In this document: positions 1 through 64,000 of the stretch, in pieces
How positions within the stretch are numbered: position 1 is the first letter of the stretch
Layout: each line of letters begins with the position of its first letter
Assembly (NCBI GenBank): GCA_030747075.1
Contig: JASLLL010000011.1
Span: 1 to 64,000 of the forward strand
From: Gemmatimonadota bacterium
GTDB taxonomy: Bacteria > ARS69
Direction: 5' to 3'
DNA: 64,000 bases
The notes under the pieces: generated by a model
What the model saw: the letters and a program-made list of their open reading frames with translations, nothing else
What the model was told of the DNA's origin: nothing
Databases searched by the model: none
Position numbers and translations under genes: made by a program

Positions 1-1420
1 CCGTCCCGGCGCGGCACGCGTACTCCCACTCCGCTTCCGTCGGAAGGCGGTACCCGTTCGCGTTCCAGTCGCAGACCGTCCCCGATCCGCTTCCCGAGTA
101 GCACGGGGTCAGCCCTTCGCTTGCCGAAAGCGCGTTGCAGTAGGCCACCGCGTCGTACCAGCTGACATTTTCCACGGGGCAACTCCCCCCGCACGCGGAG
201 AAGTGCGACGGACTCGTCCCCATCACTGTGAGGTATTCGGTCTGCGTCACCTCGTGCGTGGACATGTAGAAGTCCTGCGTCAGCGTCACCGTATGCTGCG
301 TCTCGTTTGAACTATGGCCCAGTTCCGTCACCGGGCTTCCCATGGTGAAGCTCCCCGCCGGAATCAGCACGAAGCCCGGAGCGGCGGACGGACCGACCGT
401 CACATCCACCAAGCCGCTCTTTTGGGCCAGTCCGGCTTGGTTGCGGATGCGGAATCGCACACGGTAAGTGCCCGATTCGCAGTACTCGTGGATCCGATGC
501 ACCGGTTGGTTGTCCTGAAACAGCTCGCCCACGCCGTCTCCCCAGTTGATGTGGACATCGAGCATGCTGTGAACCTGGTCGGTATAGGTCACGGCGAGGC
601 TTGCGGCGGAACCGCCCGGGACGGCCGGAGCCAGGTGGAAGGTCGCGATCATCGGCGCGTACCCCCCGGTCCGGATGCGGGGCGAAAGTGCGGCCGGGAA
701 CTCCGCCGATGCCAGCCATGCCGCCGAGACGCCCGATGACACGCGCGCTCTCCCGGGCGCCTCCACCGACACCCCCAGCGTCGTCCAGGATGCCGACGCG
801 CGGGAAGCGTCCCCGGCCACGGGAAGCCCCATGTGGAACGCGACACCCCCGGCGCTTCGGAAGGAGACCTCGTTCTCGGCACCCGACAACGCCGCGGACA
901 GCACTTCGACGCCGTCCGCGCAGACGGTCCAGGCGGGATCGTGTTCCACGATCGTCTCGACCGCGAGCGTGACGGCCGACCCGGGAAGCCCCGGATCGGA
1001 CGCGAAGCGCACCGGGAGAGAAAGGTCGCGGCGCGGCGCAGGAACCCGAAGATCCACGCCCGGGCCATACGCCCCGGTGAAAGAGGTTGTCCGGCCGATC
1101 ACCTCGGGGGCGACCGCGAGCGGCGCGACCCTCCACACAACGGTTCCGAACTCGTCCCGCGCTACCAGATCCCCGGGCCGGAGGACCACGGCGTGTTCCC
1201 CTCCGGTGACGGCAACAAACGACCCGACCGCGTCCACGCCCGCATCCCAGTCCATCGAGCCGGAGACAATGCTCGACGGCCCTTCCTCTTGAAGAACGGG
1301 GATGCCGGTGGGGGTGTCATCGGAAGGCCGGGAGCACCCGGCCGCCAGCGCGGCGATCAGGAACAGGGCGACCGGCGATGGTAGAAGGCGCGACGGCAAG
1401 ACTGGCAGTACTCTGCTCAC
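1..1420 (-). CDS. SUMF1/formylglycine-generating-enzyme-like lipoprotein with PKD-like domain (3' end missing)
   Basis: The reading frame is open from a GTG at 1420 to the window edge, giving at least 473 residues. GAAGG lies 7 nt before the GTG. The N-terminus is a lipoprotein signal with lipobox LAAGC (Cys29), so the product is probably anchored in an envelope membrane. Residues about 150-260 match nothing I recognise. Residues about 265-345 look like a PKD fold (motifs INWGDG and [10 protein letters not shown]). From about residue 350 the SUMF1/FGE-sulfatase fold begins: [13 protein letters not shown], then [23 protein letters not shown] and [15 protein letters not shown]. Most bacterial SUMF1 lipoproteins are not proven formylglycine-generating enzymes; some are lectin-like or have other oxidase roles. 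The C-terminal part that would carry the catalytic cysteines lies outside the window, so the activity cannot be judged. No sulfatase with a convertible Cys/Ser was seen nearby. Confidence 0.88.
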
Positions 1421-1499
1421 GGGGCACCTTCGGGGGGGGTGCTTGGGGCAGGACCCGGATTCGGACATCACCTGCAGGCTTCTGTCCATATGTTGGTGA

Positions 1500-1530
1500 A
1501 TGATACCAGAAGTTGCCCCCGGCGCGTCAA
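1500..1530 (-). promoter_or_regulatory. sigma-70-type promoter for the SUMF1 lipoprotein gene
   Basis: On the minus strand TTGACG (1530-1525) is followed after 19 nt by TATCAT (1505-1500). The -10 is preceded by TGG, an extended -10 feature. It lies 80 nt before the GTG at 1420, in the 213-nt gap after the sigma factor gene. The spacer is longer than ideal. Confidence 0.5.
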
Positions 1531-1633
1531 GTGCGGCGCCTGGCGCCCGCCAGCCCCCCCCAGAGCGTGGCCAGCCCTCCCCGGGGCCAGCCGGAGCGAA
1601 TGTGGGGGGTGGGGTGGGAGGATCGCCCCCGGG

Positions 1634-2494
1634 TCAGTTCAGGTACCCGTGCAGATGCGGCCCTTCGGGAAGATCGGCAATCTTCTGCAACGCACGCTCC
1701 TTGATCTGGCGTACGCGCTCCCGTGTGATGCCCAGGTCCCTTCCGATCGTCTCCAGCGTCACGCCCTCGCCCGTGTCGATGCCGTAGTAGTCGCGGAGGA
1801 TCTTCTGCTCCCGTGGGTCCAGCGATTTGACCGCCGACCGGACATCACCCCTCATGTCCTTTTCCACCACTCGATCGTCGGGTGGGGTATCCCGGTCGTC
1901 CGTGATCAGGTCCATGAGTCGGGTAGAGTCTTGGTCTGCGGAAGTGGGAGCGTCCAGCGACACATGACGCTGGTTGAGCATCTGGTGCTTGCGAACATCG
2001 GCCGGTGTCAGATCCATGCTGTCGGCAATCTCCTCCGCGGTGGCGTCCCGGCCCAGTTCCTGCCGAAGTTCGTTCCCCCGGCGGTAGACCTTCAGAGCCT
2101 TGCCGACCCGGTTCATGGGAAGTCGCACCACGCGCGTCTGCTCGGAGATGGCCTGGAGGATTGCCTGCCGGATCCACCAGATTGCGTAGGAGATGAAGCG
2201 GCACCCGCGGTTCTCGTCGAACCTCTCCGCAGCTCGAATCAGCCCGACATTCCCTTCGTTGATCAGGTCCGAAAGGCAGAGCCCCCGGCCGGTGAATGTT
2301 CGGGCCACCCGCACCACAAACCGCAGGTTCGCGCAGATGAGATGGTCGCGGGCGGCGGCGTCTCCGGCCCGGATTCTGACCGCCAGTTCCCGCTCCTCCT
2401 CCGGGGTGAGCAGGTCGGTGCGGCGAATGTCCCTCAGGTAGATATCGAGGGAGGGTTCGTCTGTTCTGTTCGCTGCTGCTGTGCTGATCGCCAC
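1634..2494 (-). CDS. sigma-70 family RNA polymerase sigma factor (RpoD/RpoS type, 286 aa)
   Basis: The protein has conserved sigma-70 regions in order. Region 1.2 holds DIYLRDIRRTDLLTPEEE. Region 2 holds ANLRFVVRVA, DLINEGNVGLIRAAERFD and ISYAIWWIRQAI. Region 3 includes GRDATAEEIADSMDLTP. Region 4 is a helix-turn-helix with TLETIGRDLGITRERVRQIK. There is no long acidic region 1.1, so its length matches short group 1 or group 2 sigma factors. Whether it is the housekeeping factor or a stationary-phase/stress one cannot be decided here. The start is a GTG at 2494 with GAGG 8 nt before it. It lies 24 nt after the HtrA gene on the same strand, so the two are probably co-transcribed, which hints at an envelope-stress link. 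Confidence 0.93.
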   Translation of the reverse strand: MAISTAAANRTDEPSLDIYLRDIRRTDLLTPEEERELAVRIRAGDAAARDHLICANLRFVVRVARTFTGRGLCLSDLINEGNVGLIRAAERFDENRGCRFISYAIWWIRQAILQAISEQTRVVRLPMNRVGKALKVYRRGNELRQELGRDATAEEIADSMDLTPADVRKHQMLNQRHVSLDAPTSADQDSTRLMDLITDDRDTPPDDRVVEKDMRGDVRSAVKSLDPREQKILRDYYGIDTGEGVTLETIGRDLGITRERVRQIKERALQKIADLPEGPHLHGYLN

Positions 2495-2518
2495 GATCGG
2501 ATCCTCTTCGGGGATGGT

Positions 2519-4027
2519 CTAGGGCTTGAGGCCCACATAGCGGGTGTGGTCCCCTCGCTTGAGGAGAATGGCCACGGCCCGCTTGTCACGATACTTCTCC
2601 ACCGCCTTCGCCCAGTCGGCGAGGCGGTCCAGTTCCATGTTGCCCACTTCCAGAATGACATCGCCGGTCTGGATGCCTGCGCCGTCAGCCGCACTCCCCG
2701 GCGCCACACCCACCACAAAGACGCCGACCGCGTCGCCGGACATTCCGAAGTCCCGCGCCTCTTCCGGACTGATCTCGTCCACGGTGATCCCGGCCCAGGA
2801 TGCGTCCTCTTCCTCCTCGGGGATGCTCTTCGCCGGAGATCCGGGCCGCTCGTCGAGCACCACCTTTACGGTCTTCTTCCTCCCGTCACGCAGGACGGAA
2901 AACTTCACCGGGCTCCCGACCGGTTGCTCCGCCACACGCAGGCGGAAGTCGTTCACTTCCGACACGGGTCGGCCGTCCATCTTTGTGATGATGTCGCCCG
3001 TGTGGAGTCCGCCTTGATCCGCCGGGGTGTCTTCAATGACCTGCCCGATGAGGATGCCTTCCGTCCCCGCGATGTCCATGCTCTCGGCCAGTTCCTCCGT
3101 CAGTTCCTGCGGGAGGATTCCCAGATAGCCGCGCACGACCCGGCCGCCGTCGATCAGTTGCTGCGCGACACTCCGCGCCATGTTCGCGGGGATGGCAAAC
3201 CCGATCCCCTGCCCGGCCGCGTTGATGGCCGTGTTCATGCCGATGACTTCCCCTTCGATGTTCACCAGCGGACCGCCGGAGTTCCCGAAGTTGATGGACG
3301 CATCCGTCTGGATGAAGCTCTGGTAGACAGGCGTGCCGCCCATGATGTTCAGGTCCGTCCGCCCCTTCGCGCTGATCACGCCGACCGTGACGCTTCCCTG
3401 CAACTGCCCGAAGGGGTTCCCCACGGCGATCGCCCAGTCGCCGACCCGGATCTGCTCCGAGTCGCCCATTGTCAGCGCCACCAACCCCCCGTCCATGCCG
3501 GAAGGATCCACCCGAAGCACGGCCACATCCGTTTCCGGATCCTGACCGACGATTCTCGCGTCCAGTTCAGTCCCGTCCGCGAATCGCACGGTGACTTCGC
3601 TGGCACCCTGAATCACATGGTTGTTGGTCAGGATGTATCCGTCGGGGTCGATGACGAACCCGGATCCCGAACCGCCCGGGTGGTCCGGCGGTTGCTGCCG
3701 CTGCCTCGGGGCGTTGGGGAACATCTCCTCCAGCCCGAATCCCCGGCCCCAGGGGTGGTGAAAGCCTCCCGCGCCTTCCACGGCCTTCTTTCGTGTGGCG
3801 ATGGCCACCACGGACGGCACAATCCGCCCGGCCACAGCCACAAACGGGCTGGCCGCATGGGGTGAGGCAACCGGAAGCCCCACCGGCAGGACGGTCTGCG
3901 CGATCGCCTCGGAGCGATCCACCGAGGCCGGACCGATGTCCACACGCACCGAGATCACCAACCCGACCAGCACGCCGGCTCCCAGAAGAAGAAGTGCTGC
4001 CGAAATGCGGGAGATGGGTCTGCTCAT
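2519..4027 (-). CDS. periplasmic HtrA/DegP-type serine protease with two PDZ domains
   Basis: This 502-aa protein is a Do-family protease for misfolded envelope proteins. An N-terminal hydrophobic segment (residues about 8-27) is an uncleaved anchor or signal peptide. The trypsin-like domain shows the complete triad: His137 in LTNNHVIQG, Asp167 in ETDVAVLRVD and Ser250 in INFGNSGGPLVN. Two PDZ domains follow, the first around RGYLGILPQELTEE and the second around SGDAVGVFVVGVAPGSAA. Size and order match DegP/DegQ/MucD. It is the first gene of a likely pair with the downstream sigma factor. The 186-nt gap to the divergent LpxH-like gene must hold promoters for both; I found no convincing one for this gene. 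Confidence 0.96.
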   Translation of the reverse strand: MSRPISRISAALLLLGAGVLVGLVISVRVDIGPASVDRSEAIAQTVLPVGLPVASPHAASPFVAVAGRIVPSVVAIATRKKAVEGAGGFHHPWGRGFGLEEMFPNAPRQRQQPPDHPGGSGSGFVIDPDGYILTNNHVIQGASEVTVRFADGTELDARIVGQDPETDVAVLRVDPSGMDGGLVALTMGDSEQIRVGDWAIAVGNPFGQLQGSVTVGVISAKGRTDLNIMGGTPVYQSFIQTDASINFGNSGGPLVNIEGEVIGMNTAINAAGQGIGFAIPANMARSVAQQLIDGGRVVRGYLGILPQELTEELAESMDIAGTEGILIGQVIEDTPADQGGLHTGDIITKMDGRPVSEVNDFRLRVAEQPVGSPVKFSVLRDGRKKTVKVVLDERPGSPAKSIPEEEEDASWAGITVDEISPEEARDFGMSGDAVGVFVVGVAPGSAADGAGIQTGDVILEVGNMELDRLADWAKAVEKYRDKRAVAILLKRGDHTRYVGLKP

Positions 4028-4213
4028 GAGAATCGGTCCTTCCGTGGAGGGGGTTCCCTCCGATGGTGTGTGTGTCTGCCCGTGGTTCTGTTACACCCGA
4101 ATGGAAGAAAAGTTGCCATCCGGGGTGTTTTTCCCGTAAGTCATGGAGCGTATTCCCGTGTGAGGGGCCGCTTTCATTCCCTTCGCACCTTTCTCGACCC
4201 TCAGGAGGCTCGG

Positions 4214-5023
4214 ATGGCCCGCCCCGTGTTCTTCGTTTCCGACGCGCATCTGGGGTCCTCTGAGGGGCCGGATGCCGACCGTCTCCGCGAAGAGCGGCTT
4301 TTCGACTTCCTGCGAAGAGCCGGGGATCTTCAGGCGGAGGCGGTCTACATTCTCGGGGACTTGTTCGACTTCTGGTTTGAATATCGCCATGTCATGCCGG
4401 TGCGTTATTTTGGTGTGCTCCGTGAAATCCGGCACTTGACCGATCGGGGGGTGCCGGTCCATTTCGTCGGGGGCAACCATGACTGGTGGGTCGGGCGGAC
4501 CTTCCGCGAGGCGGCCGGAATGTCGATCCTCCGCGACCCGGTCCGTGTCGAGCATCAGGGGTTCCGTCTCTATCTCTCCCACGGGGATGGCATCGCGCCG
4601 CACGGGGATGCCGGCTACGCATTTCTCAAGCGCGTCCTTCGGAACCGCGTCGTGATCGGCCTCTTGAGGTGTGTGCATCCCGACCTCGCCTACAGTCTGG
4701 GGGCGCACCTTTCGCGCGTGAGCCGCACACACTTCACTGGCCGTGAGTTCCGCATCGACGCGCCGCTTGCGGAGTTTGTGGATGGCGCGCTGGCCTCCGG
4801 TCACGACGCATTCCTCATGGGCCACCTTCATGTTCGCCACACGGAAACGCGCCCGGGTGGACGCCTCTTTGTGTTGGGTGACTGGATGTCGCTGTTCTCG
4901 GCACTTCGACTGGAGGACGGCGAGTTCACATGGGAGGACTGGCGTTCAGGTGCCCCCCGGGCCGATGCGGACCCCTGGAGCACGCGCACCGGCGGGCATA
5001 CGGACGCGGACCCCGCAGGCTGA
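4214..5023 (+). CDS. UDP-2,3-diacylglucosamine diphosphatase-like metallophosphoesterase (LpxH family)
   Basis: This calcineurin-like phosphoesterase of 269 aa has the dinuclear metal motifs of the LpxH family: DAHLG (Asp10, His12), GDLFDFW (Asp49), GGNHDWW (Asn88, His89), SHGDG and MGHLHVRHT. LpxH hydrolyses UDP-2,3-diacylglucosamine to lipid X on the cytoplasmic membrane in lipid A synthesis, so it supports an LPS-bearing outer membrane. The reading frame extends 48 codons upstream, but ATG 4214 is preferred: it is preceded by AGGAGG at 5 nt and the first motif follows directly. The C-terminal 25 residues are acidic and likely disordered. Its end is 16 bp from the end of the convergent porV-like gene. 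A role on another nucleotide-sugar lipid is possible. Confidence 0.85.
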   Translation: MARPVFFVSDAHLGSSEGPDADRLREERLFDFLRRAGDLQAEAVYILGDLFDFWFEYRHVMPVRYFGVLREIRHLTDRGVPVHFVGGNHDWWVGRTFREAAGMSILRDPVRVEHQGFRLYLSHGDGIAPHGDAGYAFLKRVLRNRVVIGLLRCVHPDLAYSLGAHLSRVSRTHFTGREFRIDAPLAEFVDGALASGHDAFLMGHLHVRHTETRPGGRLFVLGDWMSLFSALRLEDGEFTWEDWRSGAPRADADPWSTRTGGHTDADPAG

Positions 5024-5039
5024 TCCCCTCCGGGGTCGG

Positions 5040-5981
5040 TCAGCGGTTCCAGGTCATGGACACGCGGTGGACATCCCCGAGACTGGAACTTTCGGTGAAA
5101 GGCGTGTAGGCGTAGTCAAACCGGTAGGGGCCGTAGTGAACGCCCAGTCCGGCGGTTCCCATCTCTTCGTCGTGGTTGAGCTTGACGCCACCCCGAAGGG
5201 CGACCATTTCGTGGACGCGAAGTTCCATCCCGAGGTGGCCCCGCAGGTCCGCATCGTTCGGCATGACCGCGTCCGCCGCCAGGATCAGCCCTTCGAGGAT
5301 CCGCCGCGTACGATAAGCCAGTCCGGCACGCATTCCGGCGGGCAGGACGAACTCGTCGTGCTCGAACTTCATGGGTGTGCCGATGTTCGTGGCGGTCGCG
5401 GCGAGAACGAGTCCCCGGACGGGCGTCCGGTACCGGGCGCCGAAGTCCATGCTCACGCCGGACGCGCCAAAGCCCTGGATTCGCTCGTGGAGGAGCTTCC
5501 CGGTCAGGCCGATCTCCAGTGACTCTGAAATCCTCCGGCCATAGGTCAGCCCGAGAAGCATGTCCCACGCGCGGAAGTTCTCGGTGAAGTCGCCGTTGGC
5601 GTCGCGGCCTTCCAGTTCGCCCATGCTGAGCAGCGCCATGTGAACTCCCACGGCATGGCCGCGAAGTCCCTTGACGGCGGCCAGCCACTCGTAGCGCACA
5701 TCGGAGATCCACTCGTTGTGGGAGGCGTGGACTTCCAGCCCACGCGCGGTGGCGATGCCCGCCGGGTTCCAGTGCTGGGAGGTGGCGTCCTGGGCAACCG
5801 CGACATAGGCCTCGCCCATGCCCGCAGCCCGCGCGCCCACGCCGATTTTCAGGAACGCAAGGCCGGTGTCTCCGGGAGAGGCGGCACTCGCCGGGGTGTG
5901 GGAGAGAACGGCAATCGACACGCAGGCGAACGCGATCCGGACCGAACCGCCCGCGCCGCGACAGAAAAAGCGTTGCATCAT
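5040..5981 (-). CDS. PorV/PorQ-family outer-membrane beta-barrel protein
   Basis: The 313-aa product has a signal peptide (hydrophobic residues about 14-30, ending near ASAASPGD). The mature start resembles the PorV/PorQ (UPF0164) family: FLKIGVGARAAGMGEAYVA, then DATSQHWNPAGIA. The rest alternates aromatic beta-strands as in a FadL-like barrel, for example RFDYAYTPF near the end, closing on a hydrophobic/aromatic strand (HRVSMTWNR). In Bacteroidetes PorV shuttles type IX secretion cargo; in other FCB-type genomes the family is present without full type IX proof. No other Por/Gld genes are in this window. A strong promoter lies at 6044-6073. Confidence 0.85.
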   Translation of the reverse strand: MMQRFFCRGAGGSVRIAFACVSIAVLSHTPASAASPGDTGLAFLKIGVGARAAGMGEAYVAVAQDATSQHWNPAGIATARGLEVHASHNEWISDVRYEWLAAVKGLRGHAVGVHMALLSMGELEGRDANGDFTENFRAWDMLLGLTYGRRISESLEIGLTGKLLHERIQGFGASGVSMDFGARYRTPVRGLVLAATATNIGTPMKFEHDEFVLPAGMRAGLAYRTRRILEGLILAADAVMPNDADLRGHLGMELRVHEMVALRGGVKLNHDEEMGTAGLGVHYGPYRFDYAYTPFTESSSLGDVHRVSMTWNR

Positions 5982-6043
5982 GCTACTCCCTCGCTTTCCG
6001 GCCCCGGAGAGCCCCCCCCGATCTTCGGCGGAAAGGCGGCGGC

Positions 6044-6073
6044 AGTATAGGGTTCGCGGGAAGATCCTGTCAA
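6044..6073 (-). promoter_or_regulatory. strong sigma-70 promoter for the porV-like gene
   Basis: On the minus strand TTGACA (6073-6068) and TATACT (6049-6044) are separated by 18 nt. The promoter ends 63 nt before the ATG at 5981. It is the best sigma-70 match seen in the window. Confidence 0.8.
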
Positions 6074-6099
6074 ACGCATGAAACCGGCGCCCATAACAA

Positions 6100-6123
6100 G
6101 GGGGAGGAGTCGCCTCCTCCCCC
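6100..6123 (-). terminator. possible terminator hairpin upstream of the porV promoter
   Basis: This is a perfect 10-bp G/C-rich stem with a 4-nt loop. On the minus strand it is followed by TTGTTATG, a weak T-tract. It would end transcripts coming from the Fn3 lipoprotein gene just before the porV promoter. Confidence 0.4.
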
Positions 6124-6305
6124 GGACCGAAAGAGTCGGGTGCCGCCGCAGTCCCGGGGCCCCTGTTCCCCGATCAGCTTTGCGGTCCCTTCCGACAAGG
6201 AATCCGGTGTCGGAAACCTCGCGGGCGGTTCGTTCCGCCCTCTCTCGGCAGACACTGTGCGCGCTTCGCGCGAAGCGGCGTCCATCATCATACCCTTCGA
6301 AAGGG
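6100..6305. other. run of five hairpins between two minus-strand genes (possible structured RNA)
   Basis: Five perfect inverted repeats occur in 206 nt without a credible gene. They are: 6100-6109 with 6114-6123 (10 bp); 6190-6197 with 6208-6215 (8 bp); 6223-6228 with 6235-6240 (6 bp); 6263-6267 with 6272-6276 (5 bp); and 6293-6297 with 6301-6305 (5 bp). On the minus strand the 6190-6215 hairpin is followed by GGGACCGCAAAGC, which differs by one inserted base from the GGGACGCAAAGC core of cyclic-di-GMP-I riboswitches. The GNRA loop and the tetraloop receptor of that class are not evident. The porV promoter lies downstream of the whole element, so it may be a 3' UTR or a separate small RNA rather than a porV leader. 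Confidence 0.4.
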
Positions 6306-6333
6306 CGGCGGGTTCCACGCTTTTTGTGTCGTT

Positions 6334-7161
6334 CTATGGGGAGTAAGCGGGCGACAACTCCGGATTGTCGAGGTCGGTCTGGTAGGCCCAGTCAATCTGG
6401 ACGCCTGCCGGAATCCCCGGGGTTGTGAAGTACTCCTCCGTTACGCGGAACTTCGCGAAGTGGGAATCCCAGGTCCACACCACATAAGTGTGCCCGGGGA
6501 TCAGTTCCACGCCGGTCGGGGAGATGGACCAGCCTTCCGCGGGTGCCCAGGAGATCTCGTCCATGGTGTAGGTGTAGCCCATGTCCTGGATGTCGTTGGG
6601 GAAACCGCCGATGACCGTTCCCACGGCGTAGAGCACGCCGCTGTCGCGAAGAACCACCAGGTCCGCATAGGCCGCAATGTGGGAGGTCACAAACCCCGCC
6701 GTCCCGTAGAGGGAGAAGTCGAGCGCGGAGGAAGAGGGCACTTCTTCCCGCGCCATGACGAGAATCCCCGTTCCGTCCGGGCGCGGGGTGTCGAACGCGT
6801 CCTCGTAGGAAAGGGCGCTCTCGTTGCCGTTGAGGTCGTAGGCGTCGACCGCATAGAAGTAGGTCGTTCCGTTCACGACATTGGAGTCGGTGTGGTAATC
6901 GGTCGCCACGCCTTCGCGAGTGGCGATTCGTACATACGCGCCGTCGAGCGTGGCCGACCGGTAGACGCCATACCCGGCCACATCCTCTTCCCAGACAGGA
7001 TTCCAGAAGATCGTCACTTCGCCGTCTCCGGTCACCGTGATGACCCCGGTGGGCACCGCGGGCGGGATGTCGCATGTGGACAGGGTGTTGTCTTCGCAGC
7101 CCGCGAAGAGCAGGCCCGCAAGCAGGTGCGGGAGAACGAACGCGATTCGAATCCGTCTCAT
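6334..7161 (-). CDS. lipoprotein with a fibronectin type III-like domain
   Basis: The 275-aa product begins with a lipoprotein signal and lipobox LFAGC (Cys22). Residues about 30-125 form an Fn3-like domain, with the typical strand pattern EVTIFWNPVWEEDVAGYGVY and GTTYFYAVDAYDLNGNES. The remaining 150 residues are beta-rich, with no family I recognise. The reading frame continues upstream to 7296, but ATG 7161 has AAGGTGA at a good distance and is where the signal peptide begins. The protein is likely anchored in an envelope membrane and displayed; its role is unknown. It lies upstream of the porV-like gene in the same direction, separated by 352 nt with a hairpin run and a new promoter, so the two are probably not a simple operon. 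Confidence 0.8.
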   Translation of the reverse strand: MRRIRIAFVLPHLLAGLLFAGCEDNTLSTCDIPPAVPTGVITVTGDGEVTIFWNPVWEEDVAGYGVYRSATLDGAYVRIATREGVATDYHTDSNVVNGTTYFYAVDAYDLNGNESALSYEDAFDTPRPDGTGILVMAREEVPSSSALDFSLYGTAGFVTSHIAAYADLVVLRDSGVLYAVGTVIGGFPNDIQDMGYTYTMDEISWAPAEGWSISPTGVELIPGHTYVVWTWDSHFAKFRVTEEYFTTPGIPAGVQIDWAYQTDLDNPELSPAYSP

Positions 7162-7277
7162 GGGGAGTTCACCTTTCCGCCCGCGTCGGGCTGGGCTGAA
7201 TAGTGAACATGGAACGCGGGAATGTCCAGTCAGGCGGGGCGGTCGGATGCACCACGGCTCGATGTGCATGCGCGGCG

Positions 7278-7306
7278 TTGACGGTGGAAAAGGCATCTCC
7301 TACCGT
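7278..7306 (+). promoter_or_regulatory. probable promoter for the sulfatase-fold membrane protein
   Basis: TTGACG (7278-7283), a 17-nt spacer and TACCGT (7301-7306) lie 38 nt before the TTG start at 7345. The -35 is good and the -10 is weak. Confidence 0.4.
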
Positions 7307-7344
7307 GAAGCGACGATCAATCTCCCCGCACACCGGGTGAAACC

Positions 7345-9174
7345 TTGCTTCCTCCCGCGATCACAGAACGGGCCCGACGATCCGGCGTTCTCGCCACGCT
7401 GGCGATCCTGCTCGGCGCGGTCGCGGGGTTGGCGGACGGGCTCCTCGCCGCCGGGGGAGCGCTCCCCTTCGCGCGGCTTCCGGCGGCGGCATCACTGGGC
7501 GCGGTGCTCGCGCTGGCCGGACTGCTGCCCGCGCTGCCGTTGCTTGTCGCGCCCGCGTGGCGCGCCTCCCGCGCTCTGGCGGGTGGAGTGGTGTGGCTCG
7601 CGTGCCTCCCGGGTGTTCTCGCTGTCGGGAAACTCCTCTACAAGCGCCTCCCGTGGGACGCCGCCGACGCGGCGGTGGCCCTGGGCCTGGTGGCCGCCCT
7701 CGCGGCGGGGGGGGCTCTCGGCGCGGTGGCGATCGGGGTTCCGCTCCGGGGGCGCGGGGGGCGAGCGAATCGGGCACTCCTGCGCGTCGCTCCTCTGGCC
7801 GCGCTTCTCCTGCTGCCGATGGCGCTCCGGCTTGCCCCGGGGTCCGCTCCGAAAGGCTCCGGCTCCGGGCCGAACCTTCTGGTCCTGACGATCGACACGA
7901 TTCGCACCGACTCCTTCGGCATGTGCGGGAATCCCTCGGCTCGAACGCCCCACACCGATCGGATCGCCCGGCGCGCAACCCTCTACCCGGTCTGTGTGGC
8001 CCCGTCTCCGTGGACGCTTCCTTCGCTGGCGAGCCTCCTGACGGGAAGCCACCCGGGTGAGCACAGAATGCTGGAGGAGCTGTCCGGGCTGTCTGCGGAT
8101 GTGCCGACGCTCGCGGAGGCATGCCGGGACGCGGGCATGCGCACCGGGGCCATCGTCTCGAACCCGTGGCTCGCCACGGGGAACCTCTCACGCGGGTTCG
8201 ACACCTTCGATGTCGCGGAGCGTGTCGAGCCGGTTGCCGACCTGTCCGGAATGCGGATCTGTCGTGCGCTGACGAAGGTGCTCCTGAGGTTCTTCGCGCT
8301 GGATTGTGCCGAGACTCTCTCCGCGAGCGGAATGCGGTGGGTACACTCCGGCGAAGGGCGGTGGTTCCTGTGGCTGCACTACTTCGATCCGCACCTGCCG
8401 AACTGGCCGGGATTTCCGTGGGACCGACTGTTCGGTCCGCCGCCGGTGCATGTGGGTGCTTCGCTGACCGTGGAGGAGATCCGTGCCGGGAGCTTCCCGG
8501 GAGGCGACGGGGGGCGCGCGGAAATCGCCCGCCTCTACGAAGGTGAAGTGGCGCGCACGGACGCGGGGATCGGGCGGGTATGGCGATTCCTGGAGGGGCG
8601 CGGGGAGTTGGCGACGACCGCGATCGTCCTGTCCGGGGACCACGGGGAAGAGTTGTGGGACCACGCCGGGTATGGCCACGGACACGCCATGTTCGACGAG
8701 GTGGTCCGCGTGCCGCTGATCATCCGCCCGGCGAAGGGAGGTGCGCCGGTGGTGGCTCGCGGGCTGGGCCGCATCGTGGACCTTGCGCCGACGGCGGCGG
8801 GTGTGGCGGAAGTGCCGCTCCCGACCCACCCCGCGTTCCGGGGCAACGATCTGACCTCCATGCCTCCCGCGACCGCCGCCTTCGGGGAAGCGGTGCTGTA
8901 CGGCGAGGAGCAGAAGTTCCTGCGCACCGCCCGCTGGAAAGCGGTCCTCCCCGCCGGAGCGACCACCATCCGCCTCTTCGATCTGCATGCGGACCCCGCC
9001 GAAGCCGTGGACCTCGCGGCCCGGGAAGCCGCACTGGCGGAGTCGCTTCGCGTGGAGCTCCTGGAATGGGTGGCGCGCGTCGGATCCGCCGGAGCGATGG
9101 CCGCCCGCGACGCGAGCGACCACCTCGACCCCGCACTTGTGGAGCAGCTGAAGGCACTCGGATACATCCGCTAG
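7345..9174 (+). CDS. membrane-anchored alkaline-phosphatase-superfamily (sulfatase-fold) protein with Thr at the nucleophile position
   Basis: The 609-aa protein has about five hydrophobic segments in residues 15-170, then a periplasmic sulfatase-type domain. Metal-site motifs are visible: LVLTIDTIRTDSFG near residue 175 and LSGDHGEELWDH near residue 430. The nucleophile motif reads WTLPSLASLLTG, so Thr224 sits where sulfatases have the Cys/Ser of C/S-x-P-S-R. Enzymes with Thr here are usually phosphoethanolamine or phosphoglycerol transferases or related phosphohydrolases, so a true sulfatase is unlikely. TTG 7345 is used as start because no ATG/GTG precedes the first membrane segment; GGTGA lies just upstream. 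Its TAG stop shares the palindrome CTAG with the convergent DUF2203 gene. Confidence 0.85.
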   Translation: MLPPAITERARRSGVLATLAILLGAVAGLADGLLAAGGALPFARLPAAASLGAVLALAGLLPALPLLVAPAWRASRALAGGVVWLACLPGVLAVGKLLYKRLPWDAADAAVALGLVAALAAGGALGAVAIGVPLRGRGGRANRALLRVAPLAALLLLPMALRLAPGSAPKGSGSGPNLLVLTIDTIRTDSFGMCGNPSARTPHTDRIARRATLYPVCVAPSPWTLPSLASLLTGSHPGEHRMLEELSGLSADVPTLAEACRDAGMRTGAIVSNPWLATGNLSRGFDTFDVAERVEPVADLSGMRICRALTKVLLRFFALDCAETLSASGMRWVHSGEGRWFLWLHYFDPHLPNWPGFPWDRLFGPPPVHVGASLTVEEIRAGSFPGGDGGRAEIARLYEGEVARTDAGIGRVWRFLEGRGELATTAIVLSGDHGEELWDHAGYGHGHAMFDEVVRVPLIIRPAKGGAPVVARGLGRIVDLAPTAAGVAEVPLPTHPAFRGNDLTSMPPATAAFGEAVLYGEEQKFLRTARWKAVLPAGATTIRLFDLHADPAEAVDLAAREAALAESLRVELLEWVARVGSAGAMAARDASDHLDPALVEQLKALGYIR

Positions 9175-9626
9175 CCCTTGTCGCGCTTCCACGAACACAT
9201 GTCGTGGCGTGCGGCCCTCTCTCCGTTCTTGCGGTACTCCTTCAGGTCATGCCAGTGGCAGACCTCGCTCTCCTTCTGGCACCAGCACAGAAGCACCGGC
9301 TGCTTCCCCCGGAGCGCGCAGAAGTGAACCACCCCGTCCGCCACATCGCGGAGCAGATAACCGCGCCCTTCCAGCCCGGACACGAGCCGGTCGAGACAAT
9401 CGATGTTCCGGTGGTATCGCGTGCGAGTGTCCATGTACTCGCCGAGGTCGGGATTCCCGGGCATCACGCTGCGACCACAGATGAGTCCCAGTACAGAGAG
9501 ACGGGTCTCCACGCCCTCGATGGACTCGAGCATGCCGTGAATCCGGGGAAGGGCCGCGCGAAGGAAACCGAGCGCACGGTTGGCTTCGGGGATCGAGAAG
9601 ATCCGCGGGTCAGGTCGGGTTTCCAT
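9171..9626 (-). CDS. DUF2203 family protein
   Basis: The 151-aa product matches the DUF2203 pattern: an N-terminal FSIPEANRALGFLRAALPRI, a middle helical part, and the C-terminal block GKQPVLLCWCQKESEVCHWH, corresponding to the family's LCWRLGE...WHDL motif. Family function is unknown. The open frame starts at 9800, but ATG 9626 follows GGAGG at 8 nt and begins right at the family start. It is the last gene of a minus-strand series (S9 peptidase, HD, Smr, DUF2203), 85 nt after Smr. Cys residues in CWC and CHWH could bind a metal; that is inference. Confidence 0.85.
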   Translation of the reverse strand: METRPDPRIFSIPEANRALGFLRAALPRIHGMLESIEGVETRLSVLGLICGRSVMPGNPDLGEYMDTRTRYHRNIDCLDRLVSGLEGRGYLLRDVADGVVHFCALRGKQPVLLCWCQKESEVCHWHDLKEYRKNGERAARHDMCSWKRDKG

Positions 9627-9711
9627 GTCGTCACCTCCAGCTCCGAAGGGACGGGGGGAGACTGGGGGGGGGTGCATGTGAAACCCTCGCTGGCGGGAAT
9701 ATGTTCCTGTC

Positions 9712-10062
9712 TCAGCGGTGTTTTTCGCGTGGCTCGTCGTCTGCGCCCCACAAGCGCACCATCGTTGCGCCCCAACCGCCCCGGCGGCCCACCCCGTCAA
9801 AGGGCAGCCATCCGGCGGCAGCCTCGCCTGCCAGACGAAAGTCCCTCACAAACGAAATCCCCCGAAGCGCGGCATGAACCGTCTCACGGAGGGCGCCGGT
9901 TCCCTTTCCGTGAACCACGCGCACTTCCAGAATCCCGCGCTCCCGGCAGGCACGCAGATACTCGGTCACCAGGTCCTTTGTTTCGGAAGGGTGAAAGGTG
10001 TGCAGGTCCAGTTCGCCCGTGATGGGGACCTCCACCTCGCCGGGGTCCTCCGGCCGGGTCAC
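9712..10062 (-). CDS. small Smr-domain protein
   Basis: This 116-aa protein consists mostly of an Smr (small MutS-related) domain. It has the LDLHTFHP motif (LDLHG-like) and VVHGKGTGALRETVHAALR, the HGxG element of Smr nucleases. Stand-alone Smr proteins such as E. coli SmrB cleave mRNA at stalled ribosomes or nick branched DNA. Start GTG 10062 overlaps the TGA of the HD gene as GTGA, indicating translational coupling. The frame is open for 59 codons further upstream, but those are antisense-like composition within the HD gene. Substrate is unknown. Confidence 0.85.
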   Translation of the reverse strand: MTRPEDPGEVEVPITGELDLHTFHPSETKDLVTEYLRACRERGILEVRVVHGKGTGALRETVHAALRGISFVRDFRLAGEAAAGWLPFDGVGRRGGWGATMVRLWGADDEPREKHR

Positions 10063-10619
10063 GGGGTCTCCGGATCGTCGGAGAGGTCGGCCAGGTAGTC
10101 TTCCAGCACGGGCCGCGTGATCGGGTGAGTCCACGCCGGTCCGTCCTTCATCCGGACGAACATGGGTGCCGTGTCGCGGTATCCCGCTCGACGATAGCGA
10201 ATGGCCTGCAGTAGAAACTCCAGGTGGTCCACGGCCCACACCAGTTTCGCTTCCGCCGACTCCCCCTGCTCCAGTTCGCGCAGGAGTTCCCGGGAGGCGG
10301 GATCATCGCCCCACTGTTCCCGGATGACGGCGGCCTCCGTACCGGCGATCGCTTCGGGCGGGAAGTGCTTCTTCGCCGGAGTGGGGATGTCGGTCATCTG
10401 AGCTTCGTGAAAGTCGTGCAGCAGCGCCATGAGCAGCACCTTCCCCGCGTCGAGTCCCCCCCCGCCGTCCCGCGCAAGCCGCCACGCGAGCAGCGCTGCG
10501 GAGAAACTGTGGTCGGCGACAGACTCCGGACGATCCACCCCCACACGAAACCACCCGGTGCGCGGCGTGCGCTTGAGGTTCAGCAGGTCTTCGACCCACG
10601 CTCTGTTCGGCGGCGTCAC
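10059..10619 (-). CDS. HD-domain hydrolase (YfbR/5'-deoxynucleotidase-like)
   Basis: The 186-aa protein carries HD-superfamily metal residues: ESVADHSFSAALLAW supplies the first His, MALLHDFHEAQMTDI the His-Asp pair, and WAVDHLEFLLQA the distal Asp. The pattern resembles the HD_3/YfbR group, which removes phosphate from deoxynucleoside monophosphates, so a nucleotide-pool role is possible. GTG 10619 overlaps the TGA of the S9 peptidase gene by 4 nt (GTGA), so the pair is translationally coupled. The next gene, Smr, overlaps in the same way. Confidence 0.85.
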   Translation of the reverse strand: MTPPNRAWVEDLLNLKRTPRTGWFRVGVDRPESVADHSFSAALLAWRLARDGGGGLDAGKVLLMALLHDFHEAQMTDIPTPAKKHFPPEAIAGTEAAVIREQWGDDPASRELLRELEQGESAEAKLVWAVDHLEFLLQAIRYRRAGYRDTAPMFVRMKDGPAWTHPITRPVLEDYLADLSDDPETP

Positions 10620-12598
10620 AGGTATCTCTCGAACCAGTCCACGATCCGCTTCAGCCGCTCTTCGCGGTTGAGCGGCTTCCCGGAGCGGGAGAGTCCGTGA
10701 AACTCGTTTTCGAATCGGACCATTTCGCACGGCGCCTGATCGAGCACTTTCATCGCTGTGAAGAGCCCCTCCGACTCCGCGATCGGGCAGCGGAGGTCAC
10801 CTTCGGAATGAATGATGAGAAGCGGCGTTCGGATGTTCTTCACGAAGAAGTTGGGGGAAGCGCGATGGTATGTGTCCGGGTCCTCCCAGGGATTTGCGCC
10901 GAAGGAGAACCGGCGGTAGTGCCCGTAATCGCTGGAGCCATAGTGCACCCAGAAGTCCCCCGCCTGACGCTGGGTCACCCCGGCGCGGTAGCGGTTCGTG
11001 TGGCCGACGGCCCAGGTCGTCATGAAGCCGCCGTAGCTTCCGCCGAGAATGCCCATTCGGCGGGCGTTGACATACGGGCGCCGGGCCATGTGGTTGGTGA
11101 GGTTCTGGATATCGTTCCAGTCGGAGCGGCCCCACTTGCCGTCGATGCAGTTCATGAAGCGCATCCCGCGTCCGGAACTGCCGCGCGGGTTGCAGTACGC
11201 CACGACCCAGCCCTGCGCGGCAAGCACCTGCATTTCGTGAAACCAGGTCTCGCCGTACTGGGTCATCGGGCCTCCGTGGACCTGAATGAGACAGGGGTAC
11301 TTGCGCCCCTTGCGATACCCCGGCGGCTTCACCACCCAGCACTGCATGTCGTGGGGGCCGCTTCGAATGTGGAACTCTTCCGGCTTGCGATACCGAAGCG
11401 GGCGGAAAAACGGGCGCGTGATCTTCGTGAGGCGTCTGGTCTCACCGGTCCCGTTCAGGCAAACGCTGTGGAACTCGCCGAGGTCGGAGGCCGTCGTCGC
11501 GAGGTACACGGCGCAGCCTTCGGCCGGAACGGAGAGCCCGAGCACGGAGAGTTTCCCGCCGACCTCCAGCCGGGGGCGGGCGCCACCCCGGGCCGGGACG
11601 GAGTAGATGCGGTAGGAGCCCTCCTCGTCGGAACCGAACGCGACGCGCTCTTCGTCACCGTCCATGTACGGTTCCAGCACCACGCCAAACCCGCTGCCGT
11701 TCGTGTCCGTGCCCACCATGTTCATGGGCCAGCGGTCATGCCCGGGGTTCAGCGGTTGCGGCTGCCCTCTTCCGGATGCGGGCGAACGCCAGATCTCACT
11801 CTCATGCCGCAGCCACTCACCCGGACCGCCACGGTACCCGATCCAGTAGATGTGCTTCCCGTCGAGACTCCAGCGCGGGACTTCGCGGGAGCCGGTCCCG
11901 GGAGTGATGGAGCGAACATTCCGGCCCGTGCGATCCATGACGAAAATGTCCGTCTGGTCCGGGTAGCGATCGCGGTCCTTCCCCCGGGCGGAGGAAAACG
12001 CAATCCGCTTCCCGTCGGGGCTCCACCGGGGTGAGTGGTCGTGCGTGTCGCCGGGGGTGAGCGCCTTCGCCTTGCCGGTCGCGAAGGACACGCGCCAGAG
12101 GGTCCAGGTCTCGCCCCGGAACCAGCCGAAGCCGTCTTCTTTGTGCCAGAGGCTGGTGATGTGTTTGAACGCGGGGCGCTTCGTGCGTTCTTCGTCGGTG
12201 AGTTTCTCGACACGGATGTGCTGAAAGACCAGTTCCTTCCCGGTGGGCGACCACGACAGCGCGCCAACCGGCCCACCACCGGGATTGAACAGTTCGCGGG
12301 GCTCACCGCCATCCATCGGAAGGATCCAGATGCCGGGTGACTCTCCACGATCCGACACAAATGCGACACGACTCCCGTCCGGACTCCAGACGGGAGCGCC
12401 GTCAGAGACCGTACCGTGCGTGAGTGGGCGTGAGCGCCCGCCGCCCGCGGGCATTTCGTGGAGGTGGGAGACATAGCGGTTCTTTGCTCGATCAAGACGC
12501 GTGACGGGAAAGACGACGCGGGTCCCGTCCGGAGAAACGGCGGGGGGCGCAGGGAGAATCTGCCGGAATACATCGTCGACTCGGACATTGCGGGCCAT
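10616..12598 (-). CDS. S9 family prolyl oligopeptidase-like serine peptidase
   Basis: The 660-aa protein has an N-terminal seven-bladed beta-propeller with TolB/WD40-like repeats (VWSPDGSRVAFVSDRG, RWSPDGKRIAFSSARG). A C-terminal alpha/beta-hydrolase domain follows, with the triad Ser521 (LGGSYGGFMTTW), Asp601 (HSEGDLRCP) and His634 (ENEFHGLSRSG). This layout fits S9C dipeptidyl/acylaminoacyl peptidases. No signal peptide is seen, so it is probably cytoplasmic peptide turnover. ATG 12598 has GGGAG 7 nt upstream. It heads the coupled series with HD, Smr and DUF2203. The 553-nt region upstream shows no clear promoter for it. Confidence 0.95.
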   Translation of the reverse strand: MARNVRVDDVFRQILPAPPAVSPDGTRVVFPVTRLDRAKNRYVSHLHEMPAGGGRSRPLTHGTVSDGAPVWSPDGSRVAFVSDRGESPGIWILPMDGGEPRELFNPGGGPVGALSWSPTGKELVFQHIRVEKLTDEERTKRPAFKHITSLWHKEDGFGWFRGETWTLWRVSFATGKAKALTPGDTHDHSPRWSPDGKRIAFSSARGKDRDRYPDQTDIFVMDRTGRNVRSITPGTGSREVPRWSLDGKHIYWIGYRGGPGEWLRHESEIWRSPASGRGQPQPLNPGHDRWPMNMVGTDTNGSGFGVVLEPYMDGDEERVAFGSDEEGSYRIYSVPARGGARPRLEVGGKLSVLGLSVPAEGCAVYLATTASDLGEFHSVCLNGTGETRRLTKITRPFFRPLRYRKPEEFHIRSGPHDMQCWVVKPPGYRKGRKYPCLIQVHGGPMTQYGETWFHEMQVLAAQGWVVAYCNPRGSSGRGMRFMNCIDGKWGRSDWNDIQNLTNHMARRPYVNARRMGILGGSYGGFMTTWAVGHTNRYRAGVTQRQAGDFWVHYGSSDYGHYRRFSFGANPWEDPDTYHRASPNFFVKNIRTPLLIIHSEGDLRCPIAESEGLFTAMKVLDQAPCEMVRFENEFHGLSRSGKPLNREERLKRIVDWFERYL

Positions 12599-13151
12599 GA
12601 GTTGGCTCCCGGTGAAGGTTGCGCAACGGTCAAGGGGTTGTCGCGCAGAGTACCACTCTCCGGCGTGGGGTGCCGCAGAATGCACACCCGGCGATCACTC
12701 TGCAACGCCGAGCACTCCGCGCCGATCAATCTGTGGGGGTGGGTTGCGGATTGTTGCGTCGCCCCGCTGGCACGGACCCTGCAGAAGGTGCCCGGCGAGG
12801 AGTGGGTGTACGGGGGGGCGACGATTACCGCGTCCCGGACAGGTCGCCGGTAAAGGGCCGCCCTCCCCCAACCCCTCCACAGGACATTGCGGTCTCCTGC
12901 GATGTTCGCGGTTCGTGGGCACTTGGCCTGACTCGTCCTTGGGATTACCTCGGGTGGCCCCGCGCGCGGCATCAATGTGGGAGACCGCTTCTCCTGTGGG
13001 GGGGCGCTTCGACAGATCCACCCCTGGGAGGGGTGTTGCGTGGACGGGCAGGGATTCCGCAATGGTGCAACGCGGATGAGCGTGGAACCCCTCCACCGTC
13101 ATGGGGGATATCGTCCGGTTGCGCTCTCGGTTTGACCGTTATTTGCACGGT
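12599..13151. other. 553-nt intergenic region without a supported gene
   Basis: The stretch lies between two minus-strand genes. Open frames here overlap each other on both strands and have no recognisable family or RBS-start pair, so I call none. It contains one strong sigma-54-like element on the plus strand (12768-12783) and a short inverted repeat near 13138-13154 (ACCGT, 7-nt loop, ACGGT) at the end of the barrel gene. No tRNA or known riboswitch was recognised. Confidence 0.5.
12768..12783 (+). promoter_or_regulatory. orphan sigma-54 (-24/-12) promoter-like element
   Basis: The sequence TGGCACGGACCCTGCA matches the sigma-54 consensus TGGCACGNNNNTTGCA at every defined position except one (C for the first T of TTGC), with correct GG-to-GC spacing. 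It faces away from the S9 gene and no plus-strand gene follows, so it would drive an untranslated or antisense RNA. Chance occurrence is possible. Confidence 0.35.
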
Positions 13152-13652
13152 TTATGAGAAACTGACGCCCACCGAGAGCCGGAGATCTGTGATTCGCCCG
13201 AGACCGACCCGAGCCTCCACCGTACCCCGCTTGAATGGCGCAAGATCCACCCCCAAGCCGCCGAGAATGGAGACCCCCAGGCCGGTTCGTGTGCCGGAAT
13301 CCTTCCATCTGGAATGGTCGAGCGTCAGTCCGACGCCAAGATGGGGCAGGACCGCTAGGGAGGGCGCATCCACCGGGTGGATGAAATCCGCGGTTGCGGT
13401 CATGGAAAACGCGCCGTCCCCGACGCCCGCATCCAGTCCGGGGCGAAGGTGAAACTTCGCGGGCCAGCCTTTCTGCCCCACCGGCCCGAGGCGGGCAAAC
13501 CCGCCAGCAGTGACCTGGTCCGGGCCTCTGGAGAGACCGGCGCGGATTCCGTAGGCCAGGATCGTCGGGGGAGTTGCGGTGGTCGGCCCGGCCTGAAGCA
13601 ACAGTGCGGCAGCGGACAGAATGGCGCATCCCGAGGTTCGTGCGAAACTCAC
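13152..13652 (-). CDS. secreted, probably outer-membrane beta-barrel protein of unknown function
   Basis: The 166-aa product has a signal peptide (residues 1 to about 26, ending TTATPP). Alternating beta-strands follow, with Gly/aromatic pattern (IRAGLSRGP, PHLGVGLTLDHSRW, GVSILGGLGVDLAPF), closing with LRLSVGVSFS, a hydrophobic C-terminal strand typical of outer-membrane barrels. Its size would suit an 8-stranded barrel. No specific family is recognised. It follows the flavin reductase gene by 30 nt on the same strand and is probably in the same transcript as that gene and the OmpA-like gene. Confidence 0.7.
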   Translation of the reverse strand: MSFARTSGCAILSAAALLLQAGPTTATPPTILAYGIRAGLSRGPDQVTAGGFARLGPVGQKGWPAKFHLRPGLDAGVGDGAFSMTATADFIHPVDAPSLAVLPHLGVGLTLDHSRWKDSGTRTGLGVSILGGLGVDLAPFKRGTVEARVGLGRITDLRLSVGVSFS

Positions 13653-13682
13653 CGGTTCCCTCCTCTTGTGGTCAGCCCTCAG

Positions 13683-14348
13683 TCACTCCGGATCCGGCGG
13701 GCGCGCGCCTTTCGCGCAATCCGCCGTCATGCCTCGCGCCCAGGCTTTCGGCGGGAGGTCCAGATCAAATCGGTCGCGCGTGCGACACCATGCCCTCCCT
13801 CCCATGCGGGCGACAAGGGGCATTGTTTCCGGTGAGGCGCCCTGCTCCAGCACCCCCTCGTCCACATGGAACAGCAATACTTCCCCGATCAGGAAGTCAA
13901 TGCTGCCCCCCGCAAGCGCGAGGTGTCTCTCCAGGCGACACTCCATCGCCACGGGAGAGTTCGCGACGCGGGGCGGGGCCACGCGTTCGGAGGGCACCGT
14001 CTCCACGCCGGTCACCGCCACCTCCGACACATCCGACGGGAAATCTCCCGCAGCCAGATTGGCTGCGCCCGCCAGTTCTTCGGTGACGACACTCACGGTG
14101 AACTCGCCGCTTTCGATCGCGTGGTACGCCGTGTCCTTCGGGTGGTCGGGTCGCGGGCGCGCCACCGCCAGCGTGAGCAGGGGCGGACTGGATGCGGCCG
14201 CCTGAAACCAGGAGAACGGCGCCATGTTGACAACCCCGGCCGCGGATACGGTCGTCACCAGAGCGATGGGGCGGGGCGCAATCACATCCGCCATCAGACG
14301 ATAGAGTTCGGATGCGGAGTGTTGAGAGGGGTCGAGTCTTTGTGTCAC
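13683..14348 (-). CDS. flavin reductase-like (FMN-binding split barrel) protein
   Basis: The 221-aa product fits the flavin reductase-like domain family. It has RPIALVTTVSAAGVVNMAPFSWF at the start (family: RPVALVTT.d..G..N.AP.S.F), then HPKDTAYHAIESGEFTVSVV and the C-terminal IGEVLLFHVDEGV. Related proteins bind FMN; some reduce flavin with NAD(P)H for monooxygenases. No partner oxygenase is visible. It lies 35 nt after the OmpA-like gene and 30 nt before the barrel gene in the same direction, so an operon is likely although no functional link is obvious. Confidence 0.85.
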   Translation of the reverse strand: MTQRLDPSQHSASELYRLMADVIAPRPIALVTTVSAAGVVNMAPFSWFQAAASSPPLLTLAVARPRPDHPKDTAYHAIESGEFTVSVVTEELAGAANLAAGDFPSDVSEVAVTGVETVPSERVAPPRVANSPVAMECRLERHLALAGGSIDFLIGEVLLFHVDEGVLEQGASPETMPLVARMGGRAWCRTRDRFDLDLPPKAWARGMTADCAKGARPPDPE

Positions 14349-14383
14349 GCGATTCCCCCACCGGGGCGCGACTTCACCCGCGT

Positions 14384-16033
14384 TTATTCGAGATCGTCAT
14401 CGAGTCCAGGGAACGGGATATCCTCCGGGGCCTCCATGTCGTCTTCCATGCCATCGACGGGGCCCTCAACCACTGCCGGCGACTCCACCGTCTCTTCCGG
14501 CGGGAGGTACTCCTCGGGGGCGTTTCCGGGGCCGATCACGCGAAACTCGATCCGCAGTTCTCGATCCGACTCCTCGGGTACGCTTCCGTGTCCGCGTGAC
14601 ACCATGTTGTTGGGCGCGATGCCCTGATACTTCTCCACGAGATACTGCACCATGTTCCCCGCACGGCGAATGTCCAGCCACTCCGAACGACTGGAGCCTC
14701 CGTACACGCCCACTTCGATGAGGAGCGGGTGCTTGTCGTGGGTGGTCCACTTGCGAAGCATGGTCCCAATCTGGTTGATCCGGGCGAACGCAACCGGGTT
14801 GATGTCCTCTGTCGGCCCATCGTACTCCACCCCGCGAAGAACAATGGCGCCGTCCTTCAGGAGCGCGACCTCGTCGGGGTCGTTCATGCAGCCACGATCG
14901 TCGATGGCGGATCCGGTGGGGGTTGAGTTGCAGACATCGAGCCCGTCGAGAATGCCGTCTCCGTCCGTGTCATACTGGCAACCCCCGTCGTCGATAAACG
15001 CGCCGGCGGGGGTATCATCACAGAGGTCGATTCCGTCGAGAATGCCGTCCTCGTCCATGTCGCTGGGACAGCCCTGCAAGTCGACAATGGCGCCAAGTGG
15101 CGTGCCGACGCACTGGTCGAGTCCGTCGAAAATGGCGTCTCCGTCGGAATCAATCCCGCACCCCACGGGGTCCACAACGACCCCGGCCACGGTGCCGGGG
15201 CATTCGTCAAAGCGGTTGGCAACCAAGTCGACATCCTCGTCCTTCCAAACCCACCCGAAAGGAAACGAGACGCTGAGCGTCACGCCAATGTGGTGAAGCC
15301 ACCGGCGCCCGCTGTGGTCGAAGGGGTCGAAGGGTTCCGTGCCGAGGACTCCGTCCGCCCCGCCCTGTGATGCCAGGTCTTTGAGCGCCGCAATGTAGGC
15401 GGCCTGGCCGTTGCGGCGCGGAAGGTTGTCCTTTCGCATGATGTGGTCTTTCACATCCAGGCGCACGGCAAGACCGTCCGTTCGGTGAACGCGCATCCCG
15501 AATCCCAACTCCACATACCCATTCGACAGCGGCCCGACCGGGTCTTCGTCCCTGTTGCTGATGTCGTCCAGGAACCCGGCCCCCAGCGTCAGGAAGGGGC
15601 GGATCTTTCCTGTCAGGAGATTGAGGTGGGCGGACCCGCCGAACGCAAGAAGCGTGGCGTTTCTGGTGCGGGGGGTCTCGGTGGTCTGCAGGTCCGTGAA
15701 CACCAGGCCGACTGCGTCCCCCTGGCTGTTGTATGTGGGGTAATAGCGATAGGAATCCAGGCGGCCTTCCGTCCACTCCTGGGTGAATCCGGGCCCGAGG
15801 CCGAGCGTCGCTTCCAGTCCCCAGTGGGGCGAGTTGTTGATTTGAGCGCGAACGCCCGTGAGTCCGCCAGCTGACGCGTACCCGCTGTGGGTGTCAAGGA
15901 AGAGTCCGCCAAGGTAGGGCGTGACCTCGAAGATGCGCTCCCGCACATCCACCTGAACGATGGCAGCACCCGTCCCCGCAGGAGCGAGCATTCCCAGCGC
16001 GAGGGCCACCCCCGCTCCGCGTGCGAACATCAT
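14384..16033 (-). CDS. OmpA-family outer-membrane protein with thrombospondin type 3 repeats
   Basis: The 549-aa protein has a signal peptide (residues 1 to about 24) and an N-terminal barrel of about 250 residues (for example AHLNLLTGKIRPFLTLGAGF). About four thrombospondin type 3 calcium-binding repeats follow (GIDSDGDAIFDGLDQC, DMDEDGILDGIDLC, DTDGDGILDGLDVC). The C-terminal domain is OmpA-like, with IRRAGNMVQYLVEKYQGI and RGHGSVPEESDRELRIEFRV. The usual peptidoglycan-binding NRRVE motif is replaced by DRELRIEF, so binding may be altered. The last 50 residues are acidic and Pro/Glu-rich. The likely role is outer membrane-cell wall tethering. A promoter with an operator-like palindrome lies at 16140-16168. 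Confidence 0.9.
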   Translation of the reverse strand: MMFARGAGVALALGMLAPAGTGAAIVQVDVRERIFEVTPYLGGLFLDTHSGYASAGGLTGVRAQINNSPHWGLEATLGLGPGFTQEWTEGRLDSYRYYPTYNSQGDAVGLVFTDLQTTETPRTRNATLLAFGGSAHLNLLTGKIRPFLTLGAGFLDDISNRDEDPVGPLSNGYVELGFGMRVHRTDGLAVRLDVKDHIMRKDNLPRRNGQAAYIAALKDLASQGGADGVLGTEPFDPFDHSGRRWLHHIGVTLSVSFPFGWVWKDEDVDLVANRFDECPGTVAGVVVDPVGCGIDSDGDAIFDGLDQCVGTPLGAIVDLQGCPSDMDEDGILDGIDLCDDTPAGAFIDDGGCQYDTDGDGILDGLDVCNSTPTGSAIDDRGCMNDPDEVALLKDGAIVLRGVEYDGPTEDINPVAFARINQIGTMLRKWTTHDKHPLLIEVGVYGGSSRSEWLDIRRAGNMVQYLVEKYQGIAPNNMVSRGHGSVPEESDRELRIEFRVIGPGNAPEEYLPPEETVESPAVVEGPVDGMEDDMEAPEDIPFPGLDDDLE

Positions 16034-16139
16034 GCGTTACCCCGCTTTCCTGCCGCAAAGCCCCCGGTGGGCGCTGTTCTCCCGCCCGGAGGACCAACCC
16101 CGGTGGGTCCCTGCGCGTTCCTACGGGCACAGCCCGGCC

Positions 16140-16168
16140 AATGTGCACGACAACTTGTCTTGTGTCAA
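16140..16168 (-). promoter_or_regulatory. promoter with a palindromic operator in its spacer, upstream of the OmpA-like gene
   Basis: On the minus strand TTGACA (16168-16163) is followed after 17 nt by CACATT (16145-16140). The spacer contains the 11-nt palindrome GACAACTTGTC (16149-16159), placed where a repressor would block polymerase. It lies 107 nt before the ATG at 16033. The -10 is poor, so this is moderate support only. Confidence 0.4.
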
Positions 16169-16230
16169 CGGGATCCAGCGTTCGTGGGGCTGGTGCGGTA
16201 CGGGGGGCGGTGTTTGAGGGGGGGGGGAAC

Positions 16231-16527
16231 TCAGAGGGCCTCTTCCGCAACACCTTCGGGTTCCAGAATGCCCTCCTGCGCAGCGTCTTCGTAGGCGGAA
16301 AGAACACACTCCTCCAGGTAGGCACGCATCTCCCGGTTGATGGGGTGCGCAATGTCCTGAAAGGTGCCGTCTCTTTTCTTGCGGGCTGGCATGGCAACAA
16401 ACCGGCCGTCCATGCCCTCGATCACCTTCAGTCCACGCACGACGAAAGAATCGTCCAGCGTGATGGACACAAAGGCCTTGAGAACCTCTTCATGTTGCAG
16501 GTTGACACGGACTTCGGTGATTTCCAC
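16231..16527 (-). CDS. spoVG: SpoVG family RNA/DNA-binding regulator
   Basis: This 98-aa protein aligns along the length of SpoVG. It starts VEITEVRVNL and has the core LKAFVSITLDDSFVVRGLKV, then GRFVAMPARKKRDGTFQDIA and HPINREMRAYLE. In Firmicutes and spirochaetes SpoVG is a small nucleic-acid-binding regulator. GTG 16527 has GGAG 8 nt upstream and is the family start; the frame extends to 17034 but that part overlaps the dehydrogenase gene antisense-like in composition. It follows the dehydrogenase gene by 83 nt in the same direction. Confidence 0.92.
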   Translation of the reverse strand: MEITEVRVNLQHEEVLKAFVSITLDDSFVVRGLKVIEGMDGRFVAMPARKKRDGTFQDIAHPINREMRAYLEECVLSAYEDAAQEGILEPEGVAEEAL

Positions 16528-16610
16528 GCAAGAGACTCCGGATGGGGGGAACGCGCCCGGCAGAGTAGGCAGTATCCTCGGAATGCCGCTTGTATTCAAG
16601 GGGAGTTTGG

Positions 16611-17795
16611 TCACCATTGCACATTTGTGACAGCTCCCTCCGCGAGGGCGGTTCCACACGACGAGCAACTTGCGCCCCGCCCGTCTTCGGAGAGGTCGTA
16701 GGTCAGGTGGTTTCCGTCCCGAAGAACTTCTGCCACCGCGCCTTCCACGCGACGGCCGGCCTCTTGCAGTCTCTCGTCGGTATGCTGGTCCCCCAACCAG
16801 CCAAGGAGCATTCGGAGTGCGAGGACCGCAGCAATCGGGTTGGCCTTGTCCTGCCCGGCGTGCTTGGGGGCGCTGCCGTGGATGGGCTCGAACATCCCGT
16901 GCCGCTCTCCGATGTTCCCGCCTGCCGCAACACCCATCCCGCCCTGGGTGGCGCTCCCGAGGTCCGAGACCACATCGCCGACAAGATTGGGAGCCACGAC
17001 CACATCGAACCACTCCGGGTTGCGCACCTGCCACATGCAGAACGCGTCAAAATAGGCGGTGTCCCGGGGCACCTCCGGGTATTCGGTCGCGCCGATGTCG
17101 TGGAAGATCTCGCGGAAGTATCGATGCGCACCGATGATGTTCGACTTTTCGACGCAGGTCACGAGTGCCGCTCTGTCTGAGGGGCTTCCCTGGCGCTCTG
17201 TGGCCCGGCGAAGCGCCAGATCAAAGGCGTAACGGACAATGCGCTTCGTCCCGGCCTCGGTGATCCGAATGGGCGTTTCCCTGCCGGGGCCACCTTCGTT
17301 CGCGCTCAGTTCGTGCGTCTCTCCGGTGTAGGCGCCCTCTGTGTTCTCTCGAACGACCACATAGTCCACCTTCTCCGATGACCAGACACCCTTCAGTTCT
17401 CCGTGCACCTTGTGGGAGACTCCCGGGTAGAGGCGAACGGGCCGCACATTCGCGTACAGGTCCAGTTCCATCCGGTTGCCGATCACCTGCGCATATCCAG
17501 CGAGTTGGGGGGTGTCGTACGGTTGTCCCGGCTTCGTGAAGACCGGAAGGCCGTCCTCTTCGTGTCCCACGGCGCCCAGGAATATGGCATCCGCCGCCCG
17601 GCACTTCTCAAGGCTGCCGCTCGGCCACTCCACTCCGTGTTCGGCGTAGTAGTGCCCGCCACACTCGATTTCCTCCAGGTCAAAGCACACACCGGATGCG
17701 TCTCCGACGGCATGGAGCACCTTCATGGCCTCCGCCGTCACCTCCACACCGATGCCGTCTCCCGGCAACACAACCAGCGAATAGGTCTTCTTCAT
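16611..17795 (-). CDS. isocitrate/isopropylmalate dehydrogenase family protein
   Basis: The 394-aa protein belongs to the beta-decarboxylating dehydrogenase family. It shows LVVLPGDGIGVEVTAEAMKV at the N-terminus, the substrate motif VRENTEGAYTGETHEL, the metal-binding DVVVAPNLVGDVVSDLGS and the cofactor loop MFEPIHGSAPKHAGQDKANP. The motif RENTEG(A)Y resembles NAD-dependent isocitrate or tartrate dehydrogenase more than LeuB, so the substrate is uncertain. ATG 17795 is preceded by AGGTGG. The C-terminus has an unusual extra tail with CSSC (GASCSSCGTALAEG), which is not part of the typical fold. No leucine or TCA genes are adjacent. A consensus DnaA box lies 208 nt upstream. Confidence 0.9.
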   Translation of the reverse strand: MKKTYSLVVLPGDGIGVEVTAEAMKVLHAVGDASGVCFDLEEIECGGHYYAEHGVEWPSGSLEKCRAADAIFLGAVGHEEDGLPVFTKPGQPYDTPQLAGYAQVIGNRMELDLYANVRPVRLYPGVSHKVHGELKGVWSSEKVDYVVVRENTEGAYTGETHELSANEGGPGRETPIRITEAGTKRIVRYAFDLALRRATERQGSPSDRAALVTCVEKSNIIGAHRYFREIFHDIGATEYPEVPRDTAYFDAFCMWQVRNPEWFDVVVAPNLVGDVVSDLGSATQGGMGVAAGGNIGERHGMFEPIHGSAPKHAGQDKANPIAAVLALRMLLGWLGDQHTDERLQEAGRRVEGAVAEVLRDGNHLTYDLSEDGRGASCSSCGTALAEGAVTNVQW

Positions 17796-18002
17796 CTCAC
17801 CACCTGTCCTGTCTTGTTCCTTGCCGTCCCTGGGGTCTTTATCCCGGGTTCCCGACTCGACAATCCCGCTCCTTGCACCTGGCCTTCCCCAACTTGTCTT
17901 CTTGTGGGAACTTGGGGATAAGCGCCCTGAAACCCGTGAGCTGGTTTGTGCTATGTGGTTGATTTTGTGTTTGTTACACAACCACCACCGCCATGCCGAC
18001 CG

Positions 18003-18011
18003 TTATCCACA
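18003..18011 (+). promoter_or_regulatory. consensus DnaA box distant from dnaA
   Basis: TTATCCACA matches the 9-mer consensus exactly and is followed at 18012 by the partial TATCCACC. It lies in the 281-nt gap between the bactofilin gene and the dehydrogenase gene, about 10 kb from dnaA. In 64 kb a chance match is not improbable. Confidence 0.4.
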
Positions 18012-18027
18012 TATCCACCACGCGCGC

Positions 18028-18050
18028 AACTCCATGCCTTGCATGAAGTT
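18028..18050 (-). terminator. hairpin after the bactofilin gene
   Basis: This inverted repeat of 10 bp (one G-T pair) with a 3-nt loop starts 27 nt after the bactofilin stop on the minus strand. No T-run follows, so intrinsic termination would be weak. Confidence 0.35.
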
Positions 18051-18076
18051 CTGGACGGGAGGAGTGGGCCGTTCCG

Positions 18077-18487
18077 CTACTTCTTCCCAACCCTACAGTT
18101 TCCTCTAAAGTAAACCCCGTTCTCCATCACCATATTGGGTGCCACAATGTCGCACTCCACTCGGCTTCCCGCCTTCATCTCCACTCGCTCTTCGGCGTCG
18201 ATCTTCCCTTGGAATCTACCCCCCAACACAGCCCGTCGGGTAGTGATCGAAGCCTCGACACTTCCGGTCCGACCCACCACAACCGAGTCCCCGGCGCGCA
18301 TTTCCCCTTCCACGCGACCCTCGATCCGGACGGATCCCGCAATCTCTGCTGTTCCCTTGAAGCGTGCCCCTTCTCCGAGGACTGTCTCGGCCACCGGTGC
18401 CGACTTCGTTGAGGGCGCAGTCTGAGAGTCGGTGGTGGCAGCCCCGCCGCGTTCGGGCGTGGGGGAGTTCATCTTCCGATCAAACAT
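18077..18487 (-). CDS. bactofilin-type cytoskeletal protein
   Basis: The 136-aa protein has a disordered N-terminal 40 residues and a bactofilin (DUF583) beta-helix core: VLGEGARFKGTAEIAGSVRI, EGRVEGEM, VVVGRTGSVEASI and VLGGRFQGKIDAEERVEM. Bactofilins polymerise without nucleotide and often localise cell-wall hydrolases or ParABS components. ATG 18487 has GGGAGG 8 nt upstream. It follows an M23 peptidase gene by 106 nt, a recurrent pairing, and lies just downstream of parA-parB, matching bactofilin-ParABS links known in myxobacteria. Confidence 0.92.
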   Translation of the reverse strand: MFDRKMNSPTPERGGAATTDSQTAPSTKSAPVAETVLGEGARFKGTAEIAGSVRIEGRVEGEMRAGDSVVVGRTGSVEASITTRRAVLGGRFQGKIDAEERVEMKAGSRVECDIVAPNMVMENGVYFRGNCRVGKK

Positions 18488-18593
18488 CGTCTTGGCCTCC
18501 CTGGTGAGTGGTTCTGTTTCGTGCCGTTTGAACTGGATGGTTCCTTCGTTCCCGCGCCCCACAACTTCACCCAACTGTCGGTGTGATGTGTGA

Positions 18594-19352
18594 TCACCAC
18601 ACGCTCGCAAGCAGTCGACGCGGGTCCAGTGGTTGTTCGCCAGCGCGTACTTCAAAATGAAGATGCGGCGCGCTCGAGCGACCTGTGCTGCCAAGTCGCG
18701 CCAACTCTTCTCCCGCAGAAACAAGGTCCCCCACCTCGACAAGCAGCGTGTCGTTGTGGCCGTAGGTGGAGGTCAGTCCGTTTCCGTGGTCCAGCACCAC
18801 CACCTCCCCAAAGGTGTCGTCCCACCGGGCGGATCGAACCACTCCGGGCGCTGACGCCCGAACGGGATCGCCCGTTTCCCCTGGAAAATCCAGACCGGCA
18901 TGCCCGTCCAGTCCGGGCTCAAACCCCCTGGAAACCCACCCGGTCACTGGCGGGAAAAGGGGGATCTCCGCCAGAAGCCTGTCCTCTGCCTCCCAGCCTG
19001 GAGCCGCGCCGGGTTCTCTTGTGTCTGGAAGATACTCGGCGTTTCCAATCCCGGCCCAACGCCGCACGCGAGTCTCAAACTCGCGCAACTCCACCAACTC
19101 TCTGTCCAGCACCCCTATGCGCCGAACCTCTTCCTCCAGGCGCGCCACCTCCCTCGCCAGGTGGGCATTCTCGCGACCCCGTGCCAGTCCGTCCCACCCG
19201 ACCAGGGCACCCACAAACCCACCGGCGATCAGTACCGCAAAGAGCAGGGCCGCACCCACCGCGAGGGGCAGGGGAACCACAACGGACCACCCACCGCCCC
19301 CTCCGTGTGGCGCAACGAGAATGGAGATCTTCCGGCGAAACATTGTGCGCAT
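18594..19352 (-). CDS. membrane-anchored M23 family metalloendopeptidase
   Basis: The 252-aa product has an N-terminal transmembrane segment (residues about 28-52), a coiled-coil stretch (ENAHLAREVARLEEEVRRIG), then a LytM/M23 domain. Zinc and catalytic motifs are complete: HAGLDFPGETGDPV (H-x3-D), TYGHNDTLLVEVGD and SAPHLHFEV (HxH). It probably cleaves peptidoglycan cross-links in the periplasm and is linked to the adjacent bactofilin, which recruits such enzymes. Start ATG 19352 (MRTMFRRK) or 19343 are both possible. TATAAA at 19451-19446 on the minus strand could be its -10, without a good -35. Confidence 0.9.
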   Translation of the reverse strand: MRTMFRRKISILVAPHGGGGGWSVVVPLPLAVGAALLFAVLIAGGFVGALVGWDGLARGRENAHLAREVARLEEEVRRIGVLDRELVELREFETRVRRWAGIGNAEYLPDTREPGAAPGWEAEDRLLAEIPLFPPVTGWVSRGFEPGLDGHAGLDFPGETGDPVRASAPGVVRSARWDDTFGEVVVLDHGNGLTSTYGHNDTLLVEVGDLVSAGEELARLGSTGRSSAPHLHFEVRAGEQPLDPRRLLASVW

Positions 19353-19492
19353 CGGTCTTTGTGCCCTCAGCCACCGGTGGAACCCCGGTGGAGCCATTGG
19401 GAGGTGGCGCGAACCCCGGTTCGGTCACCCCGTTATGTGTCTTTCTTTATACTACCAAGCCCACCCGCGCCGAAACCGTGTGGGTTCTGTGA

Positions 19493-20383
19493 TCAGGCCA
19501 GCGAGGCCGGATGGTTTTCTGCGGCCAGCAGCAGGTCCGTCAGGCGAGTGATGTCGTCGAGGGAGTAAAACTCCAGCGAAACCCGCCCCCTTCCCTTCCG
19601 CTCATGAATCTGGACAGGGGTTCCATAGACTCGCCGCAGGCGTTCTTCCATTTCCTGAATCTCCGGAGAGACCGATCGCACTGTGCGCTTGCGCTTCGGC
19701 CTCTTCGCAAGTGGTGCCGCGCTCTCCGCAACGGACGCTTCTGCCTCCCGAACGGTCATGTTCCCGGCGCGGATGCGTGCGGCGAGGCTGCGTGATTCCT
19801 CTTCCGTCTCACACGCCAGGAGGGTCCGTGCGTGCCCGGCAGAAAACACCCCCGACCCCACCTCGGCCTGCAGGTCCTCTGGCAATTGTAACAGGCGGAG
19901 AGTGTTGGCCACATGGACCCGGCTCTTTCCCACCTGCCTCCCGATCTCTTCTTGTGTCCACCCGGTGCTTTGCTGGAGCTTCTGGAAGGCGCGCGCCTCT
20001 TCCATGGGGTTCAAGTCTTCCCGAACCAGATTCTCAATCAGTGCCAGCGTGAGAAGGTCCTCATCCGAGGTTTCCCGCACAATCGCAGGAATCGCACGAA
20101 AGCCAGCCTGCATTGCGGCTCGCCACCTTCGCTCTCCCGCGACGATTTCATACCGATCCTCCGCCACCCTTCTGACCAGAATTGGCTGAAGAACTCCGCG
20201 TTCCTGAATGCTCTCCGCCAGGCGCTCCAGCCCCTCTTCGTCGAAATCCCGGCGAGGCTGGTCTGGGTTGGGGACAACTCTATCCACCGACAGCGCAAGA
20301 ACGAGATCCCCTTCGCGGGAGGAAAACGCGGAAGTTTCTGGAATCAACGCCTCCAGTCCACGCCCCAGGCCCTTCTTTATCAT
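19493..20383 (-). CDS. parB: chromosome partitioning protein ParB
   Basis: The 296-aa ParB has the N-terminal ParB/Srx CTPase domain ([55 protein letters not shown]). The central helix-turn-helix follows ([26 protein letters not shown]), then a basic linker ([11 protein letters not shown]) and a C-terminal dimerisation domain. It loads on parS and slides as a CTP clamp to segregate the origin. Its ATG overlaps the TGA of parA (ATGA), so the two are translationally coupled. Two parS sites lie 100-150 nt upstream of parA. Confidence 0.97.
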
Positions 20384-21246
20384 GGCTTCCCTCCGTCCCC
20401 TGACGCTTCCGCGGTCGGGGCGGTCTCCTGGTGATAATCGCCCGAAACCGTCCTGGTTCCGGCACCTCGTTCAATGATCTCCCCCGCGAGTTTCATATAA
20501 CTCACCGCCCCGGGAGACAGAATGTCGTAGAGAATGATGGGTTTGCCGTGGCTGGGAGCCTCGCCCAGGCGGACATTTCGGGGAATCACCGTGTCAAACA
20601 CCTTGCTCCCAAAATACCGGCGGGCCTCGTCCGCAACCTGTTGGGACAGGTTCAGGCGGCGATCCATCATGGTCAACAGGACCCCCTCAATCTCAAGGTC
20701 CGGATTGAGGCTCCGTTGCACAAGCCTCACGCTGTTCAAGAGTTGGCTCAACCCCTCCAGTGCGTAGTACTCGCACTGGATGGGAATGAGAACCGAGGTG
20801 GCCGCAGTGAGGGCATTGACCGTCAGGAGGCCAAGGGATGGCGGGCAATCCAGAAAAACATAGTCGTACTCGGCCGTGATCCCGGCCATGGCGGCGCGCA
20901 GTCGGTGCTCCCGCGCAAGAACCCCCACCAGTTCAATCTCCGCCCCGGACAGCTTCTCCCCCGAGGGCACCAGGTCCAGGTAGGGAATCTCCGAGGGGCG
21001 AATCGACTCGGCTAGTGGACTTTCGTCAATCAACACCTCGTAAATCCCCTGTGTCTCGTCGCGATCAAAGACACCCAGGCCGCTGCAGGCGTTGGCTTGC
21101 GGGTCCATGTCCACCAGAAGGACGCGCCTTTCGGAGCTGGCCAGGCATGCCGCCAGGTTGACGGCCGTGGTGGTCTTGCCAACGCCGCCCTTCTGGTTTG
21201 TGATCGCCACAATGCGCCCTTGGGGGCGTTGCGCTTCTCCCGTCAT
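20380..21246 (-). CDS. parA: chromosome partitioning ATPase ParA (Soj type)
   Basis: The 288-aa protein is a small chromosomal ParA without an N-terminal DNA-binding domain. It has the deviant Walker [21 protein letters not shown], Walker A' [11 protein letters not shown] and Walker [14 protein letters not shown]. It binds DNA non-specifically as an ATP dimer and moves ParB-parS complexes. ATG 21246 with AGAGGTGG upstream is preferred over GTG 21252. It is followed by parB with a 4-nt overlap. The N-terminus lacks the long extension of plasmid ParA proteins. Confidence 0.97.
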
Positions 21247-21354
21247 CTCCACCTCTCACGCTCCTCGCTGGGGAGTTGGTCCGCACGATACCCCAACCTC
21301 CTGCGGCGGGAAACCCGATACTGCTCTTCGTGGGAGGAACTTGTGGGGGTGGGG

Positions 21355-21368
21355 GTTTCACGTGAAAC
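21355..21368. promoter_or_regulatory. parS site 1
   Basis: GTTTCACGTGAAAC is a perfect 14-bp palindrome; extended to 16 bp it matches the bacterial parS consensus TGTTTCACGTGAAACA at 15 of 16 positions. It lies 109 nt upstream of parA. Confidence 0.96.
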
Positions 21369-21390
21369 ATCGTCCCGGATCGCTGTGGGA

Positions 21391-21404
21391 GTTTCACGTG
21401 AAAC
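21391..21404. promoter_or_regulatory. parS site 2
   Basis: A second perfect 14-bp parS core lies 36 bp from the first (centre to centre), again 15 of 16 for the 16-bp consensus. The close pair would be a ParB loading centre next to the parA promoter region. Confidence 0.96.
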
Positions 21405-21447
21405 ACTGCCGTGGGGTCGACGCATTGGGAGGGTCCCTCTCTTTCCC

Positions 21448-21827
21448 TTGTGTTCTGAAGATTGTTGTTGGGAAATGGGGTCCAGGCGTGCCCGGCCAGG
21501 GTGGTTCGTCGGTCCTGCTGCTTGTCTCTTCGCTTGCGTATCTTACGACAACCCAACGAACTGGGCTCTTGGGGACCCCGGGCGCGGACCTTCCGTGCGC
21601 CAGGCGGCCCCCAGCCGTCCCCCACCCGGGTGGGTGTCTGGGCGCGGGGGCGAGGCGGAATCGATCCCCAGTCTACCTGAAGACTCCCAACCCGGGCTTT
21701 CCTCGGTCGGATTCCAGGCAGGGTCAGTCATTGCCGGGCCTGCATAACCTGCGACCCGGATGGAGGTTCGCTCAATAAGGGGAGTTGGTGGGGAGGGTGG
21801 AGAAAAACAACAATCTTCAGAACACAA
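21448..21827. repeat. 22-nt inverted repeat flanking a 336-nt segment beside parS
   Basis: The left arm at 21448-21469 and right arm at 21806-21827 are perfect reverse complements over 22 nt (core TTGTGTTCTGAAGATTG in the left arm). They are AT-rich in a GC-rich region. The enclosed 336 nt has no credible gene. No clear target-site duplication is seen (ccc before, cca after), so an insertion element is not supported; a long-range stem, a recombination pair or a miniature element remain possible. It occupies the rsmG-parA gap with the two parS sites. Confidence 0.75.
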
Positions 21828-21841
21828 CCAAACCAACCCAC

Positions 21842-22483
21842 CTACTCAGGGTGCGTCTGGCTGGATTTGGGGTGCGCCGGTATGAGCCGAAGAAGGCCCG
21901 TGCGCACCGTTCCGTCTGTCTCCGACCAGGGACGCACATGAGGGTCGGTGGGGTTTGCAAAGACCCACAGTTCCCCTTTGGGGGCCAGGATCGGTTGAGT
22001 GCCCCCGATCAGCGCGGGTCGCCCCCCCATGCTTCGTGACACAACTCGATCAAAGGGTGCGCGGTCCAGAAGCGCCGCTGTGGGGGCTTCGATGCGACAG
22101 TGGTGGGCGCAGGAACCCTTCAGCCCAAGGGCGCTCAACGCTTCCTCCACAAAGCGGACCTTCTTTCGGGTGGCATCCACCAGGTCGAGTCGAATGTGTG
22201 GGCGGAGGATCTGAAGCGGAATCCCCGGCAGGCCGCCTCCGGTGCCCGCGTCCAGCACGCGAAGGGTGGAGTCAGGGGGAAAGAGATCCAGTATGGCCAG
22301 ACAGGGGACCAGTTGGCTCCCGAGAAGGTCTTCGGCGGCCCGTCGTGACACCAGGTTGATCTGCCGGTTCGTTTCGGCCAGAAGGTTGGCGTAGGTGGCC
22401 ATTCTCTCCTGCCATCCGTCGGGGCCACCTCCGGCTCGCTCCACCAGCCCCCCAAGGCGCGCCGCCACCTCCGCCGGGGTCAT
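21842..22483 (-). CDS. rsmG: 16S rRNA (guanine-N7)-methyltransferase RsmG
   Basis: The 213-aa protein matches RsmG (GidB). It has [17 protein letters not shown] at the N-terminus, the SAM-binding [20 protein letters not shown], the motif [16 protein letters not shown] and the C-terminal glycine-lysine strand [11 protein letters not shown]. It methylates G527 of 16S rRNA. ATG 22483 overlaps the TGA of mnmG by 4 nt. RsmG is typically encoded between mnmG and parA near the origin, as here. Confidence 0.95.
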
Positions 22484-24306
22484 GGCGCGGTTCCTCGTCG
22501 AAGGGCCACCAGAAGGACACCGATGTCCGCCGGGGAGACCCCGGGGATCCGCGATGCCTGCCCTACGGTGGCGGGCCCCACTCGGGTGAGTTTCTCTCGA
22601 CCTTCTGTGCTGATCCCGTGCATTCCCCGGAAGTCGGCACCGGGGGGGATGGCGCGAGCCTCCAGCCCCCGAAAGCGACGGACCCGCTCTCTCTCTCGCT
22701 TCAAATAGCCCTGGTAGCGTCCCACCACTTCCGCGCGTTCCTGTTCATCGGGCGAATACTGTCCCAGTTCCGGAATCTCCTCCATCCAATCCGCCACGCA
22801 ACTCCCCGGCCTCGCCAACGCCTCCAGAAGCGTCCGCCCCCCCCGACGGGTACGCTGAAGAAGGTCTTGCAGCGCCCTTGCTCTCTCGACTCCACGCTCC
22901 AGGCGCTTCCGGTCCTCTGCGGTCAAGAGGTCCAGTTCCCGCGAGTGAGAGAGGAGGCGTTCGTCTGCGTTGTCCTGCCGGAGGTGCAGTCGATATTCGG
23001 CCCGGGATGTGAACATGCGATAGGGCTCTTCGGTCCCCTTGGTGGTGAGGTCGTCCACAAGAACTCCTATGTAGGCCTCGTTTCGCCCTGGAACCCACCG
23101 GTCTTTCCCTGCGAGCTTGCGCGCCGCATTCACGCCGGCCACCAATCCCTGGGCGGCCGCTTCCTCGTATCCGGTGGTTCCGTTGATCTGTCCGGCAAGG
23201 AAGAGGCCTGGCACTCTCTGTGTCTCCAGAGATGTGTGGAGTTCTGTCGGGTCCACAAAGTCATACTCCACCGCATACCCCGGCCTGTACGGCACGGTCT
23301 TCGGCAAGATTCCGGGAATCGTTCTGAGTACGAACGTCTGGATTCTTTCCGGCAGACTCATGGAGATGCCGTTCAGGTAGATCTCGTCTGTGTTGCTTCC
23401 CTCTGGTTCCAGGAAGATCTGATGGCTCTCCGCGTCCGGGAACCGCACCACCTTGTCCTCCAGAGAGGGGCAGTAGCGGGGGCCGGTGCCCTGAATCCGC
23501 CCGGAATAGAGCGGTGACTCCCGAAGGTGAGTGCGAACGATCGTGTGGGTCTTGGGTGTCGTGCCTGAGAGATAGCAGTCCACCTGTTGTCTCTCGGAAA
23601 GACCCGTTGTGAAGTGGGAGAAGGGGCGGGGCGTTTCGTCTCCGGGTTGCCGCCGAAGGTGTTGAAGGTCCAGGTCGGAACGGAGGATGCGTGGGGGTGT
23701 GCCGGTTTTCATGCGGCCCACTCGAAATCCGGTCGCCCTCAACCAGGCCGCAAGTGGGTTCGAGGCCGGTTCTCCGCGACGCCCCCCCGCCATCTCCTGG
23801 TTTCCGAGGAAGATCCGGCCCCCAAGGAATGTCCCGGTCGCCAGAATCACCGCTCCGGACCGGATCTGGCGGCCGCACGCCATGCGAATACCAGTGGCCT
23901 CTCCGTTCGGCCCTCTCTCGATCGACCCCGCTTCTCCTTCCACAACCTCAATCCGCGGATTCTCGCTGATCGCGCGGGTCATCACGCTGGCGTAGTGCTG
24001 GCGGTCGGCCTGGGCCCGGGGCCCCCGGACAGCCGGCCCCTTCCCCGTGTTCAGCATTCGAAACTGGATTCCGGCCTCATCGATGGCGCGCCCCATCTGG
24101 CCGCCGAGTGCGTCAATTTCACGAACCAGATGCCCCTTGGCAAGCCCGCCGATCGCCGGGTTGCAGGACATCCGCCCGATATTCGCTCGATCCAGGGTGA
24201 GCAGTGCCACCCGACACCCGGAACGCGCTCCGGCCAGGGCCGCTTCAATGCCCGCGTGGCCGGCCCCGACCACCACAATGTCCGCTTGTGTGTCGTGCTC
24301 GCCCAT
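22480..24306 (-). CDS. mnmG: tRNA uridine-5-carboxymethylaminomethyl synthesis enzyme MnmG (GidA)
   Basis: The 608-aa FAD-dependent enzyme begins with the dinucleotide motif [21 protein letters not shown]. It continues with the GidA signatures [20 protein letters not shown] and [11 protein letters not shown], and ends with [17 protein letters not shown]. With MnmE it installs cmnm5U at the tRNA wobble position. The length is as expected. It starts 7 nt after the mnmE stop and overlaps rsmG, so the three form one transcript. Confidence 0.97.
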
Positions 24307-24313
24307 TCCTTCC

Positions 24314-25675
24314 TCACTTGCCGATACAGAATCGTTCGAACACGCGGTTCAACACCTCTTCGTCCACCGTTTTTCCCGTGACTTCCCCGATCGCGACTGC
24401 GGCGTCCCGCAGATCGGAGGCAATCAACTCCTCCGCGCCCCCGCGGGTCAGCGTCTCCCGCGCCCGCGTTACTGATGCCAGCGATCGACGGAGGGCGTCT
24501 TCGTGTCGTTCGCCCGGGAAGATGTCGTCTTCCGGTTCCCGACCGACGCCTTCCAGGAGCCGGTCCGCGATCGCCTCTCGTAGCGCCCCCAACCCCTGCC
24601 CCTCTTGCGCGGAGACCAGAATACCCCGGGGTGGGTGCGCCGTGGCGGAACCTACGCTGCACACGTCGCTCTTGGTTCTGACAAGCAGGGACGCCGACGC
24701 TGTCTCGCTCTGCCACAGTCGTTCGTCTTCGGCCGCCCACACCTTGCCGGCCTCCACGAGCACAAGGCGAAGGTCCGCCTCCGTCCCCAGCGATCGGGCG
24801 CGGCGAACCCCCTCTGTCTCAATGGGGCTTTCCGTGTCCTCCCGGAGTCCCGCTGTATCAATCAGTCGGGTCGGCACACCCCCGAAATCACACCACGCTT
24901 CCAGGAAGTCTCGCGTGGTTCCGGGGGTCTCTGACACGAGCGCGCGGTCGGTCTCAAGCAGTGCGTTGAAGAGCGTCGATTTGCCGACATTTGCGCAACC
25001 GACCAGCACGACCGACGCACCGTCACGCAAGCGCCGGGCCCGCGGCGCCCTCTCGATGAGGTCCGCGATCGCAGTGGTCGCGTGGTCCAGTTGTTCTTCG
25101 ATTTCCCCACGCGGCGCCGCCCCCGCATCTTCCACAAAGTCGATGTTCGCCTCGACTCGCGCCAGTGCGTCCAGCAGATGCTCTTCAATCTCTTCGGTCT
25201 TGCGCGCAAGCCCACCCGCGATTCCCGACAGCGCCGCATCGGCCGCCCGGTCGGTCTTGGCGGCAATCAGGTCCGCGACCGCTTCTGCGCGCGAGAGGTC
25301 CACACGGCCTGCCAGAAACGCGCGTCGTGTGAACTCCCCGCGATCCGCAAGTCGCGCACCCGCACGAAGCACCGCGCGAAGCACGCGGCGCGCCACCACC
25401 GTTCCGCCGTGCACGCCGAACTCCACCACATCTTCGCCCGTGTAGGTCTTTGGTGCGCGAAGGACCGTCACCAGGGCTTCGTCAAGAAGGCGCCCTGTTT
25501 CGTCGCGCAACCATGCGTGGTGCACGGTGTGGCTGGCGGTCCGGTGAAAACCGTCCGCGCGCCCGGCGAGTTTCCCGGCAATGGCGATTGCCTCCGGCCC
25601 ACTAACGCGCACCACGGCAATCCCGGACTCGCCGGTCGCTGTGGCGATGGCCGCGACCGTATCTTCCGGCCCCAT
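24314..25675 (-). CDS. mnmE: tRNA modification GTPase MnmE (TrmE)
   Basis: The 453-aa protein has the N-terminal tetrahydrofolate-binding domain ([39 protein letters not shown]) and a helical domain. The inserted G-domain carries G1 [13 protein letters not shown]2 ETPGTTRDF and G3 [10 protein letters not shown]. The essential C-terminal motif FCIGK is present. It partners MnmG in wobble uridine modification. The start ATG 25675 lies 3 nt after the yidC stop. Length and order of motifs are typical. Confidence 0.97.
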
Positions 25676-25678
25676 CGG

Positions 25679-27427
25679 TCAACTCTCGGTTGCGGGCACG
25701 CTCGGCTTCACCTTCAACATCGCCTGCTGCGCGATCGTGAGCACATTGTTCACAAGCCAGTACAGAACCAGCCCCGACGGGAATGTGAAGAAGATGAGCG
25801 TCATGAAGAGCGGCATGAAGATCACCATCGCCTTCTGGCTGGGATCCGCCATCGTCTGCTTCGACTGGAAGTACGAAGTGATCCCCATGACGATCGGGAG
25901 AATCGGAACACCGCTTCCGATCATGGGAAGCGCCGCGGGCAGGTCGAAGACAATGTCCGGTTGTGAAAGGTCCCGGATCCACCCCACGAAGGGCTCGCCG
26001 CGAATCTCAATCGTGTGCAGAAGCACGCTGTAGAGCGCGATGAAAATCGGCATCTGGAGAAGCATGGGGAAGCAGCCGCCAAGCGGGTTGACGCCGTGCT
26101 TCTTGTACATCTTCATCGTCTCTTCGCTGACCTTCTGCTTGTCCCCCCCGTACTTTTCCTTCAGCGCGTCGAGTTCCGGCTTCAGCGAGGACATCTTCTT
26201 CATCGACTGGGTGCTCTTGTGTGTGAGCGGGATGAAGAGGATTTTCGTCAGTGTGGAAAAGAGAATGATGACCACGCCGTAGTTCGGGATGAACCCGTGC
26301 AGCCAGATCAGGAACGCAAGGATGATCTTCGACAGGGGACGGGTCCACTTGTTCCCCATGTCCACGGTTCCTTCGAGTCCGGACCCGATCGCGGACAACC
26401 CCTGGTAGTCCAGCGGTCCGGCATAAATGTTGTAGGTGGCGTGGTCGGCCGTAATGCCCGTCTGCCGCTCGCTCCGGATACTCCCCGCGACGGCGGACCC
26501 CACATCCCGCGCCCCTTCCACCTCCACGGCCCAGAGTCGTGCCGGCCCGCGCGCATCGCTGTCCGGCACGATCGCGCCCAGGAAGTACTTGTTCTGCACG
26601 CCCACAAACCAGGTTCGTCCGGGGAAGTCGCGAGGATTGCCCTCGACCTTGCCCGCATCAAGGCGCTGCACTTTGCCTTCCGCCAGAACGGACCCGCGGT
26701 AATAGGCGCCCCGTGTGGACCGACGGTTCTCCTCCGTCACGCCGATTCCGCCCGCCCAGGAGAGTCCCCAACCCGTGACCGTCTCTCCGCCGTCGACGAT
26801 TTCCTGTTCCACACGAAACGAATATCCGCGGGGAGGGATCACATAGGTTTTGCGGAGCGTCATTCCGTCCAGTGCAAGTTCCCAGACAATCCTCCGCTCA
26901 CCCTCCTGCCGCTGTCCCGAATCCGACGAGAGGCGAAACACATGGCGATCCAGCGAGATCTCTCTCGTGCCGACCGACAGAATCGATCCCAACGCGCCCG
27001 ACCCGTGTTCCGGTATGAGTTGCACCGGCACACCCTTTGCTTTTTCGAAGTCAAAAAGCGTGATTTCCGTCGCTCGGGCCCCCAACCCATCCAGAACAAC
27101 CCGCATGTTCTCCCCGACCACTTCCACGCGCACGGGTGACGGGTCGTTTCCCGGGGCGCGCGGTGTCGGCGTGTTCTCGTTCGACACCAACAGGCCGGAT
27201 GGTGTGCCGAGACCACCCTCCACCAGCACGGCGGATGGCGCGGGTTCCTCCTGCACGGTTCGGGACTCTTCCGTTTCAACCTGCTCGTGCGTCCCGGTAG
27301 CCGCGCTCTCTTCGTGTGGTGTTTCCCGCGGAGCCTGCATGGGAAACAGCACGCTCCACACAAACAGAACCGCCATGGCGAGAAGAATCGCGAAGAACGC
27401 CCGCTTCTCTTGTCCGTCCTGGCCCAC
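25679..27427 (-). CDS. yidC: membrane protein insertase YidC
   Basis: The 582-aa protein is a Gram-negative-type YidC. An N-terminal transmembrane helix (FFAILLAMAVLFVWSVLF) is followed by a low-complexity linker and a large periplasmic beta-supersandwich. The conserved C-terminal insertase domain has five helices (NYGVVIILFSTLTKILFIPL, GGCFPMLLQMPIFIALYSVL, FPSGLVLYWLVNNVLTIAQQ). The frame starts at 27472, but GTG 27427 with AAGGAG upstream begins right before the first helix. It inserts inner-membrane proteins with or without Sec. It follows yidD in the same direction. Confidence 0.96.
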   Translation of the reverse strand: MGQDGQEKRAFFAILLAMAVLFVWSVLFPMQAPRETPHEESAATGTHEQVETEESRTVQEEPAPSAVLVEGGLGTPSGLLVSNENTPTPRAPGNDPSPVRVEVVGENMRVVLDGLGARATEITLFDFEKAKGVPVQLIPEHGSGALGSILSVGTREISLDRHVFRLSSDSGQRQEGERRIVWELALDGMTLRKTYVIPPRGYSFRVEQEIVDGGETVTGWGLSWAGGIGVTEENRRSTRGAYYRGSVLAEGKVQRLDAGKVEGNPRDFPGRTWFVGVQNKYFLGAIVPDSDARGPARLWAVEVEGARDVGSAVAGSIRSERQTGITADHATYNIYAGPLDYQGLSAIGSGLEGTVDMGNKWTRPLSKIILAFLIWLHGFIPNYGVVIILFSTLTKILFIPLTHKSTQSMKKMSSLKPELDALKEKYGGDKQKVSEETMKMYKKHGVNPLGGCFPMLLQMPIFIALYSVLLHTIEIRGEPFVGWIRDLSQPDIVFDLPAALPMIGSGVPILPIVMGITSYFQSKQTMADPSQKAMVIFMPLFMTLIFFTFPSGLVLYWLVNNVLTIAQQAMLKVKPSVPATES

Positions 27428-27449
27428 TTCCTTCTCCTTGCGCTCCCCG

Positions 27450-27650
27450 TCAGGGGGTCGGGTCAACACCACCCGGATGCCAAGGGTGGCACCGGAGTAT
27501 TCGTCTTGCGCTCATGAGCATGCCCCGCCAGCCGTGGCGCTTCAACGCCTCGGCAGCATAGCGGGAGCAGCTCGGGTGGAACCGGCAAGTGGGAGGAAAA
27601 AGTGGCGACACGACTGCGCGGTAGATCGCCACAACAAGTCTCAGTGGCAC
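27450..27650 (-). CDS. yidD: membrane protein insertion efficiency factor YidD
   Basis: The short 66-aa YidD has the family core [20 protein letters not shown] and [12 protein letters not shown] with all three conserved Cys. An N-terminal amphipathic helix ([13 protein letters not shown]) suits its peripheral membrane association. GTG 27650 lies 5 nt after the rnpA stop and yields the family's normal N-terminus; the frame continues further upstream inside rnpA without an RBS. It assists YidC-dependent insertion. Confidence 0.92.
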
Positions 27651-27655
27651 AACGC

Positions 27656-28057
27656 TCAGCCGAGAGAGTGCCGCATTTCGCCTAGTGCGCGAGCCATGTC
27701 CCGGTTCGCGTCGTCCGCAGTCGCCGTCATCATTTCCCGTTTTGCGACGAAGATGATCGAGACTCCCCGCCACGGCAGGATCCCCTTGTTGCTTCGATAG
27801 GCTTCCCGGAGACGGCGCTTGAGACGATTGCGCAAGACCGCATTCCCCAACCGCCTGCCGGCGGCCACTCCAACCCGGTTCGGTTCCTCCGAACCAATCT
27901 CTCCTGTCACCCAGAACGCTGTCAGCGTTCGGGTTCTCTCCCGCCGCCCGTCACGCAGAATCCGCGTGAAGTCTGCGTTCTTTGCGATCCTCTCTCTTCG
28001 GGAAAGACCCGCGGGCTTCTCGGGATCCCGCCCGCACGAATCCACGCCGAGACTCAC
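27656..28057 (-). CDS. rnpA: ribonuclease P protein component
   Basis: The protein matches Rnp[21 protein letters not shown], then [25 protein letters not shown], the RNR motif in family position. It binds the catalytic RNase P RNA for tRNA 5' processing. GTG 28057, 17 nt after the rpmH stop with AGGG upstream, gives 133 aa; a GTG at 28045 is also possible. The RNase P RNA gene is not in this window. Confidence 0.93.
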
Positions 28058-28074
28058 GCGCAAACCCTGTCGGG

Positions 28075-28209
28075 TCAGGCGGAGAGGCGCTTGCGGCCTT
28101 TGGCCCGGCGCCGCTTCAGGATCAGGCGGCCTGCCTTCGTCGCCATTCTCTTCCGAAAGCCATGCGTCCGCTTGGCGCGGATTCGGCTTGGTTGAAAGGT
28201 CACGCTCAT
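28075..28209 (-). CDS. rpmH: 50S ribosomal protein L34
   Basis: The 44-aa protein has the invariant L34 pattern: [19 protein letters not shown], then [20 protein letters not shown]. The frame extends to 28263 but ATG 28209 gives the exact L34 N-terminus. It starts the leftward origin operon (rpmH, rnpA, yidD, yidC, mnmE, mnmG, rsmG). A promoter is placed at 28274-28303. Confidence 0.98.
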
Positions 28210-28273
28210 CGTGAATCCTCCGGGTGCTCGCGTGTTCGATGGTTTGCCCCGCACGGGGGGCAATCGGCCCGGC

Positions 28274-28303
28274 AGTTTCGCGCGGATGGGGTTCGGGTGT
28301 CAA
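28274..28303 (-). promoter_or_regulatory. promoter of the rpmH operon
   Basis: On the minus strand TTGACA (28303-28298), an 18-nt spacer and GAAACT (28279-28274) lie 65 nt before the rpmH ATG. The -35 is perfect and the -10 is weak. Confidence 0.5.
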
Positions 28304-28528
28304 GCGCACTTGAGGCCCGCTTCTCCTTTCCTTCGTCTCTGCGGGACACTCTCTGAATCCCGGCCTCCCCGGAATGGCCCCCCCGAACATCACCCCTCTG
28401 GGGGTGTGGCGTGACCACCAAAACCCACCCTCTCTGGGGTGAAGTTCTTCCGCCCTCTCCACCCGCACCTGCCGCGGGGTCCTGGTCTCCTTTTGTCAAT
28501 AATTGCCAAAAAACCAGCCGTTTCCCCG

Positions 28529-28558
28529 TTGACAGGCTCATCGGGTATCCAGCATAAT
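28529..28558 (+). promoter_or_regulatory. dnaA promoter
   Basis: TTGACA (28529-28534) and CATAAT (28553-28558) with an 18-nt spacer lie 264 nt before the dnaA ATG. DnaA boxes at 28595 and 28664-28683 are just downstream, fitting autoregulation. Confidence 0.65.
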
Positions 28559-28663
28559 CCATGTCCCCGCAACGGGATGCGACGATTTCCACATTGTGGA
28601 CAACGCGCTCTCCCGCCGGGGGTGTTTTTCTCCCACCTGACAGTGGGACATTCACTTGCGTGG

Positions 28664-28683
28664 TTATCCACGCCTGTGGATAA
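28664..28683. promoter_or_regulatory. palindromic pair of DnaA boxes
   Basis: TTATCCAC, a 4-nt GCCT spacer and GTGGATAA form a perfect palindrome. The right box is the exact 9-mer consensus on the minus strand; the left differs in the last base (G). Confidence 0.85.
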
Positions 28684-28821
28684 CGTGTTTCGGGTGTGTC
28701 GACTCTCTGCATCCTGGCTTGCCGGTCTCCTGGCGCTCCCGAAACGCGTTGCACTTTGAAAACCCGAAGAACCGCGCCTTCCCCGGTGAATCTCCGCGGT
28801 GGGTGCGTTGGAGACCGATCG

Positions 28822-30222
28822 ATGACCTCTGCCCCCCTTGATCCCTGGAATGGAATCCTCCTCGACATGGCCTCGCATCTTCCGCAGGCCATCGTCGACA
28901 CTTGGATTCGCACGCTCAAGCCTGTGGATGCTTCCGGTTCCCGGCTTCTCCTGCAGGCTCCCAGCCGCTTTCACCTTCGATATGTGGAGGAGAAGTACGG
29001 GAAGCTCCTGCACGATTCCGCCCGGACGCGCCTGGCTGACGGAAAGTCGTTGGCCTTTACCGTTCTTTCGGAAGACGACGACGGTTCCGCTTCGGTGGAA
29101 GTAGCGCCGGACCCCGAGGTGGATCGCTATCAGTCGGACATGTCCCGCGTCCTCTCCACCTCAAGCGCTCCTCCTGCGAACAACCTCTCCGGCGGGAACT
29201 CCACGCCCCTCAATCCGCGATATGTCTTCGACAGTTTTGTTGTCGGCAAGTCGAATCAGTTTGCCCACGCGGCGGCCCGGGCTGTGGCCGAGCACCCCGC
29301 AACCGCCTACAACCCGCTCTTCGTGTTCGGCGGTTCCGGACTCGGAAAGACTCACCTCATGCAGGCCATCGGCAACCACATTCGCACCTCGTCCGCGTCG
29401 GGCGGGGTGGTGCACTATGTCTCCGCCGAGAGTTTCATGAACGAGATGATCGTCTCCATCCAGCAGAGTCGCACCGTCCACTTCCGCAACAAGTACCGCT
29501 GTATGGATGTACTTCTCATCGACGACATCCATTTCCTTCAGGGCAAGGAGTCAACCCAGGAGGAGTTCTTCCACACATTCAACGCACTCTACGACGCGCA
29601 CAAACAGATCGTTCTGACCAGTGACCGCCCGCCCAAGGAGATTCCCACGCTGGAAGAGCGGCTTGTGTCCCGCTTCGAGTGGGGGCTCGTCACGGACATT
29701 CAGGCTCCGGATCTGGAGACCCGCATTGCCATCCTCCGAAAGAAGGCCGAAGAGGACAGTCTGCAGATCCCCGACGATGTCATGGAGTTTATCGCGTCCA
29801 ATGTCCGATCCAACATTCGGGAACTGGAGGGATCGCTGATTCGTCTTCTGGCTTTTTCTTCTCTCACGGACAGCGAAATCAATCTGGATCTCACGAAGGA
29901 GGTTCTGAAGGACTTCCTCAAAAAGCCGGATCGCAGCGTCTCCGTGGACGACATTCAGAAGACTGTCGCGGATCACTTCGGGATTCCCGAAGAGGCCATG
30001 AAGGTGAAGAAGCGAACCCGATCTCTCGCGCATCCCAGGCAGGTTGCCATGTATCTGTCCCGAGAGTTGACCTCGCTGTCTCTATCAGAAATCGGAAACC
30101 GATTCGGCGGAAGAGATCACACCACGGTTCTGCACGCATGCGATCGCGTTGCAAAATCCTCCTCTTCGGACCCGGAACTCAACCGCACCATAGGGCGGTT
30201 GGCCGCCTCACTGAGGAACTGA
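28822..30222 (+). CDS. dnaA: chromosomal replication initiator DnaA
   Basis: The 466-aa DnaA has a short domain I (LPQAIVDTWIRTLKPVDASG), a linker, and the AAA+ domain with Walker A FVFGGSGLGKTHLMQAIG, Walker B VLLIDDIHFLQGKEST and the sensor region. The C-terminal DNA-binding domain carries the signature GGRDHTTVLHACDRV. The frame is open from 28696, but ATG 28822 has GGAG 9 nt upstream and opens directly on domain I. It begins the rightward replication block with dnaN, recF, DUF721, gyrB and gyrA. Confidence 0.97.
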   Translation: MTSAPLDPWNGILLDMASHLPQAIVDTWIRTLKPVDASGSRLLLQAPSRFHLRYVEEKYGKLLHDSARTRLADGKSLAFTVLSEDDDGSASVEVAPDPEVDRYQSDMSRVLSTSSAPPANNLSGGNSTPLNPRYVFDSFVVGKSNQFAHAAARAVAEHPATAYNPLFVFGGSGLGKTHLMQAIGNHIRTSSASGGVVHYVSAESFMNEMIVSIQQSRTVHFRNKYRCMDVLLIDDIHFLQGKESTQEEFFHTFNALYDAHKQIVLTSDRPPKEIPTLEERLVSRFEWGLVTDIQAPDLETRIAILRKKAEEDSLQIPDDVMEFIASNVRSNIRELEGSLIRLLAFSSLTDSEINLDLTKEVLKDFLKKPDRSVSVDDIQKTVADHFGIPEEAMKVKKRTRSLAHPRQVAMYLSRELTSLSLSEIGNRFGGRDHTTVLHACDRVAKSSSSDPELNRTIGRLAASLRN

Positions 30223-30602
30223 CATGACGCGTTTCTGCTCGTGGATGACCGGAGGATATCGTCGGGGATACCTTGCGTATATCGTCGCGCCTGTGGACAA
30301 CCCGCAGGGTTGCCCACTCGCGTCCACCACTCATCCACAGTGCGGAACCGCCGCAGAAAATGCGAAATCCCTTGCGGGCCGGGAGTTCCTCTCGTTCCCC
30401 TCCCGCGTTGTCCCCGTATCCACCGAACCTACTACTGCTGCTGTTCTCTTAATCAGGCACACTAGAAGAAGAAAGCCTGTGGACGAATCCTCCAATCAGG
30501 GAGATTCTTCCTTATTCTCACTCGGATTCCGGGAGTGAACCGATGCCCGAGACCGTAAGCAAGAGCACGCGCTCCCAGACCTCCTCCGAAGGCAGGGGAT
30601 CC
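30223..30602. other. dnaA-dnaN gap with DnaA-box-like sites
   Basis: This 380-nt gap has no gene. It contains TGTGGACAA (30292-30300), TCATCCACA (30331-30339) and the more distant TGTGGACGA (30478-30486), plus a direct repeat ATATCGTCG at 30256-30264 and 30279-30287. It may be the second part of a bipartite origin or a DnaA-controlled dnaN leader. No convincing dnaN promoter was found. Confidence 0.5.
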
Positions 30603-31721
30603 ATGAAACTCCGTATTTCACAAAGTGCGCTCGCGTCCGCGGTGGATCGCGTACTCAGCGTCGTTCCGCAAAAAACCACCATGCCGGTCCTCGGGCAGTT
30701 GCTCCTTCAGGCCCAGGGCGGAGAGATTCGCCTCACCGCCACCGACCTGGACCTGGCCATTTCCACCGTGATGGATGGAGAGATCACGACCGAAGGAGCC
30801 ATTACCCTCCCGGCTCGCCGATTCTCCGAGATTGTGAAACTGCTGGATCCGTCGGCGGATGTGGTCATCGAAGTGAACAAGTCCGCGGTTCTTATCGTCG
30901 CGGGTCGGGCGAACTTCCGCATTTTCGGAATGGATGCGTCGGAGTTCCCGAAAGTTCCGGGCATGGGCTTTAAGAAGGGCGTTTCGATTTCCACCGCGCA
31001 ACTTCGAAAAGTCATTCGCATGACCGTCTTTTGTGTGTCCCGCGATGAAACCCGTCGCGCGCTCACCGGCGTGCTCTGGGAAGTCGGTGGCGACACCATG
31101 ACGATGGTCGGGACCGACGGGCATCGGCTTGCCCGAATCAGCGTTCCCGCGAAACTCGACATCAGCCCGGCACTGTCGGTCATTGTGCCGACGAAGGCAC
31201 TTCAGCAGGTGCTTCGCCTGACCGGGGACACCGTGGAAGAGAACCTCGAAGCGAAGATCGCCGAGGATCACGCCATCTTCCGATTCGAAGGAACGACCCT
31301 GCATACGCGCCTCATTGAAGGGCCTTTCCCGAAGTATCAGGATGTCATTCCGAAAGACAACGACAAGAAGGTGGTCATGAACCGCCTGGCGCTTTCGGAA
31401 GCCCTGAAGAGGGTGAGCGTTCAGTCCGACACGCTGACGCACCAGGTTCGCCTGACGATCCGGCCGGACGAGGTCGTGCTCTCCGCACGCACACAGGATG
31501 TGGGCGAAGGGGAGGACCATGTGATCGCTCAGTACGGCGGAGAGGAAATGAGTGCCGGATACAACGCGGTCTACCTGAACGAGATTCTGCGCAACATGGA
31601 AACCGAAGAGGTGCTTCTTTCGCTCGGGACGCCGCTGAACGCGGGGCTTGTCGAGCCGTTGGAACAGGGCGAAGAGGAAAACTACCTCTGCCTGATCATG
31701 CCTCTCCGGCTTGTGGACTAG
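30603..31721 (+). CDS. dnaN: DNA polymerase III beta subunit (sliding clamp)
   Basis: The 372-aa product has the three repeated clamp domains: MKLRISQSALASAVDRVLSV at the start, LPARRFSEIVKLLD, PKVPGMGF-like binding surface near residue 120, and the C-terminal MPLRLVD. ATG 30603 gives the standard N-terminus. A second ATG at 30543 in frame has a stronger RBS (GGGAG), so a 20-residue extension is possible but unlike the family. It encircles DNA and tethers the polymerase. Confidence 0.95.
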   Translation: MKLRISQSALASAVDRVLSVVPQKTTMPVLGQLLLQAQGGEIRLTATDLDLAISTVMDGEITTEGAITLPARRFSEIVKLLDPSADVVIEVNKSAVLIVAGRANFRIFGMDASEFPKVPGMGFKKGVSISTAQLRKVIRMTVFCVSRDETRRALTGVLWEVGGDTMTMVGTDGHRLARISVPAKLDISPALSVIVPTKALQQVLRLTGDTVEENLEAKIAEDHAIFRFEGTTLHTRLIEGPFPKYQDVIPKDNDKKVVMNRLALSEALKRVSVQSDTLTHQVRLTIRPDEVVLSARTQDVGEGEDHVIAQYGGEEMSAGYNAVYLNEILRNMETEEVLLSLGTPLNAGLVEPLEQGEEENYLCLIMPLRLVD

Positions 31722-31762
31722 CTGGCGTTGACGCGACGCGGGCTGCATGACGGGCGGCCGCG

Positions 31763-32905
31763 ATGAGGCTGGCACATCTGTCGTTGACGGACTTTCGCGG
31801 GTACGAGTCGCTGGAGCTCGCGCTGACCCCCGGACACCATGTGTTCGTGGGACCCAACGGGCACGGGAAGACGAACATTCTGGAAGCCGCGCACCTTCTG
31901 GGTAGCGGCCAGTCCATGCGGGCCTCACGGGACACGGTCATGGTTCGGCATGGCGCGTCGGGATTCCGCGTGGGGGCCCGGCTTGTCTCCTCCTCCTCCG
32001 ACACCTCCGTTCGCATCGAGATCGAATACCGCGAAGGCCGTCGCAAGCGAATCCTGATCGACAAGGAACCGGCTCGGGGGTCAGACCTGGTTGCCGCCGT
32101 GAAGGTGGTGTCTTTCGCTCCGGCAGATGTTGAACTGGTGCAGCAAGGTGCGCGGGTGCGCCGCCGGTATCTGGACATCATCGGCTGTCAAGTGTCGGCC
32201 GAGTATATGCAACTCCTTCGCGATTATCAGCGCGCCATCCGCCAAAGGAACGAAACGCTGTCACGGTTGTTTGTCCAGTCCCGGGGGCGCACAGAGGCTG
32301 CCAGACACAGAGAACCCTGGGACGAACAGGTAGTGGAGCTCGGAACGAGGCTGTTCCTCCGACGAGCGGACCTGGTGGGCCGGGTGTCTGGAACCCTGGG
32401 GCCGCTTTCGAGAGGCTCCTTCCCGGATGCGGGGTCTCTGGGCGTTTCCTACCGGCCCGCTATTTGCTGGGAGGGAGAGAGCCCCGCGGAGGCATTCCGC
32501 CAGGCGCTCCGCGAGACGCGGGAGAAGGACCTCGCACAGGGGTACACCACGAAGGGACCCCAAGGGGACGACATTCACCTGACACTTGGCGGGCGGGACC
32601 TTCGGAGGTTCGGGTCGTTGGGACAACAGCAACTGGGCGCCATGTTTCTGAAGCTGTGCCAGGCGGAACTCGTTCGGGAGTCTGCCGGACAACAGCCCAT
32701 TCTGCTTGTGGACGAGATGTTTGCCGTACTGGATCACCGCGCGGCGGAGGGGTTCTTGTCCCGCGTGGAAATGGAAGGACAGATTCTCATGGCGACCGCC
32801 AGGGAAGGCTGGCTGGCGGAACTGGAAGACCGGAAGTTCTTCGTGCATCGTGTGTTGGACGGGGCGGTTCTTGAGAAGGAAGCAGAGGCGGAAAGCGAGT
32901 CGTGA
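31763..32905 (+). CDS. recF: DNA replication and repair protein RecF
   Basis: The 380-aa SMC-like ATPase has the Walker A VGPNGHGKTNILEAAHLL, the ABC signature region GSLGQQQLGAMFLKLCQAEL and Walker B PILLVDEMFAVLDHR. It starts with the typical LAHLSLTDFRGYESLEL. RecF loads RecA at gaps with RecO and RecR. The start ATG 31763 lies 41 nt after dnaN. Position and length match the usual dnaA-dnaN-recF-gyrB order. Confidence 0.95.
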   Translation: MRLAHLSLTDFRGYESLELALTPGHHVFVGPNGHGKTNILEAAHLLGSGQSMRASRDTVMVRHGASGFRVGARLVSSSSDTSVRIEIEYREGRRKRILIDKEPARGSDLVAAVKVVSFAPADVELVQQGARVRRRYLDIIGCQVSAEYMQLLRDYQRAIRQRNETLSRLFVQSRGRTEAARHREPWDEQVVELGTRLFLRRADLVGRVSGTLGPLSRGSFPDAGSLGVSYRPAICWEGESPAEAFRQALRETREKDLAQGYTTKGPQGDDIHLTLGGRDLRRFGSLGQQQLGAMFLKLCQAELVRESAGQQPILLVDEMFAVLDHRAAEGFLSRVEMEGQILMATAREGWLAELEDRKFFVHRVLDGAVLEKEAEAESES

Positions 32906-33035
32906 AAAACGCCCGAACCCGTGGAAATAAAGGGTCCCGCGCTTTGCGCAAATGTCGTATTCTGCCACAGAGTTTGAGCAAAAGGGGTTCCGGGACGCCC
33001 CCCAGGCACGGTCCCGTCGGGAGGAGATTCCGGCG

Positions 33036-33557
33036 ATGAAACGGGTCGGGGAAGTACTCGAAGTTCTCGGGGAAGCCGGAGCTCTGGGGCGGCGGTTTGC
33101 GGAAACCCGCGCACTGGAAGCATGGACGGAGTGTGTGGGCAGAGGGATTGCCGAGAGAACCCGGCCGCTGCGTGTCGCCGGGGGGCGGTTGATTGTGGTG
33201 GCGGAGGGGGCGGCACTCAGACAAGAACTGGTGTTCCACAGAAAGAACATACTCGAAAAGTTCAACAAGGCGGCAGGGCGCGTGGTCGCGCGGGAGTTGG
33301 TGTTTCTGGAAGGGGACGCAAGCGAATCCCCGCACCCGGAACCCCTTCGCCCGGTTGTCCGGAGCACTGCGGAAACCGAAGGCATCGCCGAGGATCTCGC
33401 GGAGGAGCCTCGAACAGTCCCCATGTTTGATGCGGATGCGCACAGAAAGCAACTTCGCCGGATTGCTCGTGAATCCGACAAGGCGCGCAGGGAGAGGGAC
33501 GGGGGGTCGGAATCGGCAACGGGGCGGATTCCACCCAAAGTGGAAGAGAATTGCTGA
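33036..33557 (+). CDS. DUF721 (DciA-like) domain protein
   Basis: The 173-aa protein has the DUF721 core: [20 protein letters not shown] and [20 protein letters not shown] with [12 protein letters not shown]. DciA in this family loads the replicative helicase DnaB in bacteria without DnaC, and the location between recF and gyrB is characteristic. ATG 33036 follows AGGAG; an upstream ATG at 32952 in frame would add 28 residues. The C-terminal 70 residues are charged and likely disordered. Confidence 0.85.
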
Positions 33558-33558
33558 C

Positions 33559-35532
33559 GTGGAAGAGACTGTGACAAACAAGAAGAAAACCGGAAACGGC
33601 AATACAGAGTACGGGGCTGACAGCATCCAGGTCATGAAGGGACTGGAGGCGGTTCGTGTTCGGCCCGCCATGTACATTGGATCCACCGGAACGGAGGGGC
33701 TCCATCACCTGGTGTATGAGGTGGTGGACAACGCCATCGACGAAGCGCTCGCAGGTTTCTGTGACCGGGTGGATGTGGTGCTTCACAAGAACGGCACCGT
33801 CTCCGTACAAGACAACGGGCGCGGCATTCCCGTCGACACGCACAAGGAAGAGGGCCGACCGGCGGTCGAGGTCATCATGACCACGCTTCACGCGGGCGGG
33901 AAGTTCGACTCAGAAACCTACAAGGTGTCCGGCGGTCTTCACGGTGTGGGCGTGTCGGTGGTCAACGCACTGTCCAGTCGCCTGGAAGTGGAAGTTTCGC
34001 GCGACGGACAGAAGTGGTTTCAGTGCTACGAACGCGGAAAGCCGGAGGAAGAGCTCAAGACAATCGGGATTTCCGCGAAGAACGGTACGCGCATTCTGTT
34101 TGCGCCGGACCCGGAGATTTTCGAGACAACAGAGTTCCACTTTGATCGCCTCTCCGCTCGTTTCCGCGAACACGCCTTCCTGAACAGCGGTCTCACCATC
34201 ACCATTCTGGAGGAGAGTTCCGGCAAGTCCCACGAGTTCCTCTACAAGGGCGGTCTCTCCGAGTATGTCACCTATCTCAACGAAAACCGCGTGGTGCTGC
34301 ACAAGAAGCCCATTCACTTCACCGGAGAGCGGGAGACCGGAGACGGGCACTTTGTGGAAGTGGAGGTAGCCATTCAGTACAACGACGGCTACAGCGAGAT
34401 CATCTACTCCTTTGCGAACAACATCAACACCGTCGACGGGGGGACCCACCTCTCAGGCTTCAAGGCGGCCCTGACCCGGACCATCAACGGTTACGCGAAG
34501 AAGAACAATCTCCTGAAAGCCGGGAAGAACAGCATTCAGGACATTTCCGGAGACGATGCCCGCGAGGGTTTGACCGCCATCGTGTCCGTCAAGATGACCG
34601 ACCCGCAGTTCGAGGGGCAGACCAAAGCCAAACTTGGCAACTCGGATGTGAAGGGGTTGGTGGAGCAGATTGTCGGGGAACACCTGGGCAACTTCCTTGA
34701 GGAGAACCCCCCGATCGGCCGCAAGCTTATCTCCAAGGCAGTGGCCGCCGCCACCGCCCGGGATGCGGCCCGCAAGGCCCGCGCCCTGACCCGCCGGAAG
34801 ACCGCGCTGGAGAACTCCACACTTCCAGGAAAACTGGCGGACTGTTCAATGAAGAACGCGGATGACTGCGAGATCTTCATCGTGGAGGGAGATTCGGCAG
34901 GGGGCACCGCAAAACAGGGCCGGGATCGCCGCACGCAGGCCATCCTTCCGATCCGCGGGAAGATTCTCAATGTTGAGAAGAACCGCGTAGACAAAATCCT
35001 CGCCAACAAGGAAGTCCAGGCCATGGTCATGGCCATCGGAGCCGGGATTGCGGAAGATTTTGATGTGTCCAAGATCCGCTACGGCAAGGTGATCATCATG
35101 ACCGATGCCGATGTGGACGGGTCGCACATCCGAACACTGCTCATGACTTTCTTCTTCCGGCAGATGGTGCCGTTGGTGGAGCAGGGACACCTCTACATTG
35201 CGGCGCCCCCCCTCTTCCGCGTGAAGAAGGGCAAGGAAGAACTCTACGCCTTCTCCGAAGAGGAAAAAGACCGGTATGTGAAGAAACTCACGGCCGGAAA
35301 GAAGGAAGCGCGCGGGATTCATGTCCAGCGCTACAAGGGCCTTGGAGAGATGAACCCGGACCAACTCTGGGAAACAACGATGGATCCGGAGCGTCGGGTG
35401 ATGCGTCGCGTCCGCCTGGAAGACGGTCCTGAAGCGGACAATATGTTCGCTCTGCTCATGGGCGAAGTCGTGGAGCCTCGTCGGAAGTTTATCGAAGAGA
35501 ACGCGGATCGAGTTCAGAATCTTGATGCCTAG
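33559..35532 (+). CDS. gyrB: DNA gyrase subunit B
   Basis: The 657-aa GyrB has the GHKL ATPase domain ([50 protein letters not shown]), a transducer, and the TOPRIM motifs [18 protein letters not shown] and [18 protein letters not shown]. It lacks the 170-aa insert of enterobacterial GyrB. In the quinolone-determining region PIRGKILN carries Arg where E. coli has Lys447. GTG 33559 directly follows the DUF721 stop; GTG 33571 is an alternative. It pairs with gyrA 48 nt downstream. Confidence 0.97.
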
Positions 35533-35580
35533 ACAACAAGGCGGACCATGCCCCGGGGTGCGGCCGCCAGAGGTGCCCTC

Positions 35581-38034
35581 ATGGCCGTAGGACGAGACAG
35601 AATCATACCGGTGGACATCGAGGACGAACTGAAAACCTCGTACATCGACTACGCCATGTCGACCATCGTTTCCAGGGCGCTTCCGGATGTCCGGGACGGC
35701 CTGAAGCCCTCTCAGCGACGCGTTCTTCTGGCCATGCATGACCTGAAGTTGAATCCCGGCTCGCAACACAGAAAGTGCGCGAAGATCGCGGGCGATGCCT
35801 CGGGGAACTACCATCCGCACGGCGAAGGCGTCGTGTATCCCACGCTCTGCCGGATGGCGCAGGACTTCAGCCTTCGCTACCAGTTGGTGGACGGGCAGGG
35901 GAACTTCGGCTCAGTCGACGGCGACAATCCGGCCGCCATGCGGTACACGGAAGCCCGGCTGACGAAACCCGCCGTGGCGATGATGGAAGACCTGGAGAAG
36001 GAGACGGTCAGTTTCGTCCCCAACTACGACGAAACCCGCACCGAACCCACCGTCTTCCCCGCCCGCTTTCCAAACCTGCTTACCAACGGGGTCCACGGGA
36101 TTGCGGTCGGGATGGCCACGAAGATTCCGCCCCACAATGCCGGAGAGGTGTGTGCAGCCATAGACGCACTCATCGACGACCCCGACTTGAACGACGAGGA
36201 CCTTCTCCAACTGGTAACCGGACCGGACTTTCCGACAGGCGGCATCATCTATGGCCGCGAGGGAATCCGGGAAGCCTACCTGACGGGCCGCGGGTCGGTC
36301 ATCCTGCGCGCGCGCGCCAGTATCGAGACCGACGGAAAAGACGGGCGAGAGACGATCATCATTACGGAGATCCCGTACGAACTGAAGAAGTCGGAACTCA
36401 TCGAGAAGATTGCGCACTGTGTCCGGGCCGGCACCATCACCGGAATCCGGGACCTTCGAGACGAATCCGACCGGGACGGGATGCGGATCGTGATTGTTCT
36501 CAAGAAAGACGCAAACGCGCATGTGGTCATGAACCAACTGTTCAAGCACACGCGACTTCAGGACACCTTCGGGGCCAACATGATTGCGCTTGTGAACGGA
36601 CGCCCGCAAGTCCTGACGCTTCGGAAGATGCTCACGCACTTCATTGAACATCGGGTGGTCATCGTCCAGAAGCGCTCGGAGTTTGAACTTCGGAAGGCGG
36701 AAGAGCGAGCGCACATTCTGGAAGGGCTGAAGGTCGCCCTGGACCACATCGATGCCGTCATCAAGACCATTCGAGCGTCCAAGACGCCGGATGAAGCAAA
36801 GCAAGCACTTTCGACGAAGTTCAAACTCTCCGATGTTCAGGCACAGGCCATTGTCGACATGCGCCTCGGCCGCCTCACCGGCCTGGAGCGGGACAAGATC
36901 GAGACCGAGTATGTGGAACTTCTCCAACTGATTGAAAGACTGAACACGATCCTCTCTTCACGAACAAACATTCTTCAGGTGGTGAAGACAGAGACCTCGG
37001 AAGTGCGCAAGGCGTTTGGAGACGAACGCCGCACGGAGATCATCGACGCGGAGGGAGAGTTCCGGATCGAAGATCTCATCGCCGAAGAGGACATGGTCCT
37101 GACGATCAGTCACCACGGTTATGTGAAGCGCCTCCCGACCGGCACCTACCGCAGACAGGGTCGTGGCGGCCGCGGCATTACCGGTGCGAAGACGCGGGAC
37201 GAGGACTTCATCGAACACCTCTTCGTCGCCAGCACGCACCAGTACATTCTCTTCCTGACGGACCGGGGCCGCTGTCACTGGCTGAAGGTCCACCAGATTC
37301 CGGAAGGTGGGCGCTCTGCGCGCGGCAAGGCCATCATCAACATGCTTCCGCTTGAAAAGGGAGAGGCCGTCCGCGCCTTCGTTCCCGTGAAGGAGTTCAC
37401 GGAGGACCACTTCCTGGTGATGGCGACCCGCAACGGCACCATCAAGAAGACCTTCCTGACCGAGTTCTCGCGGCCGAGAAAGGCCGGGATCATTGCGATC
37501 GGCCTGGACGAGGGAGACACACTGATTGGCGCATCCATTACCGATGGAAACCACGATATTCTCCTGGCAAAGAGCGGCGGGAAGGCCATTCGTTTTGTCG
37601 AGAAGGATGTTCGCGCCATGGGGCGCACGGCGCGTGGTGTTCGCGGCGTGGAGCTTGAAGGGGGCGAGCATGTGGTCGGCATGGTGTGCATCCGGGACGA
37701 GGTCTCCAGCATTCTCGTCGTGACCGAAAACGGTTTCGGCAAGCGGACAGCGCTCTCGGACTACCGGATTACGCGCCGTGGCGGGAAGGGCATCTTCACG
37801 ATCAAGGCTTCGACCAGAAACGGCGCCATGGTGGGCATCAAAGAGGTTGTGTCGGGCGACGAGATCATGATCATCACGAAGGTGGGCGTGGTGATCCGGC
37901 TCTCCATCGACAACATCTCGGAGATCGGGCGGAACACACAGGGCGTCCGACTCATGAAGCCCGGCCCGGAGGATCTTGTGGTCAGTGTGGCGCGAGCGGT
38001 TTCCGAGAACAGCAACGAGGACACTCAAGCCTGA
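35581..38034 (+). CDS. gyrA: DNA gyrase subunit A
   Basis: The 817-aa GyrA has the breakage-reunion domain with catalytic Tyr122 in [12 protein letters not shown]. Its C-terminal beta-pinwheel carries a GyrA-box variant [12 protein letters not shown], which favours gyrase over topoisomerase IV. The quinolone region reads [19 protein letters not shown]. By residue number, identical to E. coli here, Ser83 is Gly and Asp87 is Pro. ATG 35581 with GAGGTG upstream is chosen; an ATG at 35548 is less likely. It ends the replication block and converges on the beta-helix gene. Confidence 0.97.
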
Positions 38035-38048
38035 GACCCGAACGGGTC
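38035..38048. terminator. short inverted repeat after gyrA
   Basis: GACCC, loop GAAC, GGGTC directly follows the gyrA stop. There is no T-run, so termination is uncertain. Confidence 0.3.
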
Positions 38049-38106
38049 ACTGACCGGCGGACTATTGTAGAGAGAGCCACGCGGCGTTGAGAGTCGGCGA
38101 CCAAGC

Positions 38107-38141
38107 GTCAGCCGTCAGCCGTCAGCCGTCAGCCGTCAGCC
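38107..38141. repeat. tandem heptanucleotide repeat (GTCAGCC x5) at a 3' end
   Basis: There are five perfect copies of GTCAGCC. The stop codon of the convergent beta-helix gene (38129-38131, TGA on the minus strand) lies inside the fourth copy. Each unit carries TGA in a rotating frame on the minus strand, so copy-number change beyond the stop would not lengthen the protein. Confidence 0.9.
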
Positions 38142-39412
38142 GTCTCGGTGCCCGGGGCGGCACCCGCACCGTCCACGCTCGCCGCACCAACGGTGCTGTC
38201 CGGGGGAGCGTTTTCAGCCGCCTCTTTCGCGGCCGCGGCCTCTGCGGCCTTCTTCGCCTTTGCGTTGGCCTGTCGGGACGCCGCGCAGTCGTCCCAGGTT
38301 CGGCTGTGGTCCTTGGAGGCCCACGGGGAGGTCGCCACTTCCCCCTCCGTGGCGCTCGTGCGCTTCTTTGGAACACACGGCTTGCCCCAGTAGTTGTGGG
38401 TAGCCACGACATCTTCGGTGGAAGACGACTGGAGCAGGAACTTGGCCTCACCCAGGAAGTCGTTTGCGCTGTCAAGGTCCCCGCCGATCGTCGGCGTGGC
38501 GGTTCCCTCGATGCCCAGGTGATAACTGGGGTTGTCCAGGAAGGTGTTTCGTACGAGCGAAGGCGCACTCTTGCCGGACGCCACGACACCGAAACTGTTT
38601 CTGGCAATGGAGCATCCATCGATCACGCCGCCAGCATCTTCGAACACGACGCCGACATTGATGTTGTCCTCGATGGTCGCATTGGTGACGATGACTGACG
38701 AACTCTGCGCGAGAATGCCTGTGTCCCCGTTTCCGTTCACCGAGCCGCCTTCCACGGAGAACTCCGCATCGGAGGCCTGAATCCCCACGAACAAGTTGTC
38801 CGAGAACGCGCACTCCTTCAAGGACAACGCTTCCGAGGTGCCGGTGATGTACACACCAAACGCTTCGCAACCGGTGAAGGTGCAGTACTTCACATCGGCG
38901 GTGGCATACTGCACGAACAGGGCCGCCTTCGTGCAGGCGCTGACATCGCACCAGTGCAGGAACGGGTTGGAGCGCCCATGAATGGCGATCCCGTAAGTGC
39001 AAGCCGTGACCTTCACATGCTGGATGACAATCTCCGTCTCCGCATTCAGCAGGATTCCCCGCTTGGCAAGATCCGCCCCGGTCACAGTGAACCCGATCAA
39101 CTGGGTGGAGTTGCTGCAACTTTGCGCCAGCACGACCGCTTCATTCTTCGAAGGGCCGCCGTAGGTGATGATCGTCTCATCCGGACCCGCCACCGACTTC
39201 ACAATGAGGCCGTCCTTCAGGAAGAGATTCTCCTGATAGGTTCCGGGTTCCACGAGAACGGTGTCGCCGAACTCCGCGTGCTCAATGGCGTCCTGAATGG
39301 CGGGATAGTCCGCCGGGACATGCAGAGTGGCCGCACTCGCCGCAAGCGGCAGGAGGCCGAGGACGACGAACGCGGTCCCCCGAAGGATGCGGTAGGCCTG
39401 AAATGTCGGCAT
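38129..39412 (-). CDS. secreted right-handed beta-helix (parallel beta-helix repeat) protein
   Basis: The 427-aa product has a signal peptide (residues about 8-27, ending AASAATLHV). It opens with VPADYPAIQDAIEHAEFGDT, typical of NosD/pectate-lyase-like helices. Repeated coil motifs follow (GIAIHGRSNPFLHWCDVSAC, FGVYITGTSEALSLKECAFS, GILAQSSSVIVTNATIEDN). After residue about 340 comes HNYWGKPCVPKKR and then a 50-residue Ala/Lys-rich, probably disordered tail. The substrate is unknown; the fold suits polysaccharide binding or lysis. ATG 39412 has AGGAG 9 nt upstream. Its 3' end lies in a heptanucleotide tandem repeat. Confidence 0.85.
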   Translation of the reverse strand: MPTFQAYRILRGTAFVVLGLLPLAASAATLHVPADYPAIQDAIEHAEFGDTVLVEPGTYQENLFLKDGLIVKSVAGPDETIITYGGPSKNEAVVLAQSCSNSTQLIGFTVTGADLAKRGILLNAETEIVIQHVKVTACTYGIAIHGRSNPFLHWCDVSACTKAALFVQYATADVKYCTFTGCEAFGVYITGTSEALSLKECAFSDNLFVGIQASDAEFSVEGGSVNGNGDTGILAQSSSVIVTNATIEDNINVGVVFEDAGGVIDGCSIARNSFGVVASGKSAPSLVRNTFLDNPSYHLGIEGTATPTIGGDLDSANDFLGEAKFLLQSSSTEDVVATHNYWGKPCVPKKRTSATEGEVATSPWASKDHSRTWDDCAASRQANAKAKKAAEAAAAKEAAENAPPDSTVGAASVDGAGAAPGTETADG

Positions 39413-39490
39413 CTTGCTCGACTCCTGTCTGCGGACACCATGTTCCATGATTGCGGCGGCGCGTGCCGGTTGCCCCGACAGGGCCGCGCA

Positions 39491-39520
39491 TTGACACTGC
39501 CTGAAACGCTCTGCTAGCGT
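39491..39520 (+). promoter_or_regulatory. possible hflX promoter
   Basis: TTGACA (39491-39496), 18-nt spacer, TAGCGT (39515-39520). It ends 8 nt before the first GTG of hflX, so that GTG would give a leaderless mRNA. The -10 is poor. Confidence 0.4.
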
Positions 39521-39528
39521 CGAAACCA

Positions 39529-40989
39529 GTGAACCGCACCGACTTTCAAGTACGATCCACGCGATGTCAAGTCCACGAAGACGCGCGCGAACAGGGGGCA
39601 CTGTTGGGAAGAAGGCGTCGCTCGGAGCGAGATCGCCCGCCGGAGCAACCGGTGGGTCGAGGGTCCACAGAATCAGAACCGGACGAAGCGGCGATTGTCG
39701 TGGGGCTTCGACTTCCGGCGGTGGATCGGTCCGCCTGTGAGGAGAGCCTCGACGAGCTGGCCACACTGGCGCGCGCCTCCGGTGCGCGTGTGGTCGGGCG
39801 CGAACTCCAGAGCCGCAGCCGGGTGGACGGGCGCACATTCATCGGTGCGGGAAAGGCGGCGGAGATTGCCGAAAAGGCAGGCGAGGCGGGAGCGAACCTC
39901 CTGCTTCTCGACCACGACCTCTCCCCGGCCCAAGCGCGCAATCTGGAGGAAGCCACGCACCTGAAGGTCCTCGACCGAACGGAACTCATCCTGGATATCT
40001 TCGCGCGAAGAGCCAGAACCCCCCGCGCGCGCATTCAAGTAGAGGCGGCCCAGTTGGAGTATATGCTCCCGCGCCTGACGCGCCTTTGGGAGCACCTGTC
40101 GCGGCTCGGCGGCGGGATCGGAACGCGCGGACCCGGGGAGACGCAGATCGAAGTGGACCGCCGGCGCATCCGGAGCCGACTGGCCAACCTCAAGAAGAAG
40201 CTCCGCAGTATGGATGCGCAGGGACCCGTCAGGCGGAGGCTTCATGACGGCCCGTTCCGCGTTGCGCTGGTTGGCTACACGAACGCGGGAAAGAGCAGCC
40301 TCATGAACGCCATGACCAAGGCGAAGGTGCCGACCCGTGATCGTTTCTTTGAGACGCTGGACGCCACGACACGCGTTCTTCCGCTCGGTCCCGGGTACCG
40401 GGCAACACTCACGGACACCGTGGGTTTTCTTCGACGGCTTCCCCACACGCTGGTGGAGTCGTTCCGGGCCACGCTCGAAGAGGTGTCCTCGGCAGACCTG
40501 CTCCTCCATGTGGTGGACGCCGCGTCTCCGGTGGCGGAGGAAATGTCGGAGGCGGTGGAGTCGGTCTTGCGGGAGATTGGGGCGGGCGAAATCCCGACCC
40601 TCACTATCTTCAACAAGATGGACATTGCGAAACCGGACGCGTGGCCGGGGTTGTGCGGGAAGGATCCGGCGGAACCGGACACGGTCCACGCCAGCGCGCT
40701 CACCGGAGACGGATTGGGCGAGGTGTGCCGCGCGATCCGGGAGCGAATCAGCCGCGACTGGATTCGCGCATCAGGACCGGTCCCCGTGAGTTGCGGCAGG
40801 CTTCTCGCACGGCTTCGCTCCGGAACGAATGTGCTGGCGGAGGATCGCTCCGGGGAAGAAGTGCGCTTCACCGTGATTGCCCCGCCGGAGGAGTGGCAGA
40901 AACTGCGGGCTCTCTTTGCCGACGACGCCCCGGAACTCTTCTCGGGGAACCCGGGACCCCGGGACCACCGACCGGTGGGCCATGGTTGA
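39529..40989 (+). CDS. hflX: GTPase HflX
   Basis: The 486-aa product has the HflX N-terminal domain (GRTFIGAGKAAEIAE, LLLDHDLSPAQARNLEEAT) and the linker GGGIGTRGPGETQIEVDRRRI. The G-domain has G1 LVGYTNAGKSSLMNAM, G3 LTDTVGFLRRLPHTLVESF and G4 TIFNKMD. HflX splits or rescues stalled 70S ribosomes. The residues before about 52 are charged and unlike family members, so the true start may lie later, such as near residue 43; GTG 39529 has no RBS and is close to the only promoter-like site. The gene overlaps DUF72 by 8 nt. Confidence 0.93.
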   Translation: MNRTDFQVRSTRCQVHEDAREQGALLGRRRRSERDRPPEQPVGRGSTESEPDEAAIVVGLRLPAVDRSACEESLDELATLARASGARVVGRELQSRSRVDGRTFIGAGKAAEIAEKAGEAGANLLLLDHDLSPAQARNLEEATHLKVLDRTELILDIFARRARTPRARIQVEAAQLEYMLPRLTRLWEHLSRLGGGIGTRGPGETQIEVDRRRIRSRLANLKKKLRSMDAQGPVRRRLHDGPFRVALVGYTNAGKSSLMNAMTKAKVPTRDRFFETLDATTRVLPLGPGYRATLTDTVGFLRRLPHTLVESFRATLEEVSSADLLLHVVDAASPVAEEMSEAVESVLREIGAGEIPTLTIFNKMDIAKPDAWPGLCGKDPAEPDTVHASALTGDGLGEVCRAIRERISRDWIRASGPVPVSCGRLLARLRSGTNVLAEDRSGEEVRFTVIAPPEEWQKLRALFADDAPELFSGNPGPRDHRPVGHG

Positions 40990-41779
40990 TGCGCCGCGCC
41001 CGGAAGTTCTTGTCGGCACCTCCGGATACAGTTTCCCGGACTGGAAGGGACCCTTCTACCCCCCGGGCACACGCAACACGGACATGCTTCCCCACTATGC
41101 GACCCGGTTTTCCGTCGTGGAGGTGAACACGACCTATTACCGCATGCCGGACACGAAGCTACTCGGGCGCATGGTGGACCGCACGCCGGACGGGTTCCGG
41201 TTCATCGTAAAGGCGTATCGCGGCATGACGCACGACCCCGCCGAATGGAAGAGCGGGGCCATCTGCGACCCCTTTGTCGACGCGCTCCAGCCCATGCGGG
41301 AAGCGGGACGCTTTTCCGGCGTGCTGCTTCAGTTCCCGTGGCGCTTCCGCAATACCCCGCGAAGCCGCCGGCACCTTGCGGACCTTCGGCGTCGCCTGCC
41401 CGAGATCCCGCTCTTTGTGGAGTTTCGCCGGGAAGAGTGGGCCAGGGAGGCGGTATACCGGTTCATGGAAGATCACCGGCTCGGGTGGTGCTCGGCGGAC
41501 GAGCCGAACCTTCCGGGACTTCTTCCGCCGGTTCATCAAGTCACCAACGGAACCGGCTATGTCCGACTTCACGGCCGAAACCGGGACGCATGGTGGGGGC
41601 GGTCCGGGAAGGACCGGTACGACTATCTCTATTCGGACAAGGAACTCACTGACTGGGCGAAGAAGATCCGTCACGCGGCGGGCCAGGCAGACCGGACCTT
41701 TGTCTTCTTCAACAACTGCTACGCGGGGCAGGCCGCCGAGAACGCCCGCGTGATGCAGGAACTGGTGAGTACCGGCTAG
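40982..41779 (+). CDS. DUF72 (YecE-like) family protein
   Basis: The 265-aa TIM-barrel-like DUF72 protein shows LVGTSGYSFPDWKGPFYP, VVEVNTTYYRMPD, GVLLQFPWRF and FVFFNNCYAGQAAENA. The family function is unknown. ATG 40982 has GGTGGG upstream and overlaps the hflX stop by 8 nt, so it is coupled with hflX. Its TAG stop shares CTAG with the convergent FakA-FakB-like gene. Confidence 0.9.
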   Translation: MVDAPRPEVLVGTSGYSFPDWKGPFYPPGTRNTDMLPHYATRFSVVEVNTTYYRMPDTKLLGRMVDRTPDGFRFIVKAYRGMTHDPAEWKSGAICDPFVDALQPMREAGRFSGVLLQFPWRFRNTPRSRRHLADLRRRLPEIPLFVEFRREEWAREAVYRFMEDHRLGWCSADEPNLPGLLPPVHQVTNGTGYVRLHGRNRDAWWGRSGKDRYDYLYSDKELTDWAKKIRHAAGQADRTFVFFNNCYAGQAAENARVMQELVSTG

Positions 41780-43611
41780 CGGTCGGTCAGCAACGGGTCG
41801 TCGTCCGTCACGCGCTGATGAACCACACCCCAGGTGCCGGGGCCCGTGTGCGCGCCGACCACGCCGGTGAACTTGCCGCGCAGGACCTCCACGACCTCAC
41901 ACTGCTTTCGCATCCTCTGCTCCACATACTTCACGGTCTCGTTGTCCATGTCGCCGACCATCCCCAGACGAATGCGCGCGCCCTCGGGGAGTCGTTCTCG
42001 CAGTTCGCTCACGAGTTTCGTGCGTGCGTCGGCGTCGCCTCGGCCGCGTGCCACCGATCGCACTTCTTCATTGATGAGCGACAACACGGGTCGCATGTCG
42101 AACAGGTTCCCGATCAGGCTTTGCGCGACATTCACGCGCCCGCCGCGCCGGAGGTATTCCAGCGTTGCCACCGTGAAGACGATTCCGGTCTCCTCCCGCC
42201 AGGCGCGCAACCATCGGAGAATCTCGTCGACGGAGGCGCCCCGCCTGGCCAACCGCGCCGCGTTCATTGCGAGCATCCCAAGCCCCAGGCTTGCGCTCCG
42301 ACTGTCGAAGAGTTCCACTCGCCGTTCCGGCATGAGCGCGATCCCGCTTTTCGCCGACCGAACCGTACCGGACAACTTCCCCGAGATTGCCAGCACCACC
42401 ACTTCGCGGTCGGCCCGGATTCTCTCCAGCGCTTCCACGAATGCGCGGGGGGGGGGCTGGCTGGTGGTGGGAGACCCGCCCTCGTCCCGAAGCTTGCGGT
42501 AGAACTCATCGGTAGAAAGGTCCACCTGATCGCGGAAGACCTCGTCGCCGAAGAGAATCTGTAGAGGCACGATCTCGATTCCCAGTTCCTGACGGACCTC
42601 CTCGGGAAGGTCGCCCGTGGAATCGCAGACAATCGCGACGGTCTCGCCCTGTTGGTCCAGCGACACGATCGGAGCGATCCCGCCGACCGCGCTGTCACGG
42701 CTCTGGAGTGACATGTCGTCCACCTTCCGCTCTTCGATGGTGCCGAGGCGCCCCGCGATGCGAAAGACCTCTTCCGGGTGGTTCGTATGAATGTGCAGCT
42801 TGAAGAGCGTGGGTGTCGCGGCCACCAGAAGCGAACTCCCGAGCCCCGAGAAACGGGAGCGAAGCCTCTCCGGGTGGTAGCCGCCGCCGCGCACCACCAC
42901 TTCCGTGCAGAACCTCTCCGCGAGATCGCCATGGTCTCCCTTCGGATGGACGATGGCCTCGTGGAGAACCTCTTCCGAAAGGCCCGGCGACGGCTTCCCG
43001 AGAATCTGGTTTCGAACGCCGTCCAGGAAGTTCACGAATCCCTGTGCGCCCGCGTCCACCACCTTCGCCTCGCGCAGCACAGGCAAGAGGTCCGGCGTCT
43101 GCGCAAGTGCCTCGTGAGCGGCGGCAGTCACTTCGTCGAGAAGGCCCAGAACATCCTGCCCGGCATCGGACGCTTTCTGTGCGGCGTCGCTGGCTGCGCG
43201 CATGGTGGTGAGAATGGTGCCCTCGACGGGATCGTCGAGCGCCCCGTACACCGCGTCGGTGGCATCCGTCATGGCGCGTGCCAGTTCCGAACTGCCGATC
43301 CGCGCGTTCCCGGAGAGACCTTGTGCCATGCCGAGGAACCAGTGCGCAAGGATGGTTCCGCTGTTTCCCTTTGCGCCAAGGACGGACGCCTCCGCCACCG
43401 CGCGACTGACCCGGTCCAGGTTTCGGTCGCGGGAATCGCGCAGCGCACCGGCAATGGCCGAAAGCGACAGTGCCATGTTCGTTCCCGTATCCCCGTCGGG
43501 GACCGGGAAGACATTGATGCGGTTCAGGTGGTCCCGGGTGTGGAGGATTCCCTCCGCCCCCGCGAGGACCGCCTTGCGGAACCTGTCCCCATCGACATAA
43601 CGGATACGCAT
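41776..43611 (-). CDS. fused DhaL-type kinase and DegV-type fatty-acid-binding protein (FakA-FakB-like fusion)
   Basis: The 611-aa product joins two modules that are usually separate. Residues 1-200 form a DhaL/DAK2 domain with the nucleotide/Mg motif NVFPVPDGDTGTNM and VLGAKGNSGTIL. Residues about 220-310 resemble the middle region of FakA (TLFKLHIHTNHPEEVFRIAG). Residues 325-611 form a DegV/EDD domain with AIVCDSTGDLPEEV, LAISGKLSGTVRSA and CTGPG-like GVVGAHTGPGTWG. In Firmicutes FakA phosphorylates fatty acids held by FakB (DegV). A fusion implies an intramolecular transfer. ATG 43611 has no strong RBS visible. It is the last gene of a minus-strand trio. Confidence 0.92.
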   Translation of the reverse strand: MRIRYVDGDRFRKAVLAGAEGILHTRDHLNRINVFPVPDGDTGTNMALSLSAIAGALRDSRDRNLDRVSRAVAEASVLGAKGNSGTILAHWFLGMAQGLSGNARIGSSELARAMTDATDAVYGALDDPVEGTILTTMRAASDAAQKASDAGQDVLGLLDEVTAAAHEALAQTPDLLPVLREAKVVDAGAQGFVNFLDGVRNQILGKPSPGLSEEVLHEAIVHPKGDHGDLAERFCTEVVVRGGGYHPERLRSRFSGLGSSLLVAATPTLFKLHIHTNHPEEVFRIAGRLGTIEERKVDDMSLQSRDSAVGGIAPIVSLDQQGETVAIVCDSTGDLPEEVRQELGIEIVPLQILFGDEVFRDQVDLSTDEFYRKLRDEGGSPTTSQPPPRAFVEALERIRADREVVVLAISGKLSGTVRSAKSGIALMPERRVELFDSRSASLGLGMLAMNAARLARRGASVDEILRWLRAWREETGIVFTVATLEYLRRGGRVNVAQSLIGNLFDMRPVLSLINEEVRSVARGRGDADARTKLVSELRERLPEGARIRLGMVGDMDNETVKYVEQRMRKQCEVVEVLRGKFTGVVGAHTGPGTWGVVHQRVTDDDPLLTDR

Positions 43612-43663
43612 GGGCGGGATGGTACGCGAGTGTCCGGCCCGCCGACAAGCAGCGAGCGCGAGG

Positions 43664-43870
43664 TCAGTGGGCGCGTGGGCCGGTCACCGATTCGGGCATG
43701 GGGACGGCGTTCACAACCCGCTCGGTTCCGTCCAGGCAGACCACAGACAGCCGCCCCAACGGGGAATCGGCGGGTTCCTCCTGCAGATCCTCGGGCTCAG
43801 GATCCGTGACCTCAGAGTCCGGTGCGGGTGGAATCCAGGATTTGCGTCGGGTGGGTCGGTCGCTACTCAT
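43664..43870 (-). CDS. small hypothetical protein (68 aa)
   Basis: Its ATG at 43870 overlaps the end of the 166-aa gene by 8 nt and has GGGGAG upstream, which supports translation. The first half is Pro/Glu/Asp-rich and disordered; residues 38-60 (LGRLSVVCLDGTERVVNAVP) form a short beta-hairpin-like motif. No family is recognised. It is followed after 52 nt by the FakA-FakB-like gene, so an operon link is likely. Confidence 0.6.
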   Translation of the reverse strand: MSSDRPTRRKSWIPPAPDSEVTDPEPEDLQEEPADSPLGRLSVVCLDGTERVVNAVPMPESVTGPRAH

Positions 43871-44363
43871 GAAACTCCCCTTCGTCCCAACCGCGCCGGG
43901 GCCCTCCCCGGCGTTCGGTCATCAGCTTGGCGCTCCGTGCCGCCAGAATGAGCGGCACCATGTAGTCGAACTCCCCGCGCTCCTTCATGAACGCCCAGGG
44001 GTGCCCCTTCTCGTTGCGGAGAAACCGTCCTCCCGGATCATAGCGGGCGATCTCCTGATCCTGCACGCGGGAAGCCAGAAGAGCCTCCACCCGTACGCCC
44101 GGATCTTCCGCCCCCCAGCGGTAAATGCCCAGATAATTCTTCGGAACCTCCTCCGCACGAAGGTGGAACGGAAGACTGAACACCGCGAGCCGGTCCACCC
44201 TGCCGTGCCAGTCTTGGGTGTGGCAACGCCCGTCGAGGCTCCAACCGAACTCCAGAAGTGATCGTCCGAGTTCCGCCCACGGGCACTCCGGCGGGAAGAA
44301 GGGACCCAGAATGCGGGCCTCGAACTCCTTCCGCGTAAAGACATGTTCCGACTGAACGGACAT
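43863..44363 (-). CDS. hypothetical protein (166 aa)
   Basis: ATG 44363 follows GGGGGCGG. The sequence is compact and globular with aromatic-rich segments (RILGPFFPPECPWAELG, KNYLGIYRWG, GHPWAFMKERGEFDYMVPLI) and no signal peptide or membrane segment. I do not recognise a family. The longer open frame to 44927 crosses the divergent regulator gene and is not used. It heads the minus-strand trio 166 aa, 68 aa, FakA-FakB-like. It is divergent from the XRE regulator with a 247-nt gap. Confidence 0.7.
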   Translation of the reverse strand: MSVQSEHVFTRKEFEARILGPFFPPECPWAELGRSLLEFGWSLDGRCHTQDWHGRVDRLAVFSLPFHLRAEEVPKNYLGIYRWGAEDPGVRVEALLASRVQDQEIARYDPGGRFLRNEKGHPWAFMKERGEFDYMVPLILAARSAKLMTERRGGPRRGWDEGEFHE

Positions 44364-44610
44364 CCGCCGCCCCCCACAACCAGAGACACACTTCCACGCG
44401 GAAGATCGCGCAACGAAAAGCAAACCACCCGGGAAACGGCCGCCCGGCGCGGCGCGACCGGGGGGCAGGTCCGCGCAGGGCTGGATTGCCAGTGCGAAAA
44501 CTCCCGCACGGACCGTGAAAGTACAATATGGGGTGCCCGGGAGGCCGTCAAGGTCGGGGTGGTGGAGGTGTGCCGGGGGTGGTAGCCTGCATCGCGCAAG
44601 GAGGACACCG

Positions 44611-45801
44611 TTGGATATCCGGCAGACCGCATCACTCGCAATCCGGGATTCCTGGGGCGAGCGGGAGTTCGCCCGATGGCTGGGCGAGGCTCTGGATGAC
44701 GAAAACACCGCGGGCGCGCGCCTGGAGGCGCTTGTGAAAGCACTGCTTCGTGCGGGGGCGCCGGGAGCGGCTGTGCGACTCACGGAGGCGGCCTTCGCGA
44801 AGGGGGGTGGTTTTCGTCCACAACTCTCCGGTGCGGCGGGCGACGCCGTGGCGAAGTCGCTGGAGTCGGAATGGGAGGCGTCGACCTCCGCGGAGGGGAG
44901 TGTCGGCGACTGGGCGCTCTGGGCCACGCGGGCGGCCGACCTTCGGCGGATGCTTCGCGGAGGGGTGGCCGCCGCGCCCGGTGGACCCGCGCCTTCCGGG
45001 GGTGCGCACCGCCCGAGGACGCTGGTTCGCCCGAGGGGCCGCGGCTCTTCCGGCGGGGCGGAGGTGGCTGTGGGGATCGGCGCGGACGCGGATGTTCTTC
45101 CCGACCCGCTGGACGAAGGCGCTCTGCAGGAGTTCTACCGGTCGCGCGCGCTGGAGCCGTTCCACCGGAATCTGGCGCTCTTCCTGGAAAAGCGCGGCCT
45201 GACGCGACGGGAACTGGCGCGTCGCATCGGCATCAGTGAATCGTATCTCTCACAAATGCTCTCCGGGCGCAGGAAGCCGAGCCTTCGGCACCTTGCCGCG
45301 ATGGCGCAGGCGCTGGACACCGCCCCGGGTCGGCTTCTGGGAGAGCGGGATCGCGCCGAACTGGAACCCGGAGACTCGGACACCTTTCGTCCGGGCAGGA
45401 TCACCCACCCGCACGAGGCGCTGGCCGAACACTTCGAAGTCCACTTTTACCCGGGGCCGGATGTCCCGACAGACGGGATTCTCGCACGCACGCACCTGGT
45501 GACGGCACCATCGCGAGGGCCGCAACTCTGGAGTCTGGACCACCGCTATCTTCTTCGCGACCACTCCGGGAGACTCCACATTTCGTCCGATGCGGGCCCA
45601 CTGGACGGCGGTTGCGCCCGGCGGTTTGCGCTTCTCGACGGGCGGCTTGTCCGGACCCCCCTTCGGCACCCCAGCGCAGAGGACCCGAAAGAGACGACGA
45701 CCGACGGAACCGTGCCGTTCCCGGAACCCGCCTTCACCTTCCTCGGGCGAATCCACGGCGCATGGCTTGGCCCTACGGCGCGAGGCGGGGATGCGCCTTG
45801 A
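44611..45801 (+). CDS. XRE-family transcriptional regulator with N-terminal extension
   Basis: The 396-aa protein has a TTG start with an ideal AAGGAGG 7 nt upstream. Residues 1-170 are helical and Ala/Glu-rich with no known family. A helix-turn-helix of the XRE (Cro/C1) type lies at about residues 185-240 (LTRRELARRIGISESYLSQM, then LSGRRKPSLRHLAAMAQALD). The C-terminal 130 residues (LAEHFEVHFYPGPDVPTDGI ... LGRIHGAWLG) are beta-rich and recall a degenerate S24/LexA fold without a visible catalytic pair. It lies 70 nt before the exopolysaccharide genes and could regulate them. TACAAT at 44522-44527 may be its -10. Confidence 0.85.
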   Translation: MDIRQTASLAIRDSWGEREFARWLGEALDDENTAGARLEALVKALLRAGAPGAAVRLTEAAFAKGGGFRPQLSGAAGDAVAKSLESEWEASTSAEGSVGDWALWATRAADLRRMLRGGVAAAPGGPAPSGGAHRPRTLVRPRGRGSSGGAEVAVGIGADADVLPDPLDEGALQEFYRSRALEPFHRNLALFLEKRGLTRRELARRIGISESYLSQMLSGRRKPSLRHLAAMAQALDTAPGRLLGERDRAELEPGDSDTFRPGRITHPHEALAEHFEVHFYPGPDVPTDGILARTHLVTAPSRGPQLWSLDHRYLLRDHSGRLHISSDAGPLDGGCARRFALLDGRLVRTPLRHPSAEDPKETTTDGTVPFPEPAFTFLGRIHGAWLGPTARGGDAP

Positions 45802-45827
45802 CACCGCGCGGAGGCGCCCCGGATATT
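45798..45827 (+). promoter_or_regulatory. possible promoter of the exopolysaccharide operon
   Basis: TTGACA (45798-45803), an 18-nt spacer and GATATT (45822-45827) overlap the end of the XRE gene and precede the exporter ATG by 44 nt. Confidence 0.5.
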
Positions 45828-45871
45828 GCCGCTCTTGTTGGCAAGACTCCGGAAAGGCAGGGTACGCGTCC

Positions 45872-47419
45872 ATGACCCGCGCGATTCTTCACGCTCTGGC
45901 GGTTGCCCTGCTTCTGGTCGCTCCCGCAGTCGCCACGGACATCCCCGACCCGACCCCGGTGCCGCCGCCCGCCGTGGAAGTGCGCGAGGGTGCCCTGTCC
46001 GGCCCGATCGACCCGGATGTCTACATGGTGGGTCCGGGCGACCTCTTCACGGTCACCATCCGCGCCGGAGAGGTGGTCTCGCTGGCAGCCGCCGTGACCC
46101 CGGAAGGGAACCTTGTCCTGCCGGGCATCGCGGTCGTTCCGGTGGCGGGCCTTTCGCTCACGGGGGCGCGCGCCGCGGCGCTCTCCCGCATCGGGGAACA
46201 GTATCGCGAGGCGGCGGTGAGCATTGCGTTGACCGGGCTTCGCCGGATTGAAGTGCATGTTCTCGGCGCGGTGGCCAACCCCGGTCCGCGCATCGGCACC
46301 GCACTCGATCGCGCGGGCAGGTTGGTGAACGCGGCGGGCGGTGTACTCGACGGCGGCAGCCGGCGCAACATTCGCATTACCCGGCCCGGTGGCGAGGAAC
46401 GCCGCGTGGACCTGGCGCGCTATGAGGCGCTGGGAGACCTGGATGTGAATCCCCCCATTCTCGACGGAGATGTCATCCTCGTTCCCTTCGCCAAGGGACA
46501 GGTGTCCATTCACGGGTCGGTCGAAGAGCCGAACGCGTATGAGTTTGTCCCGGGTGAAACCGTCGAGGGGCTTGTCGGTCTCGCGGGTGGCGTGTCCCGG
46601 GAAGTGCGGGCGGATTCGATTGAGGTCCGGAGCTTTCTGGACGGAACACGCACGCGATCGGAACTTCTCCCGTGGGCGCAGGGGTTTGCGCGAACCCTGA
46701 GCGAGGGCGACCAGGTCTACATCCGGTTCCGGCCGGACTGGCACGAGACCCGCAATGTCGAACTGGAGGGCGAGTTTCTGTCGCCCGGGCTTTACGGAAT
46801 CAACGAGGGCACCGACCTGCTCTCGGATGTTCTCCGTCGCTCCGGCGGCTTCACGCCGGAAGCCTCTCTTCACGACGCCACGGTGGTGCGCATTGCCAGG
46901 AGCGACATCGTCGACGCGGAGTACGAACGCCTCAAGCAGGTTCCCATCGAGGAGATGACAGAACTGGAGTACGCGTACTTCAAGACGAAGTCACGCCAAC
47001 GGCCGGGCCTTCTCGTGGTGGACATGGAACAACTGCTGGCGGGAGACAAGGGAGAGGACATTCTCCTTCGCGACGGAGACCGCGTCGCGATTCCCCGCAA
47101 GACGGAGACGATCGAGGTCGCCGGCCAGGTGGCTCGCCCTGGACGCGTGACATGGGTGAAGAGCAAGCCGCTGGCGTGGTATGTGAACCGCGCGGGAGGG
47201 TATTCCTCCAGCGCGCGCCGGAGCCGGATCCGCGTGATTCGCGGAGCCACGGGAGAATGGGTCCCGTCCCGGAAGGCGGGGGAACTGCTGCCCGGCGATG
47301 TCATCTGGGTACCCGAGAAGCCGGAGCGGGACTGGTGGAAGACCGCGCAGGAAACGGTCCGCTTTGCCGCGTCGGTGGCGACCGTGTATCTCGTCATCCA
47401 TCAAGCCACCGGCAACTAG
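45872..47419 (+). CDS. polysaccharide export protein with SLBB domains (Wza-like)
   Basis: The 515-aa protein has a signal peptide (LHALAVALLLVAPAVAT) and a polysaccharide-export domain (YMVGPGDLFTVTIRAGE, LTPEGNLVLPG-like region). Repeated SLBB domains follow (VHVLGAVANPGP, VSIHGSVEEPNAYEF, VELEGEFLSPGLYGI, IEVAGQVARPGRV). A hydrophobic segment near the C-terminus (FAASVATVYLVIH) may be the outer-membrane helix. There is no lipobox, unlike E. coli Wza. It would form the exit channel for the product of this cluster. ATG 45872 precedes the Wzz gene by 9 nt. Confidence 0.9.
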   Translation: MTRAILHALAVALLLVAPAVATDIPDPTPVPPPAVEVREGALSGPIDPDVYMVGPGDLFTVTIRAGEVVSLAAAVTPEGNLVLPGIAVVPVAGLSLTGARAAALSRIGEQYREAAVSIALTGLRRIEVHVLGAVANPGPRIGTALDRAGRLVNAAGGVLDGGSRRNIRITRPGGEERRVDLARYEALGDLDVNPPILDGDVILVPFAKGQVSIHGSVEEPNAYEFVPGETVEGLVGLAGGVSREVRADSIEVRSFLDGTRTRSELLPWAQGFARTLSEGDQVYIRFRPDWHETRNVELEGEFLSPGLYGINEGTDLLSDVLRRSGGFTPEASLHDATVVRIARSDIVDAEYERLKQVPIEEMTELEYAYFKTKSRQRPGLLVVDMEQLLAGDKGEDILLRDGDRVAIPRKTETIEVAGQVARPGRVTWVKSKPLAWYVNRAGGYSSSARRSRIRVIRGATGEWVPSRKAGELLPGDVIWVPEKPERDWWKTAQETVRFAASVATVYLVIHQATGN

Positions 47420-47428
47420 GAGGGCGCA

Positions 47429-48643
47429 GTGGATCAGGAATCCCTCGGCTCGGTGCTCTTCGCGTGGCGGCGGTTTGTCTGTGCGGTGACGGCGGTTGCG
47501 GCGGTCGTGTCTGTGGTGGTGAGTCTTCTCCTGCCGCGATGGTATGAAGCGACCGCAACCTGCATGCCGCCCGAGAAGGGCTCGCCCGGCGGGTCGCTGA
47601 TGATGGGCCTGTTGGATCAGTTCGGCGGCGGGATGGCGTCGCGAAGCCTGCTGTCGAGAACCCCGGAGACAGACATCGCGCTGGGTGTGTTGAAGAGCCG
47701 CAGCGTGCGCGCGAAGGTTGTCGACCGCTTCGACCTGACAGAGGTCTACGGGTCCCGAACGCCGCAGCACGCCACGGAGAAACTCGGCAAGCACATCACG
47801 GTACGCACCACGGCAGAGGGGATGCTCGAGGTTCGCGTGGAGGACAGGGACGGGCAACGCGCCGCGGACATGGCGAACCTGTTCTTGGAACTGCTCGATC
47901 AGCACAATCGCCGGGCCAGCGTGGAAGACGCCCGCCGAACGCGGGAGTTTGTGGAGGGCTGTCTCGCGGAGAGCCGGACGCGACTGGAGGCCGCTTCCTC
48001 CGACCTTCGCGCGTTTCAGGAAGAGCACGGCGCGATCGCGCTGGCGGAACAGACACGGGTCACCGTCGAGGCCATCGCGGAACTTCAGGCGCAGCAGGCC
48101 CAACTGGAGATCACCCGGGGAGTCTTGTCCGACCATGCGCTTCCCGGGGAGATGCGCGTGGAAGAAGTGGACGCACGCCTCCGCGAGGTCGCCCGGCAGA
48201 GGAACGCCCTGGAGGGCACGGGCGCGCAAGATCACGGCGCGTCCGGCGCACTGCTTCCGTTGTCCGGCATCCCGGCCATTGGGGCGCGGTTTGCGGACCT
48301 GACCCGGGAGGCGATGGTTCGCGAGAAGGTCTACGCCTTTCTCACGACACAACTGGAGGAAGCGCGCATTCAGGAGGCGCGGGACCTCCGAACCGTGGAC
48401 ATTCTCGACGAAGCCATTCCTCCCGTCAAAAGGGCCAGACCCCGACGGAGCCTGATCGTGGTACTGACCTGCGTGCTGGCCCTGCTGGGCACCATGGGGG
48501 TGGCGCTGGTCACGGAAACGGCCCGAACCCAACTGGCCGGAGGCCCCATGGAGGACCTTCTTCCCGTCAAGGCGCTTCTGTCATTCCGGTCGTGGGCGGT
48601 CGGGGGTGCGGGCGACCCGCCCTCGGGGTCGCCGCAATCGTGA
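47429..48643 (+). CDS. Wzz-type polysaccharide chain-length/co-polymerase protein
   Basis: The 404-aa product has two transmembrane helices flanking a periplasmic helical domain: VCAVTAVAAVVSVVVSLLLP near residue 20 and LIVVLTCVLALLGTMGVALV near residue 355. The coiled middle part (AAFAEEQ... EAIAELQAQQAQLEI) is typical. It lacks a C-terminal tyrosine kinase. GTG 47429 follows AGGAGG. It controls chain length and connects with the SLBB exporter. It overlaps the sulfotransferase gene by 4 nt (GTGA). Confidence 0.88.
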   Translation: MDQESLGSVLFAWRRFVCAVTAVAAVVSVVVSLLLPRWYEATATCMPPEKGSPGGSLMMGLLDQFGGGMASRSLLSRTPETDIALGVLKSRSVRAKVVDRFDLTEVYGSRTPQHATEKLGKHITVRTTAEGMLEVRVEDRDGQRAADMANLFLELLDQHNRRASVEDARRTREFVEGCLAESRTRLEAASSDLRAFQEEHGAIALAEQTRVTVEAIAELQAQQAQLEITRGVLSDHALPGEMRVEEVDARLREVARQRNALEGTGAQDHGASGALLPLSGIPAIGARFADLTREAMVREKVYAFLTTQLEEARIQEARDLRTVDILDEAIPPVKRARPRRSLIVVLTCVLALLGTMGVALVTETARTQLAGGPMEDLLPVKALLSFRSWAVGGAGDPPSGSPQS

Positions 48644-49533
48644 TCGACGAGGACGGCTGGCCGAACCTCTTTATTGTCGGAGCGGCGCGTTCGGGAACGA
48701 CCTCTTTGCACAGGCACCTGGCCGGGCACCCGGAAGTTCACATGTCGGAACCGAAGGAACCGCACTTCTTCTCCGATGCCGGAACAGACCCGCGCGGACT
48801 GGTGCTCCGGGTGACGGACCCTGTCGCGTACCGCCGCCTCTTCGCGGGGGCGAACGGCAAGACCATTGTCGGAGAGTCCAGCACTTCCTATGCGTGGGAT
48901 CCCAACGCCCCGCGCCGGATTCACCGGAAATCCCCCGACGCGAAGATCATCCTCATCGCGAGAAACCCGATTGAGCGGGCGTTCTCACACTACCTGATGG
49001 GGGTTCGGGAAGGCCTGGAGAGCGGTAGTTTTTCAGAAGCCCTCGCGCGGGATGAACGCCGCACGGAAAAGGGGTGGGGCGTCTCCCGGCTCTATGTGGA
49101 ACTGGGGATGTACTGCGATGCCGTGATTCGTTTTCGCGAGACATTCGGAGAGGATCGCGTTCGGGTCCTCGTGTTCGAGGAGATGACGCGGGATACGGAA
49201 CAGACCCTGCGCGAAGTCTGTGAGTTCCTCGGGATTGACCCCGGCGGGGTGAGCGCGGAAGGGTTGGACACGGCACACAATGCTTATGGCGCACCCAGGA
49301 ACCGGGCGTTCGCCCGCCTGCTGGGGAGTTCGCGATGGGTGGGGCTTCGACGGAGGTTGCCGTCCCGCGTGAGGAAGTTCTTTCGGTATCGGCTGCTCTT
49401 GCGCACGGGAGGCAAGCCGTCTCCGGACCCGGCCGCCCGGAAACTGCTCCGCGACAAGTACCTTCCGGAGGTTCGACGATTAGAGGAGGTCCTTGGACGC
49501 TCCATGCCCTGGCCCGACTTTTCCGGAGGCTGA
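48640..49533 (+). CDS. sulfotransferase family protein
   Basis: The 297-aa enzyme has the PAPS-binding 5'-phosphosulfate loop LFIVGAARSGTTSLHRHLA, the substrate strand MSEPKEPHFF and the 3'-phosphate motif ILIARNPIERAFSHYLMGVR. This is the P-loop sulfotransferase fold (PF00685 type). In this cluster it probably transfers sulfate to a saccharide or lipid, implying a sulfated polymer. GTG 48640 overlaps the Wzz stop, so translation is coupled. No PAPS synthesis genes are in the window. Confidence 0.88.
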   Translation: MIDEDGWPNLFIVGAARSGTTSLHRHLAGHPEVHMSEPKEPHFFSDAGTDPRGLVLRVTDPVAYRRLFAGANGKTIVGESSTSYAWDPNAPRRIHRKSPDAKIILIARNPIERAFSHYLMGVREGLESGSFSEALARDERRTEKGWGVSRLYVELGMYCDAVIRFRETFGEDRVRVLVFEEMTRDTEQTLREVCEFLGIDPGGVSAEGLDTAHNAYGAPRNRAFARLLGSSRWVGLRRRLPSRVRKFFRYRLLLRTGGKPSPDPAARKLLRDKYLPEVRRLEEVLGRSMPWPDFSGG

Positions 49534-49539
49534 TTCGAA

Positions 49540-50937
49540 ATGACCGGCGAACGAATGTTGTCGGGGGCCGCCGGGCGAGGCGTGATCGCCGCAACGCTGA
49601 TGGCGGCGCTGGCCACCAGCGTCGCTTTCTTTCCGGCCAAGACGGCGTTTCTGGTTCTCACGCTTGCGATGTCCGGCGCACTGATCTGGAAAGTCGGCCT
49701 TCGCCGGGGCGCGTGGCTGCTTGCGTTGATCACGATTCCGCTCAGGCAACCGCTGGGTTCGGATGTGCTGGGGACGATCACCCTCTACTACGGCGATGTT
49801 CTGCTCTTCACGCTTCTCGGGGCGACTCTCTGGCGGGAAGGCCTGTCCGGCTTCCTGCGAAGCACGACACTTCGCATCGGCCTTGCGATTCTCGCGATCA
49901 GCACGGCGGGGCTCTACGGAGCGCCGCAACCCATTCACGGACTGGAGACGGTCCACCGCATGGCGGCGCAACTTGCGGTCTTCGTGATTGCGAAGAGCGA
50001 GATTCGTACGGCAGGGGACGCCAGGCAATCGCTGCTGGCGTTTCTCGGCGGGCTGTCCGTCGCCATGACCTACGGGCTCTATCAGGCCTCGCTGCCGGTG
50101 ACGCCGGGGGCGTATGTGGGGTGGGCGACCGCGCACGCCGCCTACGATGCCGGGACCGGCGACATGAAGCTCCGCATCTTCTCCACCTACGATCACGCGC
50201 TTCACTTTTCGCATGCGCTGTCCGTGGGGTTCGGGCTGGCGCTCGGGCTTCTGTCCGGTCGACAGGGAGTCTGGGGGCGCGTGTTCCTGGGCGCGGTTGT
50301 GGTGGCCGCGGCCACATGCAACCAGCACACCTACTCCGTGGGCGGCGCCGTGGCCGTCGGGTCGACGGTGGCGGTCTGGAGCGTGCTGGGTTCGCGCCGC
50401 CGCCTTCTGGTGATCCTGCCCGCACTGGTGCTCGTCTGGACGGTGTCCGCGCCGGACGCTCTCTACCGGCGACTCGACCAGGTGTTCAGCGGGAAGTCCA
50501 CTTCCGCCATGGCCCGGATCATCACCTACCACCAGGTGGCGGAGGTGGTTCGGGACCACCCGGTTCGCGGAGTGGGATGGGGGGGGATTTCGCGAAGTCT
50601 GGATCAGGATTACCGCACCTCCCACGCTCGAAGTGTCGCGCTGACCGCGGAGAACCTCTTTCTTCAGCGCGCGCTGGCCATGGGCGTGCCCGGGCTTGCG
50701 CTGATGGTGGCACTCTTTGTGCTCTTCGCGAGGAATGTGGCGAAGGGTCGGCCACCGCCGGGGAGGTCGCGCCCGGAAGAATGGCCGAGAGCCGCGCTGA
50801 TACTGGGCGGCACGGCGTTTCTTGTGCAGGGGATGGTCATTCCCGTGGGTGACGAGAGCAGCAACTACCTCCTGTGGTTTCTTCTCGCGATGGCGGAGCG
50901 AATGCACGAAGCCACGACAACCTCCGGGGGTGCGTGA
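49540..50937 (+). CDS. O-antigen ligase/polymerase-like membrane protein (Wzy/WaaL family)
   Basis: The 465-aa protein has about 10-11 hydrophobic segments, for example AATLMAALATSVAFF, AWLLALITIPL, LLVILPALVLVWTVSA and GLALMVALFVLFA. The large loop near residues 315-385 contains ARIITYHQVAEVVRDHPVRG and GVGWGGI, in the position of the Wzy_C motif. It would polymerise or ligate the saccharide made by this cluster. Its gene ends in GTGA, overlapping the next glycosyltransferase. Confidence 0.82.
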   Translation: MTGERMLSGAAGRGVIAATLMAALATSVAFFPAKTAFLVLTLAMSGALIWKVGLRRGAWLLALITIPLRQPLGSDVLGTITLYYGDVLLFTLLGATLWREGLSGFLRSTTLRIGLAILAISTAGLYGAPQPIHGLETVHRMAAQLAVFVIAKSEIRTAGDARQSLLAFLGGLSVAMTYGLYQASLPVTPGAYVGWATAHAAYDAGTGDMKLRIFSTYDHALHFSHALSVGFGLALGLLSGRQGVWGRVFLGAVVVAAATCNQHTYSVGGAVAVGSTVAVWSVLGSRRRLLVILPALVLVWTVSAPDALYRRLDQVFSGKSTSAMARIITYHQVAEVVRDHPVRGVGWGGISRSLDQDYRTSHARSVALTAENLFLQRALAMGVPGLALMVALFVLFARNVAKGRPPPGRSRPEEWPRAALILGGTAFLVQGMVIPVGDESSNYLLWFLLAMAERMHEATTTSGGA

Positions 50938-51917
50938 CGGTCTCGCTGATTCTGGTGAACTACAACGGCGGATCGGAACTCGCCGGGCACCTGGAGCGCC
51001 TCGCGAGAGGTCCGTGCGCGGAGGAGTCCGAGATTCTCGTGGTCGACAACGGGTCGGACGACGGCAGCGGACAGCTTGCCGCCCAGCGTCGGATTCCGGG
51101 TGTGCGTGTGCTCATCGAGCGAGAGAATCGCGGGTACGCGGCCGGAGTGAACCGGGGTCTCCGCGAAGCCACGGGCGATGTCTTTGTCATCCTGAACCCG
51201 GATGTGGTTCCCGGGGAGGGGGCGGTTGCCCGGCTGGCTTCGGCAGCCCGCAGCCACCCGGAGTACTTCCTCTTGGGCGGCACCATTGTGGACAGAAGCG
51301 GCGCGGTGAATCGCTGCAGCGCGCGTCGCCGCCCGGAGGTTCGGGACATTCTGCGGGAGGGGTTCTTTCTCCCGCGCAGGAGGAGCGCGGAAGTCCGCCG
51401 CGTGATCGCCGGGGAGAGCGGCGTGATCTCGACGGACCTGGTCTCGGGGGCGGCCATGGCCGTTCTTCGCACGAACCTCGTCGCGCTCGGTCCCATGGAC
51501 GAGGACTACTTTCTCTACCAGGAAGATGTGGAGTGGTGCGACCGTGCGCGGGCGACGGGGGGGCGCGTGGGGGTGGTGCCGGATGCGCGGTTCGCTCACG
51601 AAGGGGGGGCGTCCACCCGCCAGAATGAGGCGGCACCCTTTGCCGCCCGGGTGCTGTCCGACTACCAGTACTTCATCGAATCTCGCGGAGTGCCGGAGAG
51701 TCGGTTGCGCTTTCGGTGGCTGTGGCGACTGGGCTTTCGCGCGCACCTCTACCGCGCCGACGCGAAGTTCGGCATTCTGGGCGGCCGCGGGAACTCTCCG
51801 GAGCGCGCCCGGATCTACCGGGACCTTCGCGACGCACTGCGGGGCTTTCGCTGGTCGACAGTGGAGGGCGCGCAGAACGCCCATCCGGATCGCCTTCGAA
51901 GCGGGGTCACGGAATGA
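50934..51917 (+). CDS. GT2 family glycosyltransferase
   Basis: The 327-aa enzyme has the GT-A fold: VSLILVNYNGGSELAGHL, VVDNGSDDGSGQLA, ENRGYAAGVNRGL and the DXD-like VILNPDVVPGE, then MDEDYFLYQEDVEWCDRA. The pattern is of rhamnosyltransferase-like GT2 enzymes. GTG 50934 overlaps the polymerase stop by 4 nt. The next gene starts within its stop (ATGA). Confidence 0.9.
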   Translation: MTVSLILVNYNGGSELAGHLERLARGPCAEESEILVVDNGSDDGSGQLAAQRRIPGVRVLIERENRGYAAGVNRGLREATGDVFVILNPDVVPGEGAVARLASAARSHPEYFLLGGTIVDRSGAVNRCSARRRPEVRDILREGFFLPRRRSAEVRRVIAGESGVISTDLVSGAAMAVLRTNLVALGPMDEDYFLYQEDVEWCDRARATGGRVGVVPDARFAHEGGASTRQNEAAPFAARVLSDYQYFIESRGVPESRLRFRWLWRLGFRAHLYRADAKFGILGGRGNSPERARIYRDLRDALRGFRWSTVEGAQNAHPDRLRSGVTE

Positions 51918-53017
51918 TCCGTCGAATCGCACTTCTCGGGTCGGCGGGCTCGGTCCATGTCGTTCGCTGGGCGAACGCGCTGGCCTCGCGCGGGCGGGAG
52001 ATCCACCTGATCAGCATGCATCCGCCTTCTCCGTCCCTGCGCCCGGAAGTCCACATACATCCCCTTCCCGTGCCTGCGCCCGCCGGATATGTGCTGAACG
52101 CGCGAAGCGTCCGCGCGGCCCTCCGGACGATCAGGCCGGAAGTCCTGAACACGCACTTCGCCAGCGGATACGGAACACTGGGGAGGTTGTCGCGCTTTCA
52201 CCCGCACGCCCTGTCTGTGTGGGGCAGCGACATCGAGTACTTCCCGAACCGGTCCCGGATTCACCGCCGGATCCTGTGCGCCAACCTGGCCTCGGCCGAC
52301 CGGATCTTCGCGACCAGCCAGGCACTCTTGCGCGGCGTTCGCGATCTTGCCCCCGGGGTTCCCGCAACGCAGACCCCCTTCGGCGTGGATGTGGGTCGTT
52401 TCTCGCCACGCACCAAAGCGGAGCCGGGCGGGAGCGTCACGGTGGGGACGGTGCGATCGCTCAAGCCGGTCTACGGGATTGACCTGCTGCTCCGGGGATT
52501 TGCGCGGGCCGTGGAGACTCTTCGCCGGACACGAGATCCGGCCGGAGACCGCATGCGGCTTCGGGTCGTGGGGGGCGGACCGGAAGCGGCGGCGCTTCAA
52601 TCGCTGGCGCGGGAACTGGGCATCTCTGACCGAACGGAGTTTCGGGGGCGCATCTCCCACGATCGGATTCCGGAGGAACTGCACGGCTTCGATGTGTTCG
52701 TGGCGCCGAGCCGTCGCGAAGGCCTGGGCGTTGCGGTTCTGGAGGCCGCGGCGTGCGGGGTTCCCGTGGTCGCCTCGCGGGTGGGGGGGCTTCCGGAAAC
52801 GGTCGATGACGGCCGGTCCGGCATCCTCCTTGAACCGGAAGATGTGGACGCGCTCGCCACCGCCCTCATTCAGCTCTGCACGGACGCGGGCCTGCGTGCC
52901 CGCATGGGTCGCCATGGGCGCGAATGGGTGCTCGACCGGTTTGCCTGGGAAGACTGCATCTCCACCATGGAAGACGCGCTGGAACTCGTCGGGCGTTCAC
53001 ACGGAGAGGGCGAGTGA
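51914..53017 (+). CDS. GT4 family glycosyltransferase
   Basis: The 367-aa GT-B enzyme has an N-terminal Rossmann part (IALLGSAGSVHVVRWANALA) and the GT4 C-terminal motif SRREGLGVAVLEAAACGVPV with GGLPETV. It starts at ATG 51914 overlapping the GT2 stop. The donor and acceptor sugars cannot be deduced. It overlaps the following GT4 gene by GTGA. Confidence 0.92.
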   Translation: MIRRIALLGSAGSVHVVRWANALASRGREIHLISMHPPSPSLRPEVHIHPLPVPAPAGYVLNARSVRAALRTIRPEVLNTHFASGYGTLGRLSRFHPHALSVWGSDIEYFPNRSRIHRRILCANLASADRIFATSQALLRGVRDLAPGVPATQTPFGVDVGRFSPRTKAEPGGSVTVGTVRSLKPVYGIDLLLRGFARAVETLRRTRDPAGDRMRLRVVGGGPEAAALQSLARELGISDRTEFRGRISHDRIPEELHGFDVFVAPSRREGLGVAVLEAAACGVPVVASRVGGLPETVDDGRSGILLEPEDVDALATALIQLCTDAGLRARMGRHGREWVLDRFAWEDCISTMEDALELVGRSHGEGE

Positions 53018-54249
53018 GGATTCTCTACATCTCCCAGTACTTCCCGCCCGAAGTGGGCGCGACCCAGTCCCGGGCACACGCCATGGCGCGCGGGTTGGTA
53101 CAGGCCGGACACAGGGTCACCATGTTGACCGAGTTTCCCAACCACCCGACCGGAGTCATTCCGCCCGGGTATCGCGGCAAGCTCTTCGAGAGGGACACGC
53201 TGGACGGAATCGACATCCTGCGCGTGCGGGTTCTCGCGTCGCCCCGCCCGGGTTTTGTCCGCAGGATGTTGTTCTACCTGAGCTTCATGGTGATGGCGGC
53301 CTTTGCGGGTGTGGCCGTGGCGCGCGGCCGGTTCGATGTCGTCTATGTCACCTCCCCGCCACTCTTCGCGGGGGCGTCCGCGCTGGTCGTTCGCGCCCTA
53401 CGCCGCATCCCGATGGTGATGGAGGTGCGCGACCTGTGGCCCGAGTCGGCGGTGCAGTTGGGAGAACTGCGCGAAGGGTTCGCGTGCCGGATGGCGGAGC
53501 GACTCGAAGCGGCGTGCTATCGACACTCCCGGCGGGTGGTGGCGGTCACGGAGGGAATCCGGACGGCTCTGCAGGAAAAGGGCGTGCCGGACGCGCGGAT
53601 CATCAGCATCCCGAATGGCGCGGACACGGACCTCTTCCGTCCGCACTCCCGGGCGAAGCGCCGCGAGGAGTGTCCGCTCGATCTGGAACCGGACGACTTT
53701 GCGGTTGTCTACACCGGGTTGCACGGCCTGGCCCACGGGCTGGAGACGATCCAGGACGCGGCGGAGATCCTGCGGGAGGAACGCACGATCCGCTTTGTGT
53801 TCGTGGGAAGCGGCCCCCGAAAGGCCGCGCTGGTGGAGAGGGCGCGGGGGCGCGGGTTGGATCAGGTCTCGTTTTTCGACGAAGTGCCGGAAGCCGACCT
53901 TCCGCACATTCTTGCGCGTGCGGATGTGGGGATCGACACGCGAAGAAAGCTTGGAATCACAACCGGAACCCTCCCGGCGAAGATGTTCAACTACATGGCG
54001 TGCGAGTGCCCGGTGCTTCTGGCCATCGAGGGCGAAGCGGCGGAGATGCTTGCCGGAGCCCGTGCGGGAGTCGCGGTGCCCCCCGAAGATCCGGAGGCGC
54101 TGGCCGGAGCGATCCTTCGACTTCGCTCGGATGCCGAGCGAAGGGTCCGTCTGGGGAAGAACGGCCGGGAGTTCGTGTTGAAGCACCACTCCCGTTCGGC
54201 CCTCGCCCGGAAACTGGAGTCGGTGTTGCGAGAGGAAACGGGTTTCTGA
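53014..54249 (+). CDS. GT4 family glycosyltransferase (WbuB-like)
   Basis: The 411-aa protein begins RILYISQYFPPEVGATQSRA with GTEFPNHPTG-like TMLTEFPNHPTGV, the N-terminal pattern of WbuB-type fucosamine transferases. It has a single hydrophobic segment (FYLSFMVMAAFAGVAVA) and the C-terminal TLPAKMFNYMACECPVLLAI. GTG 53014 overlaps the upstream stop by 4 nt; GGAGAGGG precedes it. It ends the polysaccharide operon. Confidence 0.9.
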   Translation: MRILYISQYFPPEVGATQSRAHAMARGLVQAGHRVTMLTEFPNHPTGVIPPGYRGKLFERDTLDGIDILRVRVLASPRPGFVRRMLFYLSFMVMAAFAGVAVARGRFDVVYVTSPPLFAGASALVVRALRRIPMVMEVRDLWPESAVQLGELREGFACRMAERLEAACYRHSRRVVAVTEGIRTALQEKGVPDARIISIPNGADTDLFRPHSRAKRREECPLDLEPDDFAVVYTGLHGLAHGLETIQDAAEILREERTIRFVFVGSGPRKAALVERARGRGLDQVSFFDEVPEADLPHILARADVGIDTRRKLGITTGTLPAKMFNYMACECPVLLAIEGEAAEMLAGARAGVAVPPEDPEALAGAILRLRSDAERRVRLGKNGREFVLKHHSRSALARKLESVLREETGF

Positions 54250-54404
54250 TTGCGGTCCCGAACAGGCGGCCTCCTCCCTTGCCATGGTAGCGAAGACGCG
54301 TAGATTCGGTCGGGCGGGGTTTCGGGAGCAGCGCTCCGGGGTCCGGGACACCCGGTCGCCACGGAGTCCCGGACCGCGCCCGGTTCTTCCCGGGGAGGGG
54401 CAGG

Positions 54405-56300
54405 ATGAACACACAGGAACTCTATCGCAGCAAAGTGGTCACCGCGCAGGAGGCCCTCCACAATGTACTGTCCGGATGTCGTGTGTTTGTCGGGTCAGGG
54501 TGCGCGGAACCGCAGTGTCTCGTGCAGGAACTCATCCAACAGGCGGGTCGCCTTCGAGACATCGAGGTGGTCCACCTCCTGACACTGGGCATCGCGGGGT
54601 ATGTCGACGAGGACTTCTTCGGGCACTTTCGCCACAACGCGTTCTTTATCGGCTCGAATGTCCGCAAGGCGGTCCGGGAGGGTCGCGCGGATTACACCCC
54701 GATCTTCCTGAGCGAGATTCCGGAACTGATCACCTCGGGCCAGCGACCGATCGATGTTGCGCTGCTGCAACTGTCCCCGCCCGACCGGCACGGATACTGC
54801 AGTCTGGGCATCCATGTGGACATCCAGCAGGCGGCCGTCCGGACAGCCCACCATGTGATTGCGGAGATCAACCCGAACATGCCGCGCACTTTCGGGGACA
54901 CCATCATCCATCTGGATGACATTGACGCCTGCGTGGAGGTTTCGGACCCCATTCTGGAACTCCCCGTCCCGGAGACCCCGGACGATGTTTCCATACAGAT
55001 CGGCGGCCATGTGGCGCAACTCGTGGACCACGGGAGTTGCCTGCAACTTGGAATCGGGAGCATTCCGAACGCGGTTCTTCGGTTCCTGGGGGAAAAGTCG
55101 CACCTCGGAGTTCATACGGAGATGTTCAGCGACGGACTGCTGGCGCTTCTGGAGAACGGCAATGTGGACAACAGCCGGAAGGCGGTTCACCCGGGAAAGT
55201 CGGTCGTCAGTTTCACGATGGGCACGCGAAAGCTCTACGATTATGTGAACGACAATCCGTCCATTGAGTATCACGCGTCGGACTTCGTGAACGATCCGCG
55301 CGTGATCTCCCGGAACGACCGAACCGTGGCGGTGAACTCCGCGCTTCAGGTGGATCTTACCGGGCAGGTCTGTGCGGACAGCCTCGGGTATCGCTTCTAC
55401 AGCGGCATCGGCGGACAGGTGGACTTCGTGCGTGGAGCGGCCATGAGTCGCGGAGGGAAGCCCATCATCGCGCTGCCCAGCACGGCGAAGGGCGGAGAAA
55501 TCAGCCGGATCGTACCGCGCCTGGACGAGGGTGCGGGGGTCGTGACAAGCCGCGGAGATGTTCACTATGTCGTGACGGAGTGGGGCGTTGCGTATCTGCA
55601 CGGCAAGACGATCCGGGAACGCGCGCTGGCGCTCATCAGCGTGGCGCACCCGAACTTCCGCAAGGATCTGTTGAACTTCGTAAAGCGGAAACACTATGTG
55701 TACGCGGACGAGGCCGCGTGGAAGCAGGAGACAAACCTGTACCCGGTGGAGCGCGAAACGGTGCAGGAGTTCGGCGGACAGGAGTTCCTCGTGCGCCCGC
55801 TCAAGGCCACCGATGAGCGTCCGTTGCAGGAGTTCTTCTACAGCCACGATCCAGAGACCGTTTATCACCGGTACTTCATGGCGAAGACGGAACTCGGACA
55901 CAAAGAGGCCGCCCACCTGTGCCGCCTGGATTACGAACGCCGCATGGCCTTCGGTATTTTTCTTCAGGAGGGAAGGTCCGAACGCTTTGTGGCCGTCGGC
56001 CGGTACGACCTCAATCCCCGGAGCAACTACGCGGAAACCGCGATCGTCGTGGGGGAAAAATGGCGTCGTCGTGGAATGGGGCGGCACCTTCTGGAAGCAC
56101 TTCTCACCCATGCGCAATCGTGCGGGATCGGCGGCTTCAAGAGCGAGGTGCTGGCAAACAATACGGCCATGCTCGAACTTCATCGGTCGATGGGGCACCC
56201 CATGACCTACCGGAAGGACGAGAATACCGTCACCATCCGATACAAGTTCGGCGATGATGTCCCGGCCGCGCCTCCGCCGACACAGGAGGATCGCCGGTAG
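54405..56300 (+). CDS. acetyl-CoA hydrolase/transferase fused to a GNAT acetyltransferase
   Basis: The 631-aa protein has a CoA-transferase module (residues 1 to about 430) with catalytic Glu in LGVHTEMFSDGLLALLENG (about residue 236) and RFYSGIGGQVDFVRGAAM. It is similar to 4-hydroxybutyrate/acetyl-CoA transferases. The C-terminal 160 residues are a GNAT domain with the acetyl-CoA motif VVGEKWRRRGMGRHLLEALL and MLELHRSMG. ATG 54405 has GGAGGGG upstream. Such fusions link CoA transfer with N-acetylation, possibly lysine acetylation of the enzyme itself; the substrate is unknown. It is a separate unit after the polysaccharide operon. Confidence 0.9.
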   Translation: MNTQELYRSKVVTAQEALHNVLSGCRVFVGSGCAEPQCLVQELIQQAGRLRDIEVVHLLTLGIAGYVDEDFFGHFRHNAFFIGSNVRKAVREGRADYTPIFLSEIPELITSGQRPIDVALLQLSPPDRHGYCSLGIHVDIQQAAVRTAHHVIAEINPNMPRTFGDTIIHLDDIDACVEVSDPILELPVPETPDDVSIQIGGHVAQLVDHGSCLQLGIGSIPNAVLRFLGEKSHLGVHTEMFSDGLLALLENGNVDNSRKAVHPGKSVVSFTMGTRKLYDYVNDNPSIEYHASDFVNDPRVISRNDRTVAVNSALQVDLTGQVCADSLGYRFYSGIGGQVDFVRGAAMSRGGKPIIALPSTAKGGEISRIVPRLDEGAGVVTSRGDVHYVVTEWGVAYLHGKTIRERALALISVAHPNFRKDLLNFVKRKHYVYADEAAWKQETNLYPVERETVQEFGGQEFLVRPLKATDERPLQEFFYSHDPETVYHRYFMAKTELGHKEAAHLCRLDYERRMAFGIFLQEGRSERFVAVGRYDLNPRSNYAETAIVVGEKWRRRGMGRHLLEALLTHAQSCGIGGFKSEVLANNTAMLELHRSMGHPMTYRKDENTVTIRYKFGDDVPAAPPPTQEDRR

Positions 56301-56416
56301 ACGGAGCGTTCGTGGGCCCTGGCAGAATCCGGAGTCCGGAACGGTGGGTTCCTCCTGGCGCACTCCTGCGGTAAGATCCGCGTTCACACCACCCTGAATC
56401 GGGGAGGAATTCCGCC

Positions 56417-57040
56417 ATGCGACTCGCGACCCTTCTCTCTCTTGCAGTGTTTTGTGCGGGGACCGTCTCCTGCACCGGGTCCGGCGAATCGTCCGATCCC
56501 CGGGCGCTGTTCGTCCGCACCCTTGCCCCGGAGACCATCACACTCGTCGATCTGGGGTTCCTGTGCCCGCAAAGCCTCGAGGAACCCGTCGGGAAGAAGA
56601 ACCGCGCGTACCTGCGCTTTGCGTGGGGTCAGGCACTGGTTGCCTACCAGGGGGGTCGCCCGGAAGAGGTGGACGGCCACCTGGAGGAAGCACGGGGCTA
56701 CTTCGAACAGGTGGGGGAGCAGGATCCATACTGGCCGGAGCGTTTCCGGAACCTGAGGGCCGCCGCCCTCTACAATCTTGGCCGCGGAGATGAGATCGGG
56801 AAGTCCCTCGGGGAGATGGCGGACCCGAACCCGGAGGAGATGCTCGATATCCAGTACTCATGGGTGCTTGCATGCCAGGACCTTCGCAAGGGCCGGGAGG
56901 AAGCGGCCCGGGCGCGTCTTGCCGTGGTGAAGACCACAGATCGGTCCATTGGCCGACTGGCGGAGGCCGTGCTTGGCAGGCTGGATGGAACGGGCACACT
57001 CGAGGGGACCGAAGGGGCCGCACTTCCGGCCACAGAATAG
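56417..57040 (+). CDS. small lipoprotein with TPR-like helices
   Basis: The 207-aa product has a lipoprotein signal with lipobox GTVSC (Cys19) and a strong RBS GGGGAGG. Residues about 60-190 are helical with paired repeats (FAWGQALVAYQGGRPEEVDG, LRAAALYNLGRGDEIGKSLG, QYSWVLACQDLRKGREEAAR), reminiscent of TPR units. No family is assigned. It is encoded 343 nt before the secreted 112-aa protein and may belong to the same system. Confidence 0.75.
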   Translation: MRLATLLSLAVFCAGTVSCTGSGESSDPRALFVRTLAPETITLVDLGFLCPQSLEEPVGKKNRAYLRFAWGQALVAYQGGRPEEVDGHLEEARGYFEQVGEQDPYWPERFRNLRAAALYNLGRGDEIGKSLGEMADPNPEEMLDIQYSWVLACQDLRKGREEAARARLAVVKTTDRSIGRLAEAVLGRLDGTGTLEGTEGAALPATE

Positions 57041-57382
57041 CGCCCTGTGGGGAGGGTCTAGCGCACAGCTATCCCCACAAAGCTCCGTACCTTTGACACT
57101 TGCGGCCGCTGCCTGTTAGGCTGAGTAAGCGCGAAGGAATCTTCCCCTTCCCCCCGGTTCCTGGCGTGATGATCGGTTGCGTGGGTTCCTCCTCCCCCCC
57201 CCTGGCGGGCCGTTGATTGAACTTGGGTGCCGAGCGGCTTCACAAACAAGAGTGGAGTGGCGAGGTCACAGAGTCGATCCACCGGGAGGAGTGACCTTCC
57301 GCACACAGGACTTTGTGTTCCGGGCCGAGAGGGTCTGTCCGGATGCGGAGTTCGACAGAAAGAGAAAGGCGGCACAAAGAGG
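57041..57382. other. 342-nt leader region with promoter and inverted repeats
   Basis: There is no gene here. The stretch holds an 8-bp inverted repeat at 57046-57053 and 57072-57079 (TGTGGGGA/TCCCCACA) after the lipoprotein gene. A promoter follows at 57093-57122. The remaining roughly 260-nt transcribed leader contains a further 7-bp repeat AGGTCAC/GTGACCT around 57264-57298. No known riboswitch class was recognised. Confidence 0.55.
57093..57122 (+). promoter_or_regulatory. sigma-70 promoter of the secreted-protein/TPR-activator operon
   Basis: TTGACA (57093-57098), an 18-nt spacer and TAGGCT (57117-57122). It lies 261 nt before the ATG at 57383. Confidence 0.55.
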
Positions 57383-57721
57383 ATGCGCCAGCGAAGAGTC
57401 CCAACACACTTGATAATGCTTCTTGCACTGCTTCTCGCGTTCGGGATGCTTCTCGTTTCACCGGTACTCGCCACCGATGATGACGGACGAGACATCAGCG
57501 GATATGGCGAGCCGACCGACCCCGAAGACATTCTCCCATTCCTCGACGATCTCGGAGGCACGGGCGGCGGTGACGGGGACGGTACCGGCGACGAGGGAAA
57601 TCTCGCGCTCTGGGCGGACTTCCAGGACGCCTGCAGCGATGAAATGGACGATCTCTGGAACCGGTTCGTGGCGTGGGCCGCGTCGGTCGGGATCGAGATG
57701 GAGGGGGCTGCCCGGAGATGA
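57383..57721 (+). CDS. secreted acidic small protein coupled to a sigma-54 activator
   Basis: The 112-aa product has a signal peptide or anchor (THLIMLLALLLAFGMLLVSP, ending PVLATDDD). Its mature part is very acidic and Gly/Asp-rich (DDLGGTGGGDGDGTGDEG), followed by an amphipathic aromatic segment (LWNRFVAWAASVG). No family is recognised. ATG 57383 is the only start that places the signal at the N-terminus; its RBS is weak. Its TGA overlaps the ATG of the TPR/sigma-54 activator, so the two are translated together. A signalling pro-protein is one hypothesis. Confidence 0.7.
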   Translation: MRQRRVPTHLIMLLALLLAFGMLLVSPVLATDDDGRDISGYGEPTDPEDILPFLDDLGGTGGGDGDGTGDEGNLALWADFQDACSDEMDDLWNRFVAWAASVGIEMEGAARR

Positions 57722-60147
57722 TTCCACGCCTCACAGAGCTTTCCCTTGTAGAGGGGGTACGGCGCGCGGAGCTGCACTACAGCCGCGGAATGTACTCCTA
57801 TGCTCGCGAGGAACTGCTTGAGGTGCTGGAATCAGGGGTGGGCCTTGGACCGGACTCGACGGCGGAACTGTGGAAGCGCCTGGCCTTCTGCAATGCGGCG
57901 TTGGGGCGGGCGGAAGACGCGGACCACTGCGTGGAACAGGGGTTGGGGCTTGCGGGGGTTTCCGAGTGCGCCATTCACCGTCTGGGGGCGGTGCGTGGAT
58001 ACGCATCCTTCGTACGAGGGGACTACGCAAGCGCAGCCGAGCATTGTTCCGTGGCGGTGGCCGGACTTCGTGCGGTGGGGGACCACGAAGGTCTTTCCTC
58101 CGCGCTTCGCTGGCTTGGGCTGACCCACCTTCGCACAGGCAACATGGACGCAGCGCTGGAGTGCATCTACTGCGCGCTTGCCGAAGCCCGACAGGCCGGA
58201 CTGGAAGCGGAAATCGGATTTGCACACGCCGCCATGAGCATCGCCTGCATCCAGAGTGCCCAGTACGACGCCGCGCTCCGGCATGGACGCGACGCGCTCG
58301 GGGTTGCCGAGCGGTTGGGCCACCAGTCGGGAATCGTGCGCCGCTGCCTGGATCTTTCGATTGCGGCGCGCCTCTCCGGGCAACTGGACCTTGCGGCATC
58401 GTACGGGATGCGCGCGCTGGCGAGCGCCGAAGAGGCGGAAACCTCCAATCAGGTTGTGAGTGGCCGCCTCGCCGTGGGGCGTGCATTCCGGGAAGCCGGA
58501 CGCTTCGACGAGGCCCGCGAACTCACGGAAGGCGCACTGCCACTGGCGAAGGACGGCGAGCGCAAGAGAGACCTCGTTCTTGTCCTGGAAGACCTCGCTG
58601 ACCTGGACACCGAAGCCGGAGATACCGCCTCGGCGCTGGCCGGATATCGCAAGGCCTGGAGCCTTGCCGTGTCCATTGCACCCGAAGGGGACCTGGTCTC
58701 CGAACTGGCGTGGAGGATCGGGGCCTCACTTCTGGAGCTTGGAGATCAGGAAGGCGCCATCTCCTGGATTGAGAAGGGCGTGGTGCTCTGCGCAAAGTCG
58801 GGCGAAGCCAAGGACAAAGCCCTGACGCTGCGGGCACGCGGATTGTGGAATGCGGCGCGAGGCCACCTGGAAGAAGCGCGAGCGGATCTGGACGAGTGTC
58901 TCACCAGCCTGGAGATTCTCCGGGTGCCCTACGAAGAGGCGCGGACCCACCTTGCCTTCGACTGCGCGCTGGCCGCCTGCGCCACCGAGAGCACGGCGTA
59001 CCGCCCCGACCGCAGCCGCCACCTTGCCGCCGCGCGACGACTCTTCGATCGCATGGGTGCCAAGGCGGGTTCCCGGCTCACCGTGGAAGCGGAACGCCGA
59101 CTTCTGGATTCACAGGGGTTGGGGCTGGGCCAGGCGGTCGCTCCGCGAGCCAGGGGTGCTCGGCTCCTCGCCACGAAATGGAGCGCACCGGCGTTTCTCG
59201 ATATGCTGAAGGAATGCGACCAACTCGGCCGCACCACCCTTCCCGTTCTTCTCATGGGAGAGACGGGCACCGGAAAGACGCTGGTTGCGGAACTTCTCCA
59301 CGAGGTGGGTCGCGGCGAAGAGGGCGAACTCTTCCCCATCAACTGCGCGGCCATGCCGGAACACCTTCAGGAGTCGGAACTCTTCGGGCACAAGAAAGGC
59401 TCGTTCACCGGTGCGGAGCGCGAGCATCCCGGGATCCTTCGCGAAGCGGCCCGGGGCACGGTCTTCCTCGACGAAATCGACAAGACCACCCTCCAGTTCC
59501 AGGCCAAGCTTCTGCATGTGCTCGACTCGCAGGAGATTCGCCCGGTCGGCGGGACACGGCGTATTCGCGTGGAAGCGCGCCTCATCTGCGCAACGAACCG
59601 CGACCTCTATGAACTGGTTGAGAAGGGCGAGTTCCTGGAAGACCTCTACCACCGCTTGGCCGCGGGCGTGATCCAGGTTCCCGCACTGCGGTTCCGAACC
59701 GAAGACACCATGCTGCTGGCCGGGATTCTGCTGGAAGAAATCTGCCGCGTGGAGCGCATGAGCGTTCCGAAGCTCTCCGACTCCGCGTGGCGCCTTCTGA
59801 CCCGGCACGACTGGCCGGGGAATGTTCGGGAACTGAAGGCACTCCTGCATCGCACGGTGGCCCTGAATGCCGGCAAGGATGAGGTGGAGGTCGATGCGGC
59901 GGAGCTGTCCCGCTGCGCACCGGCGGGATCGCCCATCAGTCGTCGCGCCCGGGAGGGTGCCTCGGGAGCGCCACTGTCCGGCCGCCTGGAGAGTGCCGAG
60001 CGCGAGGAGATACTTGCCGCCCTGGAGAAGGCCGGCGGCGTTCGGAAACGCGCGGCGGAGATACTGGGCGTCTCATACCGTGGGCTGGGCAAGAAGATGG
60101 CTCGTTTGAAGATCGAGGGGGTCCGTGGAAGGAAGCGGGCCGAGTAG
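57718..60147 (+). CDS. TPR-containing sigma-54-dependent transcriptional activator
   Basis: The 809-aa protein has 8-10 TPR-like helix pairs in residues 20-450 (for example SALRWLGLTHLRTGNMDAAL). The AAA+ domain has Walker A LMGETGTGKTLVAELLHEVG (near residue 514), the sigma-54 contact loop GSFTGA (561-566, Ser for the usual Ala) and FLDEIDKTTLQFQAKLLHVL. The C-terminus is a Fis-type helix-turn-helix (VRKRAAEILGVSYRGLGKKM). There is no receiver, PAS or GAF domain, so TPRs are the only sensor visible. ATG 57718 overlaps the stop of the secreted-protein gene (ATGA). It overlaps the MATE gene by 23 nt. Confidence 0.93.
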   Translation: MIPRLTELSLVEGVRRAELHYSRGMYSYAREELLEVLESGVGLGPDSTAELWKRLAFCNAALGRAEDADHCVEQGLGLAGVSECAIHRLGAVRGYASFVRGDYASAAEHCSVAVAGLRAVGDHEGLSSALRWLGLTHLRTGNMDAALECIYCALAEARQAGLEAEIGFAHAAMSIACIQSAQYDAALRHGRDALGVAERLGHQSGIVRRCLDLSIAARLSGQLDLAASYGMRALASAEEAETSNQVVSGRLAVGRAFREAGRFDEARELTEGALPLAKDGERKRDLVLVLEDLADLDTEAGDTASALAGYRKAWSLAVSIAPEGDLVSELAWRIGASLLELGDQEGAISWIEKGVVLCAKSGEAKDKALTLRARGLWNAARGHLEEARADLDECLTSLEILRVPYEEARTHLAFDCALAACATESTAYRPDRSRHLAAARRLFDRMGAKAGSRLTVEAERRLLDSQGLGLGQAVAPRARGARLLATKWSAPAFLDMLKECDQLGRTTLPVLLMGETGTGKTLVAELLHEVGRGEEGELFPINCAAMPEHLQESELFGHKKGSFTGAEREHPGILREAARGTVFLDEIDKTTLQFQAKLLHVLDSQEIRPVGGTRRIRVEARLICATNRDLYELVEKGEFLEDLYHRLAAGVIQVPALRFRTEDTMLLAGILLEEICRVERMSVPKLSDSAWRLLTRHDWPGNVRELKALLHRTVALNAGKDEVEVDAAELSRCAPAGSPISRRAREGASGAPLSGRLESAEREEILAALEKAGGVRKRAAEILGVSYRGLGKKMARLKIEGVRGRKRAE

Positions 60148-61549
60148 CCCACCGCCCCACGCCCTTCCACCCCCGGAAGCCCGAGGCCGCACCCGCGAAG
60201 TTCTTCACCTCGCGTGGCCCGCCGTCATCAACATGATCTCGATCACGCTGCTCGGCACGGCGGACACAATCCTCATGGGGCGCGTCGGGACCGAAGCGCA
60301 GGCCGGCGTGGGCATCGCGATGACCTTTCTCTTCACCGTGATGTGCTTCTTTCTGGGAATACTGGACATGGTGCAGACCTTCGTCGCGCGGGCGACCGGC
60401 CGGGGCGACGCCGGGAAGGCCGCCGCCTACGGTTCCGCGGGCTTTCATCTTGCGCTCCTGTTCTCCATCCCGACCGCCCTGACCGCCTTCGGTTCGGATT
60501 ACTTCTTCGAGCTTCTCGGAACGACGCCCGAGATCATCCCGGCGGCGTCGGCGTACTTTCGCATCCGGATGATCGGGTGCGTGTTCTTCTACCTGTCGCG
60601 CACTTCGGACGCATGGTTCCGCGGCATCGGAGACACGCGGACGCCCATGTTTGTGACGGTGGCCGAGAACGCCCTGAATGTCGGGATCAGCCTTGTGCTG
60701 ATTCTCGGATGGGAGCGCGCCGGGATTCCCGCCATGGGCGCGAGGGGGGCGGCACTCGGAACGGTGATTGCCACTGCGGCCCACACACTGGCGAATGCGC
60801 TGATTGCGGCACGAATGCGCGCGCGTGGGCGCCCGTCACCCGCATACTTTGTCCGAAGCCGGCTGGATTACCTTCGCAAGACCGTCCGGGTCGGGTTCCC
60901 GAGCGGCATCCACTGGTTGCTGGATGTCGGGGCATGGACGGTCTTCACCTTCACCGTGGCCAGCATGGGCCCCACCCCCGTGGCCGCAAACCTGATCGCG
61001 CTGACCGTGGTGCGTGCCGCATTCATGCCCGGCTACGGCATTGGAACCGCCGGGCAGACACTGGTGGGGAAGTACCTCGGTGCCGGGGACGATGACTCTG
61101 CCGAACGCGCAGGGTGGGCGACCGTTCGGGTCGGGGCGGTGTACATGGCGTTCATGGGAGTGATCTTCCTGACCTTCCGCACGCCCTTGGTTGCGCTCTT
61201 CAACGGCGACCCCGAAGTGATCTCACTGGGGGCACGCCTTCTTCTGTGGGGCGCGGTCTTCCAGTTGGGCGACGGCGTGTGCGTGACGCTGAACGGGGCG
61301 CTTCGCGGCGCGGGGGACACACGATTCGTCATGAAGGCCGGGATACTGACTTCGTGGCTCTTCTTCCTCCCGGTCACGCTGGTCCTGATTCATGTCTTCG
61401 GGCTGGGCGTGGAAGGCGGATGGATCGGGATCTGCGCGTGGGTCTTCTCCCAGGCGATTCTCTTCGCGAGAAGGTTTCAAGGCGGCGCGTGGAAGCGAGT
61501 TCTGAGAGTGGAGGAACCTCGGCCGGTTCCAGAAGCGGAAGTTGTGTGA
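60125..61549 (+). CDS. MATE family multidrug/toxin efflux transporter
   Basis: The 474-aa protein has about 12 transmembrane helices, with the MATE features AWPAVINMISITLLGTADTI, VPARATG-like QTFVARATGRGD and CVTLNGALRGAGDTRFVMKA. It exports cationic drugs or metabolites by Na+ or H+ antiport. GTG 60125 lies inside the end of the activator gene with GAGGGGG upstream, so it is probably co-expressed with the activator. It is a common downstream partner only by location. Confidence 0.92.
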   Translation: MEGSGPSSPPPHALPPPEARGRTREVLHLAWPAVINMISITLLGTADTILMGRVGTEAQAGVGIAMTFLFTVMCFFLGILDMVQTFVARATGRGDAGKAAAYGSAGFHLALLFSIPTALTAFGSDYFFELLGTTPEIIPAASAYFRIRMIGCVFFYLSRTSDAWFRGIGDTRTPMFVTVAENALNVGISLVLILGWERAGIPAMGARGAALGTVIATAAHTLANALIAARMRARGRPSPAYFVRSRLDYLRKTVRVGFPSGIHWLLDVGAWTVFTFTVASMGPTPVAANLIALTVVRAAFMPGYGIGTAGQTLVGKYLGAGDDDSAERAGWATVRVGAVYMAFMGVIFLTFRTPLVALFNGDPEVISLGARLLLWGAVFQLGDGVCVTLNGALRGAGDTRFVMKAGILTSWLFFLPVTLVLIHVFGLGVEGGWIGICAWVFSQAILFARRFQGGAWKRVLRVEEPRPVPEAEVV

Positions 61550-61581
61550 GACAATGTTCCGCCCCCTGACAGGGAGAACCG

Positions 61582-62394
61582 ATGGCACCGAACGATGATC
61601 GATCCCGGACATTCGAGCGCACCGAGTACCGTCGGGTGATCGCATGGCCGGAACGCATTCGTAGAGAAGCACCTTTTCTGAGCGCCACCGTGGGGCAGGC
61701 CTCGCCTCGGCGCCTCCTGGATGTCGGGTGTGGAACGGGCGAACACGCCGCGCACTTCGCCGGGCAGGGCTGGGATGCGGTCGGGATCGACATCGCGACG
61801 AACATGATTGACGACGCGCTCGAACTGGAGGGCGCCGCACAAAGCGGCGGCTCGCTTCGCTTCGAAGTGCGTGCGGCAGCCGAAGCGGGCGGCCTCCCCG
61901 ACGCTCCGTTTGGCGCGGCCATCTGTCTCGGGAACACGCTGGCATTCCATCGCACGGAAGAGGAGCTTCTGGCCACCTTCCGGGGGATCGCCGCCGCTCT
62001 TGCGCCCGGGGGGCTCTTTCTGTTCCAGCTCCTGAACTACCGCAGGATTCTGGAGAAGCGCGTGCGTGATCTTGCGCCGGGGTTTCGTCCCCTTCCGGAA
62101 GAGGAGGGGGACGGGGAGATTGTGTTCGCGCGGTTTCTCGACCCGAAGGATGACGGAACCGTGGACTTCTACCCGGTGACGCTGACGCTGCGGCCCGACT
62201 CGGAAGAGCCGGTTCGGTTGCGATCCGCGCGATGCGTGACGCACCGGGGCTGGGTGCGCGCCGAACTGGAAGACGCACTCACACGGGCGGGCTTCTCGGA
62301 CTTCTCCGCATTCGGAACAATGGCGGAGGTGCCGTACGATCCCGAGTGCTCCCCGGACCTGGTGATGATGGCCCGGCGCACCGGGGGCGAATGA
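61582..62394 (+). CDS. class I SAM-dependent methyltransferase
   Basis: The 270-aa product has the SAM motif RRLLDVGCGTGEHAAHFAGQ, then GIDIATNMIDDALE and the post-motif ICLGNTLAFHRTEEELLATF. The substrate cannot be named. ATG 61582 follows GGGAG. Its TGA lies 1 nt before the start of the TonB-dependent receptor. Confidence 0.88.
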   Translation: MAPNDDRSRTFERTEYRRVIAWPERIRREAPFLSATVGQASPRRLLDVGCGTGEHAAHFAGQGWDAVGIDIATNMIDDALELEGAAQSGGSLRFEVRAAAEAGGLPDAPFGAAICLGNTLAFHRTEEELLATFRGIAAALAPGGLFLFQLLNYRRILEKRVRDLAPGFRPLPEEEGDGEIVFARFLDPKDDGTVDFYPVTLTLRPDSEEPVRLRSARCVTHRGWVRAELEDALTRAGFSDFSAFGTMAEVPYDPECSPDLVMMARRTGGE

Positions 62395-62395
62395 C

Positions 62396-64000
62396 ATGTT
62401 GCTTCTTGCGGGAGTTGTGGTCGCGGTCTGCACGCTGGACGGGCAAGTGGTCGAAACAGGCGGATCGCCGCTCGGTGGCGTGGCGGTCGTGGACGCGGTC
62501 CGCGATACGGTACTGGCGACGACGACCGGCGACGGTCGGTTCAAAGTGACCGTCGGCGCGGGTGACCCCGTTCTGGAGTTTCGGTCTCCCGATCACGCGC
62601 CCTTCGTTCAGGCGACCCGTTGCGGCACCACGCTCAAGGTGTCGCTCATGCCACGGGTGTTTCGAATGGCACCCGTGAGCGTTCAAGCGGATCGACTCCG
62701 GCGTACCGGAGAGGTCACAATGTCGCGCGTGGATCGCCCCGGTCCGGGTTTCGTGCGGGAGGCATCGGCGGGTTCACCGTCATTGACGCAGGCCGTCGCG
62801 CAACTGCCCGGCGTGGGAGCGGTCGGCCGGGATGGATTCACGGCGGCCCCCACGATTCGCGGGATGGGACGCGGCCGGTCGGTCGTGTTGCTGGAAGGCA
62901 TGCGCCAGTCTTCAGACCGGGGGGTCGGTCCAAGCGCGAGCTTTCTGGATCCAACGCTGGTCGGCAGCGTTGCGGTCGTGCGAGGTGCGGCGGGCGTGGC
63001 GTGGGGAAGCGGCGCCATGGGCGGCGTGGTCCGGGCAGGGCTGCCCGACCCGCCGGACGCATGGAGCGCGGAGGCGCGGGCCGCGCTCACCACAAGTCTC
63101 GCGGGGAGGCTTGCGACCGCGCGTATCGGCGGGCCGATTACCCCGGGGTGGGCCGCGACCTGCGCGCTTTTTCGGCGGACCGCCCTGGACTATCGTTTTC
63201 CGTCAGGCAGCGGCGATCCAGCTGGCCGCGCCACCAACTCCGGACTGGAAAGCACCGGCGGAGCGGGCATCGTCTCGGGAAGTGTCGCGGGCGGGACGCT
63301 TCGCATCGCCGGAATCTGCACGAATGCGGATGAAGTCGGGCGCTCCACCACGAAACCCAACCGGCTCGATACCATCGAAGAGGAAGGGCACCGGCAGATC
63401 TCCGGCCGCTTCGCACGGGAAGAGAACGACTCCCGAACGGAGATCGCCGGAGGCGTTCATCGGTCGTGGACCACAAACCGGGGTGAACGGTTTGATGACG
63501 AAGGAACACGCACGCAGACCGGTCACCTCCGAAACGAATCGTGGGATGGCTCCGCGTCCGTTCTTGTAGAGCGATGGGAGGGGCGTGGCGCGTGGTTGGG
63601 CGGGCTGGACGCGTTCTTTCGAAGGGATGTCGATGCGGCCGAGACGGTGGTTCCGTTTGCGGGAGGCGTGCCCGGAGGCGCGACCACCCGGGACCTCGTG
63701 CGTGACGGATCGCGCACCGACATGGGGGTCTTCGCGGCGAGAAAGTGGAACCCGCACCCCGCGACCGAAGTGCTGCTCGCCGCCCGTGCGGACCTTGCGA
63801 AGCGGGCAGCCCGCGACAGGGACGACGCCACCTGGCTTGCGCCCAGTCTCACCGCGTCGGTGGTGTGGCCGCTTGCTCCCGCGTGGACCGGGACCGCGGG
63901 ACTTTCACGGTCGTTTCGCGCTCCGAGGCTGTCGGAGATGGTGTTCGAGGGGGACAGACCCGGCGGATACCGTCTGGCCAACCCGGATCTGGAACCCGAG
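62396..64000 (+). CDS. TonB-dependent outer-membrane receptor (3' end missing)
   Basis: The reading frame is open from ATG 62396 through the window end (535 residues). An N-terminal carboxypeptidase-like regulatory domain (DGQVVETGGSPLGGVAVVDA, GRFKVTV) is followed by a plug domain (TQAVAQLPGVGAVGRDGFTA, IRGMGRGRSVVLLEGM, GSVAVVRGAAGVAWGSGAMG) and barrel strands including SFRAPRLSEMVFEGDRPGGY. An in-frame stop at 62366 and the lack of other starts fix ATG 62396, but the signal peptide is short and lacks a basic n-region (MLLLAGVVVAVC). No TonB box is evident. It probably imports a siderophore, vitamin B12 or glycan; the substrate is unknown. It starts 1 nt after the methyltransferase. Confidence 0.88.
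   Translation, partial: MLLLAGVVVAVCTLDGQVVETGGSPLGGVAVVDAVRDTVLATTTGDGRFKVTVGAGDPVLEFRSPDHAPFVQATRCGTTLKVSLMPRVFRMAPVSVQADRLRRTGEVTMSRVDRPGPGFVREASAGSPSLTQAVAQLPGVGAVGRDGFTAAPTIRGMGRGRSVVLLEGMRQSSDRGVGPSASFLDPTLVGSVAVVRGAAGVAWGSGAMGGVVRAGLPDPPDAWSAEARAALTTSLAGRLATARIGGPITPGWAATCALFRRTALDYRFPSGSGDPAGRATNSGLESTGGAGIVSGSVAGGTLRIAGICTNADEVGRSTTKPNRLDTIEEEGHRQISGRFAREENDSRTEIAGGVHRSWTTNRGERFDDEGTRTQTGHLRNESWDGSASVLVERWEGRGAWLGGLDAFFRRDVDAAETVVPFAGGVPGGATTRDLVRDGSRTDMGVFAARKWNPHPATEVLLAARADLAKRAARDRDDATWLAPSLTASVVWPLAPAWTGTAGLSRSFRAPRLSEMVFEGDRPGGYRLANPDLEPE

Follow-up and report, generated by a model that had tools for sequence, protein, structure and literature searches.

Sulfated bacterial polysaccharides have long been described as nearly confined to cyanobacteria, and the best-studied sulfated exopolysaccharide (EPS) of the Wzx/Wzy type, synechan, is produced from the xss cluster of Synechocystis 6803, where sulfation was demonstrated chemically (PMC8205485). 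Cyanobacterial sulfotransferase clusters were called "more or less partial" by the same authors (PMC8205485). Here we analysed a window of 64,000 nt from a Gemmatimonadota genome and found a compact locus predicted to carry the Wzy-family, PCP (Wzz) and OPX (Wza-type) genes that are hallmarks of the Wzx/Wzy pathway, together with a sulfotransferase (ST) gene. Like this locus, xss groups Wzy, PCP, glycosyltransferase and sulfotransferase genes in one cluster, and it likewise keeps part of the pathway elsewhere in the genome, that part being the OPX gene in xss (PMC8205485). As described, xss differs from the window locus in having Wzx and a priming glycosyltransferase in the cluster, two sulfotransferases and eight glycosyltransferases, with no OPX gene there (PMC8205485).

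The window belongs to contig C11 in a 2.67-Mb genome assembled in 61 contigs, and the locus comprises eight plus-strand ORFs at 44611-54249, encoding an XRE protein, OPX, Wzz, ST, a Wzy-like protein, GT2, GT4a and GT4b. All eight were open, from the XRE gene (44611-45801) to GT4b (53014-54249), and matched Pfam families above curated cut-offs, which along the locus were HTH_3, Poly_export with SLBB, Wzz with GNVR, Sulfotransfer_3, Wzy_C, Glycos_transf_2 and two Glycos_transf_1. These matches bear out the gene content listed in the first-pass annotation (exporter, Wzz, sulfotransferase, Wzy-like protein, GT2 and two GT4s), in the order OPX/SLBB, Wzz, ST, Wzy-like, GT2, GT4, GT4. That annotation had also counted five tight junctions; the tightness held and the count rose, with all six spacings from OPX to GT4b below 10 nt (9, -4, 6, -4, -4 and -4 nt). 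The next gene downstream begins 155 nt past GT4b and is preceded by a promoter-like site at 54279-54306. The predicted glycosyltransferases were a GT2 enzyme of 327 aa (50934-51917, plus strand; Glycos_transf_2) and two GT4 enzymes, GT4a of 367 aa (51914-53017, plus strand; Glycos_transf_1, 133 bits) and GT4b of 411 aa (plus strand; Glycos_transf_1, 68.9 bits), the latter WcaI-like, with 207.5 bits against NF007640 (WcaI family), under the cut-off of 276.

For comparison within the phylum we used four other genomes (G001-G004), each from another genus and each a fragmented assembly. The predicted outer-membrane export protein (OPX, Wza-type; 515 aa, 45872-47419, plus strand; Poly_export, SLBB and SLBB_2) belongs to type A of three OPX lineages, and its start, as read from the sequence, is likely the ATG at 45872, 70 nt past the XRE stop codon. 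It has a signal peptide without a lipobox cysteine, matched Wza chains (E 7e-13) and has orthologs in G001, G003 and G004 at 44-56% identity, while no type-A OPX was found in G002. The putative Wzz/PCP co-polymerase (404 aa, 47429-48643, plus strand; Wzz and GNVR) has two hydrophobic/TM segments and no kinase domain, matched the periplasmic parts of Wzc as well as capsular co-polymerase (CapA-like) chains, and has orthologs in G001 and G004 at about 50% identity.

The Wzy-like protein (465 aa, 49540-50937, plus strand; PF04932 family, Wzy_C 50.1 bits) has orthologs in G001 (43-44%), G004 (41%) and G003 (46%, partial), with none found in G002, and a crude hydrophobicity count, too crude to serve as topology, gave five hydrophobic segments. 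Family PF04932 also covers O-antigen ligases and its match alone cannot decide between the two activities; moreover, the protein gave a weak match to the exosortase-linked O-glycosylation ligase model TIGR03097 (35.7 bits, far under the cut-off of 188). It could thus be a ligase, with the cluster glycosylating a surface molecule instead of making free EPS, but the direct Wzy orthologs in G001 and G004 come after OPX and PCP genes, which serve polymer export, making this reading improbable. Its position behind OPX and Wzz therefore favours a polymerase over a ligase.

On the window's contig, the cluster included, we found no initiator (PF02397), no flippase (PF01943) and no BY-kinase above cut-off (TIGR01007), a sub-cut-off TIGR01007 match at C11:20812-21216 (55.6 bits, cut-off 108) lying far from the cluster. 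The first-pass annotation had presented the lack of Wzx, initiator and kinase as a feature of the locus and had suggested a genome-wide search for wzx, initiator and PAPS synthesis genes. That search, covering this one assembly, located PF02397 initiators on contigs C3, C13 and C36, three PF01943 flippase genes on C1, C8 and C36, a BY-kinase above cut-off on C3, and ATP sulfurylase (sat) and APS kinase (cysC) genes adjacent to each other on C2; at locus L026, the scores were 311.7 bits for sat and 179.7 bits for APS kinase. We therefore rejected the notion that kinase, flippase and initiator are missing, as all of them occur unlinked in the genome. The absence noted earlier is accurate for the cluster, but it is no mechanistic peculiarity because the genome carries both kinase and flippase at other loci, from which the predicted initiator, flippase, kinase and PAPS synthesis functions could act in trans.

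The ST gene (297 aa, 48640-49533, plus strand; Sulfotransfer_3, 76.2 bits) sits at the Wzz-Wzy junction and encodes a protein with no TM segment. It matched PDB 3rnl over its whole length (E 3e-50), a record named just "sulfotransferase", and matched heparan 3-O-sulfotransferases and NDST1 more weakly. Among the positions that do not vary across a four-row alignment are G19-T20-T21, K39-E40, R108 and S116, with a glycine/threonine-rich 5' loop; these residues fit the roles of PAPS-binding loop, catalytic glutamate and 3'-phosphate site. Both the profile match and the conserved residues identify the predicted protein as a member of the PAPS-dependent sulfotransferase superfamily (PF13469). With a 4-nt overlap between its start and the Wzz stop, and with Wzy beginning 6 nt past its end, ST is presumably translated together with both neighbours. 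Its GC3 of 0.748 is slightly below that of its neighbours in the operon (0.774-0.813), a point in favour of an inactive ST or a silent operon, with no sulfated product formed. Given that the ORF is intact, its motif residues are conserved and sat-cysC is present, we regard such inactivity as highly improbable.

We found the OPX-Wzz-Wzy core to be conserved in the phylum, in G001 and G004, with GT2 included in one relative, G001. In G001, OPX, Wzz, Wzy and GT2 follow one another on one contig (about 49, 49-50, 43-44 and 50% identity); Wzz ends at 2244 and the Wzy ORF starts at 2241, the GT2 ortholog lies directly behind Wzy, and the next ORF after GT2 encodes a methyltransferase, with no GT4a counterpart there. 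The G004 contig carries OPX, Wzz and Wzy, with the Wzy start within ~7 nt of the Wzz stop; its OPX gene runs on into a second contig via an exact 114-nt end overlap, and divergent GT genes lie upstream of it. The OPX ortholog of G003 is isolated, flanked by a sulfatase-family ORF on one side and a convergent transporter gene on the other; the Wzy ortholog of that genome is on a separate short contig, with a flippase gene close by. These arrangements led us to reject the idea that the whole cluster is not conserved. The comparison of synteny proposed in the first-pass annotation thus came out divided, because the OPX-Wzz-Wzy(-GT2) core is retained, whereas ST is absent from the Wzz-Wzy junction in both relatives with that junction assembled (G001 and G004; that of G003 is unassembled). 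Since both of these junctions lack ST, we class it as accessory, a gene carried by one form of a core that is conserved. For OPX, types A and C place this genome outside the others and type B pairs it with G004; with this genome outside in types A and C, one gain of ST and one loss would be equally simple.

The absence of ST from the junctions of G001 and G004 would also fit a passenger role, in which ST is translated with the operon but sulfates another acceptor, such as a lipid or a lipid-linked glycan of the type-B system, so that the type-A polymer would be unsulfated. OPX proteins of the phylum fall into at least three lineages, of which type B (711-882 aa) occurs in all five genomes. Directly behind the type-B gene, G001 and G002 carry sat and cysC, and G003 carries sat, there at the end of a contig; ST genes lie near the type-B gene in this genome (contig C15) and in G004 (C133). 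Within the phylum, PAPS supply is linked more plainly to type-B OPX than to the window operon, and type B is the lineage with the strongest link to sulfation. Set against this, the genes overlap or are nearly contiguous on both sides of ST, and at least six further PF13469 ORFs in this genome, three of which adjoin type-B OPX, could serve other acceptors.

Relatives of ST bear on the same question from both sides. We used the best 80 of 388 relatives in genome_contigs, with flanks of at most 10 kb that were often cut by contig ends. Among these 80 loci, 57 matched a GT profile made from proteins of the window, a raw count that includes any background of GT neighbours, and 15 matched the Wzz or SLBB profile in their flanks, so the wider family is often found among glycosyltransferases, contrary to what a passenger gene would suggest. 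In a quick tree, which did not include this genome's other ST genes as rows and was used solely for the nearest kin of the window ST, the protein fell in a seven-row subclade (97 SH-aLRT) with six partners from Pseudomonadota, Myxococcota, Acidobacteriota and one Mycobacterium-labelled MAG. Polysaccharide genes are nearby in two of the six partner loci (L054 and L062); the other four (L050-L053, of which L052 is only 7.2 kb long) showed none and so lie outside recognisable polysaccharide clusters, in line with a passenger role. The GT match was present in 2/6 subclade loci against 55/74 others (Fisher p 0.054), a test on hand-entered counts to which we gave no weight. The habit of the wider family thus supports glycan sulfation, and the nearest kin are mixed; for the latter reason we retain the passenger reading as a serious, if rather unlikely, alternative to sulfation of the operon's own polymer.

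We further examined the region ahead of OPX. The XRE-family HTH protein (396 aa, plus strand; HTH_3, 51.9 bits) is read from a TTG start behind an AAGGAGG site, and comprises a predicted helical N-terminal part (~1-116), a Gly/Pro/Arg-rich linker (~117-168), the HTH (~188-243) and a C-terminal part. The 170-residue N-terminal domain described in the first-pass annotation is therefore better given as ~116 helical residues plus the linker; the structure prediction it had recommended was run with AF2 in single-sequence mode, and the resulting model was poor (mean pLDDT 42.5) and supports no fold claim. Beyond the HTH, no relatives were found in the four phylum-mates or in 386 genomes, and matches in PDB and PHROGs (for PHROGs, among the best 25 of 30) were confined to the HTH region. 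Upstream of OPX, neither G003 nor G004, the two relatives with that flank assembled, has the XRE gene; the G001 contig ends inside OPX.

Between the XRE and OPX genes lies a promoter-like site, TTGACA-18-GATATT (45798-45827, plus strand; 10/12 match), whose -35 element overlaps the XRE stop codon and for which shuffled sequences gave an expectation of 0.0. G004 has TTGACA-17-AATATT ahead of OPX, and in the alignment CTTGACAC and TATT recur at the corresponding position in this genome, in G004 and in G003, although the G003 site was not listed by the strict promoter scan. We consider this a sigma-70-like candidate promoter just ahead of OPX, common to three genera. No inverted repeat was found in the OPX promoter region (45780-45875), and upstream of the XRE gene the inverted-repeat pairs were long-spaced and G+C-rich only. 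Read most simply, OPX is served by an ancestral promoter of its own, and in this genome the XRE gene has come to occupy the position upstream. The absence of the XRE gene in relatives, together with a promoter common to three genera, leaves the earlier description of an operon with its own XRE regulator unsupported, and we treat XRE as a neighbour gene and claim no role for it in operon regulation. The regulators of xss, unlike XRE here, are backed by genetic evidence (PMC8205485).

Taken together, we find it reasonably probable that the locus is a compact Wzx/Wzy-type module for EPS export and polymerisation whose repeat unit is sulfated in the cytoplasm. Transcription would probably begin at the conserved promoter ahead of OPX and not through the XRE gene. 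An unlinked phosphoglycosyltransferase would start the repeat unit on undecaprenyl phosphate, and GT2 and the two GT4s would extend it. The cytosolic ST would then sulfate the unit, using PAPS supplied by sat and cysC on C2, after which an unlinked Wzx may flip the repeat unit, Wzy polymerise it under Wzz control and OPX export the product. A PAPS-type ST in an EPS operon, with sat and cysC in the genome, makes a sulfated polymer plausible; the sulfated EPS operon of the first-pass annotation stands to that extent, with sulfation itself deduced from gene content. More tentatively, and with appreciably less confidence, an OPX-Wzz-Wzy-GT2 core that stays fixed and is driven by a single conserved promoter might be a chassis on which polymer chemistry is altered by swapping individual modifying genes (in this genome ST between Wzz and Wzy, in G001 the methyltransferase that follows GT2), with a second exporter lineage tied to PAPS synthesis and sulfated surface glycans general in the phylum.

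Clusters described in other lineages place this locus in context. The wps-1 cluster of Actinoplanes missouriensis is, like the window locus, non-cyanobacterial and a predicted EPS cluster of the Wzx/Wzy type, in which sulfotransferases (one of them heparan-type) accompany a methyltransferase; it differs in having Wzx and, the host being Gram-positive, in lacking OPX (PMC13390465). Gene disruptions were made in wps-1, and sulfation there is predicted, as at the window locus (PMC13390465). The sulfated capsule cluster of Vibrio sp. KMM 8419 likewise combines sulfotransferases with polysaccharide genes, and its PAPS synthesis genes were identified, but it is ABC-transporter-dependent, carries cysNDC inside an 80-gene cluster and has a solved polymer structure (PMC11641403). 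In Pontiella sulfatireligans, also of a little-studied lineage, a putative sulfated glycosaminoglycan cluster has a PF13469 ST among GT2 and GT4 genes; that cluster is larger, with further sugar genes, and sulfated EPS was measured in culture (PMC7356697). These three systems show that sulfotransferases in polysaccharide clusters were already known outside cyanobacteria, and the window locus, judged by its gene content, joins this published class, adding a candidate sulfated EPS from another, scarcely sampled phylum to the list beyond cyanobacteria. What is new here is the synteny, namely a conserved OPX-Wzz-Wzy core with ST as its variable part. The comparison with relatives also counsels caution in reading polymer chemistry from gene content, as the operon is otherwise conserved and the sulfotransferase is what varies in it.

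Loci pairing a gene for a large multi-SLBB export protein (OPX) with an ATP sulfurylase gene were found in three other genera of the same phylum (G001, L156:444-4720; G002, L159:8481-12415; G003, L162:6315-9655). The ATP sulfurylase gene lay immediately behind the large OPX gene in all three loci and was followed directly by the APS kinase gene in two of them (G001 and G002), while the G003 locus stops at the contig end. This gene order ties PAPS supply to polysaccharide export.

The window's own genome carries a second exopolysaccharide locus on contig C15 (L027, C15:36000-55999), comprising large OPX, Wzz, Wzy-like and GT4 genes together with three PF13469 sulfotransferase ORFs. The genome's sat-cysC pair lies on contig C2, with, directly upstream of it, a minus-strand gene (L026:11499-15488) for a 1329-aa protein with a peptidase C25 domain, FG-GAP repeats and a FlgD-like end. 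On contig C36, a single ORF (L020:11195-13765) combines GT2, CoA_binding_3 and partial PF02397 initiator domains.

In the window, the XRE gene is adjoined by a divergent ORF of ~165 aa (43863-44360, minus strand), which had no match in a Pfam search, with a promoter-like site nearby (44551-44523, minus strand). Downstream of the operon, positions 54405-56300 encode a 631-aa fusion of acetyl-CoA hydrolase/transferase and GNAT acetyltransferase domains.
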